Source: Microbacterium phyllosphaerae
GTDB taxonomy: Bacteria; Actinomycetota; Actinomycetes; Actinomycetales; Microbacteriaceae
Length of the DNA: 64,000 nucleotides
Assembly (NCBI RefSeq): GCF_017876435.1
Contig: NZ_JAGIOA010000001.1
Coordinates: 2,542,001-2,606,000 of the forward strand
Direction: 5' to 3'
Positions 1 to 64,000 of this stretch are shown one piece after another (the stretch's first letter is position 1; each line of letters opens with the position of its first letter). The notes beneath the pieces were generated by a model. It searched no databases, was not told the DNA's origin, and saw only the letters and a program-made list of their open reading frames with translations. The translations under genes were made by a program, and so were the position numbers.

Positions 1-852
1 CGCCGGGGTGATGGCGACGAGACCCGCGACGGCACCGGAGGCGGCGCCGACCGACGTGGCCTTGCCGTCCTTGATGCGCTCGATGAGGATCCAGCCGAGG
101 ATCGCGGCAGCCGTGGCACCGAGGGTGTTCAGGCCGATGAGTCCGACGCCGCCCATGTCCTCGGCGAGCCACTCCGCGCCGGCGTTGAAGCCGAACCAGC
201 CGAACCACAGCAGCGCTGCGCCGAGGAGCGTCAGCGGCACGTTGTGCGGCTTGAGGATGCCCTTCTGGAAGCCGATGCGCTTGCCCAGGACGATGGCGAG
301 TGCGAGTGCGGCAGCACCTGCGTTGATGTGCACCGCGGTACCACCGGCGTAGTCGATCACACCGATTCCGCTGTCCTCACCGAAGAGGGCGGTGCCGAGG
401 TTCATGATCCAACCGCCACCCCAGACCCATGCGGCGACGGGGAAGTATCCGACGGTCGCGAAGACGCCGGCGAAGATCAGCCAGCTGCCGAACTTCGCAC
501 GGTCGGCGATCGCGCCCGAGATCAGGGCGACCGTGATGATCGCGAAGGTGGCGCCGTAGGCGACACCTAGGAGCGCGACGTTCGAGCCCTCACCGGCCGC
601 GAGGCTCGAGAGGCCGAAGTCGGCGAAGGGGTTGCCTGCGAAGGCGGTAGGGCTGTCGACGGCGCTCATCGAGAATCCGAAGAGGATCCAGAGCACTGCC
701 ACGAGACCGATCGAGCCGAAGCTCATCATCATCATGCTGACGACGCTCTTGGCCTTCACGAGGCCGCCGTAGAAGAAGGCGACGCCGGGCGTCATGAGCA
801 GTACGAGGGCGGTCGCGGTGATCGCCCAGGAGATGTTGCCTGGAGCATCCAT
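1..852 (-). CDS. amt: Ammonium transporter (Amt family), 3' part beyond window edge
   Basis: Integral membrane channel importing ammonium/ammonia. The reverse-strand frame is open from ATG at 852 to the window edge, giving the first 284 residues; full Amt proteins have about 400-450, so the C-terminal part is missing. Hydrophobic segments run throughout, with the family signatures GVAFFYGGLV near the N-terminus, WGGGWI, DYAGGTAVHINAG (about residues 165-177) and WFGWFGFNAG. The start follows a 5' region carrying a GlnR-like operator, which fits nitrogen-limitation control. No glnK is visible because downstream sequence lies outside the window. Family assignment is firm. Confidence 0.95.
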   Translation of the reverse strand, partial: MDAPGNISWAITATALVLLMTPGVAFFYGGLVKAKSVVSMMMMSFGSIGLVAVLWILFGFSMSAVDSPTAFAGNPFADFGLSSLAAGEGSNVALLGVAYGATFAIITVALISGAIADRAKFGSWLIFAGVFATVGYFPVAAWVWGGGWIMNLGTALFGEDSGIGVIDYAGGTAVHINAGAAALALAIVLGKRIGFQKGILKPHNVPLTLLGAALLWFGWFGFNAGAEWLAEDMGGVGLIGLNTLGATAAAILGWILIERIKDGKATSVGAASGAVAGLVAITPA

Positions 853-902
853 AGTCAAACCTCACATTCGGGAAACTGAGAGCTTCAGTGTGACGAGGCC
901 CG

Positions 903-940
903 ATTTCCGGAATGCGTGAGGTTTGTTGCGCTGACGTTAC
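903..940 (-). promoter_or_regulatory. GlnR-like operator upstream of amt
   Basis: Read on the reverse strand the site is GTAAC-n6-GCAAC-n6-CACGC-n6-GAAAT, matching the spacing of the actinobacterial GlnR box (gTnAC-n6-GaAAC, twice). The first a-site is perfect, both b-sites match 4 of 5, and the second a-site is poor. It lies 51-88 bases upstream of the amt start codon. A better copy precedes glnA at 52951-52988. GlnR control of amt and glnA is known in Streptomyces and Mycobacterium; here it is inferred. Confidence 0.65.
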
Positions 941-967
941 AGAGCGGCTCTGTGTGTGAACATCGCG

Positions 968-2017
968 TTACGCGACACTGCGATCCGCGTGTGTAAGTGC
1001 ATTGAGTCTGGAGATCGCGCGCAGGTACTTCTTGCGGTATCCCCCACCGAGCATCTCGTCGGCGAAGACCTGGTCGAGGCTCACGCCGGTGGCGACGACG
1101 GGGATCTGCGCGTCGTAGACGCGGTCGACGAATGCGACGAACCGCAGCGCCTCCGACTGATCGGTCAGCACGTGCACGTCACGGAGGCCCACGAGATCGA
1201 GGCCCGCGATCACACGCAGGTACCGAGAAGGGTGGACGCGCGCGAGGTGACGGATGACGTCGGCGAAGGAGTCGTCGGATGCCGTTCCCGCGGCAGCGCC
1301 GGTCTCGACGGCCGTCTCGTATTCACCGGCCTCGCTGACCACGGCGTGCCCGTCGAGCGCGCGCTGGCGGAAGTCGACTCCGTCGATCCGGATCGTCTGG
1401 AAGCTGTCGGACATCGCGTGGATCTCACGCAGGAAGTCCTGCGCCGCGAAGCGACCCTCGCCGAGCGCATTGGGAGGGGTGTTCGAAGTCGCCGCCAGCT
1501 TGGTGCCGGTGGGCACGAGCTCGCCGATGAGACGGGTCATCACCATCGTGTCGCCCGGATCGTCGAGTTCGAACTCGTCGATGCAGAGCAGATCCGCGCC
1601 CTTCAGAAGGTCGACCGTGTTCTTGTACCCCAGCGCACCCACGAGCGCCGTGTACTCGATGAACGATCCGAAGTACTTCCTCCGGGCCGGCATCGCGTGA
1701 TAGATCGACGCGAGCAGATGCGTCTTGCCGACGCCGAAGCCGCCGTCGAGGTAGACGCCCGGCTTCACTTCGGGTTCCTTCTTCGCACGGCTGAAGAATC
1801 CGCCCCGCTTGACCGGCGCTCCGCGTCCGGCGAAGCGGATCAGCGTCTCCTTCGCCTCCTCCTGGGAGGGATACGCCTCGTCCGCCCGATAGCTGTCGAA
1901 AGTGGCTCCGTCGAACTGGGGCGGCGGAACGAGACTCGCGAGCATCTCGGGACCGGTGACGGTCGGCTGGCGATCGGTCAGGTGCACGATGCCCGTGCGG
2001 CTGGGCGTGTCGGTCAT
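968..2017 (-). CDS. zapE: Cell division ATPase ZapE (AFG1-like)
   Basis: AAA+ ATPase of the ZapE/AFG1 family, associated with the division ring in proteobacteria; the actinobacterial role is less clear. Walker [10 protein letters not shown] lies at residues 92-100 and Walker [12 protein letters not shown] at about 143-153; the protein is 350 aa, normal for the family. An open frame extends 40 codons further upstream, but that part is not family-like, so ATG at 2017 is preferred. It is divergent from the sulfurtransferase gene starting at 2165. Confidence 0.9.
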
Positions 2018-2164
2018 CAGGGTCCTGTATCGGGGGCGCACCTGTGTCGAAGTCTTACGAATCGGGTGCAGGGCGCACGGCGTGGATCTATCGTCGAAGT
2101 ATCGGCTCCACATTACGCCGTCAACGCCCTGCATCATCGCCGCTCACCGTCTGAGGAGATCCCT

Positions 2165-3058
2165 GTGGCCATCGAGTTCGACACCACTTCGTCCAAGTTC
2201 GCCGAGTACGCCGAGCCCGGCCGCCTCGTCACCACCGAGTGGCTCGCGGAACGCCTCGGAAGCCCGGGTCTGGTCGTGGTCGAATCCGATGAGGATGTGC
2301 TCCTGTACGAGACGGGGCACATTCCCGGCGCCGTGAAGGTCGACTGGCACACCGAGCTCAACGACCCGGTGGTGCGCGACTACGTCGACGGCGAGGGCTT
2401 CGCGAAGCTGCTGAGCAGCAAGGGCATCTCCCGCGACGACACCGTGGTGATCTACGGCGACAAGAACAACTGGTGGGCCGCCTACGCGCTGTGGGTCTTC
2501 TCGCTCTTCGGCCACGAGGACGTGCGCCTGCTCGACGGGGGCCGCGACCGCTGGATCTCTGAGGGCCGCGAGATCACGCGTGACGCGTCGACGCCCTCGC
2601 CGACCGAGTATCCCGTCGTGGAGCGCGATGACTCCGTCATCCGCGCCTACAAGGAGGACGTGCTCGCCCACATCGGCAGCCCTCTGATCGACGTCCGCTC
2701 CCCCGAGGAGTACAGCGGAGAGCGCACCACGGCGCCCGCGTACCCCGAAGAGGGCACGCTGCGCGCCGGCCACATCCCGACCGCGCAGAGCGTGCCGTGG
2801 GCGAAGGCCGTGGCCGAGGACGGCGGTTTCAAGTCCCGCGCCGAACTCGACGCCATCTACCGCGACGGTGCGGGCCTCGCCGACGGTGACGACGTCGTCG
2901 CGTACTGCCGCATCGGCGAGCGTTCCAGCCACACGTGGTTCGTTCTCAAGCACCTGCTGGGCTTCGAGAACGTGCGCAACTACGACGGATCGTGGACCGA
3001 GTGGGGCAGCGCCGTCCGCGTCCCGATCGTCACCGGCGCGGAGCCCGGTTCCCTCTGA
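2165..3058 (+). CDS. Thiosulfate/3-mercaptopyruvate sulfurtransferase
   Basis: Two-domain rhodanese (297 aa) transferring sulfane sulfur from thiosulfate or mercaptopyruvate to a thiophilic acceptor. The catalytic loop CRIGERS begins at Cys248 in the C-terminal domain, as in actinobacterial CysA/SseA-type enzymes; the N-terminal domain (about 20-130) is the inactive rhodanese fold. The reading frame is open far upstream, but that extension is antisense to zapE. GTG at 2165 is chosen because TGAGGAG lies 5 bases before it. It is followed at once by a SufE-family gene, so the two probably form a sulfur-handling unit. Confidence 0.9.
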
Positions 3059-3077
3059 TCGTGTGACAATGACAGGG

Positions 3078-3509
3078 ATGAGCACCAGCGAAGTTCCTGA
3101 CACCCTCGCCGAGATCCGCGACGGATTCCTCGAGACCCCTGAGGCAGATCGCCTGCTGCTCCTGTTGGAGTACTCGGACGAGCTGCCCGAGGTCTCCGAG
3201 GAGGTCGCGAACCACCCCGAGATGTGCGAGCGCGTGGCCGAGTGCCAGTCGCCCGTCTACATCTACGTCGAGGTGAACGACGGGATCGTGACCATGCACG
3301 CGACCGCTCCGCCCGAGGCACCGACGACCCGCGGTTTCGCGAGCATCCTCGTGCAGGGCATCACCGGCCTCACGGCCGACGAGGTGCTGGCGATCCCCGA
3401 CGACTACCCGCAGTCGATCGGACTCACGAAAGCCGTCTCACCGCTGCGCATCGGCGGAATGACCGGGATGCTGATGCGTGCCAAGAAGCAGGTCACGCAG
3501 AAGCGCTGA
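3078..3509 (+). CDS. SufE family protein
   Basis: SufE proteins accept sulfur from a cysteine desulfurase and pass it to Fe-S cluster assembly. The protein is 143 aa with the conserved sulfur-acceptor cysteine in the ERVAECQSPV motif (about residue 55) and the C-terminal GMLMRAKKQ typical of actinobacterial members. It lies 19 bases after the sulfurtransferase stop, so co-transcription is likely. An in-frame ATG at 3069 would add three residues; neither start has a strong ribosome binding site. The 3' end overlaps the convergent hydrolase gene by 17 bases. Confidence 0.85.
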   Translation: MSTSEVPDTLAEIRDGFLETPEADRLLLLLEYSDELPEVSEEVANHPEMCERVAECQSPVYIYVEVNDGIVTMHATAPPEAPTTRGFASILVQGITGLTADEVLAIPDDYPQSIGLTKAVSPLRIGGMTGMLMRAKKQVTQKR

Positions 3510-4647
3510 AGCCCTGCATGCGGAGCCATTCGGTGATGGCGTCGCTCCAGCCCGCCTGGTCGTAGTTCCACAGCTTGGTGTGACGCGCCCCCGAGAACGG
3601 CGGCATCGTCACCAGGTCCGGCCTGGCCTCCTGCAGTGCGTGCGAGGCGTCGGCGGGGACGAACCCGTCATCGTCGCTGTGCAGGATGAGGATCGGGACC
3701 GACAGTTCCTCGGCGCGGGCGACCATGTCGAGCCGGTCGAACGGGATCGCGTCGTCGGCGCCGCTGAGCCGTGCCGTGAGCGGCAGCGAGAGAGCGCTCA
3801 TCGCGAGGTCGGGCAGCGGAGCGCGCATCCCGGCCTCCCGTGCCTGGAATCGCAGCACCGTGCGCCAGTCGACGACGGGCGACTCGAGGATCAGCCCGGC
3901 GATGCGATCGCGATTGCCCGAGTTGACGGCCGTCTGCAGCGCGACGGCCCCGCCCATGGACCAGCCCATCAGGATCACCCGGTCGGCGCCGTGGCGCAGC
4001 GCATACGCGATCGCGGCGTCGACGTCGCGCCACTCCGAGGCACCCAGGGCGTAGGCGCCGCTGCGGCTGCGAGGGGCCTCACCGTCGTTCCGGTAGGACA
4101 CGACGAGATTCGGGAAGCCGGCCGCATGCAGCAACGGCACCGCACGAAGGCACTCGGCGCGAGTGACGCCCCGCCCGTGCACCTGCACGACCCAGGTCGA
4201 CGACTCCGCCGGGAAGAACCACGCGGGGCACGGGCCCGCAGGCGATCCGATGAGCACGTTCTCCCAGCGGAGGTGGAGTTCACTCGGCGTGGCGTAGTAC
4301 CAGCCGCTGAACGCCGCAGTCCGATCGACCCGTGCGCCGGGCTCGATCTGCGTGAGCAGCTTGCGACGCACCGTGGTGGCATCGGCGCTGAGCACCGCAC
4401 CGAGCTTCACGTAGCCGTAGGTGCCCGACGTGAACAGGCCGTATCGACCCGGCAGCTCGGTGTCACGCGTGCGGGTCAGCTCGATCGTCTGGGCGCCCGT
4501 GTCGACCGCGAGGATCTCTGCATCGGCAGGACGCTTCGCAGGGATCACGACCCGTCGGGCGATGCTGAGCACGAGCAGAGCCATCGCCGCCCCGAGAGCG
4601 AAGACTGCAGGGACAAGGAGCGCAACGGCGTGCCTGAGACTCTTCAT
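3493..4647 (-). CDS. Alpha/beta hydrolase with N-terminal membrane anchor
   Basis: A 384-aa serine hydrolase. An N-terminal hydrophobic stretch (about residues 7-30) suggests a signal anchor with the catalytic domain outside the membrane. The nucleophile elbow GWSMG places Ser230; the acid is probably in HSDDDGFVP (about 323-331) and the histidine in GARHTKLW (His356). The substrate is unknown; the layout resembles prolyl-oligopeptidase-like or acyl-peptide esterases. It is convergent with the SufE gene and overlaps its 3' end. Confidence 0.85.
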   Translation of the reverse strand: MKSLRHAVALLVPAVFALGAAMALLVLSIARRVVIPAKRPADAEILAVDTGAQTIELTRTRDTELPGRYGLFTSGTYGYVKLGAVLSADATTVRRKLLTQIEPGARVDRTAAFSGWYYATPSELHLRWENVLIGSPAGPCPAWFFPAESSTWVVQVHGRGVTRAECLRAVPLLHAAGFPNLVVSYRNDGEAPRSRSGAYALGASEWRDVDAAIAYALRHGADRVILMGWSMGGAVALQTAVNSGNRDRIAGLILESPVVDWRTVLRFQAREAGMRAPLPDLAMSALSLPLTARLSGADDAIPFDRLDMVARAEELSVPILILHSDDDGFVPADASHALQEARPDLVTMPPFSGARHTKLWNYDQAGWSDAITEWLRMQGFSASA

Positions 4648-4672
4648 CGCTTCCTGACTCTAGCCTGTTGCC

Positions 4673-5254
4673 GTGACCGCACACCCCGATGCCGGGACGA
4701 TCTTCGACGCCGCAGTGGCTGAGCTGCGTGATATCGCGTTCCGCGCGGACATCACGATCCGTGAGATCCCCACGCCGCAAGGCCTCGCCCCGCACGCCCT
4801 CGCGCTCGCCGCCGACGTCCGCCCGGACGACGAGGGCGAGTCCGCCTACGGGACGGGCCGGTTCGTACTGCTGCACGATCCCGACTCGCCGTCCGCGTGG
4901 GACGGCGCATGGAGGATCATCATCTTCGCCCAGGCGCCGCTGGAGACGGAGATCGGCACCGACCCCCTCCTCGCCGACGTGACGTGGTCCTGGCTGGTCG
5001 ACGCCCTCGACTCCCGTGGGGCCGGATATCACTCCGCGTCCGGCACATCGACCAAGACCCTCTCGAAGGGCTTCGGTTCTCTCGCGGTCGAAGGGGACGG
5101 CGCCCAGATAGAGTTGAGGGCGTCCTGGACACCCGATGGCCCGTTCCGACCGCACGTCGAAGCATGGGTCGAACTGGTCGGGATGCTGGCGGGTCTTCCG
5201 CCCGGTTCCGAGGGCATCGCCGTGATCGGCGCGCGAAAGGCAGCACGTGACTGA
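4673..5254 (+). CDS. DUF3000 domain protein
   Basis: A 193-aa protein of the actinobacterial DUF3000 family, function unknown. Hallmarks are GRFVLLHDPDSPSAWDG in the middle, WSWLVDAL, and the C-terminal SWTPDG...HVEAWVELVG region. Start GTG at 4673 is 25 bases from the divergent hydrolase start. Its stop overlaps the start of the RNase D gene, a pairing that recurs in actinobacteria (in mycobacteria, as I recall, DUF3000 also precedes rnd and dxs), so the two are probably translated together. Confidence 0.85.
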   Translation: MTAHPDAGTIFDAAVAELRDIAFRADITIREIPTPQGLAPHALALAADVRPDDEGESAYGTGRFVLLHDPDSPSAWDGAWRIIIFAQAPLETEIGTDPLLADVTWSWLVDALDSRGAGYHSASGTSTKTLSKGFGSLAVEGDGAQIELRASWTPDGPFRPHVEAWVELVGMLAGLPPGSEGIAVIGARKAARD

Positions 5255-6440
5255 ATACTCCGTGATCTCCGACGTCTCGGAGTTCCGTGCGGCGTGTGCC
5301 GCACTCGCCGCAGGCACAGGCCCTGTCGCCGTCGACGTCGAGCGGGCATCCGGATTCCGCTACTCCCAGCGCGCCTACCTCGTGCAGGTGTTCCGCCGCG
5401 ACGCGGGGGTATTCCTCTTCGATCCGCCGGCCCTCGGTGATTTCAGCCCTCTCCAGGAGGCGATCGGCGATGTGCAGTGGATCTTCCACGCCGCCAGCCA
5501 GGACCTCCCCTCGCTGCGCGAACTCGATCTGCTCCCCCCGTCGATCTTCGACACCGAGCTCGCCTCGCGGCTGCTCGGGCACGAGCGCGTCGGTCTCGCC
5601 GCCGTCGTCGAGAACACCCTGGGCATCACGCTGAAGAAGGAGCACTCGGCCGCGGACTGGTCGACACGGCCGCTCCCCGCGGCCTGGCTGGAGTACGCGG
5701 CTCTCGACGTACTGCACCTGATCGACGTCTACGAGGCGCTCGAGGCAGAGCTCGAGGAGCAGGGCAAGACGGAGTTCGCCGCAGAGGAGTTCGCCGCGAC
5801 CCTCACGCGACTCCCCAAACCGCCGCGCGAAGACCCGTGGCGCCGGCTGAGCGGACTCCACCAGGTACGCGGAGCCCGCAATCTCGCGGTCGCGCGATCG
5901 CTCTGGCAGGCCCGAGAGGCCTTCGCGCAGGATCAGGACGTCTCCCCCGGTCGACTCGTTCCCGACCGGTCGCTGATCGCGGCCCTGCTGGCGAACCCGC
6001 AGAGCAAGCAGGCGCTCGCCGGTGTCAAGGACTTCCAGGGTCGCGCGAGCCGCACGCAGCTCGACCGCTGGTGGCAGGCGTTCGTCGACGGGCGCGCAAC
6101 CGAGGAGCTTCCTCGCGAGCGCGTTCCCAGCGATGCCCTCCCGCCCCCTCGTGCCTGGTCCGACCGCAATCCCGAGGCCGACGCTCGTCTCAAGGCCGCA
6201 CGCCCCGTGATCGAGGCGACGGCAGAGGAACTCGGGATGCCGACCGAGAATCTGCTGACGCCCGACTACCTTCGCCGCGTGGCCTGGGACGTCCCCGGAA
6301 CGACCCCGGAGGCCATCGGCGACGCCCTCGCCGCCCTCGGTGCACGTCCGTGGCAGATTGCACAGACTGCACAGAAGATCGCCGACGCCTTTGTAGAAGC
6401 CGCGCAAACGCCCGACGAGACGTCCCCGACCGCTTCGTAG
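5247..6440 (+). CDS. rnd: Ribonuclease D (DEDD exonuclease with HRDC domain)
   Basis: 3'-5' exoribonuclease of the RNase D family, expected to trim structured RNA precursors such as tRNA. The DEDD exonuclease domain occupies about residues 15-190, with Asp30/Glu32 in VDVERASG, an Asp in HAASQDLPSL, and the last motif in YAALDV. An HRDC domain follows at about 205-290. Start GTG at 5247 overlaps the DUF3000 stop codon by 8 bases. Length (397 aa) is normal. Confidence 0.92.
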   Translation: MTEYSVISDVSEFRAACAALAAGTGPVAVDVERASGFRYSQRAYLVQVFRRDAGVFLFDPPALGDFSPLQEAIGDVQWIFHAASQDLPSLRELDLLPPSIFDTELASRLLGHERVGLAAVVENTLGITLKKEHSAADWSTRPLPAAWLEYAALDVLHLIDVYEALEAELEEQGKTEFAAEEFAATLTRLPKPPREDPWRRLSGLHQVRGARNLAVARSLWQAREAFAQDQDVSPGRLVPDRSLIAALLANPQSKQALAGVKDFQGRASRTQLDRWWQAFVDGRATEELPRERVPSDALPPPRAWSDRNPEADARLKAARPVIEATAEELGMPTENLLTPDYLRRVAWDVPGTTPEAIGDALAALGARPWQIAQTAQKIADAFVEAAQTPDETSPTAS

Positions 6441-6513
6441 GTTCGATCCAAGCGATTCCTCCCGGTTTCCGGCCCTCCCTAGACTGAGGCCACCGCACAA
6501 ACTTGGAGGCAGA

Positions 6514-7719
6514 GTGGCCGAGATCTCGGACGTCTTCTTCGTCGATGGAGTGCGCACCCCCTTCGGGCGCGCCGGCGAAAAGGGCATGTACTGGAACACC
6601 CGCGCTGATGACCTCGCCGTCAAGGCGACCATCGGCCTGATGGAGCGGAACGCGGCCGTGCCTGCCGACCGCATCGACGATGTCGCCATCGCGGCGACGA
6701 GTCAGACGGGCGACCAGGGCCTGACCCTGGGACGCTCGGTGGCCATCCTCGCCGGACTCCCGCAGACGGTTCCCGGCCTCGCCGTCGAGCGCATGTGCGC
6801 CGGAGCGATGACCAGCGTCACGACCATGGGCGCGTCCATCGGTGTCGGCATGTACGACTTCGCCCTCGCCGGCGGCGTCGAGCACATGGGTCACCACCCG
6901 ATCGGCGGCAATGCAGACCCCAACCCGCGTTTCGTCGCGGAGAGGATGGTCGACCCGGGCGCCCTGAACATGGGCGTCACGGCGGAGCGCATCTTCGATC
7001 GCTTCCCGCACCTCACCAAGGAGCGCTCCGACCGGTTCGGCATGCTCAGCCAGCACAAGGTGCAGGCCGCCTACGAGGCCGGCAAGATCCAGCCCGATCT
7101 CGTGTCCGTCGCGACCAAGAGCGCCGACGGCGCCTGGGGCCTCGCCACGGAGGACGAGGGCCGTCGCCCCCAGACGACGTTGGAGGACCTCGCGGCTCTC
7201 AAGACGCCGTTCCGTCCGCACGGCCGCGTCACAGCCGGCACATCGTCGCCCCTCACCGACGGCGCGACGATGTCGCTGCTCGCCGGAGGCGGTGCGGTGA
7301 AGGAGTTCGGCCTCGCGCCGAAGATGCGCATGGTGTCGTTCGCGTTCGCAGGCGTCCAGCCCGAGATCATGGGCATCGGCCCGATCCCCTCGAGCGAGAA
7401 GGCGCTGAAGAAGGCCGGGCTCACGATCGCCGACATCGGCCTGTTCGAGCTCAACGAGGCTTTCGCGATCCAGGTCATCTCGCTGCTCGACCACTTCGGG
7501 ATCGCCGACGACGACCCCCGTGTCAACCAGTGGGGCGGCGCGATCGCACTCGGACACCCGCTCGCGGCATCCGGTGTGCGTCTGATGATCCAGCTCGCGG
7601 CGCAGTTCGCCGAGCGCCCTGACGTGCGCTACGGTCTGACGGCCATGTGCGTCGGTCTCGGACAGGGCGGCTCCGTCATCTGGGAGAACCCGCACTTCGA
7701 CGGCAAGAAGAGGAAGTAA
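6514..7719 (+). CDS. fadA: Acetyl-CoA acyltransferase (3-ketoacyl-CoA thiolase)
   Basis: Thiolase catalysing the last step of beta-oxidation, 3-ketoacyl-CoA cleavage with CoA. The protein has 401 aa with the acyl-accepting Cys95 in VERMCAGAMT, the His motif GHPLAASG and the C-terminal cysteine motif MCVGLGQGG. Start GTG at 6514 is preceded by GGAGG at 6505-6509. A TAGACT hexamer at 6480-6485 is a plausible -10. It lies 6 bases before the fadB-type gene, so the two form the trifunctional beta-oxidation complex. Confidence 0.93.
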   Translation: MAEISDVFFVDGVRTPFGRAGEKGMYWNTRADDLAVKATIGLMERNAAVPADRIDDVAIAATSQTGDQGLTLGRSVAILAGLPQTVPGLAVERMCAGAMTSVTTMGASIGVGMYDFALAGGVEHMGHHPIGGNADPNPRFVAERMVDPGALNMGVTAERIFDRFPHLTKERSDRFGMLSQHKVQAAYEAGKIQPDLVSVATKSADGAWGLATEDEGRRPQTTLEDLAALKTPFRPHGRVTAGTSSPLTDGATMSLLAGGGAVKEFGLAPKMRMVSFAFAGVQPEIMGIGPIPSSEKALKKAGLTIADIGLFELNEAFAIQVISLLDHFGIADDDPRVNQWGGAIALGHPLAASGVRLMIQLAAQFAERPDVRYGLTAMCVGLGQGGSVIWENPHFDGKKRK

Positions 7720-7725
7720 GCGCCG

Positions 7726-9885
7726 ATGGCACACTCGATTTCCGAACAGTACGCGAACGTCGACTTCTCCCCGATCCAGGCCCTCACCGAGGGTGAGGTG
7801 ATCACGCACTCTCCAGTGCGCGACATCCGCCTCGCCTCGGGCAAGGTCCTCGCTCTGATCACCCTCGACAACGGACGCGACCACACGCGGCCGAACACGC
7901 TGGGTCCGGCGACGCTCACCGCTCTCGGCGAGACGCTCGACGGCCTCGCCGCCCGCGCCGCCACCGGCGAGATCCAGGCGGTCGGCATCACCGGCAAGCA
8001 GTACATCCTGGCCGCAGGTGCCGACCTCTCCGACATCAGCAAGGTCGGCTCGCGTGACAACGCCCGCCTGATCGCGCAGCTCGGCCACAAGGTGCTGGGC
8101 AAGTTCGGCGAGCTCGGTGTTCCCTCGTTCGCGTTCGTGAACGGGCTCGCGCTCGGCGGCGGCCTCGAGATCGCGCTGAACTCCAGTTATCGCACGGTCG
8201 ACGCGTCTGCCGCGGCGATCGCGCTGCCCGAGGTCTTCCTCGGGATCATCCCCGGCTGGGGTGGCGCCTACCTGCTGCCGAACCTGATCGGCATCGAGAA
8301 TGCCCTCGAGGTCGTCATCTCGAATCCACTGAAGCAGAACCGGATGCTGAAGCCGCAGCAGGCGTTCGACCTGGGCATCGTCGATGCGATCTTCCCCGCG
8401 GCGAACTACCTCGAGAACTCGCTCGCCTGGGCGGACGCGGTGCTCGGCGGCAAGAAGGTCGAGCGCAAGAACGAACCAGGAAAGATCGAGCGACTCACCA
8501 AGTGGCCGATCGCCGTCAAGATGGCGCGCGGGATGCTCGAGTCGAAGATCGGCACCGTGCCGAAGTCGCCGTACGCCGCACTCGAGCTGCTCGACAAGGC
8601 GAAGAGCGGCACCAAGGCCGAGGGCTTCGCCCGAGAGGACGAGGCACTCGCCGAACTCGTGACGGGCGACCAGTTCGCGGCATCCATGTACGCGTTCGAT
8701 CTCGTGCAGAAGCGCGCCAAGCGTCCGGTCGGCGCGCCCGACAAGGCTCTCGCGAAGAAGGTCACCAAGGTCGGCATCATCGGGGCGGGGCTCATGGCGA
8801 GCCAGTTCGCGCTGCTGTTCGTGCGCAAGCTGCAGGTGCCCGTGCTGATCACCGACCTCGACCAGGCGCGTGTCGACAAGGGCGTCGCCTACATCCACGA
8901 GGAGATCGGCAAGCTCGAGGGCAAGGGCCGCCTGGACGCGGACTCCGCGAACAAGCTGCGTGCGCTGGTCACCGGCACGACCGACAAGAGCCTGTACGCG
9001 GACTGCGACTTCGTCATCGAGGCCGTGTTCGAGGAGGTCGGAGTCAAGCAGCAGGTGTTCGGTGAGATCGAGAAGATCATCGCCGAGGACGCGATCCTCG
9101 CGACCAACACCTCGTCGCTGTCGGTCGAGGAGATCGGTGCGAAGCTCGCTCACCCCGAGCGCCTCGTCGGCTTCCACTTCTTCAACCCGGTCGCCGTGAT
9201 GCCCCTGATCGAGATCGTGAAGACGCCGACCACGTCGGAGGCGGCGCTGTCGACCGCGTTCGTCGTCGCGAAGAACCTGGGCAAGAACGCGGTGCTCACC
9301 GCTGACGCCCCCGGATTCGTGGTGAACCGCCTGCTGGCGAAGGTCATGGGTGAGGCAGCGCGCGCGGTCTACGAAGGCACTCCGATCACGGACGTCGAGA
9401 AGGCGTTCGCGCCGCTCGGACTGCCGATGGGACCGTTCCAGCTGATCGACCTGGTCGGATGGAAGGTCGCCGCTCACGTGCAGGACACGATGGCGCACGC
9501 GTTCCCGGAGCGCTTCTACGCGAACGAGAACTTCCACGCCCTCGCGGAGCTCGACGCGGTGATCGAGAAGGACAAGGGCGGTCGGGTCACCGGCTGGACG
9601 AAGCAGGCCGAGAAGCTGCTGAAGCCCGCCGTCGGCAAGACTCCCGCGTCGGCCGAGACGATCCTGCACCGGGTGCAGGACGGCCTCGCGAGCGAGATCA
9701 AGCTCATGCTCGACGAGGGGGTCGTACCCGAGGTCGAGGACATCGATCTGTGCCTCATCCTCGGCGCCGGCTGGCCGTTCATCGACGGTGGGGCCTCGCC
9801 CTACCTCGATCGTGAGGGCGCCTCGGAGCGCGCCTTCGGCGGAGAGTTCCACACGCCGCAGATCCGCGGTATCGAGAGCCGCTGA
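7726..9885 (+). CDS. fadB: 3-hydroxyacyl-CoA dehydrogenase / enoyl-CoA hydratase (FadB type)
   Basis: Bifunctional beta-oxidation alpha subunit, 719 aa. The N-terminal crotonase domain (about 1-210) has NGLALGGGLEIAL and PEVFLGIIPGWGG. The NAD-binding domain starts at KVGIIGAGLMAS (about 345) and carries HFFNP with the catalytic histidine, followed by the C-terminal helical domain with APGFVVNRLL. The nucleotide motif reads GAGLMAS where GAGxMG is common, a small variation. Its partner thiolase lies 6 bases upstream. Confidence 0.93.
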   Translation: MAHSISEQYANVDFSPIQALTEGEVITHSPVRDIRLASGKVLALITLDNGRDHTRPNTLGPATLTALGETLDGLAARAATGEIQAVGITGKQYILAAGADLSDISKVGSRDNARLIAQLGHKVLGKFGELGVPSFAFVNGLALGGGLEIALNSSYRTVDASAAAIALPEVFLGIIPGWGGAYLLPNLIGIENALEVVISNPLKQNRMLKPQQAFDLGIVDAIFPAANYLENSLAWADAVLGGKKVERKNEPGKIERLTKWPIAVKMARGMLESKIGTVPKSPYAALELLDKAKSGTKAEGFAREDEALAELVTGDQFAASMYAFDLVQKRAKRPVGAPDKALAKKVTKVGIIGAGLMASQFALLFVRKLQVPVLITDLDQARVDKGVAYIHEEIGKLEGKGRLDADSANKLRALVTGTTDKSLYADCDFVIEAVFEEVGVKQQVFGEIEKIIAEDAILATNTSSLSVEEIGAKLAHPERLVGFHFFNPVAVMPLIEIVKTPTTSEAALSTAFVVAKNLGKNAVLTADAPGFVVNRLLAKVMGEAARAVYEGTPITDVEKAFAPLGLPMGPFQLIDLVGWKVAAHVQDTMAHAFPERFYANENFHALAELDAVIEKDKGGRVTGWTKQAEKLLKPAVGKTPASAETILHRVQDGLASEIKLMLDEGVVPEVEDIDLCLILGAGWPFIDGGASPYLDREGASERAFGGEFHTPQIRGIESR

Positions 9886-9895
9886 TCGGATGCAT

Positions 9896-9928
9896 CGACG
9901 GGGGTCGCGCTCGGCGCGGCCCCCGTCG
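9896..9928. terminator. Hairpin between convergent fadB and GMC oxidoreductase genes
   Basis: Perfect 9-bp arms, CGACGGGGG and CCCCCGTCG, enclose a 15-base loop directly between the two convergent stop codons. It would serve both directions. No long U tract follows, which is usual at this GC content. Confidence 0.7.
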
Positions 9929-11587
9929 TCATGTCTGCTGAACGGGGCGCCCGTCGACGTCGCCGGAGCGTGGCCAGAACGACATGGCGCGCTCTGCGAG
10001 CGCCGTGATCGTCAACGAGGGGTTCACGCCCGGATTCGCGGGGACCGCCGCCCCGTCGACGACGTGCAGCCCCGGGTGCCCCCACACGCGGTGGTATCGA
10101 TCGACGACACCGGTCTCCGGCGACGCCGAGATGACGGCACCGCCGAGGAAGTGCGCGGTGAGCGGGATGCCGAAGACCTCGGGCCACGAGCCCCGCGCCC
10201 CTGCGGGCACTCCGCCCTCCTTCTGCACTCGGGCGGCGATCGCCGCGGCCGCTCGGTGCGCCTGCGGCAGATGGCTCGGGTTCGGCTCGCCGTGCCCCTG
10301 CCTGCTCGTCATGACCAGGCGGCCGAATCGTCGACGCAGTGACAGCGTGAGCGAGTTGTCGACGGTCTGCATGACGAGCGCGATGATGCCGCGTTCGCTC
10401 CAGCGCCGAAGCGACCCCAGGCGCACCTGTCGGATCGGCGCCCGCAGGAATCGCCCCACGAGAGTGCCCAGCCGACGACCGAGCGACGCATCTCCCGGCA
10501 CCATGATCGATGCCAGCGCGCCCATCAGGTTGGACCCGGGTCCGTAGCGCACGTTCTCGACATGGGTGCGCTCGTCGACGTGGAAGGAGGTCGTGATGGC
10601 GACGCCCTTGGCGAGCTCGAGAGAAGTCGGAACCTCGGTCGCGATCGCGCCGTCGAGCGCTTCGGAGTTCGTCCTGGTGAGGCGCCCCACGGCATCCGAG
10701 ATGCGAGGGAGCGCACCGCTCTGCTTCATGCGATGCAGCAGCTGCTGCGTGCCCCAGGTGCCCGCGGCCAGCACGACCTGACGCGCCCGCACGGTGCGGC
10801 GCTCCCGCCTGAGCCAGGCTCCGCTGCGCTCGGTCGTCACTGCGAAGCCGCCGCCGGGGAGCTCGCGCACCTCGGTGACCGTGCGGAGCGGCTCGATCAC
10901 CGCCCCGCGGCGCTCCGCGAGTGCGAGGTAGTTCTTCATCAGCGTGTTCTTCGCGCCGACCCGGCACCCGACCATGCAGTTGCCGCAGAGCGTGCAGCCG
11001 GTGCGATCCGGGCCCTCTCCGTCGAAGAAGGGATCGGCTGTGCGCTCGCCCGGCTTTCCGAACCAGACGCCGACAGGCGCGTGTCGGAACGTGTCTCCGA
11101 CGCCGAGGTCCTCGGCGGCCCCCGCCATGATGCGCTCGACGGGACCCGAATGCGGATAGCGGTCGACCACGCCCAGCATCCGCTTCGCCGTCGCGTAGTG
11201 CGGGGACAGCTCGGCATCCCAGTCCGCGAGCGCACTCCACTGAGGGTCCGTGAAGAACGCTCCGCCCGGCTGGTACAGCGTGTTCGCGTAGTTCAAGGAT
11301 CCTCCGCCCACGCCCGCTCCGGCGAGAATCATCACGTGCGGCAGGCGATGGATGCGCTGGATGCCGTAGCAGCCGAGCGCCGGTGCCCACAGGTATCGGC
11401 GCACGTCCCAGCTGGTCTTCGCGAAGTCCTCGTCTTCGAAGCGACGTCCCGCCTCGTAGACCAGCACCCGGTACCCCTTGTCGACGAGCCGCAGCGCGGA
11501 GACCGAACCGCCGAACCCGGAGCCGATCACGACCACGTCCTCATCGAACACGGAATCACCGCGCGCGGTCGTGCCCGCATCACGCAT
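9929..11587 (-). CDS. GMC-family FAD oxidoreductase with ferredoxin-like cysteine motif
   Basis: A 552-aa flavoprotein of the glucose-methanol-choline oxidoreductase family, resembling actinobacterial ChoD-type cholesterol oxidases/dehydrogenases. The FAD Rossmann motif IGSGFGGS is at residues 21-28 and the GMC motif AGAGVGGGSLNYANT at about 90-104. The C-terminal catalytic region has TAHFLGGAV and NPGVNPSLTITALAERA. An insertion at 198-208 reads CTLCGNCMVGC, a C-x2-C-x2-C-x3-C pattern like a 4Fe-4S ligand set. It is last in the flavoprotein-kinase-oxidoreductase operon, overlapping the kinase gene by 8 bases. The alcohol substrate is unknown; given the neighbours, a lipid alcohol is a reasonable guess. 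Confidence 0.82.
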   Translation of the reverse strand: MRDAGTTARGDSVFDEDVVVIGSGFGGSVSALRLVDKGYRVLVYEAGRRFEDEDFAKTSWDVRRYLWAPALGCYGIQRIHRLPHVMILAGAGVGGGSLNYANTLYQPGGAFFTDPQWSALADWDAELSPHYATAKRMLGVVDRYPHSGPVERIMAGAAEDLGVGDTFRHAPVGVWFGKPGERTADPFFDGEGPDRTGCTLCGNCMVGCRVGAKNTLMKNYLALAERRGAVIEPLRTVTEVRELPGGGFAVTTERSGAWLRRERRTVRARQVVLAAGTWGTQQLLHRMKQSGALPRISDAVGRLTRTNSEALDGAIATEVPTSLELAKGVAITTSFHVDERTHVENVRYGPGSNLMGALASIMVPGDASLGRRLGTLVGRFLRAPIRQVRLGSLRRWSERGIIALVMQTVDNSLTLSLRRRFGRLVMTSRQGHGEPNPSHLPQAHRAAAAIAARVQKEGGVPAGARGSWPEVFGIPLTAHFLGGAVISASPETGVVDRYHRVWGHPGLHVVDGAAVPANPGVNPSLTITALAERAMSFWPRSGDVDGRPVQQT

Positions 11588-12494
11588 GATCCGCCTCCGT
11601 CGCCGCGGGCACCAGGACGGTCAGCGCGGCCGGTCGGATCCCGATCGTGCAGTCGTCCTCGCCGAGGCGCTCACCGTCGGCGTAGACGACGAGTCCCGGC
11701 GCGCTCACCCTCACCGAGCGAACGCGCCGGTGAACGACCTCTCGACGCGTCAGGTGCGTTCCTCGCAGCAGCAACGGGAACAGCCGCAGCAGACGACGCC
11801 TGCTCAGCGGGGCGACCTGCACGAGATCGAGCAGACTGTCGTCGGCGGCCGCACCGGCGCACACCGGCATCCCGCCCCCGTAGCTCGCCGTGTTGCCGAC
11901 CGCGACGAGCGTGCCCGGAGCCGCGACAGGATCCGAACCGTCGACCGACACGGTGAACTCCATCGGACGAAGACGCAGGAGCTCGATCACGACGGCGAGG
12001 TAGTAGCGGAGCACCCCGTGCGGCCATCGGAGACGGTTCGTGCGATCGCTGACCTTCGCGTCGAAACCGAGAGCCGCGATCGTGAGAAAAGGTGCGACCC
12101 GATCCGCCGTGCGGATCTCTCCGACATCGATCGCCCGCGCGACTCCCGAGAGGGCGACCTCTGCCGCGGCGACCGGGTCGTGCCGGGGAAGGCCGAGCGC
12201 CCGTGCGAGATCGTTCCCCGTTCCGGCGGGCACGAGCGCGACGGGTACCGCAGCCGCGCAGACCATGTCGAGGATGCCTGAGAGCGTGCCGTCTCCGCCG
12301 ACGACGACCAGCACTCGTGGCTCCTCGCCGAGTGCCTGCGCCGCCAGCACCCGGCTCGACGCCGCAGAGTCGCCGGTGAAGACGCGGATGTCCGCGCCAC
12401 GACCCCGCAGGTGGGCCAGTGCCGCGTCGGCCTCGCGCCCACCGCGTCCTTTGCCCGCGAAGGGGTTCGACAGCACAGCGATGTGGTCTGCCAT
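11580..12494 (-). CDS. Diacylglycerol kinase-family lipid kinase
   Basis: A 304-aa enzyme of the DagK/YegS lipid-kinase family, phosphorylating diacylglycerol or a related lipid with ATP at the inner membrane face. Motifs are SNPFAGKG at 9-16, the nucleotide loop GGDGT at 66-70, PAGTGNDLAR in the first domain, and YADGERL near the C-terminus. It lies 1 base after the AGPS-like flavoprotein gene and overlaps the GMC gene, so all three are likely co-translated. A mycobacterial lipid kinase (Rv2252, from memory) sits in a comparable neighbourhood. Confidence 0.87.
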   Translation of the reverse strand: MADHIAVLSNPFAGKGRGGREADAALAHLRGRGADIRVFTGDSAASSRVLAAQALGEEPRVLVVVGGDGTLSGILDMVCAAAVPVALVPAGTGNDLARALGLPRHDPVAAAEVALSGVARAIDVGEIRTADRVAPFLTIAALGFDAKVSDRTNRLRWPHGVLRYYLAVVIELLRLRPMEFTVSVDGSDPVAAPGTLVAVGNTASYGGGMPVCAGAAADDSLLDLVQVAPLSRRRLLRLFPLLLRGTHLTRREVVHRRVRSVRVSAPGLVVYADGERLGEDDCTIGIRPAALTVLVPAATEADHA

Positions 12495-12495
12495 G

Positions 12496-14118
12496 TCATC
12501 GCGTCCGATCAGCCGAGATCACGGCACCGGGGTTCAGGATCCCCGTGGGGTCGAGCTCGCGCTTGATCGCGGCCAGGATCCTCACGCCGGTCTCGCCGAT
12601 CTCCTGCTCCAGCCACGGGGCGTGATCGCGGCCGACGGCGTGATGGTGGCTGATCGTGCCGCCGGTCGCGATGATCGCGTCGTTCGCACGCGTCTTCACC
12701 CGAGCCCACACCGCCAGAGGGTCGGACCGGATGCCGGCCAGCACCGTGAAGTACAGCGATGCCCCCGTCGGGTAGATGTGAGAGACGTGGCACATCACGT
12801 ACGACTTGGCGCCGGCATCCGAGAACCCGTTCCGAAGCGCCGCGGCGACCGCCGACTTGAGCGCATGGAGGTTCGACCAGGTGGTCGCCGTCTCGAGCGT
12901 CTCACAGAACACCCCGGCGTCCAGCAGCGCATCACGCAGATAGGGGCCGTCGAAGCGTCCGTCCAACCAGTCCTCAGCGCCCGATGCGCCCGACGAGGTC
13001 CCGCCGGCCGCGACGAGCGATGCCGACGTCCGCGCCCGGCGCGCACCAATGTCATCGCCTTCGTAGACGGTGACCACCTGGGCACCCTTCGAGAGGGCCT
13101 TGCCGATCCGGCCCACCTGCGCCAGGCTGACCGCGGTCTCAGCCTCGTCGGACAGTCGGATCACGGTCGGCCCGCCGCCCTGCTGTGCCACCTGCCGCAA
13201 GGCGTCGACGCCCGCGGTGAAATCCGGGAAGCTCCAGGACTCGAGCACTCGCTCACGAGGGATCGGATGGATCCGCACGCGGACCTCGGTGATCACCCCG
13301 AAGATGCCCTCGGAGCCGAGGAACACACGGATGAGGTCGGGACCCGCGGCAGACCCCGGTGATCTCCCGAGATCGATGTCACCGGTCGGCGTGGCCACCC
13401 GGATGCCGGTGACCATCGTGTCGAATCGACCGTGACCCGCGGAGTTCTGCCCCGACGACCGCGCCGCAGCGAACCCGCCGATCGTCGCGTAGCGGAAGCT
13501 CTGCGGGTAGTGCCCGAGTTCGTACCCGTGCGCGGTGAGCAGTGCCTCCGCGTCCGGCCCGGCGGTTCCTGCGGCGAGGACGGCTTCGCCGCTCACCTCG
13601 TCGAGCCGGAGAAGACCGGTGAGTCGACGCAGGTCGAGGCTGACCACGGCGTGGTGGCTCCCGCGCTCGGGATCGAGGGCGCCGACCACGCTCGTCCCGC
13701 CGCCGAAGGGAATCACCGCGACACCGCGAGCGGCCGCGACTCCGAGCACCGCAGCGACCTGGTCGTGATCGCCGGGTCGGACGACAGCATCGGGTGCTGT
13801 CTGATGGAGTCGTCGTCGCCGAAGCAGATCGGGTGTCGAGCGCCCGCCCGCGTGGCGGATCCGAGCCTCAGACGACACGTCGACGTGGCCGGTGCCGACG
13901 ACATCGGCGAACGCATGAATGTCGGCAGGCAGCAGCGCGGATGCGTCGAGCTGCACGTCCTCGAGCTCGACCGGCACCTCCGGCTTGCGGATCCGTCCGA
14001 GCAGCAACGGGAGAAGCGCGCGCACGGCACGCGGCAGATCACCGGCCTTCGTGGGGTCACCCCAGCCGTTCCACCGCATCTCCGATCGCTCGGCGACTCT
14101 GCCGTTCTTCTGACCCAT
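12496..14118 (-). CDS. FAD-binding oxidase, alkyl-dihydroxyacetonephosphate synthase-like
   Basis: A 540-aa VAO-family flavoprotein resembling alkyl-DHAP synthase, which exchanges the acyl chain of acyl-DHAP for a fatty alcohol to start ether lipid synthesis. The FAD-binding region has VIPFGGGTSVVG, YPQSFRYATIGGFAA and SSGQNSAGHGRFD. The C-terminal GTISHHHAVGRDHAPW begins at 487 and its triple histidine (491-493) is characteristic of the synthase clade; the final LDPTGILNPGAV is family-typical. The frame starts at 14118; an internal ATG at 14079 (MRWNGWG) is an equally plausible start and resembles other family N-termini. It is divergent from a TetR gene 20 bases away. Activity is inferred, since related family members are D-2-hydroxyacid dehydrogenases. 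Confidence 0.8.
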   Translation of the reverse strand: MGQKNGRVAERSEMRWNGWGDPTKAGDLPRAVRALLPLLLGRIRKPEVPVELEDVQLDASALLPADIHAFADVVGTGHVDVSSEARIRHAGGRSTPDLLRRRRLHQTAPDAVVRPGDHDQVAAVLGVAAARGVAVIPFGGGTSVVGALDPERGSHHAVVSLDLRRLTGLLRLDEVSGEAVLAAGTAGPDAEALLTAHGYELGHYPQSFRYATIGGFAAARSSGQNSAGHGRFDTMVTGIRVATPTGDIDLGRSPGSAAGPDLIRVFLGSEGIFGVITEVRVRIHPIPRERVLESWSFPDFTAGVDALRQVAQQGGGPTVIRLSDEAETAVSLAQVGRIGKALSKGAQVVTVYEGDDIGARRARTSASLVAAGGTSSGASGAEDWLDGRFDGPYLRDALLDAGVFCETLETATTWSNLHALKSAVAAALRNGFSDAGAKSYVMCHVSHIYPTGASLYFTVLAGIRSDPLAVWARVKTRANDAIIATGGTISHHHAVGRDHAPWLEQEIGETGVRILAAIKRELDPTGILNPGAVISADRTR

Positions 14119-14120
14119 GC

Positions 14121-14133
14121 GTTACAGTGTGAC
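14121..14133. promoter_or_regulatory. Candidate TetR operator in the divergent spacer
   Basis: The 20-base spacer between divergent starts holds GTTAC-AGT-GTGAC, an imperfect inverted repeat (4 of 5 arm positions). Any binder here would occlude both promoters, the usual arrangement for an autoregulating TetR protein. The site is short and the palindrome imperfect, so this is tentative. Confidence 0.35.
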
Positions 14134-14138
14134 AGATC

Positions 14139-14747
14139 ATGGAAGAACGTCAAGCGATTGCCGAAGCGCCGCTCGCGGAGCAGCCGCACTGGGATGCCAC
14201 CCAGTCGCGCATCCTCGATGCGGCCGACGAACTGATCAGCCGCCGAGGCGTGCACGGAGTGACGATCGCCGAGCTCGCACGTCGTGCAGGCCACAGCCGA
14301 CCCACGATCTACCGCAGCTGGAGCGACGCCGACGACGTCGTGCGGGCAGCTCTGCTCCGCCGGGTCGCCGGCATCGTCTCGCAGTTCCCGACCGAGCCGT
14401 TCACCCGAACCGATCTCGTCGACGATGTGCTTCGTTTCTCGGTCCTCTTCCGAACTGACGAGGTCTACGGGCGGTTGCTCGCGGACGAGCCGGAGGTCTT
14501 CACCCGCTACACGCTGCAGCGTGTCGGATCGAGTCAGCGCCTGATCCTGAGCTGGCTCGCCGCGGCGATCCGTGCAGCACAGCAAGGCGGCACGGTGAGG
14601 ACAGGAGACGCGGACGCGATCGCGGTGATGCTGCTGCTCATCGCGCAGTCGGCGGTGCTCTCGCACGGCACGGTCTCCGAGCTCATCTCCGAGGAATCGT
14701 GGGAGCGCGAGCTGCGCGCCGCTCTCGACGGGCTGCTCCGGCCGTGA
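14139..14747 (+). CDS. TetR/AcrR family transcriptional regulator
   Basis: A 202-aa regulator. The N-terminal helix-turn-helix spans about residues 22-66 (RILDAADELISRRGVHGVTI, then AELARRAGHSRPTIYRSW). The C-terminal ligand-binding half is not diagnostic; a fatty acyl or lipid ligand would suit the neighbours. It is divergent from the flavoprotein operon and overlaps the following glpD by 4 bases, so it most likely controls both arms of the cassette. Confidence 0.88.
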   Translation: MEERQAIAEAPLAEQPHWDATQSRILDAADELISRRGVHGVTIAELARRAGHSRPTIYRSWSDADDVVRAALLRRVAGIVSQFPTEPFTRTDLVDDVLRFSVLFRTDEVYGRLLADEPEVFTRYTLQRVGSSQRLILSWLAAAIRAAQQGGTVRTGDADAIAVMLLLIAQSAVLSHGTVSELISEESWERELRAALDGLLRP

Positions 14748-16189
14748 ACGCCCACTCCCCCGACCTCAACGTCGCGCGTCGGGCCGTCGAACTCGCTCGG
14801 GCCGCCGAGGAGGTCGTCGACGTGCTCGTGATCGGCGGTGGGATCACCGGCACGGGAGTCGCGCTCGACGCCGCGGCCCGGGGGCTGACCGTCACGCTGC
14901 TCGAAGCGGATGACCTCGCATTCGGCACGAGCCGATTCAGCTCGAAGCTCGTCCACGGGGGGCTCCGGTATCTCGCCACGGGCGATCTGGCGACCGCGAA
15001 GGAGAGTGCTTTCGAGCGCCACCTGCTGATGACGGTCATCGCTCCGCACCTCATCCGACCGCTCGGTCAGCTCCTTCCCTTCGCCTCCGGGGTGACCGCT
15101 CGACAGCGCGCCGCCGGCGCCGCAGGCATGACCATGGGCGACCTGCTGCGGCTGCGCGCACGAACACCCCGCGCGATCCTGCCCGCCCCACGGATCATCT
15201 CCGCCCGCGCCGCGCATGATCTGGTGCCGGCTCTCGAACGCCGAGGGCTTCGCGGGGGCATGCTGTCGTACGACGGACAGCTCGTCGATGATGCGCGACT
15301 GGTCGTGAGCGTCGCCCGCACGGCCGCGAGTCTGGGCGCACGCATCCTCACCCGGGTCCGGGCACGGGAGCTGCGAAGCGACGGAGCGATCGCCGAAGAT
15401 GTCCTGACCGGCGAGACCCTCGACATCCGCGCCCGCAGCGTGATCAACGCCACGGGTGTCTGGGCCGGAACCCTCGACGAGTCGATCACGATGCGACCCA
15501 GCCGTGGAACGCACATCGTGCTCGATGCCGCCGACCTCGGACGCGCCTCGGCGGCGCTCACCATCCCGCATGAGGGGTCGATCAGCCGGTACGTGTTCGC
15601 CCTGCCGCAGCAGAGTGGACGCGTGATCGTCGGTCTCACCGACGAGGACGCCCCAGGACCCGTGCCGCCGATCGCCATCCCGACGGAGGGTGAGATCTCC
15701 TTCCTGCTCTCGACGCTCAACCGGGTGCTCGAGGAGCCGATCACGCGCGACCGGGTGCTCGGTGCCTTCGCAGGGCTCCGCCCACTCGTCGACACCGGCG
15801 CCGATGCCACCGCTGACATCTCCCGCCGACATATGGTCGCCGTCTCCGAGGCCGGGTTCATCAGCGTCCTCGGCGGCAAGCTGACCACGTATCGCCGGAT
15901 GGCCGAGGATGCTGTCGATCTCGCGTCACGCGCGAGCGGTCTGAACGCCGCGCGGAGCACGACGGCATCCCTCCGGCTCACCGACACCGCTCGTGTGATG
16001 CAGGAGGTCCCGGACTATGAGGGCCCGTCACGCTCGCAGATCGACTTCGCCGTACGCGCGGAGGGCGCGATGACCGTCGACGATGTCCTCGATCGACGCA
16101 CCCGCGTCGGCCTCGTCGACGCAGACCGTGAACACGCCAGGCCCACAGTGGAAGCGCTGATCTCGGAAGTACTGGCCGCGCTCGCCTGA
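14744..16189 (+). CDS. glpD: Glycerol-3-phosphate dehydrogenase (FAD, GlpD type)
   Basis: Membrane-associated flavoprotein oxidising sn-glycerol-3-phosphate to dihydroxyacetone phosphate, passing electrons to the quinone pool. The FAD motif VIGGGITGTG is at about 29-38, followed by GTSRFSSKLVHGGLRYL, INATGVWAG, and GLRPLVD with GGKLTTYRRMAE near the C-terminus. GTG at 14744 overlaps the TetR stop; the open frame begins 45 bases earlier but inside the TetR gene. At 481 aa it is a little short, with a reduced C-terminal cap. In this cassette it could supply DHAP for ether-lipid synthesis. Confidence 0.9.
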   Translation: MNAHSPDLNVARRAVELARAAEEVVDVLVIGGGITGTGVALDAAARGLTVTLLEADDLAFGTSRFSSKLVHGGLRYLATGDLATAKESAFERHLLMTVIAPHLIRPLGQLLPFASGVTARQRAAGAAGMTMGDLLRLRARTPRAILPAPRIISARAAHDLVPALERRGLRGGMLSYDGQLVDDARLVVSVARTAASLGARILTRVRARELRSDGAIAEDVLTGETLDIRARSVINATGVWAGTLDESITMRPSRGTHIVLDAADLGRASAALTIPHEGSISRYVFALPQQSGRVIVGLTDEDAPGPVPPIAIPTEGEISFLLSTLNRVLEEPITRDRVLGAFAGLRPLVDTGADATADISRRHMVAVSEAGFISVLGGKLTTYRRMAEDAVDLASRASGLNAARSTTASLRLTDTARVMQEVPDYEGPSRSQIDFAVRAEGAMTVDDVLDRRTRVGLVDADREHARPTVEALISEVLAALA

Positions 16190-16327
16190 CAGGCCCGATG
16201 CCGGCCGAGTCGATGGCGTATCCACCTCGGGGCGCCGCGGGGAACGCCGCGGGAACAGCGCGTGAACACCGGAGCCAGAGGCTCGCACGAGGCCGTGATG
16301 ACGCACTCGAGGGGGCACAGTGGTGTC

Positions 16328-17023
16328 ATGGACATGCTCCTCACGATGCTGGGCGGTAAGGGAATGTCGGGTCTGTTCAAGACCGGCACGGCGATCCTCA
16401 CCATCCTGCTGGTCGTCCCCGCCCTGCTGAAGATCTTCGTCGTCACGGTGGATGAAGGGTGGGCTGCGATCCGCACCCGCAACGGTAAGCCGATCATCCG
16501 CAACAGGCCGCAGCGTCGGCCCACCTCACGCGGGGGCGCGGTCGGCGAGGTCGTCGTGCTCGATCCCGGTTCGCACGGGGCCTTCCCGCTGTTCTACTGG
16601 TACAAGCTCATCGACGTCCGCTGCCGCGCGACGGACCTGCCCGCCCGCGAGATGACCGGAGCGAGTGGGCATCAGCATCGGGTGCATGCGTCGTTCGAGT
16701 GGAGACCGCTGCCGACCGGCCGAGATCTCCGGGTGTTCGAGCTCGACGTCGTGAACGTGAACGAGCGCGCGTCGAACATCGTCGGAGCGGCACTGCGAGA
16801 CGTCATCCGGGGCCTCGACGGCGCCGAGCTGCCGCACAACGACGAGATCAACACGCGGGTCATCGCCGCCAGCGCCGACGAGGTGCGACGCTCGTGCGGG
16901 GTCGAGCTCGTCCGCGTCATGGTCACGGGGGATGCGCTGACCGACGGCTACCTGCTCTCCACCGCGCTCCGCGATGCGGACCGTGGCGCCGAGGCCGTCG
17001 CGGCGCTCCACGCCCTCAACTGA
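16328..17023 (+). CDS. SPFH/band-7-like membrane-anchored protein
   Basis: A 231-aa protein with an N-terminal hydrophobic helix (about residues 17-40, ILTILLVVPALLKIFVV) followed by VDEGWAAIRTRNGKP, which resembles the opening of SPFH/stomatin domains. A beta-rich middle (ASFEWRPLPTGRDLRVFELDV) and a helical end with VVNVNERASNIVGAALRDVI also suit the family. Start ATG at 16328 is chosen for the short hydrophobic leader; upstream in-frame codons at 16262 and 16298 are possible. Function is unknown; membrane-domain scaffolding is typical for relatives. Family assignment is moderate. Confidence 0.6.
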   Translation: MDMLLTMLGGKGMSGLFKTGTAILTILLVVPALLKIFVVTVDEGWAAIRTRNGKPIIRNRPQRRPTSRGGAVGEVVVLDPGSHGAFPLFYWYKLIDVRCRATDLPAREMTGASGHQHRVHASFEWRPLPTGRDLRVFELDVVNVNERASNIVGAALRDVIRGLDGAELPHNDEINTRVIAASADEVRRSCGVELVRVMVTGDALTDGYLLSTALRDADRGAEAVAALHALN

Positions 17024-17056
17024 CGGCGCGGGCGCCCACGTGCGGGCTGCCGGGGA

Positions 17057-18997
17057 TCAGCTCCGCTCGTGCAGCGGAAGGTCGACCGTGCCGGTCTCGC
17101 CCGACTGGCGGGCGACCGGGATGCGAGTGCCGAGAACCTGGGCGACGACGTCCTGTGCGATCTTCGACGCCGTGAGCCCGGCATCCGCGAGGATCTGATC
17201 GCGCGAGGCGTGATCGATGAACTCGTCGGGCAGACCCAGTTCGTCGACCGCCGTGTCGATGCCCGCCTCGCGGAGCACCTGACGCACGCGCGTGCCGATG
17301 CCTCCCACGCGGATTCCGTCTTCGAGCGTGATGACGAGGCGATGACGCGCCGCCATGCTGACGATCGAAGGCTGCACCGGGATCGCCCAGCGGGGATCGA
17401 TGACCGTCGCTCCGATGCCCTGGGCACGGAGACGCTCGGCGACGTCCATCGCGAGCGCCGCGAACGGGCCGATCGCCACGAGGAGCACGTCTTCGGACTC
17501 GCCGCGGGCGAGCACGTCGACACCGTCGTGCAGGCGTTCGACGGCGGGCAGCTCGGGCGCCACGTCGCCCTTCGGGAATCGGATCACGGTCGGTGCATCC
17601 TCGACGAGCACTGCCTCATCGAGCGCCTCCTGCAGGCGCGCGCCGTCTCGCGGGGCGGCGATGCGGATGTGCGGGACGATCTGCAGCATCGCGAGGTCCC
17701 ACATGCCGTGGTGGCTGGGCCCGTCGGGACCCGTCACTCCCGCGCGGTCGAGGACGAAGGTGACGCCTGCGCGATGCAGGGCGACATCCATGAGCACCTG
17801 GTCGAAGGCGCGGCCCATGAAGGTCGCATACAGGGCGACGACCGGGTGCAGGCCGCCGAACGCGAGCCCTGCCGCGGACGCCACGGCGTGCTGCTCGGCG
17901 ATCCCCACGTCGTACACACGGTCGGGGAACCGCTCGGCGAACGGAGCGAGTCCTGTCGGGCGCAGCATCGCGGCCGTCATCGCGATGACGTCGGAACGTC
18001 GTTCTCCGACCGAGACGAGCGCGTCGGAGAACACGTCGGTCCAGCCGGTTCCACCGGACGAGAGGGTCTCGCCCGTGGTCGGATCTATGCGCCCGACGGC
18101 ATGGAACTGATCGGCCTCATCGTCGCGAGCCGGCTGATAGCCGCGCCCCTTCTCGGTGATGGCGTGCACGATGACGGGAGCACCGAACGACTTCGCGAGC
18201 TCGAGGGTCTCGAGCAGCGCGGGAAGGTCGTGTCCGTCGACCGGGCCGAGGTACTTGATGTCGAGATTGGAATACAGGGCTTCGTTGTTCGTGAAGCGCG
18301 AGAGGAATCCGTGGGTCCCGCCCCGCACACCGCGGAAGACGGCGCGGCCGACGGGTCCGAAGGCGCGGAAGAGGCGATCCGACTTGTGGTGCAGCTCCTT
18401 GTACGCCGCGGCGGTGCGCACCCGATTGAGGTAGCGCGACATACCGCCGATGGTCGGCGCGTACGAGCGTCCGTTGTCGTTGACCACGATGACGAGATTG
18501 CGGTCGTTGTCGTCGGAGATGTTGTTGAGCGCCTCCCACGTCATACCGCCGGTCAGGGCGCCGTCGCCGACCACCGCGACCACATGGCGATCTGCACGAC
18601 CGGTCGCGGTGAGGGCACGTGAGACGCCGTCCGCCCAGCTCAACGAGCTCGATGCGTGGGACGACTCGACGACGTCGTGCGGGCTCTCGGAGCGCTGCGG
18701 GTAGCCTGCGAGCCCTCCGCGGACGCGCAGCGACGAGAAGTCCTGACGGCCGGTCAGCAGCTTGTGCACATACGACTGGTGACCGGTGTCGAAGATGAAG
18801 GGGTCGTCGGGAGACGAGAAGACACGATGCAGCGCGATCGTCAGTTCGACGACGCCGAGGTTCGGCCCCAGGTGGCCACCCGTACGAGAGACGTTCTCGA
18901 CGAGGAACTCGCGGATCTCCCCTGCGAGCTCGATGAGCTGGTCCTCGGACAGAGAGTCGAGGTCACGGGGTCCTGAGATGCTCGGAAGAATCGGCAT
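17057..18997 (-). CDS. dxs: 1-deoxy-D-xylulose-5-phosphate synthase
   Basis: Thiamine-diphosphate enzyme condensing pyruvate and glyceraldehyde-3-phosphate, first step of the MEP isoprenoid pathway. The protein has 646 aa; His42 lies in SRTGGHLGPNLG, and the ThDP motif runs from GDGALTGGMTWEALNN (144-159) to VVNDN (about 175). The transketolase central domain has YDVGIAEQHAV. ATG at 18997 is preceded by GAGGAGGTG, which decides against the longer frame from 19228. It lies downstream of acnA in the same direction, separated by a terminator. Confidence 0.96.
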   Translation of the reverse strand: MPILPSISGPRDLDSLSEDQLIELAGEIREFLVENVSRTGGHLGPNLGVVELTIALHRVFSSPDDPFIFDTGHQSYVHKLLTGRQDFSSLRVRGGLAGYPQRSESPHDVVESSHASSSLSWADGVSRALTATGRADRHVVAVVGDGALTGGMTWEALNNISDDNDRNLVIVVNDNGRSYAPTIGGMSRYLNRVRTAAAYKELHHKSDRLFRAFGPVGRAVFRGVRGGTHGFLSRFTNNEALYSNLDIKYLGPVDGHDLPALLETLELAKSFGAPVIVHAITEKGRGYQPARDDEADQFHAVGRIDPTTGETLSSGGTGWTDVFSDALVSVGERRSDVIAMTAAMLRPTGLAPFAERFPDRVYDVGIAEQHAVASAAGLAFGGLHPVVALYATFMGRAFDQVLMDVALHRAGVTFVLDRAGVTGPDGPSHHGMWDLAMLQIVPHIRIAAPRDGARLQEALDEAVLVEDAPTVIRFPKGDVAPELPAVERLHDGVDVLARGESEDVLLVAIGPFAALAMDVAERLRAQGIGATVIDPRWAIPVQPSIVSMAARHRLVITLEDGIRVGGIGTRVRQVLREAGIDTAVDELGLPDEFIDHASRDQILADAGLTASKIAQDVVAQVLGTRIPVARQSGETGTVDLPLHERS

Positions 18998-19124
18998 CTG
19001 CACCTCCTCATAGGCACCGTTCGCGGCATCCGATTCCGGTACGGACGCCTGCTCGATCCTACCCCGGGCATCCGGGAAAGCTCGGAGAGCGACTCCCCCT
19101 TGACACCGGCCCTGAGACGCGGAA

Positions 19125-19152
19125 AGGGCCCGGTTCCGAAGAACCGAGCCCT
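19125..19152. terminator. Terminator hairpin downstream of acnA
   Basis: 12-base arms (19125-19136 and 19141-19152) pair at all but one position around a CGAA tetraloop, just after the acnA stop. It separates acnA from dxs, implying separate promoters. Confidence 0.75.
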
Positions 19153-19166
19153 GTCCGAGCGTGCGA

Positions 19167-22004
<2,838 letters not shown>

Positions 22005-22073
22005 GAATCCGTCTCCTTCTATTCGGATGGGAGCGACAGGCGCCTCCATCTTGCTCGCCAGCGAGCCCCTGCG

Positions 22074-22092
22074 GCTAGCAAGGCAGACCTAA
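22074..22092 (-). promoter_or_regulatory. Weak DtxR/iron-box-like sequence upstream of acnA
   Basis: On the acnA strand the 19-mer starting TTAGGTCTGCCTTGCTAG matches the DtxR box consensus TWAGGTWAGSCTWACCTWA at about 12 of 19 positions, all in the left half and centre. Iron-dependent control of aconitase is known in corynebacteria. The right half is degenerate, so this may be chance. Confidence 0.25.
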
Positions 22093-22130
22093 CCAGTCTG
22101 CTCCGCTCAGCCTCCGGGCGAAAGCCTGCA

Positions 22131-22154
22131 ATTTATCTTGATGTCAAGATAAAT
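22131..22154. promoter_or_regulatory. Perfect 24-bp palindrome upstream of acnA
   Basis: Arms ATTTATCTTGA (22131-22141) and TCAAGATAAAT (22144-22154) are exact reverse complements around TG. It is strikingly AT-rich for this genome. It lies 127-150 bases before the acnA start and 4 bases past the DUF3159 stop. On the acnA strand it includes TTGACA, a consensus -35. The symmetry suggests a homodimeric repressor site; alternatively it could act as a terminator for the upstream operon. Confidence 0.7.
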
Positions 22155-22157
22155 CTA

Positions 22158-22892
22158 TCACGACTGCGCAGGCGCCTCGGCATCCGACGCGCGCGGATAC
22201 AGCGCGCGCACGACGAGCCAGGTGACCGCGATCAGGGGCGCGAACAGGGGCAGCCCCATGATGAGCTTCAGTGTTCCGAGTGCCGTGACGTCACCGGCGA
22301 GGTACAACGGCAGCTGCACGGCGAGCCGAGCGAAGAACAGGGCGGCCCAGGCGACTCCGAGCCAGAGGAAGGCGCGGCGCTTGCGCCGGTCACCGCGCCA
22401 GGCTGTGCCCTCCCCCATCAGGAATCCGACCGCGAGGCCGATGAGCGACCATCCGATCAGAGCGGAGACGAGCATCGCCGATCCGTACACGGCGTTCGTG
22501 ATCAGTCCGGGAACGAAGTTGTCCTCGCCCCGCCCTGTCCACAGCGCGAGCGCTGCGGCCGCCGCCGCGGCGACCAGACCGCCGATCGCGGCGGACGGCG
22601 GCGACTTCTGCACCAGTCGCACCACGGTGAAGACGGCCGCGAGACCGACCGAGACGCCCAGCGGGAGGATCAGTGGCTCGGGACGGATCGTGAAGAGGAT
22701 GACGAACGCGAGGCTCGGCAGGACGGACTCGAGGATGCCTCGCCATCCGCCGATCGCAGACCACACCACCTTGTGGGTCGCACCGCTCTCGGTCGGGTCG
22801 AGCCCTGCGCGGCGAGCTGCGCCGCCGAGGGCCGCTCCGACGATGTCCGACGCGCTCTGTTCGCGCTCGGGCTCGGAGGCCGGGGCGCTCAC
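22158..22892 (-). CDS. DUF3159 membrane protein
   Basis: A 244-aa actinobacterial DUF3159 protein, function unknown. After a hydrophilic N-terminus of about 45 residues come five or six hydrophobic segments (for example SVLPSLAFVILFTI, LGVSVGLAAVFTVV, IGWSLIGLAVGFLMG). GEGTAWRGDRRKRR is a cytoplasmic loop typical of the family. It overlaps the DUF3710 gene by 4 bases and belongs to the dut-DUF3710-DUF3159 operon. Confidence 0.87.
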   Translation of the reverse strand: MSAPASEPEREQSASDIVGAALGGAARRAGLDPTESGATHKVVWSAIGGWRGILESVLPSLAFVILFTIRPEPLILPLGVSVGLAAVFTVVRLVQKSPPSAAIGGLVAAAAAAALALWTGRGEDNFVPGLITNAVYGSAMLVSALIGWSLIGLAVGFLMGEGTAWRGDRRKRRAFLWLGVAWAALFFARLAVQLPLYLAGDVTALGTLKLIMGLPLFAPLIAVTWLVVRALYPRASDAEAPAQS

Positions 22893-23476
22893 GCCGAGCC
22901 GGGGGTGGCGGGCATCTTCAGCGGGATCAGGTCGCGCGGCGGCATCGGAGCGCCACCGCGGACGACCACGATCGACCGGAAGAGGTCCTCGACCTTTGCA
23001 GCGGCCTCGAGATCGGAGGCGGCGGCGCCGCCGATCACTCCGCGGAGGAACCAGCGGGGGCCGTCGATGCCGATGAATCGGGCGAGCCGAAGCTCGGAGC
23101 CCTCGTTCGCGGCGGCCGGCACCTCGGCGAGCAGTTCCTTGCCGAGGGAGCCCTCACGTTCCTCCACGCGACCACCCTGCGCGCGGACCTGATCGCGCAG
23201 CTGCACGCGGGTCTCGTCCCACAGGCCACCGGAGCGCGGTGCGGCGAACGGCTGCACCTGCAGCGAGGAGTCGGCGTAGTCGAGGCCGACGGCGACGATC
23301 CGCTTGGACTGCTCCTCGACCTCCAATCGGAGGTTGAGGCCCTCGCGCGGCAGGATCTTGATCCCGCCGAGGTCGATGTACGGGCGGACCGGGTTCGCCT
23401 CGGAGTCGTCGAAGGGACCCTGGGTCGCACGGTCGTCCGGAGCCGACTTCGATGGCGTCGCGTTGTTGTCAGTCAT
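22889..23476 (-). CDS. DUF3710 domain protein
   Basis: A 195-aa soluble protein of the actinobacterial DUF3710 family, function unknown. Recognisable parts are VRPYIDLGGIKI and LNLRLEVEEQSKRIVAV in the first half and RFIGIDGPRWFLRGV in the middle. ATG at 23476 is chosen over the upstream frame because the neighbouring dut gene ends at 23469, giving an 8-base overlap. The order dut-DUF3710-DUF3159 matches other actinobacteria. Confidence 0.87.
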   Translation of the reverse strand: MTDNNATPSKSAPDDRATQGPFDDSEANPVRPYIDLGGIKILPREGLNLRLEVEEQSKRIVAVGLDYADSSLQVQPFAAPRSGGLWDETRVQLRDQVRAQGGRVEEREGSLGKELLAEVPAAANEGSELRLARFIGIDGPRWFLRGVIGGAAASDLEAAAKVEDLFRSIVVVRGGAPMPPRDLIPLKMPATPGSA

Positions 23477-23942
23477 TGGTGTGTCCTGCCGAAGGGGAAT
23501 GGGATCCTGCCTGGTAGCCGGTCGAGCCGAAGCCACCCTCGCCGCGGACGCTCTCGGGAAGCTCCTCGACCGGGATGAACGTCGCACGCGTCACGGGCAT
23601 CACGATCAGCTGCGCGATGCGATCGCCGACGGCCACATCGTACGCGCTGCGGATGTCGGTGTTGATCAGGCTCACCTTGATCTCGCCCCGGTACCCGGCA
23701 TCGACCGTGCCCGGCGAGTTGACGATCGAGATCCCGTGCTTGGCGGCGAGGCCGCTGCGCGGCACCACGAATGCCGCGTATCCCTCGGGCAGTGCGATGC
23801 GCACGCCCGTCGCGACGAGCGCGCGCTCCCCGGGGCCCAGGTGGACGGCCTCGGCCGACACCAGATCCGCTCCGGCATCGCCGGGGTGGGCGTAGCCGGG
23901 CACCACAGAGGCGATAATGGGGACATCAACCGAATCAGTCAC
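23469..23942 (-). CDS. dut: Deoxyuridine 5'-triphosphate nucleotidohydrolase
   Basis: Trimeric dUTPase hydrolysing dUTP to dUMP and pyrophosphate, 157 aa. The motifs are in order: motif 1 HPGDAGADL, motif 2 VPRSGLAAKHG, motif 3 NSPGTVDAGYRGEIKV, motif 4 RIAQLIVMPV and motif 5 RGEGGFGSTGY. Start GTG at 23942. It is divergent from DUF3093, 12 bases apart, so the two promoters must overlap. Confidence 0.96.
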   Translation of the reverse strand: MTDSVDVPIIASVVPGYAHPGDAGADLVSAEAVHLGPGERALVATGVRIALPEGYAAFVVPRSGLAAKHGISIVNSPGTVDAGYRGEIKVSLINTDIRSAYDVAVGDRIAQLIVMPVTRATFIPVEELPESVRGEGGFGSTGYQAGSHSPSAGHTND

Positions 23943-23954
23943 CCCACGAGGCTA

Positions 23955-24419
23955 ATGCAGAACATCGCTCCTGACGCGCGGACCCGCTACCGCGAGAGAC
24001 TGTCCCCCAGCCTGTGGCTGCTGGTGACGGTCGCTCTCGCCGGCCCGATGGTCGCGCTCATCTTCGTCCCCGTCGGCTCCACGATCGCGTTGATCGTCGG
24101 AGCCGCCGTCTCGGCGCTGCTCGTGATCGCCTTCATCTTCTTCACTCCGGTGGTCTCGGTCGACGGCCAGGTCCTTCGTGCGGGCAGAGCCCACATCGAG
24201 ACGCGACACCTCGGCCGGCCGACGGCTCTGACCGACGAGGATGCGCGCCAAGCGCGCGGACCGGGGCTGCCCGCTCGCGGATGGCACCTCATCCGCGGCG
24301 GCGTCGACGGCGTGGTCGTCGTGCCCAACATCGACCCGGACGACCCGGTCGACACCTGGACCATCTCGAGCAGGACTCCCGACCGCCTCGCGGCGGCGAT
24401 CACCGCATCGCAGGCCTGA
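23955..24419 (+). CDS. DUF3093 membrane protein
   Basis: A 154-aa protein with two transmembrane helices (about residues 20-40 and 45-63) followed by a soluble domain with FFTPVVSVDGQVLRAGRAHI and WTISSRTPDRLAAAI, typical of DUF3093. Function is unknown. The frame is open well upstream but only as antisense to dut; ATG at 23955 is the first sensible start. Its divergent placement from dut recurs in actinobacteria. Confidence 0.85.
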   Translation: MQNIAPDARTRYRERLSPSLWLLVTVALAGPMVALIFVPVGSTIALIVGAAVSALLVIAFIFFTPVVSVDGQVLRAGRAHIETRHLGRPTALTDEDARQARGPGLPARGWHLIRGGVDGVVVVPNIDPDDPVDTWTISSRTPDRLAAAITASQA

Positions 24420-24452
24420 CCCAGCGCGCGGCCGACGACCGCCGAAAGAACG

Positions 24453-24484
24453 ACGCGCCCCTGACCGGAAGGTCGGGGGCGCGT
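24453..24484. terminator. Hairpin between convergent DUF3093 and DUF4193 genes
   Basis: 14-base arms (24453-24466 and 24471-24484) pair with a single T-G wobble around GGAA, between the two convergent stops. Confidence 0.75.
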
Positions 24485-24504
24485 GAATTCTCGCTACGGT
24501 GCGC

Positions 24505-24798
24505 TCAGGCGGCGCACTCCTTGCAGATGGGGCCGGAGGCTCCCTCGTGGTCGAGCTGAGAACGGTGCTTCACCAGGAAGCAGTTCATGCAGGTGAATTC
24601 GTCCTGCTGCGCGGGCAGCACGACGACATCGAGCTCGAGATCGGAAAGGTCGGCTCCGGGAAGATCGAAGCTGGACGGATTGTCCGCATCCTCGTCTCCC
24701 GAAGAGCCGGAGAGCTTGTCCGGCACACGCTCCTTGAGGGCTTCGATCGACTCGGAGTCGTCTTCACTCTTGCGGGGGGCGTCGTAGTCGGTTGCCAT
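24505..24798 (-). CDS. DUF4193 zinc-finger-like protein
   Basis: A 97-aa acidic actinobacterial protein starting MATDYDAPR. The C-terminal third holds CMNCFLVKHRSQL followed by CKEC, a C-x2-C...C-x2-C zinc ribbon. The same ribbon is seen in RNA polymerase-associated small proteins, but the function here is unknown. ATG at 24798 is used; the frame runs 59 codons further upstream with no family-like sequence. Divergent from sepH across a 196-base spacer in which I see no further gene. Confidence 0.88.
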   Translation of the reverse strand: MATDYDAPRKSEDDSESIEALKERVPDKLSGSSGDEDADNPSSFDLPGADLSDLELDVVVLPAQQDEFTCMNCFLVKHRSQLDHEGASGPICKECAA

Positions 24799-24994
24799 GT
24801 GGTGAATCTCCACTTTCATGCGAGTGGGTGGTGCGCCGTCGGGGTAATCGGCGGCCATAGTTTGCACGACTGCGGAGCAATAAGCAAATGCCCGTGCGTG
24901 CGACAGACCAAACTCACGGCACGCCCAGAGTATTCCCGGCTCGGAGGCACCCCGCGTGACACCATGAACGCACACCCATCAGAGGGGCATTCGC

Positions 24995-26029
24995 ATGGAA
25001 AACGTCACCATCGTCGGCACAGAAGCAGGTCTGCTCGTACTCGCGACAGAGTCGGGCGAGCGCTTCGCGCTGCCCATCGACGACGTCCTGCACCGGGAGA
25101 TCCGGCGGGCGACACGCCAGAGCGAACCCACCGCTCAGCGGCTCGCAGCGAGTCCGCGTGACATCCAGGCACAGATCCGTGCGGGTCTCACCGCGCCCGA
25201 GGTGGCCGAGCTCCTCGGCATCAGCGTCGACGACGTCATCCGCTTCGAAGCGCCGGTTCTCGCTGAGCGCGAACACGTGATCGGCCAGGCCCTCGCGGTG
25301 CCCGTCCTCATCGGCAGCGATGTCGAGCCCGACGCTCAGCCGACCTTCGGCACCGCCATCCGCGCCAAGCTCTCCGAGGTCGAGGCCTCAGCCGAGCGCT
25401 GGGCGAGCTGGAAGGGCGAGAGCGGCTGGATCATCAAGCTCGAGTTCACCGCGAGCGACGTCGACCACGACGCGCGCTGGAGCTTCGATCCCCGACGCAG
25501 CGCGCTGTCGCCGCTCAACGCCGACGCGACCCAGCTGTCGCGGCAGGGTTCGCTCCCCGAGGGCCTCATCCCTCGCCTTCGTGCTGTCGAGGCCGAGCGA
25601 CAGGCCTCGCCGTACAAGGATGAGAGCCGCTTCGACTCCGGAGCCTTCGGCCCGCGCCTCGTCGCTGCTGCCGAGTTCGAGAGCGACGAGGTCACTCCGC
25701 CCGAGCGGTCGACGGCGGCGGTCCAGGACGCAGCGATCAAACGCGCACCCGACTCCGCGACCACGAGCCCCGAGACCGCCGATCTGCTCGAGGCTCTGCG
25801 CCGTCGGCGCGGTCAGCGGGAGACGGCCCCGGTGCTCGAATCGTCCGATGAGGACGAGACCGATCGCAACCCCATCGCACTGTTCGACGCGTTCGACAGC
25901 TCCGAGCCGGAAGACGACGAGCCCGAAGTCACCCCCGAACCCTCGACCGAGAACAGCGGCCGCCGCAAGCGCCGCAACGCGATGCCGTCGTGGGACGAGA
26001 TCGTCTTCGGGGCTCGCACCGACGAGTAA
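24995..26029 (+). CDS. sepH: Septation protein SepH
   Basis: Actinobacterial division protein that, in Streptomyces and Mycobacterium, binds FtsZ and promotes filament assembly. The protein has 344 aa. The N-terminal conserved domain (about 1-165) contains the helix-turn-helix-like LTAPEVAELLGISVDDVIRF and REHVIGQALAVPV. The rest is acidic, low-complexity linker, ending in the conserved PSWDEIVFG. The stop codon lies in a 13-bp tandem repeat. Confidence 0.92.
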   Translation: MENVTIVGTEAGLLVLATESGERFALPIDDVLHREIRRATRQSEPTAQRLAASPRDIQAQIRAGLTAPEVAELLGISVDDVIRFEAPVLAEREHVIGQALAVPVLIGSDVEPDAQPTFGTAIRAKLSEVEASAERWASWKGESGWIIKLEFTASDVDHDARWSFDPRRSALSPLNADATQLSRQGSLPEGLIPRLRAVEAERQASPYKDESRFDSGAFGPRLVAAAEFESDEVTPPERSTAAVQDAAIKRAPDSATTSPETADLLEALRRRRGQRETAPVLESSDEDETDRNPIALFDAFDSSEPEDDEPEVTPEPSTENSGRRKRRNAMPSWDEIVFGARTDE

Positions 26030-26056
26030 CGCCGACGAGTAACGCCGACGAGAAGG
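26018..26056 (+). repeat. Short tandem repeat across the sepH stop codon
   Basis: Unit GCCGACGAGTAAC (13 bp) occurs twice (26018-26030 with one changed base at its start, 26031-26043) plus a partial third copy (26044-26052). Each full unit carries a TAA, and because 13 is not a multiple of 3 the copies place it in successive frames. Confidence 0.8.
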
Positions 26057-26072
26057 GCTGATACGACGTCCG

Positions 26073-27194
26073 TCAGCGGGCGAAGGCCCCGAACCGCAGC
26101 AGCGGCACCTGACGCTCCTCCGGAGTGAGACCGCCGTGCTGCCCGATCATGCCGCGACTGCGCTGATCGTGCGCCGTGCCGTCATACACCGCGCCGTTTC
26201 CCCTCGCCACGACGAGGAGATCGCCGATCCTCGACGCGGCGGCATCGCTCACCTCCGGCCCGAACAGCCCCGAGGCGATCACCTCATCTCGGGTGCCCAC
26301 ATCGGCCCGCCCGTCGAGATCCCTCGTCCACCGATCCGCCGCCGCAGAGGTGTCGACATCGGGATCGAGGTAGACGTGCAGCATCCGGGGTTCTCCGCCG
26401 AAGTGCCGCACTCCCTCGAGGTGCTCGGCCTCGAGCACGATCTGTCGGTGCGCCGGCACATCCACCATGCCGTGATCCGACGTGACGAGCACGCCGACGC
26501 CGGGCGGCACACGCCGCGACAGCGCAGCGTCGATCTCTTCGAGTGCCGACACCCACTGCACGGAGTCGAGTCCGTACCGGTGACCGGCCTTGTCTGCCTC
26601 AGGGAGGTAGCAGTAGACCACGGAGCCGGGGTGTCGTTCGGCCAGCTCGTAGGCGACCTCGACGCGCTCCGCGGGCGTCTGTGCTGCGACGAAGTCGGCG
26701 CCGCGCAACGTAGCGCGTGTGAAGCCGCTGGCCGCGTACGCGGCGACGCCGACGGCGAAAGCCGGCCTGCCCTCGGCGCGAGCCCGCTCGAAGATGGTCG
26801 GCGCGGCCTGCCAGGTGGCGGGATCCAGTCCCTCGGACTCCCAGCCGGTCAGCTGGTTCACCAGGACGCCCTGTGCGGGGTCGAGCACGCGATACCCGAC
26901 CAGTCCGTGCTGCCCGGGCCATGCCCCGGTGAGGATGCTCGTGAGCGCCGCCGCGGTGGTCGACGGGAACACCGACTGCACCACGTCCTTCTTCGCCATG
27001 CCCGCCGTCAGCCCCCTGGCGTGTCCGGCGTGGGCGCGCAGGCTGATGGCGCCGAGTCCGTCGATGAGCACGAGCACGACGGATTCGGCCCGCGGCAGGG
27101 CCGCGGATTCGCCGCGGAGTGCGGCGAACACGTCGTCCGCCACCCCGACGACGCTCCGGGCTGCGGGCGACTCGGACGGTAGAATGATGGGCAT
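26073..27194 (-). CDS. Alkaline phosphatase-superfamily phosphodiesterase/nucleotide pyrophosphatase
   Basis: A 373-aa metal-dependent phosphodiesterase of the type I nucleotide pyrophosphatase fold. The metal-binding Asp is in [10 protein letters not shown], the nucleophile threonine in [15 protein letters not shown], further ligands in [11 protein letters not shown] and DHGMVDV, and the last histidine in [10 protein letters not shown]. There is no signal peptide, so it is probably cytoplasmic. Convergent with sepH and divergent from parC. The substrate is not evident. Confidence 0.87.
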
Positions 27195-27248
27195 CCGAGC
27201 CAGTCTGACACAGGCTCCCGTACGCCCTCAGCCTCGCACCCATTCAGG

Positions 27249-29699
27249 ATGGCCATGCCGAAGACCCCGCCTCCCGAGCTCGCCCCGGAGAGAATCCAGG
27301 ACATCGATCTCGAAACCGAGATGCAGGGTTCCTTCCTCGAGTACGCGTACTCGGTGATCTACTCTCGTGCGCTGCCGGATGCCAGGGACGGACTGAAGCC
27401 GGTCCAGCGCCGCATCCTCTACCAGATGGCCGAGATGGGCCTGCGTCCCGACCGCGGCCACGTCAAGAGCGCCCGCGTCGTCGGCGAGGTCATGGGAAAG
27501 CTGCACCCGCACGGTGACTCCGCGATCTACGACGCACTCGTGCGCCTCGCCCAGGAGTGGGCGCTGCGTGTTCCGCTCGTCGACGGACACGGCAACTTCG
27601 GCTCGCTCGACGACGGGCCCGCGGCGGCCCGTTACACCGAGGCGCGTCTGGCCTCCCCGGCGATGGCGCTCACGGAGAACCTCGACGAGGACGTCGTCGA
27701 CTTCATCCCGAACTACGACGGCCAGTTCCAGCAGCCCTCCGTGCTGCCCGCCGCGTTCCCGAACCTCCTGGTGAACGGCGCGAGCGGCATCGCCGTCGGC
27801 ATGGCGACGAACATGGCGCCGCACAACCTGATCGAGGTCGTCGCCGCTGCCACGCATCTGCTCGAGAATCCCGACGCCACGACCGAAGAGCTCATGGAGT
27901 TCGTGCCGGGGCCCGACTTCCCCTCCGGCGGCATCCTGATGGGGCTCGACGGCGTCAAGGATGCGTACACCAACGGTCGCGGGGCTCTGAAGGTACGAGG
28001 CAAGGTCTCGATCGAGCCGCTCGGCCCACGGCGCACCGGCATCATCGTGTCGGAGCTGCCGTACATGGTCGGCCCCGAACGTCTGATCGAGAAGATCCGC
28101 GATGCGGTGCAGGCGAAGAAGCTGCAGGGCATCAGCGACGTCACGGATCTCACGGACCGCAATCACGGTCTCCGCGTCGCGATCGGCATCAAGACGGGAT
28201 TCGATCCCCACGCCGTGCTCGAGCAGCTGTACCGGCTGACGCCCCTCGAGGACTCGTTCAGCATCAACAACGTCGCCCTGGTCGACGGACAGCCCCGCAC
28301 ACTGGGGCTCAAGGAGATGCTCCGCGTCTACGTGGCGCACCGCCTCGAGGTCATCACCCGGCGGAGCAGGTACCGGCTCGCTCGACGGGAAGAGCGCCTG
28401 CACCTGGTCGAGGGCCTGCTCATCGCGATCCTCGACATCGACGAGGTCATCCAGGTCATCCGCTCGTCCGACGACTCCGAGCAGGCGCGCGCTCGCCTGC
28501 GGTCGGTGTTCGACCTCAGCGAGCTGCAGGCCGAGTACATCCTCGAACTGCGTCTGCGCCGACTGACGAAGTTCTCCCGCATCGAGCTCGAGACCGAGCG
28601 TGATGCGCTCCTCGCCGAGATCGCCGCGCTGCGCGAGCTCCTGGCCAGCGATGTGCTGCTGCGCGCCGTGGTCGCGAAGGAGCTGGATGCCGCGGCCGAC
28701 GCGTACGGCACTCCTCGCCGCACGCTCCTGATGAACGCCGCTCCCCCGAAGCCCCGAGCAACCAAGGGGGCCGCAGTCGACCTCCAGATCGCGGACGCGC
28801 CGACGGTGCTCGTGCTCTCGACGACGGGTCGCGCCGTGCGCGTCGACCTCGGTGAGGGTCAGGAGCTTTCGCTGCCGCCCCGTCGCAGCAAGCACGACGC
28901 GATCCTGACGACGCTCGAGACGACGGTCCGCGCTGAGCTCGGCGCGCTGACCACGGAGGGCCGCGTGCTGCGATTCACTCCCGTCGACCTTCCGTCGGTG
29001 CCGTCGTCGTCCGTCCAGCTCGCCGCCGGCGCACCGCTGCGCGACTATCTCGGGATCACCACCCGAGGAGAACGGATCCTCGGATTCGTGCGCTTCGACA
29101 GTGACACGCCGATCGCACTCGGCACGGCTCAGGGCACGGTCAAGCGGATCGTCCCCTCGACCCTGCCCGTGCGTCCCGATCTCGAGGTCATCGGCATGAA
29201 GCCCGGCGACACCGTCGTCGGCGCCGTCGAAGCGAACGACGATGCTGACCTCGTCTTCGTGACGACCGACGCGCAGCTGCTCCGCTTCTCCGCATCCGCC
29301 GTCCGCCCCCAGGGTGCGCCCGCGGGCGGAATGGCCGGCGTCAAGCTGGGAGCGGGGGCGTCCGTGCTGTTCTTCGGCGCGGTGGCACCCGACACAGACG
29401 CCGTGGTCGCCACGGTGTCGGGTGGCGACAGCAGCCTGCCCGGCACCGAGCCCGGTCGCGCGAAGGTGTCGTCGTTCACCGAGTACCCCTCTAAGGGTCG
29501 GGCGACCGGCGGCGTGCGCGCCCATGCCTTCCTGAAGGGCGAAGATCGTCTGACGGTCGCGTGGGTCGGACCGACCCCGGCGCAGGCCGTCGACCCGACC
29601 GGCGCCGTGCGCAAGCTTCCCGACGCGGGTGCACGACGGGACGCCTCGGGGCAGCCCATCGACGGTGTGATCGGCAGCATCGGCCGCACCCTGGTCTGA
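27249..29699 (+). CDS. parC: DNA topoisomerase IV subunit A (GyrA/ParC type)
   Basis: Type IIA topoisomerase A subunit, 816 aa, cutting and rejoining the DNA gate. The breakage-reunion domain (about 25-480) has [30 protein letters not shown] and the active-site Tyr129 in [10 protein letters not shown] six-bladed C-terminal beta-propeller follows. The matching B subunit lies 5.3 kb downstream on the other strand, and the pair follows sepH, an actinobacterial topo IV position. The ATG at 27255 is an alternative start. Gyrase A cannot be strictly excluded, but the context favours ParC. Confidence 0.87.
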
Positions 29700-29715
29700 G
29701 CCAGGGCCTGGGCCT

Positions 29716-29741
29716 GGCCCGCCCGGGATCCTGCGCGGGCC
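29716..29741. terminator. Weak hairpin between parC and the condensing-enzyme gene
   Basis: 7-bp arms GGCCCGC and GCGGGCC with a 12-base loop, lying between convergent stops. Modest stem length. Confidence 0.45.
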
Positions 29742-29747
29742 CGCTGC

Positions 29748-30683
29748 TCAGAGCCGCAGCGCGAGCACGTTCGCGGTGAGCCCGGCGGCGGTGCCGCAGA
29801 GGATCACGGTGTCTCCGGCTCCGACCCGACCGCTCTCGAGCGCGCGGGCGAGCATGAACGGCACGGATGACGACACCATGTTGCCGAACTCGCGCACCTC
29901 GTCGATCCGGCGCTCGACGGGGATCCCGAGGCGATCGAGCATGGGCCCGAGCGCGGCCGACGCCTGATGAGGCACCCAGAGCGCGACATCGTCGTACGAG
30001 ACACCCGATGCGCGATGGAACGACTCGAAGAACTCGGGGAGCACGCGCATCATCCCCAACAGCGCCCGTCGTCCGTTCATGTCGAAGAGATAGTCGGCCG
30101 GATCGCCCGTGCCGTAGGTCTGTGCGGGAGACCTGGACAGTCCTCCCCTGATCTCCGTGTCGTGCGCGTACGCCGGCCAGGTGCGCTGGGCGCTCGCGAT
30201 CACGCCGCGATCCGAGTCGGCGGAGCGGCGCAGCACGACCGCCGCGCCGGCGTCGCTGAACAGCTCGAAGCTCTCGCGCTGCTCCGGGTTCAGGAATCGC
30301 GTTCCCACGTCGCCCGCGAACACGAGGATCGTCTCGTGGTCACCGGCATCCAGGTACCGCGATGCGACATCCAGTGCGGTGATGAAGCTCGTGCAGGTGG
30401 AGTTCACGTCGAAGGCTGCCGCATGACCGGTGAGCGTCAGTCGCTCAAGCACGAGCGCCGCCGTGCACGGGATCGGCTGGATACCGGCTGCCGAGGCGCC
30501 GAGGACGAGGTCGATCTGATCCGCGTCGACGCCCGCGTGCGCGAGTGCCCGCTCGCACGCCTCAGTCAGCATGTCGAGGTGCGACACGTCGTCCTCGATC
30601 CGATACCGCGTCTCGTCCTCGAATCGCACCGTGCGTTCGGGCAGGGATGTCCCCCACCCCACGATCTCGCAGTTCCTCACCAT
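29748..30683 (-). CDS. Ketoacyl-ACP synthase III / OleA-like condensing enzyme
   Basis: Thiolase-fold condensing enzyme of the FabH/OleA class, 311 aa from ATG at 30683, joining acyl thioesters by Claisen condensation. The triad is intact: Cys97 in DVNSTCTSF, His239 in WVPHQAS and Asn268 in FGNMVSSSVP. It is the last gene of a four-gene coupled operon, overlapping the adenylate-forming gene by 7 bases. It is not in a fatty acid synthesis cluster; with a reductase, an adenylate-forming enzyme and a hydrolase it recalls OleA of long-chain olefin synthesis. An ATG at 30698 is the alternative start. Confidence 0.85.
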   Translation of the reverse strand: MVRNCEIVGWGTSLPERTVRFEDETRYRIEDDVSHLDMLTEACERALAHAGVDADQIDLVLGASAAGIQPIPCTAALVLERLTLTGHAAAFDVNSTCTSFITALDVASRYLDAGDHETILVFAGDVGTRFLNPEQRESFELFSDAGAAVVLRRSADSDRGVIASAQRTWPAYAHDTEIRGGLSRSPAQTYGTGDPADYLFDMNGRRALLGMMRVLPEFFESFHRASGVSYDDVALWVPHQASAALGPMLDRLGIPVERRIDEVREFGNMVSSSVPFMLARALESGRVGAGDTVILCGTAAGLTANVLALRL

Positions 30684-31969
30684 CTCCGGTCCCCCCATTC
30701 CTGCACCACCCGGCGCAGCTTCACCGAGCCGTCCCTCACGAAGTCGACGAACGTGAGATCCGGCCGTTCGCATCCGAGTCGATCGGCCAGCGCCCCCACC
30801 TCGTCTTCGACGCGGCGCCGAGACCGATCATCGACCGTGTCCAGGGCGATCTGCAGTCGCGACTCGCCGATCTGCGTGATGCGGTACTCGTCGAATCCGT
30901 CGGCATAGAGCAGCGCCCGGGTGATCACGTCGGCGAACACCGGAACGGCTCGGCCGTCGAGTCCCCGGAAGACCAGGGTGTCACCCTCTCGACCCTCGAT
31001 CCGCTCGATCGCCGTGAGCGCACTGCCACAGGGGCACGGGCTGACGCGCTCTCTCAGGACGTCGCCGAGCCGGTACCGCACGATCGGCTGCGCGCGTCGG
31101 CGCAGATCGGTGACGATCGGCGTGAACCGCTCGTCGTCCAGGGCTTCGCGTTCGACGAGGATGTTGTCTTCGTTCAGATGGATCACCCCGTGCTCGCACG
31201 TGTGCGCGAGGAACCCCTCGGTGCACTGGTAGAGCTGGTGCAGGAGCGGCTGCCCGAGCGAGACCCTGATGCGCTGCTCGTCGGCGATCTCGAGCACCTC
31301 GGCCACCGAGTAGACCCGCTGCGGGACGACGTCGAACGCACCGGCATCGGCCGCACGTGCGATCAGCCTCAGGACCGACGGCGGAGCGACGAGGATGGTG
31401 GGTCGATACTCCTGCAGCCGGGCGATGTTGTCGTCCATGTCGGAGTACACGTCGAAGTAGCGGAACGACACCGCCCTCGACCCGACCGACTCATAGAGGC
31501 TGTTGTCCGCGCGGAGGAACAGCGCGATCCGGTGCCCGAGGATCCTGCCCCGCGGAAGAGTGCGGGCGAGCACAGTCCCCACCCAGGCGTCGCGCTCGGC
31601 GCTGCTCACCACGAAGAGGCCCCGGTGGCCGCTGGTCCCGCTCGAGAGTCCGACCGAATGCGAGCCCAGATCCGCCTCGAAGTCACGCGAGCGCTCGTTC
31701 CGGATCGCGAGCGCGAGCGCCTCGTCCCTGCCCACCCCCACAGTGTTGATCTCGTCGAAGCGGCTCATCATGACGCTCTTGTCCATGAGCGGGAGGTCGC
31801 CGAACGACCGCGTCGCGAGCATCTCGCCGAAGTACGGCGATCGACGGCGAAGGAAAGCCACGTGCGATCGCAGCAGGCGTCGCTGGCGTCGCTCGACCGC
31901 TGTCCTCGTGCGCAGCGGCCGGAGCCATCGCACCGCGGCGAACTCACGCAGGATCGCGAACTTCGACAT
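30677..31969 (-). CDS. Adenylate-forming enzyme (coenzyme F390 synthetase-like)
   Basis: A 430-aa protein of the PaaK/F390-synthetase branch of the ANL superfamily, which activates carboxylates with ATP. The phosphate loop SVGLSSGTSGHRG is at about 105-117, the acyl-site segment YQCTEGFLAHTC in the middle, and RYRLGDVLRERVSPCPCGS near residue 325. The latter matches the CoF-synthetase end and carries a CPCG pair. It is shorter than OleC or acyl-CoA synthetases (500-560 aa). Its ATG overlaps the stop of the upstream hydrolase gene (TCAT on the + strand). The substrate is unknown. Confidence 0.78.
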   Translation of the reverse strand: MSKFAILREFAAVRWLRPLRTRTAVERRQRRLLRSHVAFLRRRSPYFGEMLATRSFGDLPLMDKSVMMSRFDEINTVGVGRDEALALAIRNERSRDFEADLGSHSVGLSSGTSGHRGLFVVSSAERDAWVGTVLARTLPRGRILGHRIALFLRADNSLYESVGSRAVSFRYFDVYSDMDDNIARLQEYRPTILVAPPSVLRLIARAADAGAFDVVPQRVYSVAEVLEIADEQRIRVSLGQPLLHQLYQCTEGFLAHTCEHGVIHLNEDNILVEREALDDERFTPIVTDLRRRAQPIVRYRLGDVLRERVSPCPCGSALTAIERIEGREGDTLVFRGLDGRAVPVFADVITRALLYADGFDEYRITQIGESRLQIALDTVDDRSRRRVEDEVGALADRLGCERPDLTFVDFVRDGSVKLRRVVQEWGDRRW

Positions 31970-32766
31970 CAGCCCAGCAGCTCCCTCGCGCCGAGCGGGT
32001 CGTGGCTGCAGACCACGCGGATGCCGGCGGCCGCGAGGTCGCCGAGAACGCGTGCTGTCGCAACGTAGCGGTCCGCATCATGCTGGACGAGCCGGGGCAC
32101 GGGCTTCAGGTCCGAGCAGGCGCCGATCAGATCGTTCCCCCACGCCGCGTCCCCCGCGAGCAGCACACGATGCTCGACCACCGCGCCGAGGTGCCCGTCG
32201 GCGTGACCCGGAAGGTCGACGACGAGGTACGAGCCGTCACCGAACAGGTCGTGGGCCCGCATCGAGACACCGTGGATCGTGACCGTCGAGAACGCCGCGT
32301 CGTCGACGACGATGCGGTCAGCCCGGGAGAACCACTCGGGAAACAGGCCCGGGAGCACTCCCGCGCGCAGACGCGGTGCCGCAAGCGTCCGCGCGTGCCC
32401 CGCGCTGAGCACGAACGTGGCCTGCGGAAAACGGCGGACTCCCCCGACATGATCCGGATGCAGGTGCGAGAGCACGACATGCGTGACGGATGCCGGATCG
32501 ATGCCGTCGCGGCTGAGCTGCGCGGCCACGTCGTCCGCGTCATCCACCGTCGGCGGCAGCAGACGACGATAGACGGCACCACGCCAGCCCGTGCGCCACT
32601 CCCCTGTCGCGTATCCGGTGTCGAACAGCACGCGACGCCCGTCCGCGCCGTCGTAGAGGAACACCCCGGAGGGGAACTCACGCACTTTCCTCGCACGTCC
32701 GTGGAACATCGCACCGACGTCGTGCGAGGTGCTCCCGCACACGTAGTGACGGAGGCGGCCCGTCAC
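31969..32766 (-). CDS. Metallo-beta-lactamase-fold hydrolase
   Basis: A 265-aa MBL-fold enzyme with the dinuclear zinc motif HLHPDH at 101-106, preceded by VLFDTGY and followed by VVDLPGHADGHLG and LLAGDAAWG. Relatives hydrolyse lactones, thioesters or other esters; N-acyl-homoserine lactonases share this layout. GTG at 32766 overlaps the epimerase stop by 4 bases (GTGA), so the longer frame from 32940 is rejected. In this operon it takes the place that the alpha/beta-hydrolase OleB has in olefin clusters. Confidence 0.83.
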   Translation of the reverse strand: MTGRLRHYVCGSTSHDVGAMFHGRARKVREFPSGVFLYDGADGRRVLFDTGYATGEWRTGWRGAVYRRLLPPTVDDADDVAAQLSRDGIDPASVTHVVLSHLHPDHVGGVRRFPQATFVLSAGHARTLAAPRLRAGVLPGLFPEWFSRADRIVVDDAAFSTVTIHGVSMRAHDLFGDGSYLVVDLPGHADGHLGAVVEHRVLLAGDAAWGNDLIGACSDLKPVPRLVQHDADRYVATARVLGDLAAAGIRVVCSHDPLGARELLG

Positions 32767-33752
32767 GCGGCCCGCCTCAGGTGTGCGGCCACCCCGGCGA
32801 GGGCGGAATCCACCGAGACGACGGGCCGATAGCCGAGTTCGTTCCGCGCACGTGAGATGTCGAGCGTCTGCGAGTAGGCGATGGTGCTGAGCGTGTACCG
32901 CGTGAGCGGAGGCTCGGGTCGACCCGGTACGACCCCGCACACGCCCTCAAGAAGGGATGCCAGTGTCCACGCGACCCGCCGACTCATGGGCCGGAATCGC
33001 GGAGTCTCCCCCATCAGCTCGAGCAGCGTCGTGAGCAGTTCGCGGAACGCACGAGGATCATCGTTCGTGATGTTGTACACCCCTCCGGCGGGATCGCCGC
33101 GATCGAGAGCCAGCCGCAGGGCCGAGGCGACGTTCTCGACCGCCGTCACGTCGATCAGGTTGTGGCCGCCGTCGAACAGCGGCACGCCGATGCGGCTGTG
33201 CACATCGAGCAGCCTCGGCACCAGGCTCGGGTCACCCACGCCGATCAGTCCGCGAGGACGCAGGATCACGACCTCGGGGACCGTTCGCGCGTCGAGCGCC
33301 TCGAGCAGCAGGTCCTCGGCGGCGATCTTCGAGCGGATGTAGCCGTTGAGGCGGTTGCTGCGGTCGACGTCGTGCTCACGTATGCCGAGGCGGTCGCGAG
33401 CCGCGGCGTACACGCTCGGCGACGACACGTGCACGACACGGCGCGCTCCGTTCCGACGGGCGAACTCGACCACATGACCGGTGCCCTCGACGTTTGCCCG
33501 ATGGAAGTCCTTCCAGTGCCCCCAGGGCGTCGACAGCGCCGCGCAGTGGATGACGGCATCCACCGGGAGGTCACGGGCGCGCAGTGACGCGAGGTCACCG
33601 GGAACACGATGGTCCGGATCGGCGACCAGGGCGAGGGCCTCGGTGTTGCGTCCGGCGGCGAAGACCTCGTACCCGTGGCGCTGCAGCTCGGGCACCACGT
33701 GGCCGCCGAGGAACCCGCTCGCCCCCGTCACCAGCACACGGGCTCCGGACAT
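32763..33752 (-). CDS. NAD(P)-dependent extended short-chain dehydrogenase/epimerase (3-beta-HSD/OleD-like)
   Basis: A 329-aa extended SDR. The nucleotide motif TGASGFLGG is at 9-17 and the catalytic pair Tyr138/Lys142 sits in NGYIRSK. AALSTPWGHWKDF resembles the 3-beta-hydroxysteroid dehydrogenase and OleD branch, which reduces 2-alkyl-3-ketoacids. ATG at 33752 is chosen because AGGG lies 8 bases upstream; ATG 33758 and GTG 33761 are in frame. First gene of the four-gene operon, divergent from a glycosyltransferase 32 bases away. Confidence 0.83.
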   Translation of the reverse strand: MSGARVLVTGASGFLGGHVVPELQRHGYEVFAAGRNTEALALVADPDHRVPGDLASLRARDLPVDAVIHCAALSTPWGHWKDFHRANVEGTGHVVEFARRNGARRVVHVSSPSVYAAARDRLGIREHDVDRSNRLNGYIRSKIAAEDLLLEALDARTVPEVVILRPRGLIGVGDPSLVPRLLDVHSRIGVPLFDGGHNLIDVTAVENVASALRLALDRGDPAGGVYNITNDDPRAFRELLTTLLELMGETPRFRPMSRRVAWTLASLLEGVCGVVPGRPEPPLTRYTLSTIAYSQTLDISRARNELGYRPVVSVDSALAGVAAHLRRAA

Positions 33753-33784
33753 GCACATCACCCTAGCCGCCCTATTGTGGTCGA

Positions 33785-35002
33785 GTGCGCATCGCCATGG
33801 TCACCGACTACTACCTGCCGACTCTGGGCGGCGTGCAGACCGTGATCAAGGCACACAGGGAAGCACTGGAGCATGCCGGTCATGAGGTGTTCGTGTTCGC
33901 GCCTCTCGCGGAGCGCAGTGCGGATCCGCACGTCGTGCGCCTGCCGACGGCACGTGGCTTCGCGCCGGACGGCTACCCGTTCACGTGGACGCCCTCGGCC
34001 GCCGCGGCGGCGTTGCGCGACGGGCTGAGCGCGCGCGGGATCCAGATCGTCCATGTGCACACCGAGATGTTCGCAGCGCTGGCCGGCTTCGAGGCGGCGC
34101 GGACGCTCGGCATCCCGATCGTGCAGACCATGCACGGGCGGATCGATGTGTACACACGCTCGGTGCTGCCGATCCCTTCCGTCACGACGATGATATTGGC
34201 CGCCATGCACCGACGACGTCTGAGCCACGATCGCGCCCAAATCGACTCGACAGCCGCGTACGCGAGCACGCGGATGGCACAGCGGATGTGGCGGCTCATG
34301 GTCAGTCAGGCGAATCACGCCGACCACGTCATCGTGCCCTCGGCGCACTTCGCGGCGAAGCTCGTCGCCCAGGGCGTGCAGACTCCGCTCACCGTGCTGT
34401 CGAACGGGCTCGAGTCGAGCGTGCTCGCTCGCGTGGGCTCGCCGACGCCGCGTGTCGTCGCCCCGGGCGACGAGCTCCGAGTCGTCTGGTGTGGCCGGCT
34501 GTCGCCGGAGAAGCGACCCCAGGTCTTCGTCGACGCCCTACGGCAGTCGCCCGGAGTCCGTGCCGAGATGTTCGGTGACGGTGTCGCCCGTCGCGCTGTC
34601 GCCGCCGCCGCTTCGGATCTGGCATCGGGGCGCCTCACGGTCCGCGGCGGGGTCCCCCAATCCCAGGTGCTCGACGGGATGCGTCAGGCGCACGTGCTGG
34701 TGTCGACGTCGCTCGACTTCGACAACCAGCCGATGGTCATCCTCGAGGCGATCGCGTCGGGGCTGCCGGTGATCGTCACCGATCCGGACCTCGCCGAGAT
34801 GCTGCCCGAAGGCGGAGGCGTCGTGACCGAGACTCCGGATGCCGCGGGATTGGCCGCGACTCTCCGAACGCTGCGAGACGATCCGACACTGATCACCTCG
34901 ATGAGTGCCGCCGCGATCTCGCACCGGTCGCAGGTCGCGCAGGACACCCACCGCGACGCACTGCTCGACGTCTACCGCGCCGCGCTCTCGAGCGCTCGCT
35001 GA
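33785..35002 (+). CDS. GT4-family glycosyltransferase
   Basis: A 405-aa GT-B fold retaining glycosyltransferase of family GT4, probably using a nucleotide or GDP sugar at the membrane. The acceptor-domain motif TDYYLPTLGGVQTVI is at the N-terminus, HVHTEMFAALAG at about 95, and the donor domain has WCGRLSPEKRPQ and NQPMVILEAIASG. The usual E-x7-E of the family reads D313-x7-E321. Relatives include mannosyltransferases of phosphatidylinositol mannoside and glycolipid synthesis. Start GTG at 33785. Divergent from the Ole-like operon and convergent with parE. Confidence 0.87.
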   Translation: MRIAMVTDYYLPTLGGVQTVIKAHREALEHAGHEVFVFAPLAERSADPHVVRLPTARGFAPDGYPFTWTPSAAAAALRDGLSARGIQIVHVHTEMFAALAGFEAARTLGIPIVQTMHGRIDVYTRSVLPIPSVTTMILAAMHRRRLSHDRAQIDSTAAYASTRMAQRMWRLMVSQANHADHVIVPSAHFAAKLVAQGVQTPLTVLSNGLESSVLARVGSPTPRVVAPGDELRVVWCGRLSPEKRPQVFVDALRQSPGVRAEMFGDGVARRAVAAAASDLASGRLTVRGGVPQSQVLDGMRQAHVLVSTSLDFDNQPMVILEAIASGLPVIVTDPDLAEMLPEGGGVVTETPDAAGLAATLRTLRDDPTLITSMSAAAISHRSQVAQDTHRDALLDVYRAALSSAR

Positions 35003-35005
35003 CGA

Positions 35006-37108
35006 TCAGGCGTCGATCGATTCCCGGGACAGGCGATCGGACGAGTCGATGATGAACTCGCGGCGAGGAGCGACCTCGTTGCCCATCAGCAGCTCGAAGA
35101 CACGACCTGCCGCCTCGGCATCCTCCATGCGCACTCGACGCAGAAGCCGCCCGCCGCGGTCCATCGTCGTGGACGCCAGCTGCTCGGCATCCATCTCACC
35201 GAGTCCCTTGTATCGCTGGATCGGCTCGTGCCAGCGCTTGCCGGCCTTGCGCAGCTTGGTCAGCAGCGCGTGCATCTCCTGCTCGCTGTACGTGTAGATC
35301 GTCTCGTTCGGCTTCGAGCCCGGGTTCATCACGATCACGCGGTGCAGCGGCGGCACCGCGGCGAACACACGCCCGTGCTCGATGAGCGGACGCATGTACC
35401 GGTAGAAGAGCGTGAGGAGCAGCGTGCGGATGTGGGCACCGTCGACGTCGGCGTCGCTCATCAGGATGACCTTGCCGTAGCGCGCGGCGTCGATGTCGAA
35501 GCTCCGCCCGGAGCCCGCGCCGATCACCTGGATGATCGACGCGCACTCGGTGTTCGAGAGCATGTCACCGACCGAGGCCTTCTGCACGTTGAGGATCTTG
35601 CCGCGGATCGGCAGCAGGGCCTGGAACTCGCTGTTGCGCGCGTTCTTGGCCGTGCCGAGGGCAGAGTCGCCCTCGACGATGAAGAGCTCGCTGCGCTCGA
35701 CCTCGTTCGTGCGGCAGTCGACGAGCTTGGTCGGCAGGGTCGAGGACTCCAGCGCGTTCTTCCGGCGCTGGGTCTCCTTGTGCGCACGGGCCGACACGCG
35801 GGCCTTCATCTCGGCGACGATCTTGTCGAGCAGCTGCGTCGCCTGGCTCTTGTCGTCACGCTTGGTCGAGCTGAATCGGGCGGCGAGATCCTTGCGGATC
35901 ACCTGGGCGACGATCTGGCGCACGGCGGGCGTGCCGAGCACCTCCTTCGTCTGTCCCTCGAACTGCGGCTCAGGCACGTTCACCGTGAGCACCGCGCTGA
36001 GCCCGGCGAGAACGTCGTCCTTCTCGAGCTTGTCGTTGCTGCCCACCTTGAGTCGGCGGGCGTTCTGCTCGACCTGCGATCGCAGCACCTTGAGCAGCTC
36101 CTGCTCGAAACCCTGCTGATGCGTGCCGCCCTTCGGCGTGGCGATGATGTTGACGAACGACCGGGTGATCGTGTCGTAGCCCGTGCCCCAGCGCATCGCG
36201 ATGTCGACGGCGCAGACGCGCTCGACCTCGGTGGCGACCATGTGACCGTCTGCCTGGAGCACCGGCACGGTCTCCTTGAAGGTCCCCTCGCCCTGGATGC
36301 GCCACGTGTCGGTGACGGGTGCATCGTTCGCGAGGTACTCGACGAACTCCGAGATGCCGCCCTCATAGTGGTACGACTTCTCCGTGGGCTGGCCTTCGAC
36401 CTCCGAGCCGTTCGCCGCACGCTCGTCGCGGATGACCAGCTCGAGGCCCGGGACGAGGAAAGCGGTCTGGCGCGCGCGGGTCTCGAGCTCGTTGAGCTGG
36501 AAAGCAGCGTCCTTCGTGAAGATCTGGTGATCCGCCCAGTAGCGGATGCGGGTTCCACTGGTACCGCGGGGCGCCTTGCCGACGACCCGGAGCTCGCTCT
36601 TGTCGCGGAACGGCGTGAACTTCGCGTCCGGTCTCTTCTCGCCCGAGTCCGCGAAGAGACCCGGCTCGCCGCGATGGAACGACATCGCGTACGTCTTGCC
36701 GCCGCGGTCGACCTCGACGTCGAGGCGCTCGGAGAGTGCGTTGACGACCGACGCGCCGACACCGTGCAGACCACCGGATGCCGCGTACGAGCCGCCACCG
36801 AACTTGCCGCCGGCGTGCAGCTTCGTGAACACCACTTCGACGCCGGTGAGACCGGTACGGGGCTCGACGTCGACGGGGATGCCGCGGCCGCGGTCATGGA
36901 CCTCGACGCTTCCGTCCTCGTGCAGGATGATGTCGATCTTCGAGCCGTTGCCCGCGACGGCCTCGTCGACGGCGTTGTCGATGATCTCCCAGAGGCAGTG
37001 CATCAGGCCCGGGGATCCGTTCGAACCGATGTACATACCGGGACGCTTGCGGACGGCCTCGAGCCCTTCGAGCACCTGGAGATGATGGGCGGAATACTCG
37101 GCGGTCAC
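35006..37108 (-). CDS. parE: DNA topoisomerase IV subunit B (GyrB/ParE type)
   Basis: ATPase subunit of a type IIA topoisomerase, 700 aa. The GHKL ATPase domain has EIIDNAVDEA (Glu41, Asn45) and GLHGVGASVVNALS; the toprim domain has IVEGDSALGTA and MSDADVDGAHI. ATP-lid and transducer regions are intact, ending in QRYKGLGEMDAEQL. Start GTG at 37108 is chosen; the upstream frame to 37204 gives a non-family, Arg-rich leader. Paired with parC across the cassette at 29.7-35.0 kb. Confidence 0.9.
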   Translation of the reverse strand: MTAEYSAHHLQVLEGLEAVRKRPGMYIGSNGSPGLMHCLWEIIDNAVDEAVAGNGSKIDIILHEDGSVEVHDRGRGIPVDVEPRTGLTGVEVVFTKLHAGGKFGGGSYAASGGLHGVGASVVNALSERLDVEVDRGGKTYAMSFHRGEPGLFADSGEKRPDAKFTPFRDKSELRVVGKAPRGTSGTRIRYWADHQIFTKDAAFQLNELETRARQTAFLVPGLELVIRDERAANGSEVEGQPTEKSYHYEGGISEFVEYLANDAPVTDTWRIQGEGTFKETVPVLQADGHMVATEVERVCAVDIAMRWGTGYDTITRSFVNIIATPKGGTHQQGFEQELLKVLRSQVEQNARRLKVGSNDKLEKDDVLAGLSAVLTVNVPEPQFEGQTKEVLGTPAVRQIVAQVIRKDLAARFSSTKRDDKSQATQLLDKIVAEMKARVSARAHKETQRRKNALESSTLPTKLVDCRTNEVERSELFIVEGDSALGTAKNARNSEFQALLPIRGKILNVQKASVGDMLSNTECASIIQVIGAGSGRSFDIDAARYGKVILMSDADVDGAHIRTLLLTLFYRYMRPLIEHGRVFAAVPPLHRVIVMNPGSKPNETIYTYSEQEMHALLTKLRKAGKRWHEPIQRYKGLGEMDAEQLASTTMDRGGRLLRRVRMEDAEAAGRVFELLMGNEVAPRREFIIDSSDRLSRESIDA

Positions 37109-37290
37109 AATCTCCGAGTCTATTCGCGATGCCCCGTCCGGGCCCGCAGACACTCCCCGCGGAGGGCCACTGGGGCACCGGCGCGTACGCGCTGAGCGAA
37201 ACACGCCGCAAACCGGGCATTAGTACAGCCACAGCGTGGTTACATTGAACACGCCCAACCAGCGAACCCGACACTCAAGGAGGCACCGTG

Positions 37291-37503
37291 ATGAACGCAA
37301 CGACCGAACGTGAGACCTCCGCCGTCGAGTTCCGCCTGACCGCCATGGATCGCTGTGATTCGTGTGGCGCTCAGGCCTACATCGCGGCCGAGGTCAACGG
37401 CTCCGAACTGCTCTTCTGCGCCCACCACGGACGCAAGTACGAAGAGAAGCTTCGCAGCATCGCAACGAGCTGGCACGATGAGACCGCTCGTCTGATCGAC
37501 TGA
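37291..37503 (+). CDS. Small zinc-ribbon-like protein (DUF7455 type)
   Basis: A 70-aa actinobacterial protein with a zinc-binding pattern: CDSCGAQAY near the middle and FCAHHGRKY about 15 residues later (C-x2-C ... C-x2-H). Function is unknown; it usually sits near the principal sigma factor. AAGGAGG at 37277-37283 favours ATG 37291 (7-base spacing) over GTG 37288. Divergent from parE across a spacer of about 180 bases. Confidence 0.85.
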   Translation: MNATTERETSAVEFRLTAMDRCDSCGAQAYIAAEVNGSELLFCAHHGRKYEEKLRSIATSWHDETARLID

Positions 37504-37525
37504 ACCACTCGGTCTGATCCGCCTC

Positions 37526-37549
37526 GGAGCCCGTCATGAGACGGGCTCC
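37526..37549. terminator. Terminator after the zinc-ribbon gene
   Basis: Perfect 10-bp arms GGAGCCCGTC and GACGGGCTCC around ATGA, followed by a pyrimidine-rich tail. Confidence 0.85.
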
Positions 37550-37590
37550 GCTTCTGTTAAGCAGCGGCTTTCGTCGCGCGGCCGCGCTCG

Positions 37591-38631
37591 TCAGGCGACG
37601 ACGACGCGTCGAACACGCGACGTCAACCGGGTGAGGATCTCCTCCCCGACCGTGTCGATGCGCTCGGCGAGCGTCGTCGCGCTCGACTCTCCGTGCTCGC
37701 CGGCACCGAAGAGCCACACCGGATCGCCGGCTCGCATGCCCGGCCACCCTGCGACGACCGCCGTCGTCGCGTCGATGCGACGGAGCTCACGCGCGCCCGC
37801 GGTCGTTCCGACGTGGGAGCCTGCGAGAGTCGAGGGGATGCCGTCGAACGAGCCGATCGCGATCACGGCCTCATCATCGCGGACGGTGACGACCGTCGCG
37901 ATGAGCTCCGCGACGGGGAGCACACCGTCGAGCTCCGGACCGTCAGCCGAACGGACGCCGTAGCAGAACGCGCCGATCCGCGACACGGATCCGCGCAGCT
38001 CCGGTCGCCACCACGATGCTGCGGATGCCGTCAGGTGCAGCGCCTCCGGGGTCGGCCCCGACGACTCGGCCACACGGACGGCCTCGAGGAACACCGCCTG
38101 AGCGTCGTCATCCTCGGCGTCGCTCGCCTCGGCGAGGTGGCTCCAGATGCCCGCGAGTTCGAGATGACCCGCAGCCTCCGCCGCGCGGACGTCCGCGATC
38201 GTCTGCTCCCACTCCTCGGGGAGGAGTCCGTTGCGGTGCAGTCCGGTGTCGATCTTGAGATGGACGCGGGCGCGCACGCCCTGGGCCCGTGCCCGGGTGA
38301 CGATCCGGGTGAGGTACTCAGCCGATCCCACTCCCAGATCGATCCGGTCGTGCAGCGCGTCGTCGATCTCCGCGTCGGTCGATGTCACCCAGGCTAGGAT
38401 CCTCCCGGTGTCGCCCAGCACGCGTCGCGCCTCGACTCCGCTGCCCACGTCATACGAGCCGTACCACTCGACGCCTGCCTCCGTGGCCGCGTCGACGGCC
38501 CACCGCAGCCCGTGGCCGTAGGCATCGTCCTTCAGCACGACCATCAACGTCGACGGGGCGATGCGCTCGCGGACGGCGGCGATGTTCGACACGAATCTGT
38601 CGGTGCGGATGCGCAGCTCCGGGCGAGTCAC
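37591..38631 (-). CDS. Alanine racemase-like protein retaining the PLP lysine but lacking the C-domain tyrosine
   Basis: A 346-aa alanine racemase homologue with a complete PLP barrel: Lys34 in VVLKDDAYGHG, Arg133 in KIDTGLHRNG, His165 in WSHLAEASD, Ser203 in TASAAS and Arg218 in SRIGAFCYG. In ordinary Alr the C-terminal beta domain then shows a VSYG tyrosine, which acts as the second catalytic base in the partner subunit. Here that stretch is missing: the sequence passes from LPVAELIATVVTV straight to AIGSFDG, the GYADG equivalent. The end LTSRVRRVVVA is normal. GTG at 38631 overlaps the upstream gene's stop by 4 bases. Its neighbour supplies exactly the lost part. Confidence 0.85.
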   Translation of the reverse strand: MTRPELRIRTDRFVSNIAAVRERIAPSTLMVVLKDDAYGHGLRWAVDAATEAGVEWYGSYDVGSGVEARRVLGDTGRILAWVTSTDAEIDDALHDRIDLGVGSAEYLTRIVTRARAQGVRARVHLKIDTGLHRNGLLPEEWEQTIADVRAAEAAGHLELAGIWSHLAEASDAEDDDAQAVFLEAVRVAESSGPTPEALHLTASAASWWRPELRGSVSRIGAFCYGVRSADGPELDGVLPVAELIATVVTVRDDEAVIAIGSFDGIPSTLAGSHVGTTAGARELRRIDATTAVVAGWPGMRAGDPVWLFGAGEHGESSATTLAERIDTVGEEILTRLTSRVRRVVVA

Positions 38632-39335
38632 GCCTCCCACCCCCGGTCGGCGTGCGAACCGGCCACCGCGATGAGCTCGGCGATCGTGAGCCCGGTCACG
38701 GCGCTCCAGCGCGCGAGACCAGGGCCTGCAGACCCTCTGCCGCCGAAGTACGTGGCATCCTCCCCCAGCTCGACGTCGTCCGAGCCCTGGAGGTCGATCA
38801 CGCACACGTCCATCGCGACACGCCCGACGATCGGCCGCGACGCACCGGCGATCTCGACGGTCGCCGCGTTGCCGAGCGCACGGACGATGCCCTGCGCGTA
38901 CCCCCCTGTGATCAGCGCCGCGGTGGTGTCCTGCGTCGCCCTGTGCGTGTAGCCGTAAGAGACGGCATCCCCGGCCTTGAGCGGCTTCGTCGAGAGGACC
39001 CTCCCGGCGAGCCGCATCACCGGAGTCGTGCGAAGCGTGCCGTCTGCATCCGGGAGTCCGTAGAGAAGGGATGCGTCGATGTCGGCCACGCCCTCGGTGA
39101 GCGCCTCGATGCCCTCGAGGCGCAGCGCCTCGACCTCTTCGGAATGGTCCACCAACACCGCGGCTGCGCCGGCGGCGGTCACGGCGTGGGCGATCGCGAG
39201 CACCCCATGCCCCCAAGCATCCCTGCGCAGATCGGCGACACGGCCCCCTGCGTCGACGGCGGCGGTCGATGCCGCTGCCAGAGCCGACCGGGAGATCACC
39301 GCGCGTGGACGGGAGCTGGATGTCTTCTCACACAC
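38628..39335 (-). CDS. Alanine racemase-like protein with intact C-terminal domain but reduced barrel lacking the PLP lysine
   Basis: A 235-aa protein matching the two ends of alanine racemase. At the usual PLP-lysine motif it reads DLRRDAWGHG, with Arg37 instead of Lys and Trp41 instead of Tyr. The barrel is cut to about 60 residues and then resumes at SLLYGLP. The C-terminal domain is complete: Tyr127 in AVSYGYTHRA (the second catalytic base), GGYAQG, and Met175-Asp176 in GRVAMDVCVIDL. Alone it cannot bind PLP normally. It is translated just before the complementary protein (4-base overlap), which suggests a heterodimer. Start GTG at 39335. Confidence 0.83.
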   Translation of the reverse strand: MCEKTSSSRPRAVISRSALAAASTAAVDAGGRVADLRRDAWGHGVLAIAHAVTAAGAAAVLVDHSEEVEALRLEGIEALTEGVADIDASLLYGLPDADGTLRTTPVMRLAGRVLSTKPLKAGDAVSYGYTHRATQDTTAALITGGYAQGIVRALGNAATVEIAGASRPIVGRVAMDVCVIDLQGSDDVELGEDATYFGGRGSAGPGLARWSAVTGLTIAELIAVAGSHADRGWEA

Positions 39336-39414
39336 CCGTCCAGCCTAGCTCCGGCTTCCCAGGATGCCCTGTGCGCCCCCCGTAGACTGGTCATGACCCC
39401 GAATTTGGAGATCC

Positions 39415-40431
39415 ATGTCACGCTTTTCCCTCGTGCCCCGCGTCCGCTACCTGCTGGCGCGCGCCCGCCGCATCGACGTCGCCTCGGTGATCGAGAGGGC
39501 CAAGGAGTCATCCGCCCAGCACGGCAAGGCCGTACCTCTCGTCGTGGTCGACATGCTCTGGTCGGCTGGACGCCACAACGTCGGATTCCAGGACTACATC
39601 GACTACGACTTCGCGATCCTGACCAAAGCCGAGCGCGACACCTTCATGACGCACCCCGTGTCCAACGAGATCTCGCAGAAGTACGACCACCCCGACTACC
39701 GGCACCTCTTCCATGACAAGGCCGAGTTCGACGCACGCTTCGACGCCTTCCTCAAGCGCGAGTGGATGCTGATCACCGAGGGCAACGCCGACGAGCTGCG
39801 CGCGTTCACCGAGCGCCAGGGCACGATCGTCGTCAAGGAGACCCACGGCCAGGCCGGCACCGGAGTCCACCGCTACCACGCGGCCGATGTCACCGACTGG
39901 GATGCGTTCCACGCCGAACTGCTGGCGAAGAAGCAGGTGCTGGTCGAAGAGGTCATCCGCCAGCACGCCGACCTCGCCGCCGTCTGCCCCGGCACCGTGA
40001 ACACCACCCGCATCACCGCCTTCTTCGACGGGGAGAAGACGCATATCCTCGCCATGGCCCAGAAGTTCGGCCGCGGCGCGGTGAGCGACCAGATGAGCTT
40101 CGGCGGTTTCTACACGATGCTCGACGAGAACGGTCACTCTGTGGGCTCGGGCTACGACTCCCACGGCCACGTGCACGTCACGCACCCCGACTCCGGCTTC
40201 CCGATCGCCGACTTCCAGCTGCCGATGATGGACGAGGTCCGCCAATTCGTCGACCAGGTCGCCCGCGTCGTGCCGCAGATCCAGTACGTCGGCTGGGACA
40301 TCGTCGTGACGCCCGACGGCCCCGTGCTCGTCGAGGGCAACTGGGGTGCCGGCGTGTACGAGAACAAGCCCAGCGTCACCGGCATCCGCACCGGTCACAA
40401 GCCCCGCTACCAGGCCGCGATCGGGTTCTGA
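39415..40431 (+). CDS. Sugar-transfer-associated ATP-grasp protein
   Basis: A 338-aa ATP-grasp ligase-fold protein. Features are IVVKETHGQAGTGVHRY for ATP binding (about 140-156), VLVEEVIRQH, VNTTRITAFFDG, the substrate segment FGGFYTMLDENGHSVG and the magnesium site GWDIVVTPDGPVLVEGNW (about 298-315). The pattern matches the sugar-transfer-associated ATP-grasp family, whose members form amide or ester bonds in cell-envelope pathways. It is divergent from the alanine racemase pair, 79 bases away, and convergent with a CofE-like ligase. The substrate is not predictable. Confidence 0.82.
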   Translation: MSRFSLVPRVRYLLARARRIDVASVIERAKESSAQHGKAVPLVVVDMLWSAGRHNVGFQDYIDYDFAILTKAERDTFMTHPVSNEISQKYDHPDYRHLFHDKAEFDARFDAFLKREWMLITEGNADELRAFTERQGTIVVKETHGQAGTGVHRYHAADVTDWDAFHAELLAKKQVLVEEVIRQHADLAAVCPGTVNTTRITAFFDGEKTHILAMAQKFGRGAVSDQMSFGGFYTMLDENGHSVGSGYDSHGHVHVTHPDSGFPIADFQLPMMDEVRQFVDQVARVVPQIQYVGWDIVVTPDGPVLVEGNWGAGVYENKPSVTGIRTGHKPRYQAAIGF

Positions 40432-40450
40432 CCCCGAAGCGCAGACGCAG

Positions 40451-40483
40451 AGAAGGCCCGGATGCTGAGCATCCGGGCCTTCT
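40451..40483. terminator. Bidirectional terminator, ATP-grasp and CofE-like genes
   Basis: Perfect 15-bp arms (40451-40465 and 40469-40483) around TGA, between convergent stops, followed by TTCTTC on the + strand. Confidence 0.92.
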
Positions 40484-40509
40484 TCGGAGTTCTGAGCTCA
40501 GTGAGCGCC

Positions 40510-41201
40510 TCAGACCGCGCGGACGATGCCCATCGGTGTCGACTGCGTCGCCTGGCCGAGCGGGTTGTCTCCGAGGATCTGCACGAGACGACGCTCGCCG
40601 GCCTTGTCGAGAGTCGAGCCGAGGATGTTGCCGCCGATGTCGTTGATGTCGACCACCGCGACGTCGGCGTGTCCTCCGACCAGCTTCTGCAGACGGAGAG
40701 CGACCTCACGCGGATTCTTCGGTCCGAGCACGACCGCCTCGTTGTAGGGCGGGATCGTGTTCTTCGTGGGTCCGTCGATGGCACGCGCCTTGTCTCCCGC
40801 GATGCGGTAGAAGTCGCCACGTCGCCCGAAGGCCTTCGTGATCACCGAGACGCCCGCCGCGAACAGGATCCGCAGGGTGCCGCACTCGCGCAGCGCCATC
40901 TCCATCGTCTCGGGCATGCCGAGGCCGATGCCGTACGACGTGCGCACCACATAGCGCGAGAGGAAGCGCGCGAGCGGACGCGGCGTGATCTCGTCGAGAC
41001 GGTAAGACCGCCCCTGCGTGATCGCGACGATCTTCTCGGTGACGAACAGCAGGTCACCCGGCTGCACGGCGTCCTTCGCGTACTCCGTGATCACCGAGTC
41101 GAGATCGTCGTTCGGCATGATGACGCGGGTGCGCAGCGGGATGCGCGCATAGCTCTTGCCGTCGACGCTCGCCTCGAGCGCCTTGCCCTCGTTCGCCTGC
41201 A

Positions 41202-41202
<1 letters not shown>
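40510..41202 (-). CDS. Coenzyme F420-0:L-glutamate ligase-like protein (CofE family)
   Basis: A 230-aa protein of the CofE/FbiB-N fold, which in F420 producers adds glutamate to F420-0 with GTP. Hallmarks are GDLLFVTEKIVAITQGR (about 50-66), SYGIGLGMPETME, GTLRILFAAGVSVI and ADVAVVDINDIGGNILG, the metal-binding end. No other F420 gene is in the window. The ATG at 41202 overlaps the sigma factor stop (TGATG), so it is co-translated with the housekeeping sigma factor. The true substrate may be a different amide ligation, perhaps linked to the neighbouring ATP-grasp gene. Confidence 0.8.
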
Positions 41203-42437
<1,235 letters not shown>

Positions 42438-42484
42438 GTTTCGCCTTTCACGGGGCCGCTCGCAGGCCCCGGAGCATTTCGGAC

Positions 42485-42550
42485 ACTAGTAAGACCCTTG
42501 TCAAGTCAGATCTCCGGAAAGATCGATTGACAACGGGTCAGAGTCCTAGT
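42485..42550. repeat. Imperfect inverted repeat in the sigA 5' region
   Basis: Left arm 42485-42504 (ACTAGTAAGACCCTTGTCAA) and right arm 42527-42550 share ACTAG, GACCC and TTGTCAA in inverted order, with a short insertion in the right arm. Each arm includes a TTGACA box pointing inward-out, one per strand. The + strand copy has TATCGC 17 bases downstream, and could drive transcription antisense to PAC2. It may instead form a leader hairpin or PAC2 terminator. Confidence 0.55.
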
Positions 42551-42603
42551 ATCGCACACGTGTGGGCATGCAGATGCATTCCGCCGAAGTTCGCGCCCGG
42601 ATG

Positions 42604-43545
42604 TCAACCCCGGCCGGGCTTGTCCTCGTCGCTGCTGGGGCGCGAGGCGAGATAGCGCTCGAGCTCGGCGGCCAGTTCATCGGCGCTCGGGAGGTCTCGT
42701 TCGTTGAAACCGCCCTCGTCGTACGAGCCGTCCTCGGGGTCGCGGCCGGCCATGTAGGCGTCGTAGCGGCGCTCGAGACCCTGCACCATCTGCTGCAGCT
42801 CGTCGTTTCCGAGCACCTGCTCGTCGACGCGGGTCAGGTAGTCCTGGCGGCGCTCCTGCACCTCATCGAGCAGGATCACCAGGCCCGTGGCGGCCATCAG
42901 TTTCTCGGCGGCCGCGATCACGGCCTCCGGATTCTCGGTCTCTGCGAGGTAGTGCGGCACGAGCAGGACGAAACCGACGACCCGGTCGCCGTGCTCGGCG
43001 AACCGGAACTCGAGCAGATGCCCTGCGGTCGCCGGCACCTGCGTGCGCGGACGCCACACGGAGTGCGCGACCGTGAGCTCGCGCCGGTTGCCGCTGACCG
43101 TCGTACCGATGGGACGGGTGTGCGGCACGGGCATCGCGATCGAGTGAACCCAGTTCAGACCCGAGACCTCGAACTCGTCGGCGAGCTCGAGCACGGTGCG
43201 GGCGAACTCGTTCCAGGCGAAGTCGGGCTCGTAGCCCGCGAGGAGCAGGAACTTCTGACCGAGGGCGTCGGTCGCGAGCGAGAGCTCCAGTCGAGCGGGA
43301 CGGAACTCCGTGAGGTGGTCCTGATCGAACGAGATCACGGGGCGACGCGCGCGGTAGTCAAGGAGCACGTCGTTGTCGAAGACCGCGATCGGCTCGGGAG
43401 AGGTCGTCTCGCGGAGGTGCTCGATGAGCCCTGAGACAGCGTTGCCCGCGTCGGTGAAACCCGTCAGGAGCAGGACAAGGGGCAGCCCGCGCGGCACCGC
43501 CGGCGCGTTCGCTACACGTTCATGGATCTCTCCGGAGAAGGGCAT
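42604..43545 (-). CDS. PAC2 family protein (proteasome assembly chaperone-like)
   Basis: A 313-aa PAC2-family protein, function unclear in bacteria. Typical stretches are LVLLLTGFTDAGNAVSGL near residue 23, DNDVLLDYRARRPVI, LLLAGYEPDFAW and IAMPVPHTRPIG. The acidic C-terminal tail is low complexity. Actinobacteria carrying proteasomes often have several copies. It lies just upstream of sigA in the same direction. Confidence 0.87.
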   Translation of the reverse strand: MPFSGEIHERVANAPAVPRGLPLVLLLTGFTDAGNAVSGLIEHLRETTSPEPIAVFDNDVLLDYRARRPVISFDQDHLTEFRPARLELSLATDALGQKFLLLAGYEPDFAWNEFARTVLELADEFEVSGLNWVHSIAMPVPHTRPIGTTVSGNRRELTVAHSVWRPRTQVPATAGHLLEFRFAEHGDRVVGFVLLVPHYLAETENPEAVIAAAEKLMAATGLVILLDEVQERRQDYLTRVDEQVLGNDELQQMVQGLERRYDAYMAGRDPEDGSYDEGGFNERDLPSADELAAELERYLASRPSSDEDKPGRG

Positions 43546-43649
43546 GAGTCCATGCTACGAGCAGGTTCCGACGGGCGGGCGGCGACCGTCATGCTGAGAG
43601 CGAACAGCCGCTCCGCGTCTCCTCCGGCAGGCTTCCCTAGGATGGAGTC

Positions 43650-45122
43650 ATGACGCTTCCCGCGCTCTCGCGCACCTCAGATCAGTTCCCCGGAAGCGCT
43701 GCAGACGCCGCAGTGCTCGTCATCGCCGACATCTCCGACTCCACAGAGTCGTTGTCCGGCCACCCGGGACTCGCCGACTCACTGAAGGGCATCGGCTTCA
43801 CGGGCTCGCCGTCGGCGTTCACCCGCGTGTACGCCCCCGAGGTCACCGAGCTGCCCTTCGCCGTCGTCGGTGTCGGACGCACGCCCGATGCCGCAGCCGT
43901 GCGCAACGCGGTCGGCGCTGCGCTTCGCTCCCTCACCGGGTTCGAGAACGTCTCGCTCGGACTCGCTCCCGGGCTCGAGGAGTTCGCCTCCGCTGCCGCC
44001 GAAGGTTCGGTTCTCGGCGGCTACCGATTCGACAGCTACCGCCGCGAGCCCGGCAAGAGCCGCGCCACGTCGGTCGCGCTGCATGCGGATCTCGACGAGC
44101 AGGATCTCTCTCGCGCCGTCGCCGTCGGCGAGGCCGTCGCCCTCGTCAAGGACCTCGTCTTCGTCCCCGCCGAGTGGCAGAGCCCCGCCCAGCTGGCGCA
44201 GAGCGCCGCGGACAGCGTCGAAGGCCTCGACGTCACCGTCGAGATCCTCGATGAGGACGCGCTGGCCGAGCAGGGCTTCGGCGGGATCCTCGGCGTCGCC
44301 CAGGGCTCTGACCGCCCTCCTCGTCTCGTGCGCCTGGACTACGCACCCGAGAACGCCACCCGGCACATCGCGCTGGTCGGCAAGGGCATCACCTTCGACA
44401 CCGGCGGGTTGTCGCTCAAGCCCGCGGCGTCGATGGTCGGCATGAAGTTCGACATGGCGGGGGCGGCCACCAGCGTCGCCGCGCTGCGGGCGATCGCCGC
44501 ACTCGCCCTTCCCGTGCACGTCACCGCCTGGCTCTGCATCACCGACAACATGCCCTCGGGTCGCGCACTGCGCCCGGGTGACGTCATCCGGATCCTCGAC
44601 GGCACGACCGTCGAGGTCCCGAACACGGATGCCGAGGGACGACTGGTCATGGCCGACGGGCTCGTCGCCGCCAGCCGTGAGAACCCGGACGTCATCATCG
44701 ACGTCGCGACGCTCACCGGCGCGATCGTCATGGCGCTGGGCCACCGTCACACGGGCGTCTTCGGCGCCGATGACGCGGTCGCCGAGTTCCTGAGCGCTGC
44801 GCGGGCCGCAGACGAGCTCGCCTGGCACATGCCTCTGCCCGAGCACATGGAGGACTCGCTCGACTCCCCCATCGCCGACATGCAGAACGCGAACATGAGC
44901 GATCGCATGGGCGGTGCGTCGTACGCGGGTCTCTTCCTGCGACGCTTCGTCGGACGCGTCTCCGACGAGAAGGACGCCCCTCGCATCCCCTGGGTGCACC
45001 TCGACATCGCCGGATCCGGCGAGCACAACGGTGCGCCGTACGGCTTCACCGACAAGGGCCCCACGGGCGCGATGGTCCGATCGATCATCGCGTTCGCCGA
45101 AGCATCCCACACGGAGGCATGA
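43650..45122 (+). CDS. pepA: Leucyl aminopeptidase (PepA, M17)
   Basis: Cytosolic hexameric metallo-aminopeptidase releasing N-terminal residues, 490 aa. The metal site is in VGKGITFDTGGLSLKP (about 249-264) and the family signature NTDAEGRLVMADG at about 327-339. C-terminal catalytic regions such as WVHLDIAGSG are intact. It overlaps the region of the dihydrolipoyl dehydrogenase leader, with the true start three bases after its stop. The order pepA before sucB recurs in actinobacteria. Confidence 0.93.
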   Translation: MTLPALSRTSDQFPGSAADAAVLVIADISDSTESLSGHPGLADSLKGIGFTGSPSAFTRVYAPEVTELPFAVVGVGRTPDAAAVRNAVGAALRSLTGFENVSLGLAPGLEEFASAAAEGSVLGGYRFDSYRREPGKSRATSVALHADLDEQDLSRAVAVGEAVALVKDLVFVPAEWQSPAQLAQSAADSVEGLDVTVEILDEDALAEQGFGGILGVAQGSDRPPRLVRLDYAPENATRHIALVGKGITFDTGGLSLKPAASMVGMKFDMAGAATSVAALRAIAALALPVHVTAWLCITDNMPSGRALRPGDVIRILDGTTVEVPNTDAEGRLVMADGLVAASRENPDVIIDVATLTGAIVMALGHRHTGVFGADDAVAEFLSAARAADELAWHMPLPEHMEDSLDSPIADMQNANMSDRMGGASYAGLFLRRFVGRVSDEKDAPRIPWVHLDIAGSGEHNGAPYGFTDKGPTGAMVRSIIAFAEASHTEA

Positions 45123-45124
45123 CC

Positions 45125-46498
45125 ATGACCACGCACACCTTCGACATCGTCGTCCTGGGCGGCGGAAGCGGCGGATACGCCGCAGCACTGCGCGCGAGCG
45201 AGCTCGGCAAGTCCGTCGCGCTGATCGAGAAGGACAAGGTCGGCGGCACCTGCCTGCACCGGGGATGCATCCCCACCAAGGCACTGCTGCACGCGGCCGA
45301 GGTGGCCGAGCATGTGCGGGATGCGGCTCACGTGGGCATCTCCGCCACGCTCGCGAGCATCGATCCCGCCGGGGTCCGCGCCTACCGCGAGGGCATCGTG
45401 GCGAAGAAGTACAAGGGTCTCGAGGGGCTGGTGAAGGCCCGCGGCATCACGACGGTCGCCGGCGCCGGCCGCCTCAACGCGGACCGCTCTGTGAGCGTCG
45501 GCGACGACGTCTACGTCGGCACCGACGTCGTCCTCGCCACAGGCTCGTACAGCCGCACGCTGCCGGGTCTCGAGATCGGCGGCCGGATCCTCACGAGCGA
45601 GCAGGCGCTGGCGCTCGACGTCATCCCCGAGCGCGTGCTGATCCTCGGCGGCGGCGTCATCGGCGTCGAGTTCGCGAGCGTGTGGCGGTCGTTCGGGGCC
45701 GAGGTCACGATCATCGAAGCTCTTCCGCATCTCGTCCCGAACGAGGACATCGCGATGAGCAAGGGCCTCGAGCGCGCCTTCCGGCGCCGCGGCATCCAGT
45801 ACTCGCTCGGGATCCGATTCCAGAGTGCGACGCAGGACGACGGATCGGTGACCGTCACGCTCGAGGACGGCAAGGAGTTCTCGGCCGACTACCTGCTCGT
45901 CGCAGTCGGCCGCGGGCCGGTGACAGCCGATCTCGGCTTCGAAGAGGCCGGCATCGCCCTCGACCGAGGATTCGTCACGGTCGATCAGGACCTGCGCACG
46001 GGCGTCCCCGGAGTGTGGGCCGTCGGCGACATCACCCCGGGTCTGCAGCTCGCGCATCGCGGCTTCCAGCAGGGAATCGCCGTCGCCGAGCGGATCGCCG
46101 GGCTCTCTCCCGCGAACATCCCCGACATCCAGATCCCGAAGGTCACGTACTCGAGCCCCGAGGTCGCGTCGGTCGGAGTGACCGAAGAGGCGGCCATCGC
46201 CGAGCACGGCGCGGACGCCGTCGTCGCCTACGAATACAACCTCGCGGGCAACGGCAAGAGCGAGATCATCGGAACGAGCGGCCTCGTCAAGGTCGTCCGA
46301 CTGAAGGACGGGCCCGTCATCGGTGTCCATCTGCTCGGCGATCGCGTGGGCGAACTCATCACCGAAGGCCAGCTGGCCGTCGCGTGGGAGGCTCACCCCG
46401 AGGACATCGCGCCGCTGATCCACGCGCATCCCACGCAGAGCGAGGCACTCGGCGAAGCCTTCCTCGCGCTCGCCGGAAAGCCACTGCACGCCCTCTGA
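45125..46498 (+). CDS. lpd: Dihydrolipoyl dehydrogenase (E3)
   Basis: FAD-disulfide oxidoreductase (457 aa) reoxidising the dihydrolipoyl arm of 2-oxoacid dehydrogenase complexes with NAD. FAD motif VVLGGGSGGY near residue 9, redox cysteines in GGTCLHRGCIPTKALLH, NAD domain LGGGVIGVEFAS, and the catalytic His in HAHPTQSEAL. ATG at 45125 is chosen since GGAGG (45113-45117) is 7 bases away; ATG 45119 overlaps the pepA stop. The E2 gene follows 67 bases on. Confidence 0.95.
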   Translation: MTTHTFDIVVLGGGSGGYAAALRASELGKSVALIEKDKVGGTCLHRGCIPTKALLHAAEVAEHVRDAAHVGISATLASIDPAGVRAYREGIVAKKYKGLEGLVKARGITTVAGAGRLNADRSVSVGDDVYVGTDVVLATGSYSRTLPGLEIGGRILTSEQALALDVIPERVLILGGGVIGVEFASVWRSFGAEVTIIEALPHLVPNEDIAMSKGLERAFRRRGIQYSLGIRFQSATQDDGSVTVTLEDGKEFSADYLLVAVGRGPVTADLGFEEAGIALDRGFVTVDQDLRTGVPGVWAVGDITPGLQLAHRGFQQGIAVAERIAGLSPANIPDIQIPKVTYSSPEVASVGVTEEAAIAEHGADAVVAYEYNLAGNGKSEIIGTSGLVKVVRLKDGPVIGVHLLGDRVGELITEGQLAVAWEAHPEDIAPLIHAHPTQSEALGEAFLALAGKPLHAL

Positions 46499-46565
46499 AC
46501 ACCAACCGGTGCACAGTTCACTAAGCTAGACACGCGTCATTTAACTTCTTGAAGGAGACTCAGTC

Positions 46566-48329
46566 ATGAGCACATCCGTCGTCCTCCCCCCTCTCGGCGA
46601 GAGCGTCACAGAGGGTACGGTCACCCGCTGGCTCAAGCAGGTGGGAGACACCGTTCAGGCGGATGAGGGCCTGCTCGAGATCTCGACCGACAAGGTCGAC
46701 ACCGAGATCCCGTCGCCCGTCACCGGTGTGATCGAGGAGATCCTCGTCTCCGAAGACGAGACCGTCGAGGTCGGCGCGCTGCTCGCGCGCATCGGCGACG
46801 GCAGCAACTCCGCTCCCGCCGAGGATGCTCCTGCCGCAGCCGCTCCGGCCGCCGAGCAGGCACCCGAGCCCGCCGCGCCGCAGGCCGAGGCGCCCGCCGC
46901 ACCGGCAGAGTCCGCGCCTGCAGAGGCAGCACCGGCCGCCGCACCGGCAGGCGACGCCACCGACATCGTGCTCCCCGAGCTCGGCGAGAGCGTCACCGAG
47001 GGCACCGTCACCCGCTGGCTGAAGCAGATCGGCGACACCGTCGAGGTCGACGAGGCACTGCTCGAGATCTCCACCGACAAGGTCGACACCGAGATCCCCT
47101 CGCCCGTCGCCGGCGTGCTGCAGGAGATCGTGGCCGCCGAAGACGAGACCGTCGCCGTCGGCGCCGTACTCGCACGCGTCGGCTCCGGTGCTGCACCCGC
47201 GGCTCCGGCAGAGGCTCCCGCTCCGGCAGCCGAGGCCCCGGCACCCGCTGCTGCTCCGGCCCCCGCTGCCGCACCGGCGCCCGCCGCCGCTCCGGCCCCC
47301 GCTGCCGCACCGGCACCGGCCGCTGCTCCGGCACCCGCTGCCGCACCTGCACCGGCTGCCGCTCCGGCACCCGTTGCCGCCCCGGCACCTGCCGAGTCGA
47401 AGCTGTCCCTCCCGACCGAGAGCGACAACCTGTACGTCACCCCGCTCGTGCGCCGTCTGGCCTCGCAGCAGGGCGTCGACCTGGCCGGCGTCACCGGCAC
47501 CGGCGTCGGTGGACGCATCCGCAAGGAAGACGTCCTCAAGGCTGCCGAGAGCGCCGCATCCGCACCCGTTGCGACCGCAGCTCCCGCCGCACCGGCCCCG
47601 CTCGAGGTCTCGCCGCTGCGCGGAACCACGCAGCCGATGTCGCGTCTGCGCAAGGTCCTCGCCAAGCGCGCCGTCGAGTCGATGCAGCAGACCGCTCAGC
47701 TGACGACGGTTGTCGAGGTCGATGTCACCGCGCTCGCGGAGTACCGCGACAGCGTCAAGGGTTCGTTCCTCGAGAAGACCGGCGACAAGCTGTCGTTCCT
47801 GCCGTTCTTCGCACTCGCTGCCGCCGAGGCGCTGCGCGCCTTCCCGATCGTGAACGCCACGGTCGACGGTGAGAATATCGTCTACCCGGAGTCCGAGAAC
47901 GTGTCGATCGCCGTCGACACCGAGCGCGGTCTGCTCACGCCCGTCCTGCGCGACGCCGCGTCGAAGAACATCGCCGAGATCGCTCACGAGATCGCCGATC
48001 TCGCTGCGCGTACCCGCGACAACAAGCTGAAGCCCGACGAGCTCGCCGGCGGCACGTTCACGCTGACCAACACCGGTTCGCGTGGCGCACTGTTCGACAC
48101 CCCCGTCGTGTTCCTGCCGCAGTCCGCGATCCTCGGCACCGGCACCGTCGTCAAGCGCCCGGGCCTGGTGAAGGTCGGCGGAGCCGATGCGATCGCCGTG
48201 CGCTCGTACGTGTACCTCGCGCTGTCGTACGACCACCGCATCATCGACGGTGCCGACGCTGCCCGCTTCCTGGGCGCCGTCAAGGCCCGCCTCGAGTCGG
48301 CGCAGTTCGCCGCTCAGCTCGGAGCCTGA
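46566..48329 (+). CDS. sucB: Dihydrolipoamide acyltransferase (2-oxoacid dehydrogenase E2, SucB type)
   Basis: E2 subunit of an oxoglutarate/pyruvate dehydrogenase complex, 587 aa. Two N-terminal lipoyl domains have lipoyl lysines Lys43 and Lys172, both in DKVDTEI. A long Ala-Pro linker (about 205-275) follows, then the peripheral subunit-binding domain (about 288-325, [15 protein letters not shown]) and the catalytic domain with SYDHRIIDG (His557, Asp561). GAAGGAG lies upstream of ATG 46566. No lipA/lipB follow, unlike the mycobacterial order as I recall it. Confidence 0.94.
47235..47395 (+). repeat. DNA repeat encoding the Ala-Pro linker of E2
   Basis: A run of near-identical 18-bp units encoding APAPAA, about eight copies, within sucB. 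The protein repeat is an established flexible linker feature; copy number can vary between strains. Confidence 0.85.
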
Positions 48330-48337
48330 CCTCAGCA

Positions 48338-49858
48338 TCACTCTGGCTGGTCCGCGACGTCGTAGGCGTCGCGGACCAGCCATTTCTCATTCACCCGCGC
48401 GAGCACCATCATCTGCTCCTCCCCGCGCGATGACTCCGTGTCTCCCTCCGCAGCGGTCCACGTGACCCGGACGACCGCGACATCGCCGTACTGATCGACC
48501 GGTGAGAGCGTCGGCTCGGCCTCCGCGTGCGTCATCAACGCCTCGACGACTCCCGTCGATCCCCCCGCGACGGCCTCAGCACAGATCATGTCGCCAGCCT
48601 CTGCGCAACGCATCACCGACGACAGCGCACCACGAGCCGCCGCCAGCGGGTCGTCGGTACTCATGTGCTCGTCCGGCGACTCGGACGACGGTTGCGGCGA
48701 CGGGGAGGATGACACCTCGACCTCGCCGACTGCGACCGTGGGCCCGGCCGACGGTGCGGCGCCGGCCGGGCTCGTCGTCGCGGACGGCCGATCGGTCGCC
48801 CCACCCGGCTCCTCCCCTGCGCCGCCCGGCCAGCTGAGCCCCACTCCGAGCACGACGACGGCCACTGCGACCGCGATGACGCCCATACGTCCTCGGCGTC
48901 CGCGCTTACCGCTCTCGTCACGCGGCGAAGCCGACTCGGAGACGTGGCCCGGTGTCGTTCGCTGCTCAGGGCGTTCCGGCCGCCGGTTCGCCCAGCCGCG
49001 CGCTGCCGCGTCGCGGAGCCGATCGTGCAGAGAGCCCCTCACCTCGCCCAGCCGACGCCCCAGCACCCGCACAGCGCGCCCGACTCCCGAGGAAGCCCGT
49101 CGCCCGCCGAAGCCCTCGGCACCCCCGATTCGCGCCGCGCGTCTCGTCTCCGCCGACATCGTCACGCGTCGAGCCACGTCGACGTCCCGCGCACGCTCCG
49201 GCACGTGTGCATCGCGACCGATCGGTCGCGGAGCAGCGATCGCGAACAGCTCGCTCTCCCAGCGATCGAGCAGCCGCTGCGGCATCCCCGGGCGGTCCAC
49301 GTTCGTGCTCAACCCCTCTCTCACCTCGGTCAGCAGACGGCTCAGCGACCGGTCCACGCATTCCCGCTGCATCCGGCCGATGAGGCGAGCGGCTGCGGTG
49401 CGCGCGTCCTCACCCGCACCGATGACGAACATCGGGCGCCCGTCATCGGTCAGCCACCATTCGCCGGAGCCCGCCTGGTCGCCCGTGCGGGTGAGTTCGC
49501 CCAGTCCTCTCAGGATGCTGGCGACCATCGTGGTGGCCTCGCCCGGCGTCAGCGGCGTCGCGGCCACCGCACGTCTCCCGAGGAAGGCCGCGACGCGCTC
49601 ACTGCACCACGGAAGGAGGACGTCGTGGCCGTCCGCTCGCCGAGCGATGTCGAGCGGGCCCGCGACGTGCTCGGCCCCCGCGTGCTCCCATCCCGCCCAG
49701 CCGGCGATCTGGGCCGCGTCGATCAGCACCGCGACCGATTCGCCGCGGCTCACCAACGCACCGGCGTAGGGTCCCTCGCCGGCATCGAGATGTCTGATCA
49801 CCCGGTGGGCGCCCGGCACGAGCCCCGTCGTGCGCCCTCGCGCGTCTGCAACTGCCAT
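48338..49858 (-). CDS. Single-pass membrane protein with pseudokinase-like N-terminus
   Basis: A 506-aa protein of no family I recognise for certain. The first 170 residues recall a degenerate protein kinase: VIRHLDAGEGPYAG, GPLDIARRADGH, LTPGEATTMVASILRGLGELT (like the hinge and alpha-E helix) and WWLTDDGRPMFVIG (like the catalytic loop area), but HRD, DFG and the ATP lysine are not visible. One transmembrane helix spans 325-343, followed by a Ser/Pro-rich extracytoplasmic linker and a small C-terminal domain (about 405-506) with two cysteines. It occupies the place where lipB-lipA often sit. Convergent with sucB. Confidence 0.6.
   Translation of the reverse strand: MAVADARGRTTGLVPGAHRVIRHLDAGEGPYAGALVSRGESVAVLIDAAQIAGWAGWEHAGAEHVAGPLDIARRADGHDVLLPWCSERVAAFLGRRAVAATPLTPGEATTMVASILRGLGELTRTGDQAGSGEWWLTDDGRPMFVIGAGEDARTAAARLIGRMQRECVDRSLSRLLTEVREGLSTNVDRPGMPQRLLDRWESELFAIAAPRPIGRDAHVPERARDVDVARRVTMSAETRRAARIGGAEGFGGRRASSGVGRAVRVLGRRLGEVRGSLHDRLRDAAARGWANRRPERPEQRTTPGHVSESASPRDESGKRGRRGRMGVIAVAVAVVVLGVGLSWPGGAGEEPGGATDRPSATTSPAGAAPSAGPTVAVGEVEVSSSPSPQPSSESPDEHMSTDDPLAAARGALSSVMRCAEAGDMICAEAVAGGSTGVVEALMTHAEAEPTLSPVDQYGDVAVVRVTWTAAEGDTESSRGEEQMMVLARVNEKWLVRDAYDVADQPE
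48344..48382. terminator. Terminator for sucB inside the convergent gene's 3' end
   Basis: Perfect 16-bp arms (48344-48359 and 48367-48382) with a 7-base loop, followed by TTTCT on the + strand. It lies within the last codons of the pseudokinase-like gene. Confidence 0.88.
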
Positions 49859-50008
49859 TCGCCCATGTCACCGGATCGCCGCGCGCTGCAGCCGACATCG
49901 TGGCCCCTGTGGACGGATCTCGGCCGATTCCGTGACCGTGCAGGACGGCTGCTCGGCGTGATGAATCCGCCTGACGCGAACGACGACGTGAGCGCATCCG
50001 GGAATCGG

Positions 50009-50014
50009 TATTCT
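50009..50014 (+). promoter_or_regulatory. -10 element for a leaderless DUF4191 transcript
   Basis: TATTCT ends 7 bases before ATG 50022, so transcription would start at or very near the A of that codon. There is no Shine-Dalgarno sequence, consistent with leaderless translation, which is common in actinobacteria. Confidence 0.45.
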
Positions 50015-50021
50015 TATGGAC

Positions 50022-50732
50022 ATGGCAAACCGTTCGTCCGCGCCCGAGAAGCGTCCGGGGTTCTTCTCCCAGATCAAGTCCCTCTTCAAGTTCACGAGGG
50101 AGATCTACCCCTGGCTGCCCTGGGCGCAGATCGCGCTGCTGGTCGTCGGCGTCCTCCTCGGACTCATCGTCGGCTACCTGATCCCTCCGTTCCAGGTGTG
50201 GACCCTCATCCTCTGGGGCATCTCCGGTCTGATGCTCGGCGTGCTGGGAGCGATGTTCCTGATGACGCGCCTGTCGACATCGGCGATGTACCAGAAGATC
50301 GACGGGATGCCCGGCGCCACCGGCCACGTGATCAGCACGAGCCTCGGTCGCAACTGGCAGGGTTCTGAGACACCGGTGGGCATCAACCCGAAGACGCAGG
50401 ATGCCGTCTACCGCACCGTCGGCCGCGGTGGCGTCGTGGTCGTCGGAGAGGGCTCGCGCGGACGCCTGACTCGCCTGGTCAACGACGAGCGCAGCAAGGC
50501 CGCCCGCGTCGCGCACGGCGTCCCCGTGACCGTGATCTACGTCGGGCACGGCGACGACGACGTGGCGATCGCCGACCTCGCCAAGACCATCAAGAAGCTT
50601 CCCAAGGTGATCGACAAGGCCACGATGGGTGCCGTCATCCGACGCATCGAGTCCGTGTCGCAGTCGATCTCGTCGCTGCCGATCCCCAAGGGGATCGACC
50701 CGACCAAGGTCCGCGCGCAGCGTCCGCGCTGA
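50022..50732 (+). CDS. DUF4191 membrane protein
   Basis: A 236-aa actinobacterial protein with two transmembrane helices (about 38-60 and 65-88), followed by a soluble domain with WQGSETPVGINPKTQDAVYR and GGVVVVGEGSRGRL. Function is unknown. In mycobacteria it precedes an RDD protein and glnA1; here the RimK/RimB pair is inserted between them. ATG 50022 is chosen by the -10 position; ATG 50016 is in frame. Confidence 0.85.
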   Translation: MANRSSAPEKRPGFFSQIKSLFKFTREIYPWLPWAQIALLVVGVLLGLIVGYLIPPFQVWTLILWGISGLMLGVLGAMFLMTRLSTSAMYQKIDGMPGATGHVISTSLGRNWQGSETPVGINPKTQDAVYRTVGRGGVVVVGEGSRGRLTRLVNDERSKAARVAHGVPVTVIYVGHGDDDVAIADLAKTIKKLPKVIDKATMGAVIRRIESVSQSISSLPIPKGIDPTKVRAQRPR

Positions 50733-50758
50733 CCCGCACACGCACCCGCAGACGCAAG

Positions 50759-50796
50759 AAGCGCGGCCGCACCTCGAATGAGGAGCGGCCGCGCTT
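50759..50796. terminator. Terminator between convergent DUF4191 and rimK genes
   Basis: 12-bp arms (50759-50770 and 50785-50796) with a nested CCTC-GAAT-GAGG helix form a long stem with one mismatch, followed by TCTC. Confidence 0.9.
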
Positions 50797-50802
50797 TCTC
50801 GT

Positions 50803-51990
50803 TCACTCCGAGAGCGGCTGGCGCGGAAGTCTGCGCACCTTGGCGCGGCGACGGCGACGCTCGGGAACCATGGAGCGCATCTCGTCGAGCTTGCCGAAGC
50901 AGAACAGGCGGTCATCCGCCTCGAGCACGACATGCTTGCGGGGGTTCGGGATGACCGAGACGCCGCGATGCAGTGTCAGCACCGTGATGTCACGCTCCCA
51001 CAGCCCCGCCTCGCCGAGAGTCTTGCCGACGAGGTCGACGGCCCCGTGCACCATCAGCTCCGCGACGCCGTAGCCCGTCGAGACGGTGAGGCGCTGGCGC
51101 ACGTCGATCTCGGGGAAGGCGACCTGACCGGCGATGTAGTCGATGATGGCTCCTGCCACATCGAGCTTCGTCGCGGTCTCGATCCCCTGCAGCCCGGGTG
51201 AGGAGTTGACCTCCATGACGAGCGGCCCGTCGTCTCCCTCGAGCATGTCGACACCCGCGACGCGGAGTCCCATGATCTGGGCGGAGCGCACCGCTGCGCG
51301 CTCGTAGATCGGATCGAGCTCGACGGCCTCGACGGATCCACCGCGGTGCACGTTCGAGCGGAACTCGTCTCCCGCGGCCGACCGGCGCATCGCCGCGACC
51401 ACTCGGTCCCCCACGACGAGCGCGCGGATGTCGCGGCCGCGGCTCTCCGAGATGAACTTCTGGATCAGCACGTTCTGCTTGGTCGAGTGGAGGGTCTCGA
51501 TGATCGCCTCGGCCACCTTGACCTGCGGCGCGAGGATCACACCGATGCCCTGGGTGCCCTCGAGCAGTTTGATCACCACGGGAGCACCGCCGACGCGCTC
51601 GATCGCCGGTCGGACGTCCGCACGGTTGCGCACGAAGGCCGTGGGAGGCATCGCGATGTTGTGCCTGGACAGGATCTGATTCGCGCGGAGTTTGTCACGC
51701 GCGCTCGAGATGCCGTTGGCGGTGTTCGGTGTGTAGACGTCCATCTGCTCGAATTGCCGCACCACCGCGGTGCCGAAATACGTGATCGAGTTGCCGATGC
51801 GCGGCAGGATCGCGTCGTAGTCGCTCAGCTGCCGGCCCCGATAGTGCAGGTCGGGTTCATCCGCGGTGAGATCGATCGCGAAGCGCAGCGTGTTCAGCAC
51901 CTTGACGGTGTGACCACGCTGGAGCGCGGCCGCACGCAGTCGTTGGGTGGAGTACGCCTGCGGCGCACGGGAGAGCACTGCGATCTTCAC
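50803..51990 (-). CDS. rimK: RimK-family alpha-L-glutamate ligase
   Basis: ATP-grasp ligase (395 aa) that in Escherichia coli and Pseudomonas adds glutamate to ribosomal protein S6. Signatures are KIAVLSRAPQAYST at the N-terminus, YDAILPRIGNSITYFG, VVIKLLEGTQGIGV, FISESRGRDIRALVVGD and the metal site LVMEVNSSPGLQGIE. The C-terminal region after about 295 is an extra domain beginning DVRQRLTVSTGYGVAELMV, followed by a basic tail. Start GTG 51990 has AGGA upstream. Divergent from a RimB-like protease gene with a 26-base gap. Confidence 0.9.
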   Translation of the reverse strand: MKIAVLSRAPQAYSTQRLRAAALQRGHTVKVLNTLRFAIDLTADEPDLHYRGRQLSDYDAILPRIGNSITYFGTAVVRQFEQMDVYTPNTANGISSARDKLRANQILSRHNIAMPPTAFVRNRADVRPAIERVGGAPVVIKLLEGTQGIGVILAPQVKVAEAIIETLHSTKQNVLIQKFISESRGRDIRALVVGDRVVAAMRRSAAGDEFRSNVHRGGSVEAVELDPIYERAAVRSAQIMGLRVAGVDMLEGDDGPLVMEVNSSPGLQGIETATKLDVAGAIIDYIAGQVAFPEIDVRQRLTVSTGYGVAELMVHGAVDLVGKTLGEAGLWERDITVLTLHRGVSVIPNPRKHVVLEADDRLFCFGKLDEMRSMVPERRRRRAKVRRLPRQPLSE

Positions 51991-52016
51991 GGGGGATTTC
52001 CTGCCAGGATGGTCGG

Positions 52017-52496
52017 GTGAATAAGTCATCCCATTCAAACACTCTTATCGGGTGGCGAGAATGGGTGAGCCTGCCCGATCTCGGCGTCGATTGGCTCAAA
52101 GCCAAGATCGACACCGGCGCACGTACCTCTTCGCTCCACGCATTCGAGATCCAGGAGTTCGAGCGAGACGGCGTGTCGTGGGTGCGCTTCCGGGTGAAGC
52201 CCTGGCAGGACAGCCAGGAGGACGCCGTGGTCGTCGAATCTCCCGTGCACGATCGCCGTGCGATCCGCAGCTCGTCCGGACACGCGCAGGAACGACTCGT
52301 GGTCGAGATGCTCATCCGGCTGCACGACCGCGAGGTGCTCGCGGAGGTGACCTTGAGCAATCGCGACGAGATGGGTTTCCGGATGCTCATCGGCCGCGAA
52401 GCCCTGCGCCAGGGCTACATGGTGGATCCGGCACGATCGTTCCTCGGCGGACGCGCACCGCGAGAGGCCAGACGCCGCAACCGCGGCAAGGAGTGA
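52017..52496 (+). CDS. RimB-like retropepsin-fold protease (ATP-dependent zinc protease family)
   Basis: A 159-aa protein of the family once called ATP-dependent zinc proteases, now linked to RimB, a retropepsin-like enzyme acting on glutamate tails added by RimK in Pseudomonas. The catalytic Asp32 is in AKIDTGARTSSLHA; FRMLIGREALRQGYMVDPA is the second half of the fold. Start GTG 52017. Its divergence from rimK suggests a tail-adding and tail-removing pair under a common control region. Confidence 0.87.
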   Translation: MNKSSHSNTLIGWREWVSLPDLGVDWLKAKIDTGARTSSLHAFEIQEFERDGVSWVRFRVKPWQDSQEDAVVVESPVHDRRAIRSSSGHAQERLVVEMLIRLHDREVLAEVTLSNRDEMGFRMLIGREALRQGYMVDPARSFLGGRAPREARRRNRGKE

Positions 52497-52502
52497 GTCC
52501 GC

Positions 52503-52931
52503 TCAGGCGCGGATGAGCACGAGGTCGGTCGCCTTGTCGTGCAGACCCCGCTGGTCGGCGTCCCAGATCACGGCGGGGATCACCACCACCAGAAGAAGTG
52601 TGCGCACGATCGGACGCCACAGCCCGACCCAGCCGCCGCCGAGGCGGACGATCCGCATGCCGAGGATGCGGTGCCCCGGGCTTCCCCCGGCAGTGGGGAT
52701 GAACAGGATCTGCAGGACGGCGAACACCGCCATGGGGGCGAACTGCGTGAGTCCCGCCTCGCTGGGGAGCGCGAACTGGTCGTAACCGAGAAAGCCGGTC
52801 GCGATGATCGTCGCCGCGAGGTAATCGATCAGCAGCGCACCGATCCGCCGGCCGGGGCGGGCGATGCTGCCGGTTCCTGTCTGCGGCATTCCGAGTCGCT
52901 CACCCGGGTACGTGTTCACTGCGTCCGTCAC
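52503..52931 (-). CDS. RDD family membrane protein
   Basis: A 142-aa protein with the family Arg-Asp pattern RRIGALLIDYLAATI (residues 28-42) and SPGHRILGMRIVRLGG, with three hydrophobic helices. RDD proteins have no single established function. It is convergent with the RimB-like gene, divergent from glnA, and shares the GlnR-bound spacer, so it may be co-regulated. Confidence 0.85.
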   Translation of the reverse strand: MTDAVNTYPGERLGMPQTGTGSIARPGRRIGALLIDYLAATIIATGFLGYDQFALPSEAGLTQFAPMAVFAVLQILFIPTAGGSPGHRILGMRIVRLGGGWVGLWRPIVRTLLLVVVIPAVIWDADQRGLHDKATDLVLIRA

Positions 52932-52950
52932 GTCTCAAGCCTACCGGCGC

Positions 52951-52988
52951 GTAACATGCCGGAAACAAAGTCGATACCGTGGGGTAAC
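52951..52988 (+). promoter_or_regulatory. GlnR operator of glnA
   Basis: The full four-part GlnR arrangement is present: GTAAC-n6-GAAAC-n6-GATAC-n6-GTAAC, with exact six-base spacers. The first half-site pair is a perfect match to gTnAC-n6-GaAAC. It lies 62-99 bases before the glnA ATG. The role of GlnR at glnA is established in Streptomyces and mycobacteria. Confidence 0.85.
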
Positions 52989-53049
52989 GCCCCGCACGTA
53001 CTGTGCACAATGGCCGTGAAGCCATCGATCCGCAATCCAGGAGTCGTAC

Positions 53050-54474
53050 ATGTTCAAAGATTCGTCCGAGGTGCTCACCTACATCAAGGAGAACGACGTC
53101 AAGTTCCTTGACATCCGATTCACTGATCTCCCTGGTGTCCAGCAGCACTTCAACATTCCTGCTTCCACCGTCGATGAGGACTTCTTCGTCAACGGCCAGC
53201 TGTTCGACGGCTCCTCGATCCGCGGATTCGCCAGCATCCACGAGTCCGACATGCAGCTCATCCCGGACGTGACCACGGCCTACGTCGACCCCTTCCGTGA
53301 GGCGAGCACCCTCGTCATGGTGTTCGACATCTACAACCCGCGCACGGGTGAGATCTACTCGAAGGACCCGCGTCAGGTCGCCAAGAAGGCCGAGAAGTAC
53401 CTCGCCTCCACCGGCATCGCCGACACCGCGGTCTTCGCCCCCGAGGCCGAGTTCTACATCTTCGACGACGTGCGCTACTCGGTGACCGCCGGCGAGAGCT
53501 TCTACAAGGTCGACTCCGAAGAGGCCGCGTGGAACACCGGTCGTGAGGAAGAAGGCGGAAACCTCGCCAACAAGACCCCGTACAAGGGCGGATACTTCCC
53601 CGTCAGCCCGGTCGACAAGACCGCTGACCTGCGCGACGACATCACCCTGAAGCTGATCGACGCCGGATTCATCCTCGAGCGCTCGCACCACGAGGTCGGC
53701 ACCGCCGGCCAGCAGGAGATCAACTACCGCTTCGACACCATGGTGCACTCGGCGGACGACATCCTGAAGTTCAAGTACATCGTCAAGAACACCGCCGAAG
53801 AGTGGGGCAAGGTCGCCACCTTCATGCCGAAGCCGCTCTACGGCGACAACGGTTCGGGCATGCACACGCACCAGTCGCTGTGGAACGACGGAAAGCCGCT
53901 GTTCTACGACGAGGCCGGCTACGGCCAGCTCAGCGACATCGCTCGCTGGTACATCGGCGGCCTGCTCGCGCACGCTCCCGCGGTGCTCGCGTTCACGAAC
54001 CCGACCCTGAACAGCTACCACCGTCTGGTCAAGGGCTTCGAGGCTCCGGTCAACCTGGTCTACTCGGCCGGCAACCGCTCGGCTGCGATCCGCATCCCGA
54101 TCACGGGCTCCAACCCGAAGGCCAAGCGCATCGAGTTCCGCGCACCGGATGCCTCGGGCAACCCGTACCTCGCGTTCGCCGCGCAGCTCATGGCCGGCCT
54201 CGACGGCATCAAGAACCGCATCGAGCCGCACGAGCCCGTCGACAAGGACCTCTACGAGCTTCCCCCTGAGGAGGCGAAGAACATCCCGCAGGTTCCGAAC
54301 TCCCTGCTGGACTCGCTCGAGGCCCTGAAGGCCGACCACCAGTTCCTCCTCGAGGGCGGCGTGTTCACCGAGGAGCTCATCGAGACCTGGATCTCGTACA
54401 AGTACGAGAACGAGATCCTGCCGATGGCTCAGCGCCCGCACCCGTTCGAGTACGAGCTGTACTTCGGCGTCTAA
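53050..54474 (+). CDS. glnA: Glutamine synthetase type I (GlnA1)
   Basis: Dodecameric enzyme making glutamine from glutamate, ammonia and ATP, 474 aa. The N-terminal [18 protein letters not shown], catalytic [20 protein letters not shown], and adenylylation region LYELPPEE with Tyr402 are all present. The adenylylation site fits with the glnE gene 4 kb downstream. CAGGAGT upstream of ATG 53050 is the ribosome binding site. Controlled by the GlnR box upstream. Confidence 0.97.
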
Positions 54475-54492
54475 GCACACCGACCAGGCTTC

Positions 54493-54532
54493 GGCCCCTC
54501 CGCGCTTCGATCATCGAGCGCGCGGAGGGGCC
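54493..54532. terminator. Terminator of glnA
   Basis: Perfect 13-bp arms (54493-54505 and 54520-54532) around a loop that can itself fold (TCGAT-ATCGA), followed by TTCG. Confidence 0.9.
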
Positions 54533-54626
54533 TTCGTCTGTTTCGAATCGCGCGCGCGGATCTCCAGGCCTTGACATCCATGGACCCGCGGGTCGACCAT
54601 TGCTCATCACACTGGGGGTGATCTCG

Positions 54627-55418
54627 ATGGACGACGCCGCCGCCCTGGCGCAGAGCAGACAGGGCCATGTGCTGGCGCTCGTCGCGGTCGGCGCCGGCAT
54701 CGCCGCCACGCTCCTGTGCTCGCTCCTCGGGATTGGCAGTGACATCACCGGGGTGATCGTCAGCGCCACCGCAGGGATCCCCGCGGTCATCGGCTTGGTC
54801 GGCACTCGTGCACGTCGGGACAGGAGCGCTGATCTTCGGCGCTTGCAGCACGGCGAACTTCGTCGTCCCGTTTCCTCGGTGGTGTTGCTCCTCGCCGTCT
54901 CGATACTCGCCGTGGACTCGGCCCTCGGCGTGCTCATCGTCGCGATCGTTCCGCCGGATGCACCTGCGGGGGTGGGGTGGCTCGTCGTCCTGGCCATCTT
55001 CGTCGCATCGTTCCTGATGGCGACCTACGCGAGCCACTATCTCGGCCCGCGACCCTATGCGATGGCCAGCGTCGCGGTTCTCGGCATGGTCGCCGCGAGA
55101 GTCGTCATCCTGGTCGTGACCCTGAGCTCGATCGGCGCACCGGACGCGATCCCCTTCTACCTCGAAGGGCTGGTGCTGCACGTGTTCACCCTCGGCGCCG
55201 TGCTGCTGGGGGTCTTCGTCGGACGCCGGCGCCACACCCGTTTCGTCGCAGAGAAAGCAGCGCGGCTCGAGTCCGAGATCCGCCTCGACGCACCATCGGA
55301 TGCCCGCACGCAGGAGCCGCCGCGAGCTCGTACACGGATTCCGAGGAGCCGTCTGCGTTCCGCCTCTCTCGGCGCACCGCTCAGGCGTCGGCGTCGTGGT
55401 CGAAATGAGAGCGGCTGA
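54627..55418 (+). CDS. Hypothetical multi-pass membrane protein
   Basis: A 263-aa protein I do not recognise. It has an initial helix pair (about residues 15-60), then VVLLLAVSILAVDSALGVLIVAIV-like segments and further helices to about residue 200, totalling roughly six or seven transmembrane segments. An Arg-rich cytoplasmic tail (about 205-263) ends RRRRRGRNESG. ATG 54627 is preferred, with GGGGGTG upstream; TTG 54600 begins the open frame. It stands alone between glnA and a convergent GNAT gene. Confidence 0.6.
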   Translation: MDDAAALAQSRQGHVLALVAVGAGIAATLLCSLLGIGSDITGVIVSATAGIPAVIGLVGTRARRDRSADLRRLQHGELRRPVSSVVLLLAVSILAVDSALGVLIVAIVPPDAPAGVGWLVVLAIFVASFLMATYASHYLGPRPYAMASVAVLGMVAARVVILVVTLSSIGAPDAIPFYLEGLVLHVFTLGAVLLGVFVGRRRHTRFVAEKAARLESEIRLDAPSDARTQEPPRARTRIPRSRLRSASLGAPLRRRRRGRNESG

Positions 55419-55465
55419 CGGTGTTCCGGCCGAGGGCGATCTGACGGTGCCCTCGTCCGGCGTCT

Positions 55466-55966
55466 TCACCGAGACAGATCCAACACCCACTCGTTCATCG
55501 TCAGATCGGCGCCGCGGAACTCCTCGGTGAAAGTGCCTGCCAGCTCGAAACCGCTTCGTCTGCAGACGCCGTTGGACCCCGGGTTCGTGATCGAGGGGAA
55601 CGCGACGAGGAATCGTCGATCGTTGCGGTGCTCCCGAGCGTCGTCGATCAGGAGCCCGAGGGCGCGTGAGGCGACGCCCCTCCCCTGGGCCTCCGGCACG
55701 ACGAACCAGCCGGTCTCGAAAGCGGGCTCGCCACGCCAGTCCGCACGCCAGTAGCCGATCGACCCGAGCGCTCGCTGCGCGGAGTCCTGGATGACGAACA
55801 TCCTGGCCTCACCCGTGCGCCACAGGCGGAGGTACCGCTCGTTGCGCTCGATGAGCTGCTGCTCGGTCTCGACCCCGTTCAGGTGCTCTGTCATCTCCGG
55901 TGTGTTCGCGATGCGGAGCAGATCGCGGTCGCCGTCGGACCACGGTCTGAGCGTGAGAGTCTCCAT
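55466..55966 (-). CDS. GNAT family N-acetyltransferase (RimJ/RimL type)
   Basis: A 166-aa acetyltransferase. The opening LRPWSDGDRDLL, the beta4-beta5 hinge FETGWFVVPEAQGRGVASRAL (acetyl-CoA pyrophosphate loop QGRGVA at about 93-98), and the C-terminal NPGSNGVCRRSGFELAGTF match the GNAT fold. The substrate is unknown. Convergent with the membrane protein gene. Confidence 0.87.
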   Translation of the reverse strand: METLTLRPWSDGDRDLLRIANTPEMTEHLNGVETEQQLIERNERYLRLWRTGEARMFVIQDSAQRALGSIGYWRADWRGEPAFETGWFVVPEAQGRGVASRALGLLIDDAREHRNDRRFLVAFPSITNPGSNGVCRRSGFELAGTFTEEFRGADLTMNEWVLDLSR

Positions 55967-56097
55967 CTCCGCACGATCTCACAGACCTCGGACATCCCAC
56001 ACCCGGCTCTTACGCCCGACCGTGCCCGTGTCGCGCTTGCTTCGAAGGGCTCCGGGTGGTGCACTGAGAGGTCGGGATCAACAGAGGGGACGACGCC

Positions 56098-57246
56098 ATG
56101 CGCCGGAAGACCGAGAAGCAGCAGCTGAGGCATACGACCGAGACTCCCCCGGCACAGCCCAAGACCGCTGCCGCAGCCATCGCCCGCATCAACCCGTTCA
56201 TGTACGGTCTGCTGGGCGCGCTCGGCGTGCTCGTCGCCCTGATGCTCGGCGGCATCGTCAATCAGCTCGCGACCGTGCTGGTCTACATCGGGGTGGCGAT
56301 CTTCCTCGCCCTCGGCCTGGATCCGATCGTCTCGTTCCTCGATCGCAGGCTGCCGCGGCCTGCGGCCGTCGCCATCGTCGTGGCCGGGGTCGTGCTCGCG
56401 TTCGCGGGCATCATCCTCGCGATCGTCCCGATCCTCGTGGAGCAGGTCGCGAACCTGATCGAGAACGGCCCGCAGATGGTCAAGGACATCATGGCGTCCG
56501 GGTGGTTCAAAGACCTCAACGCGCAGTTCGGCTCGACGTTCGAGGATGCCGCGAACGGCGTCCTGTCGTTCCTCCAGGACCCCGGCAACCTCGCCGACAT
56601 CGGCGGCGGAGTCTTCGCTGTCGGCGCCGGGATCGCCGGAGGATTCACCGGCGTCACGATCGTGCTGATCCTCACCCTGTACTTCATGGCATCCCTGCGG
56701 AGCATGAAGGGCGTGGCCGCACGCTTCGTCCCCGCGTACCAGCGCGACACGTTCAGCGGTCTGCTCGACGACGTCTCGGGTGCCGTCGGACGCTACGTGA
56801 TCGGTCAGGCCAGCCTCGCGCTGGTCAACGGCATCCTCAGCCTCATCGTGCTGAGCATCATCGGCGCACCGGTTCCGGCGCTGCTCGCCCTCATCGCCTT
56901 CATCGGATCGATGATCCCGCTCGTCGGCACCCTGAGCGCCTCGATCATCAACTCGCTGATCTGCCTGATCGTCAGCCCCGTCACCGCGCTGATCGCGTTC
57001 ATCTACTACCTCGTGTACATGCAGATCGAGGCATACATCCTGTCGCCGCGGATCATGAACAAGGCGGTCGCTGTACCGGGCGCCCTCGTGGTGATCGCAG
57101 CGGTCGCCGGCGGCGCGCTCGGCGGAATCCTCGGCGCGCTGGTCGCGATCCCCGTCGCCGCCAGCATCATCATCATCGTGCAGAAGGTCGTCTTCCCCAC
57201 TCAGGACAGCAAGGTCGTGCCGCCGGGGACCCTCAGCGAACGGTGA
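56098..57246 (+). CDS. AI-2E family transporter
   Basis: A 382-aa permease of the AI-2E (PerM/TqsA) family, with about eight transmembrane helices, including MYGLLGALGVLVALMLGGIV, GLDPIVSFLDRRLPRPAAV, and the C-terminal LALIAFIGSMIPLVGT and SPRIMNKAVAVPGALV. A long extramembrane segment at about 140-190 is typical. The cargo may not be autoinducer; some members are ion exchangers. Its 3' end overlaps the convergent lipid-kinase gene by 14 bases. Confidence 0.88.
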   Translation: MRRKTEKQQLRHTTETPPAQPKTAAAAIARINPFMYGLLGALGVLVALMLGGIVNQLATVLVYIGVAIFLALGLDPIVSFLDRRLPRPAAVAIVVAGVVLAFAGIILAIVPILVEQVANLIENGPQMVKDIMASGWFKDLNAQFGSTFEDAANGVLSFLQDPGNLADIGGGVFAVGAGIAGGFTGVTIVLILTLYFMASLRSMKGVAARFVPAYQRDTFSGLLDDVSGAVGRYVIGQASLALVNGILSLIVLSIIGAPVPALLALIAFIGSMIPLVGTLSASIINSLICLIVSPVTALIAFIYYLVYMQIEAYILSPRIMNKAVAVPGALVVIAAVAGGALGGILGALVAIPVAASIIIIVQKVVFPTQDSKVVPPGTLSER

Positions 57247-58150
57247 GAGCCGCGGGCTGGACCCGCACGGAGAACTTCGAGACCTCGCCGACCTCTTCGC
57301 CGTCGATCTCGAACGCCAGGGGCGACGATAGTTCGATCGTCGCCTTCTCGGCCGAGATGTGGCGCGTGGAGTCGGTGCTGACCGCCTCGTCGACGCCACC
57401 GAGGATGCGCCGGATGCCGTTCTCCCACACGAACGAGCGCACGGTGTCGAGCCACTGGAGCGGCCCGTCGGCACTCACCAGCAGGATGTCGAGGAGGCCG
57501 TCGTCGAGGACGGCGTCGGGAAGCAGGCGGATGCCGCCCTGCACCATGCCGCAGTTGCCGATCAGCATGGTGTGCCCGCGCAGCTCCTGCGCATCGCCAT
57601 CGTCGAGGGTCACCGTGATGTCGGTCATCTCCGTGCCGGCGAGGGCGCGGCCCATGGCCTCGACGTACGCGAGCCAGCCGGCCTTGTCCTTGAGGTCGTC
57701 ATCCGTCTCGACGAGCATCTGCGCGTCGATGCCGAAGCCCACCATCACGACGAACCCGTGCTCGGTGCCGTCGAGCTCGACCCAACCGATGTCGATCTTC
57801 TTCGGCTCGCCGTCACGGACGCGCTTCAGCGCCGCAGGGATGTTGTTGAGGGGGATCTCGAGGTTACGGGCCAAGAGGTTGCCTGTTCCCTGCGGAACGA
57901 TGCCCAGCGCCGTCTCGGTGCCCGCGAGCGCCTCTGCGACCGCTCGCACGGTGCCGTCGCCGCCGACCGCGACCACGACGTCACAACCCGCCTCGACCGC
58001 GAGCGTCGCCATTCCGCGACCGGGATCGTCGACGCTGGTCTCCCACCACTCCACCTCGGAATCGGCGAAGGTGTCGGACACGGCGGCGCGCAGCTTGTCC
58101 TCATCGATTTTGGAGGGGTTCCAGATCACACCGAGCTTCGAGATCGTCAT
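57233..58150 (-). CDS. Diacylglycerol kinase-family lipid kinase
   Basis: A 305-aa lipid kinase, the second of this family in the window. The nucleotide loop GGDGT is at about 63-67, PQGTGNLLARNLEIP near 87, GFGIDAQML in the second domain, and FEIDGEEVGE near the C-terminus. It could phosphorylate diacylglycerol or act on another lipid. Convergent overlap with the AI-2E-type gene; it stands apart from the glnE cluster. Confidence 0.87.
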   Translation of the reverse strand: MTISKLGVIWNPSKIDEDKLRAAVSDTFADSEVEWWETSVDDPGRGMATLAVEAGCDVVVAVGGDGTVRAVAEALAGTETALGIVPQGTGNLLARNLEIPLNNIPAALKRVRDGEPKKIDIGWVELDGTEHGFVVMVGFGIDAQMLVETDDDLKDKAGWLAYVEAMGRALAGTEMTDITVTLDDGDAQELRGHTMLIGNCGMVQGGIRLLPDAVLDDGLLDILLVSADGPLQWLDTVRSFVWENGIRRILGGVDEAVSTDSTRHISAEKATIELSSPLAFEIDGEEVGEVSKFSVRVQPAALTVR

Positions 58151-58219
58151 GGGCTCAGCCTGTGGGAACCGCCCCCAAAAGGCAAACGACGCGCCATCCC
58201 TTGACGGGAGACGAAACCG

Positions 58220-61195
58220 CTACCCGTAGAAGAGCTGCTCGAAGGCACGGCGGGCACGTCGGGTGACGCCGAGGTAGTCGTCGTCGAGCACGCTCGCCGA
58301 GCGGTCGGGGTAGCCGAGCAGTCGGCCGATCGCATCGAGTTCACGTGGGTCGGTGGGCAGCACGTCGCTCGTCTTGCCGGTGAACAGCGTGATCGCAGAA
58401 CGCAGGCGGCTGGAGAGGAGCCATGCTTCGCGAAGCAGATCGGCCGATTCCGCCGGAACGAACCCGGCGTCGACGGTGGCATCGAGGGCCGCGAGCGTCG
58501 AGGTCGTCCGCAACTCGGGCACCTCATGCGCGTGCTGCAGCTGGAGCAGCTGCACCAGCCATTCGACGTCGCTGAGGGTGCCGGGGCCGAGTTTCAGATG
58601 GCGTCTCGGATCCACGCCCTGGGGCAGCCGCTCCCCCTCGACGCGCGCCTTGATGCGCTTGATCTCCCGGGTCCCCTGCAGATCGATCTCGGCCGGATAG
58701 CGGATGCTGTCGGCGAGGGCCGTGAACTTCTCGATGAGTGTGGTGCTGCCGGCCACGCCGCGCGCGCGGAGAAGCGCCTGCGCCTCCCACGAGAGCGACC
58801 AGCGCCGGTAGTACTCCGCGTACGCCTCGATGGAGCGTACGACGGGGCCGTTCCGCCCCTCCGGTCGCAGGTCGGCATCGAGATCGAGCGGCACCCGATG
58901 GTCGGTGAGGTGCTCACGCAGCCCGGAGACGATGCGCGTCGCGAGGGTCTGCGCCCGCTGCGGATCGACGCCGTTCGCGTCGTACACGTACAGGATGTCG
59001 GCATCCGACCCGAATCCGAGCTCCGCTCCGCCGAAACGGCCCATCCCGATCACGGCGAAGTCGAGCGCTTCGTCTTCAGAGGGGACCAGCTCGCGGCGGA
59101 CGGCTCGCAGCGCGGCCTGGATCGTCGCGTCGGTGATTTCGGTGAGGGAGGTGGCGACCTGCTCGATCGTCAGCACATCGAGCACCCCGCCCATCGCAGT
59201 GCGCAGCAGCTCGCGGCGCCGCAGCGCGCGAACGGCCTGCAGCGCATCACCGACGCTCGTGTGCCGGGTCTGGATCGCTCGCGCCTCCTCGTCGATGGCG
59301 GCGCCGCTGCGCGGGCGGAGCAGCTCGCTGCTGTCGAGCCAGGCGACGGATTCGGGAATCCATTCCATCAACTCGCCGACGTACCGCGATGACGACAGGA
59401 GTCGGGTGAGGCTCTCGGCCGCGCCCGACGAGTCTCGCAGCATCCGAAGGAACCACGGGGTGTCGCCGAGTCGCTCACTGATCCTGCGGAACGCGACGAG
59501 GGCGTAGTCAGGGTCGCTGCCGTCGGCGAACCATCGCACCATCACCGGCATGAGGTGCCGCTGGATCGTCGCCTTGCGACTGAGGCCCGTGGTCAGCGCG
59601 CCGATGTGCCGCAGCGCGCCGGCGGGGTCTCGGAAGCCGATCGCCATGAGGCGGTCGTGCGCCTGAGCGGTCGACAGCGTGCGCTCCTCTTCGGGAAGCG
59701 AAGCCACGGCGCTGAGCAGCGGGCGATAGAACAGCCGCGTGTGGATGTCGCGGACCTCTCGCCGCACGCTCTCCCACCGGGCCCAGATCGCCTCGCCGGA
59801 CTCTCCGAGACCGGTGCTGCGGGCGAGCACGCGCAGCCCGGCCGGAGTGCGCGGCATCAGGTGGGTGCGGCTGAGCTCGGTGAGCTGCAGTCGGTGCTCC
59901 ATCAGTCGCAGGACGCAGTAGTCGTCGGCGAAGGACGCCGCCTCGGCCCGACCGATGTACCCGCCCTCGACGAGGGCGTCGAGGCTCTCCAGGGTCCCCC
60001 GCGTGCGCAGACGCGGGTCTGTGAGGCCGTGCACGAGCTGCAGGAGCTGCACGGTGAACTCGATGTCCCGAAGCCCGCCGGAGCCGAGTTTGAGCTGGTA
60101 CGGAGCATCCTCCGGGTCGATGTGCTCCATGACCCGCTCGCGCATGCGCTGCACACTGTCGACGAAGTTCTCCCGAGCTGCGCTGGAGAAGACTTTGGGT
60201 TGCACTGCGGCGATGTACTCCGCCCCGAGGTCGGGGTCGCCCGCGAGGGGTCGTGCTTTCAGCAGCGCCTGGAACTCCCAGCTCTTGGCCCACCGGTCGT
60301 AGTACGCCAGATGGGACGTGAGGGACCGCACCAGAGCGCCCTGCTTGCCCTCCGGGCGCAGGGCCGCATCGACCTCCCACAGGGGCGGCTCGACCTCGAT
60401 CCCGCTGAGTGCCCGCATCGTCTCCCGTGCGAGACGCGTGGCGATGTCGATCGCCCGCGCCTCCGACACGGTCTCCTCGTCCTTCGTGCCGCCGACGAAG
60501 ATCACGTCGACGTCGCTGACGTAGTTCAGCTCGCGCGCACCGGCCTTGCCCATGCCGATGATCGCGAGCTGCGTCGCCGCGACGTGCTCACGACTCAGGG
60601 TGTCGGCGAGACGACGGCGTGCGACAGCGAGCGCGGCCTCGAGCGCAGCACCGGCGATGTCGGCGAGAGCCGCCGCCACGTCGCCCACGATGCGCACCGG
60701 GCTGTGCGCGGTGAGATCGAAGGCGGCGATCACCGCGAGATTGCGCCGATACGCGACCCGCAGCGTCACGATCGCCGCATCGTCTCCGGATTCGGCGAAG
60801 CCGTCGCGCGCACCCACCGCATCCAGCATCCGCTCGCGCAGAGTCTCTGCAGACGGCAGGGCGACCGTCGATTCGCCGAGCACCGAGATCTCGTCGGGGT
60901 GTCGCAGGAAGAAGTCCGCGAATCCCTGTGACGCGCCGAACACCCGCCAGACGCGCTGACGCGAACCCGGGTCGGCGAACAGGGCGGCGATCGGAGCCGC
61001 GTCGCGACGTGCGACACGGAGCATGCCCTCGACCGCGGCATCGGGGTCGGCACCGTCGGCCTCGCCCAGCAGGATCGACCGATCGATGCCGAGGAGGGCC
61101 GCCAGCTCAGCGAGGTTGGCCGCAGCCTCGCTGAGCTCGGCGAAACCGAGCCTGGCCAGCGCGGAAAGAGAGACGGAGTCGTCCGAACGGGCCAT
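58220..61195 (-). CDS. glnE: Bifunctional glutamine synthetase adenylyltransferase/deadenylylase
   Basis: Regulates glutamine synthetase by adding or removing AMP on its tyrosine. The protein has 991 aa with two nucleotidyltransferase domains: the N-terminal one with NYVSDVDVIFVGG and the C-terminal one with GFGSDADILYVYD, each keeping the D-x-D metal site. RPEGKQGALVRS and RPEGRNGPVVRS are the matching second motifs. It lies 9 bases after glnA2; together with glnA the arrangement mirrors that of other actinobacteria. Confidence 0.95.
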   Translation of the reverse strand: MARSDDSVSLSALARLGFAELSEAAANLAELAALLGIDRSILLGEADGADPDAAVEGMLRVARRDAAPIAALFADPGSRQRVWRVFGASQGFADFFLRHPDEISVLGESTVALPSAETLRERMLDAVGARDGFAESGDDAAIVTLRVAYRRNLAVIAAFDLTAHSPVRIVGDVAAALADIAGAALEAALAVARRRLADTLSREHVAATQLAIIGMGKAGARELNYVSDVDVIFVGGTKDEETVSEARAIDIATRLARETMRALSGIEVEPPLWEVDAALRPEGKQGALVRSLTSHLAYYDRWAKSWEFQALLKARPLAGDPDLGAEYIAAVQPKVFSSAARENFVDSVQRMRERVMEHIDPEDAPYQLKLGSGGLRDIEFTVQLLQLVHGLTDPRLRTRGTLESLDALVEGGYIGRAEAASFADDYCVLRLMEHRLQLTELSRTHLMPRTPAGLRVLARSTGLGESGEAIWARWESVRREVRDIHTRLFYRPLLSAVASLPEEERTLSTAQAHDRLMAIGFRDPAGALRHIGALTTGLSRKATIQRHLMPVMVRWFADGSDPDYALVAFRRISERLGDTPWFLRMLRDSSGAAESLTRLLSSSRYVGELMEWIPESVAWLDSSELLRPRSGAAIDEEARAIQTRHTSVGDALQAVRALRRRELLRTAMGGVLDVLTIEQVATSLTEITDATIQAALRAVRRELVPSEDEALDFAVIGMGRFGGAELGFGSDADILYVYDANGVDPQRAQTLATRIVSGLREHLTDHRVPLDLDADLRPEGRNGPVVRSIEAYAEYYRRWSLSWEAQALLRARGVAGSTTLIEKFTALADSIRYPAEIDLQGTREIKRIKARVEGERLPQGVDPRRHLKLGPGTLSDVEWLVQLLQLQHAHEVPELRTTSTLAALDATVDAGFVPAESADLLREAWLLSSRLRSAITLFTGKTSDVLPTDPRELDAIGRLLGYPDRSASVLDDDYLGVTRRARRAFEQLFYG

Positions 61196-61204
61196 GCGCG
61201 ACTC

Positions 61205-62542
61205 TCAGAGGAGCTCGAGGTTGTTCTTCAGCTCCAGCGGGGTGACCTGGCCACGGTAGGCCTCCCACTCCTTGCGCTTGTTGAGCAGCACGTAGTTGAA
61301 GACCGACTCGCCGAGCGTCTCGGCGACGAGCTCGGAGCTCTCCATGTACTCGAGCGCATGGTCGAGGCTCGCCGGCAGCGCCGAGTAGCCGAGCGCGCGA
61401 CGCTCGGCATCGCTCAGCGACCACACGTTGTCTTCGGCCTCGGGAGGAAGCTCGTACTCCTCCTCGATGCCCTTGAGTCCTGCAGCGAGCATGAGCGCGT
61501 AGGCGAGATACGGGTTGGCCGCCGAGTCGAGCGCGCGGTACTCGACACGAGACGAGCCGCCCTTGTTCGGCTTGTACATCGGGACGCGCACGAGCGCCGA
61601 ACGGTTGTTGTGACCCCAGGTGACGAAGCTCGGCGCCTCGTCGCCGCCCCAGAGTCGCTTGTACGAGTTCACGAACTGGTTCGTGACGGCAGCCATCTCG
61701 TTGGCGTGCCGCAGCAGGCCGGCGATGAAGTGACGACCCGTCTTCGAGAGCTGGTACTTGGCGCCCTCTTCGTAGAACGCGTTGCGCTCGCCCTCGAACA
61801 GCGACATGTGGGTGTGCATGCCGCTTCCGGGATGACCGCTGAGGGGCTTCGGCATGAACGTCGCGTAGACGCCCTGCTCGATCGCGACCTCCTTGATGAC
61901 CGTGCGGAAGGTCATCACGTTGTCGGCCATGGTGAGCGCATCCGCGTAGCGGAGATCGATCTCGTTCTGACCGGGGCCGCCCTCGTGGTGGCTGAACTCG
62001 ACGGAAATGCCGAGATCTTCGAGCATCCGCACCGAGCGACGACGGAAGTCGTGCGCCGTGCCGCCGGGCACATTGTCGAAGTAGCCGGCGGAGTCGACGG
62101 GTACAGGGCCCTCCGGGCCGAACGACGACGACTTCAGCAGGTAGAACTCGATCTCGGGATGCGTGTAGAACGTGAAGCCGGCGTCCGCAGCCTTGGCCAG
62201 GGTGCGCTTGAGCACGTGCCGGGGGTCGGAGACCGCCGGGCGACCGTCGGGCGTCGTGATGTCGCAGAACATGCGCGCGGTGGGGTCGATCTCACCGCGC
62301 CACGGCAGGGTCTGGAAGGTCGTGGGGTCGGGCTGCGCGAGCAGATCGGACTCGTAGCTGCGGGTCAGGCCCTCGATCGCGGAGCCGTCGAAGCCGATCC
62401 CCTCGGCGAATGCGCCCTCGACCTCTGCCGGGGCGATGGCGACGGACTTGAGCGTGCCGATGACGTCGGTGAACCACAGGCGCACGAACTTGACGCCGCG
62501 CTCCTCGATCGTCCGGAGGACGAAATCCCTCTGCTTGTCCAT
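61205..62542 (-). CDS. glnA2: Glutamine synthetase type I, GlnA2
   Basis: A 445-aa glutamine synthetase homologue starting MDKQRDFVLRTIEERG, very like mycobacterial GlnA2. Sites include EFSHHEGGPGQNEIDLRYAD, MPKPLSGHPGSGMHTHMS and NKGGSSRVEYRALDSAANPYL. The adenylylation region reads YELPPEAEDNV, differing from GlnA1, so it is probably not under the same GlnE control. Actinobacterial GlnA2 paralogues may act on other amines or on D-glutamine-like substrates. ATG 62542 is chosen; GTG 62548 overlaps the upstream gene stop. Confidence 0.92.
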   Translation of the reverse strand: MDKQRDFVLRTIEERGVKFVRLWFTDVIGTLKSVAIAPAEVEGAFAEGIGFDGSAIEGLTRSYESDLLAQPDPTTFQTLPWRGEIDPTARMFCDITTPDGRPAVSDPRHVLKRTLAKAADAGFTFYTHPEIEFYLLKSSSFGPEGPVPVDSAGYFDNVPGGTAHDFRRRSVRMLEDLGISVEFSHHEGGPGQNEIDLRYADALTMADNVMTFRTVIKEVAIEQGVYATFMPKPLSGHPGSGMHTHMSLFEGERNAFYEEGAKYQLSKTGRHFIAGLLRHANEMAAVTNQFVNSYKRLWGGDEAPSFVTWGHNNRSALVRVPMYKPNKGGSSRVEYRALDSAANPYLAYALMLAAGLKGIEEEYELPPEAEDNVWSLSDAERRALGYSALPASLDHALEYMESSELVAETLGESVFNYVLLNKRKEWEAYRGQVTPLELKNNLELL

Positions 62543-62544
62543 GG

Positions 62545-62760
62545 TCACTCTGCGCCCTTGCCGATGCCGGCGTCCCAGCCGCTCTCGGCTGCTTCCTCGT
62601 CGGCCCAGGCGCGCGAGCGCTCCTGGAGCTTCTCGGGCGCACGGCTCGCCTCGGCTTCCGTGTCGAAGGGTCCGACTCGGTCGGCGGACGGCGAGATCAT
62701 GCCGAACTCCACCTGACCGGTCTCCAGGTTGTACCAGTACTTCTCATCGCCGTTCGACAT
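62545..62760 (-). CDS. Small SPOR-domain-like protein
   Basis: A 71-aa soluble protein: YWYNLETGQVEFG and GPFDTEAEASRAPEKL form one SPOR-like module. Such proteins precede glnA2 in several actinobacteria; function is unknown. It overlaps glnA2's GTG by 4 bases, so it is co-translated with glnA2. Divergent from ppgK. Confidence 0.8.
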   Translation of the reverse strand: MSNGDEKYWYNLETGQVEFGMISPSADRVGPFDTEAEASRAPEKLQERSRAWADEEAAESGWDAGIGKGAE

Positions 62761-62830
62761 GGCAGATCCCCTTCATCACGTGGTGTCATCGATCCTACTG
62801 GCGCTGACGACGGTCGCTAAGCTATCGACC

Positions 62831-63577
62831 ATGGCAAAAGCGATCGGCGTCGACATCGGCGGCACGGGTATCAAGGCAGGCATCGTCGACCTCGAGCACG
62901 GCATCATGGCCTCTGACAGGGTGCGTGTCCCCACGCCGGAGGGCGCATCGCCCCAGGACGTGCTGGAGGCCGTGAAGACGGTCCTGAAGACCCTCGACGT
63001 GCACGACTCGACTCTTCCCCTCGGCGTGGCGTTCCCCGCGATCGTCAAGCGCGGCAAGACTCTCTCGGCCGCGAACGTCTCGAAGGAATGGGTCGACTTC
63101 GACGCCGAGCGGTTCTTCCGCGACGGTCTCGGCCGCAACATCGTCTTCGTGAACGACGCGGATGCCGCCGGCGTCGCCGAGGCCCGCCACGGCGCGGCCC
63201 GCGATGTGCGCGGCTTCACGCTCCTCACGACCCTCGGCACGGGCATCGGCTCGGCGTTCCTCTACGACGGCGTACTCCTGCCCAACACCGAGCTCGGTCA
63301 TCTGAACTTCGGAAAGTACGAGTCGGTGGAGACGTACGCGGCGACATCGGCACGCGAGCGCGAAGGCCTGAGCTGGGCCGACTGGGCCGAGCGTCTGCAG
63401 GCGTTCTACTCGCACATCGAGTTCCTGTTCAGCCCCGACCTGTTCGTCGTCGGCGGCGGCGTGTCGAAGAACGCGGGAGACTTCCTGCCGCTGCTCGACC
63501 TCAAGACGCCCATCGTCCCCGCGATCCACCGCAACAACTCGGGCATCATCGGCGCGGCGTCGCTCGCCGGAGACTGA
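62831..63577 (+). CDS. ppgK: Polyphosphate glucokinase (ROK family)
   Basis: Phosphorylates glucose using polyphosphate (and usually ATP), feeding glycolysis. The 248-aa protein has the phosphate motif VDIGGTGIKAGIVD at about 6-19, NDADAAGVAEARHGA with the catalytic Asp, TTLGTGIGSAF, and the NTELGHLNFGKYESVE segment typical of actinobacterial PpgK. ATG 62831 is preferred; a TAAGCT -10 at 62817-62822 would give a nearly leaderless transcript. It is the last recognisable core gene. Confidence 0.94.
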   Translation: MAKAIGVDIGGTGIKAGIVDLEHGIMASDRVRVPTPEGASPQDVLEAVKTVLKTLDVHDSTLPLGVAFPAIVKRGKTLSAANVSKEWVDFDAERFFRDGLGRNIVFVNDADAAGVAEARHGAARDVRGFTLLTTLGTGIGSAFLYDGVLLPNTELGHLNFGKYESVETYAATSAREREGLSWADWAERLQAFYSHIEFLFSPDLFVVGGGVSKNAGDFLPLLDLKTPIVPAIHRNNSGIIGAASLAGD

Positions 63578-63600
63578 ACGACATCCTCGACCACGACGAA

Positions 63601-63629
63601 GAAGGCCCCGCCGGATCGGCGGGGCCTTC
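63601..63629. terminator. Terminator between ppgK and the rnpB-like fragment
   Basis: Perfect 13-bp arms (63601-63613 and 63617-63629) around GAT. It would stop ppgK from one side and the convergent RNase P RNA gene from the other. Confidence 0.9.
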
Positions 63630-63639
63630 TGCATGTCTG

Positions 63640-63671
63640 GGCGAATGGGCCGACCTGTACGCCGGGTTCTG
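63640..63671 (-). ncRNA. rnpB: RNase P RNA (rnpB) 3'-end fragment, probable attachment site
   Basis: On the reverse strand this reads CAGAACCCGGCGTACAGG then TCGGCCCATTCGCCCA, matching the conserved 3' end of bacterial RNase P RNA (CAGAACCCGGC(G/T)TACAGG, as in Streptomyces). The upstream body that should follow to the right (for example the AGATGGATGGCC block) is absent; similarity stops sharply at 63671. A terminator follows. The simplest reading is that an element integrated at the 3' end of rnpB, leaving this displaced tail, with the intact gene at the element's far end. Confidence 0.75.
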
Positions 63672-63741
63672 ATCATGCGATGTTGGCGCTGGTTGTCAGA
63701 TACGGTTTACGTCTTGTGATCTGCTCTTTCCTTATTGGTAC

Positions 63742-63978
63742 CTAACGGGAAGGGCTGGAGCGGATAGGGAGTTCTGCGGACTCTCCGCGGACTGACCCTG
63801 GGCTCGCTGGCGCCGGCACAAGCCGCGATCTGTTCCACTCATCTAGATCAGCTTCGTAGAACGCGTTGCGTCTCCCCTGCTTGAAGTACGTTGGGCCTTC
63901 GCCTTCACTAATCAAGTTGTACAGCGACTGTGCGCTAGAGAGACCGCAGTATGCAGCGGCTTGCTTGGTCGTGTACAC
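63742..63978 (-). CDS. Excisionase-like helix-turn-helix protein
   Basis: A 78-aa DNA-binding protein of the HTH_17/excisionase type. The helix-turn-helix is YTTKQAAAYCGLSSAQSLYNL, and the wing is GEGPTYFKQGRRNAFYEADLDEW, the usual layout. The C-terminal tail is Ser/Pro-rich. GTG 63978 is the first start codon; the frame is open to the window edge (HRPPPVG before it), so the true start may lie outside. Position beside a probable attachment site supports a recombination directionality role, but it could be a simple regulator. Confidence 0.65.
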   Translation of the reverse strand: MYTTKQAAAYCGLSSAQSLYNLISEGEGPTYFKQGRRNAFYEADLDEWNRSRLVPAPASPGSVRGESAELPIRSSPSR

Positions 63979-63985
63979 ACCGACC

Positions 63986-64000
63986 GGAGGTGGGCGATGA
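63986..64000 (+). other. Possible ribosome binding site and start of a divergent gene at the window edge
   Basis: GGAGG at 63986-63990 is followed 6 bases later by ATG at 63997-63999 on the + strand. It would begin a gene divergent from the excisionase-like gene. Only two bases of coding sequence after the start are visible, so nothing more can be said. Confidence 0.3.

Follow-up and report, generated by a model that had tools for sequence, protein, structure and literature searches.

Two overlapping genes of Microbacterium with complementary halves of an alanine racemase-like active site: a putative heterodimeric diamino-acid racemase

Alanine racemase (Alr) is a textbook drug target, a homodimer with two composite active sites. 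Its residues are given here in Geobacillus numbering, placed by motif on the Alr of the genome under study. In published Alr structures, Lys39, Arg136, Arg219, Ser204, Tyr43 and Tyr354 come from one subunit, and Tyr265', Tyr284', Arg290', Arg309' and Met312' from its partner (PMC3485190, PMC4517790, PMC3245724); Arg309 has no prime in PMC3245724, and the middle-layer isoleucine has one in PMC4517790. Two of these papers present position 354, a tyrosine in Alr, as a specificity gate (PMC3485190, PMC4517790), and in one studied Alr an Asp or Glu at this position lowered the racemisation of alanine (PMC4517790).

We analyse a pair of genes, called A and B, that resembles several described enzymes in part. 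The lysine-preferring racemase Lyr and the broad-specificity racemase Bar, in the excerpts of PMC3485190, have the Alr fold and, like A, a replacement of the tyrosine at position 354 that makes room for larger substrates; they carry Thr or Ala there and are single-chain homodimers, whereas the pair has Glu or Asp and two chains. Eukaryotic serine palmitoyltransferase, SPT1/SPT2, is a PLP enzyme with homodimeric relatives that became a heterodimer, as we propose for the pair, and it also resembles the pair in having the PLP lysine in one subunit only and presumably one active site; however, it belongs to the unrelated AOS family, and the excerpted text describes the loss of catalytic residues from SPT1 and no reciprocal loss from SPT2 (PMC6148460). 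In the heterodimeric beta-galactosidase LacLM, an unrelated hydrolase, two overlapping genes give one enzyme, as they would in the pair. Among the papers listed by our literature search none was seen to describe a two-gene or heterodimeric Alr, in line with the preliminary description of this locus, which knew of no such racemase, and the word heterodimer was not found in a 2021 racemase review (PMC8142540). Among the papers listed, likewise, none was seen to assign a racemase to the D-ornithine, D-lysine or D-diaminobutyrate of type-B peptidoglycan.

The gene pair and the division of its active site

The window, that is, the whole stretch of DNA that was analysed, comprises 64,000 nucleotides of the genome of Microbacterium phyllosphaerae. 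Both genes lie on its reverse strand and start with GTG: the gene for subunit B, at 38628..39335, encodes 235 amino acids, and the gene for subunit A, at 37591..38631, encodes 346. As the preliminary description had it, the two frames are open and overlap: by open reading frame analysis, the four nucleotides GTGA at 38628..38631 (reverse strand) hold the stop of B and the start of A, an overlap that suggests translational coupling, and this geometry is kept in 45 of the 56 pairs in which it can be read. The conserved gene beside the pair, at 35006-37204 of the window, is one that we take to be of ParE type; it adjoins the pair in Microbacterium as well as in Agreia and Leifsonia.

Subunit A consists of a complete PLP barrel and a C-domain without the segment of the catalytic tyrosine. 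Subunit B keeps the first part of the barrel, lacks the barrel stretch with Arg136, His166 and Arg219, and continues into a full catalytic C-domain. The Pfam profiles reflect this division: Ala_racemase_N is matched whole on A, at 8-227, and Ala_racemase_C only in its later part, at positions 34-126, and B matches Ala_racemase_C alone. Both proteins miss the equivalog cut-off of NCBIfam TIGR00492, set at 168 bits, A with 124.5 bits and B with 87.6 bits. In structure prediction the monomer folds of both match Alr. The pair is like Alr (PF01168 + PF00842, PLP fold-type III) in fold, in PLP motif and in an active site set between two subunits, and it has the catalytic and PLP-binding residues of Alr in common save position 354; it differs in that Alr has these residues in one gene and forms two sites, whereas the pair would form one site from two genes, with Glu or Asp in place of Tyr354. 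In our best reading, the pair would work like Alr, yet the family rules do not class it as an Alr. In the databases, named entries for A read 'alanine racemase'; those for B read 'alanine racemase' or 'alanine racemase C-terminal domain-containing protein', with a few 'hypothetical protein'.

To see how stable the division is, 57 A and 56 B proteins, taken from the best B matches of the genus/order and family searches, were aligned with three single-chain Alr references. One locus (L066) proved to be a single-chain Alr and was moved from the pair rows to the references; the B gene of L032, broken across frames, was left out of the counts. In A, Lys39, Tyr43, Arg136, His166, Ser204 and Arg219 are each present in 57/57 rows, the PLP lysine being Lys34 of the window's A (codon 38530..38532, reverse strand); position 136 is Arg in all rows and position 137 Asn in 54 of 57, an Arg-Asn pair, looked for as a mark of Lyr and Bar, that two of the three canonical references also carry. 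Conversely, the Tyr265 segment and Met312 appear in no A row, Tyr284 in 9/57 and Arg290 in 2/57. In B, Tyr265, Arg290 and Met312 are kept in 56/56 rows, Arg309 and Tyr284 in 54/56, and position 313 is Asp in 52 and Asn in 4; in the window these include the catalytic Tyr127 (Tyr265 of Alr, codon 38955..38957) and Met175-Asp176 (Met312-Asp313, codons 38808..38813), both on the reverse strand. Lys39, Arg136, His166 and Tyr354 are found in none of the 56 B rows, and Arg219 is aligned in 3. The place of the PLP lysine, occupied by Arg37 in the window (codon 39225..39227, reverse strand), holds R in 43 rows, A in 7, D in 4, E in 1 and S in 1.

No row, A or B, has both catalytic bases in one polypeptide. 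Together with the published assignment of residues to subunits, these counts imply that each protein retains its own half of one site only. The residues that the preliminary description had listed are all there, K34, R133, H165, S203 and R218 in A, without a VSYG segment, and R37, W41, Y127 and M175-D176 in B, most of whose barrel is gone; the lysine or tyrosine that it found missing was looked for elsewhere in A and B by alignment with the three canonical references, and was not found. Both genes are under purifying selection, with dN/dS ratios of 0.10-0.31 by a simple count; one comparison of the neighbouring ParE gene gives 0.07.

Distribution of the pair in Microbacterium and beyond

We searched 98 genomes with B, then with A: 59 of Microbacterium, the source included, and 39 from other families of the order. 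A split-type B was called at E <= 2.6e-28, weaker matches being single-chain Alr, and A at E <= 8.5e-73. Both genes are present in 48 of the 59 Microbacterium genomes and neither in the other 11, so that the question raised in the preliminary description, whether the two always occur together, has a positive answer in these 59 genomes: neither gene is found alone. In each of the 48 genomes they are adjacent, on the same contig and strand. Among the 11 pairless genomes, 10 are at least 99% complete, and G046 is 81% complete.

Across 299 genomes of the family, B is matched at E <= 1e-25 in 36, belonging to 16 of 85 genera, including the single-chain Alr of L066 that had been taken as a locus. 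Order-wide, in 297 genomes of which 13 are Microbacterium, a strict profile threshold of E <= 1e-56, which weaker members could escape, yields B in 10 genomes, all of them Microbacterium. Among the 120 database matches of B listed, those that name an organism are from Microbacterium, except one labelled Streptomyces sp.

No remnant of the pair was found beside ParE in 15 pairless loci, those of 10 genomes plus L101, L103, L104, L105 and L106; L108 and L111 have a partial A at a contig end, and were not counted as pairless. In a tree of ParE (FastTree, 30 chosen genomes, support values not shown), the pairless genomes occupy three places. Consequently, the pair was probably lost repeatedly in Microbacterium, as repeated L-Lys walls would allow.

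A few records deserve a separate word. The contig of L105 is titled Stenotrophomonas maltophilia and has a Microbacterium-like ParE gene with 88% identity to the query; it is probably a contaminant or a mislabelled record. In L032, from a draft genome (G042), B extends across two frames and A is intact. In Homoserinibacter gongjuensis (L148 and L227), A lies in two frames, broken after the barrel and before the final part of the C-domain, which may be a sequencing error or real decay.

Position 354 and the probable substrate

The preliminary description had treated the two genes as halves of an alanine racemase, and had proposed to look for a canonical alr elsewhere in the genome. Two more loci of the source genome do match both Pfam profiles in one open frame, and both keep the PLP lysine and Tyr265: one has Tyr at position 354 (L001, G000:C1:1489347), the other His (L002, G000:C1:911030). 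A His at this position is also seen in paralogues from Labedella, Okibacterium, Homoserinibacter, Leifsonia, M. maritypicum, M. resistens and a Curtobacterium.

In A, the residue aligned with position 354 is Glu330 in the window (codon 37642..37644, reverse strand); it is Glu in 49 and Asp in 8 of the 57 rows, and never Tyr. An acidic residue near the PLP phosphate would be chemically unusual, which counts against our reading of the site. Having lost the tyrosine that confers alanine specificity, A is probably not part of an alanine racemase in Microbacterium: the Alr fold and site residues of the earlier identification stand, and the acidic gate in all rows speaks against alanine. This replacement goes beyond the preliminary description, as do two other findings, single-chain relatives with an acidic position 354 and a second split pair in Agreia.

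The relatives were found in 49 genomes, reached via named loci and searched whole with the B profile; the Alr-like copies listed were read, the Agrococcus copy being unreadable at position 354. The split pair occurs in 19 genomes, a single-chain Alr with Glu or Asp at position 354 in 8, neither in 22, and both forms in none. A single-chain Tyr354 Alr accompanies the pair in 17 of these 19 genomes; the two exceptions are Agreia. The single chain has Glu354 in three Curtobacterium, Frigoribacterium and Frondihabitans, and Asp354 in Clavibacter, Subtercola and Herbiconiux; each of the eight genes directly follows a Tyr354 Alr gene.

The cell walls of these bacteria suggest a substrate. The excerpted sources report D-Orn in Frondihabitans, D-Lys in Frigoribacterium, L-DAB with D-Orn in Agreia, and diaminobutyrate (DAB) in Subtercola and Cryobacterium. 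The enzyme with an acidic position 354 has Glu in the first three of these genera and Asp in Subtercola. In Microbacterium the wall diamino acid varies by species, being D-Orn, L-Lys or DAB, and D-Orn is reported for M. testaceum, M. indicum and M. maritypicum, according to excerpts of PMC10757982; the same source gives L-Lys for M. gubbeenense, M. imperiale, M. arborescens and M. enclense, which have D-Orn neighbours. Genomes of the first three species, from strains that are not always the type, are pair-positive. Among the pairless genomes, only G037 could be assigned to a species through protein identity: its Alr is identical to an M. lacticum record. The wall of M. lacticum contains L-Lys.

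The six Cryobacterium, four Agromyces and one Plantibacter genomes have only a Tyr354 Alr, and the walls of Agromyces and Plantibacter also contain DAB: in these genera D-DAB must therefore come from elsewhere, and the rule does not extend to the whole family. We know of no assay of any single-chain enzyme of the Glu/Asp354 type. With exceptions such as Cryobacterium, an enzyme with an acidic position 354 is consistent with a racemase that acts on ornithine, lysine or diaminobutyrate and serves the synthesis of type-B peptidoglycan.

Origin of the split and rival readings

The trees bear on how such a pair could arise. In a barrel tree of 79 rows (IQ-TREE), all Glu/Asp354 proteins, split or single-chain, fall on one side of a branch with support 100/100, and the second A of Agreia groups with the Tyr354 Alr of Subtercola at 100/93. 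On barrel trees, a single origin of all A is rejected for the 29 Glu/Asp rows (p-AU 0.0008), and so is a single A clade that includes the two Agreia Tyr354 proteins (p-AU 1.5e-5). One clade of B is not rejected (p-AU 0.37), the C-domain being too short to settle the matter for B; B is only tentatively linked to the tandem's Tyr354 copy. Subtercola has the full-length tandem between glmS and tsaB, and Curtobacterium has it between glmS and tsaE. The Microbacterium pair lies beside the ParE-type gene, whereas the single-chain tandem is found at glmS-tsaE or tsaB.

The split probably goes back to two full-length racemases, encoded side by side, that lost complementary parts. Tandem homodimeric paralogues, with the Tyr354 copy upstream and the Glu/Asp354 copy downstream, would have formed mixed dimers; complementary halves would then have been shed, once or more leaving the Glu/Asp barrel, in Microbacterium and relatives, with a partner C-domain.

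The two draft genomes of Agreia each have two split pairs, the second of the Tyr354 type (L209, L210), with A preceding B, the opposite of the order in Microbacterium. In A. bicolorata, this second locus reads glmS - A(Tyr354) - B - tsaE - tsaB/rimI - tsaD. At this glmS-tsaE locus, the Tyr354 barrel gene would have lost its tyrosine and its neighbour the barrel. D-Ala is needed for peptidoglycan, and searches with two profiles found no single-chain Alr in the two drafts; the second pair should therefore work. We lean, on balance, to the view that the same split evolved more than once, in mirror image, and that split racemases probably supply Agreia with D-alanine as well as D-ornithine, in the absence of any conventional Alr. 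Alternatively, D-Ala in Agreia may be formed by transamination. No class IV gene tested passed the cut-off of the NCBIfam model for D-amino-acid transaminase; the genes tested were 4/4 of A. bicolorata, one of them with no match at E 1e-15, and 1/4 of sp. 1783. A. bicolorata has two aminodeoxychorismate-lyase-like genes (L276, L296), of which one scores under the cut-off of the model; the product of the second may act as a D-amino-acid transaminase. The mycobacterial aminodeoxychorismate lyase also has D-amino-acid transaminase activity, through which it can form D-Ala, and, when overexpressed, rescues an alr deletion, in the excerpted account of PMC8105722.

Our favoured reading, which we hold to be likely on the basis of the sequences, is that A and B are obligate partners in a heterodimer that has a single composite active site, a diamino-acid racemase whose product in Microbacterium would most likely be D-ornithine for the bridge of B-type peptidoglycan. 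The complex would be shaped like the Alr homodimer with a single site: A would contribute, from its barrel, the acidic position 354 along with the PLP lysine and the residues that bind PLP; B would contribute, from its C-domain, Tyr265' as second catalytic base, Met312' and, at the entryway, Tyr284', Arg290' and Arg309'. The other site would be lost with most of the barrel of B and the tyrosine of A. Glu354 or Asp354, in place of the tyrosine that selects alanine, would bind the side-chain amine of the diamino acid. The obligate one-site heterodimer was already proposed in the preliminary description, and we regard it as very likely: the complementary residues, the joint presence or absence of the genes, the conserved overlap and the Alr-like predicted folds all favour it, and assembly and activity are inferred from them. 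Granted the heterodimer, a diamino-acid substrate is quite likely.

The chief competitor keeps the active heterodimer but has it act on alanine, on serine or on a D-amino acid that is not used in the wall. The fold and catalytic residues are after all those of Alr, the split pair of Agreia can carry Tyr354, and Cryobacterium and Agromyces have DAB walls without a Glu/Asp354 enzyme in the genomes searched; but the gate is acidic in 57/57 A proteins, the source genome has a separate Tyr354 Alr, and, among the genera read, the Glu/Asp354 forms sit in genera whose walls are reported to contain D-Orn, D-Lys or DAB, which leaves this reading rather unlikely. Far less probable is the suggestion, also in the preliminary description, that one partner has become a regulator, binding the single-chain Alr as pseudoenzyme partners do. 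Each protein alone does lack one catalytic base, and a single-chain Alr is present in the genome; a regulator, however, would have no need of Tyr265, Met312 and Arg290 in 56/56 B, nor of Lys39, Arg136, His166 and Arg219 in 57/57 A, neither gene stands alone in the 59 genomes, and in Agreia no single-chain Alr was found to be regulated. That the genes are decaying remnants of a duplicated alr, or products of sequencing or assembly error, we consider barely credible: the deletions relative to Alr are large in both frames, and the frame is broken at two loci, in B of L032 and in A of Homoserinibacter, but the genes stand side by side in all pair-bearing Microbacterium genomes and in other genera, their dN/dS ratios are low and their catalytic residues invariant. 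A frameshift, or one gene split by a sequencing error that would join the frames, is ruled out by the same architecture throughout the pair-bearing genomes.

In the reading that we favour, Alr has apparently been turned into a strict two-gene, one-site enzyme whose dead parts have been deleted. If true, nature would provide a clear example of an obligate heteromer formed from duplicated homomers that lost complementary parts, and the single-chain relatives that persist in sister genera would serve for comparison. The pair is also a candidate for producing the D-ornithine, D-lysine or D-diaminobutyrate typical of much type-B peptidoglycan.
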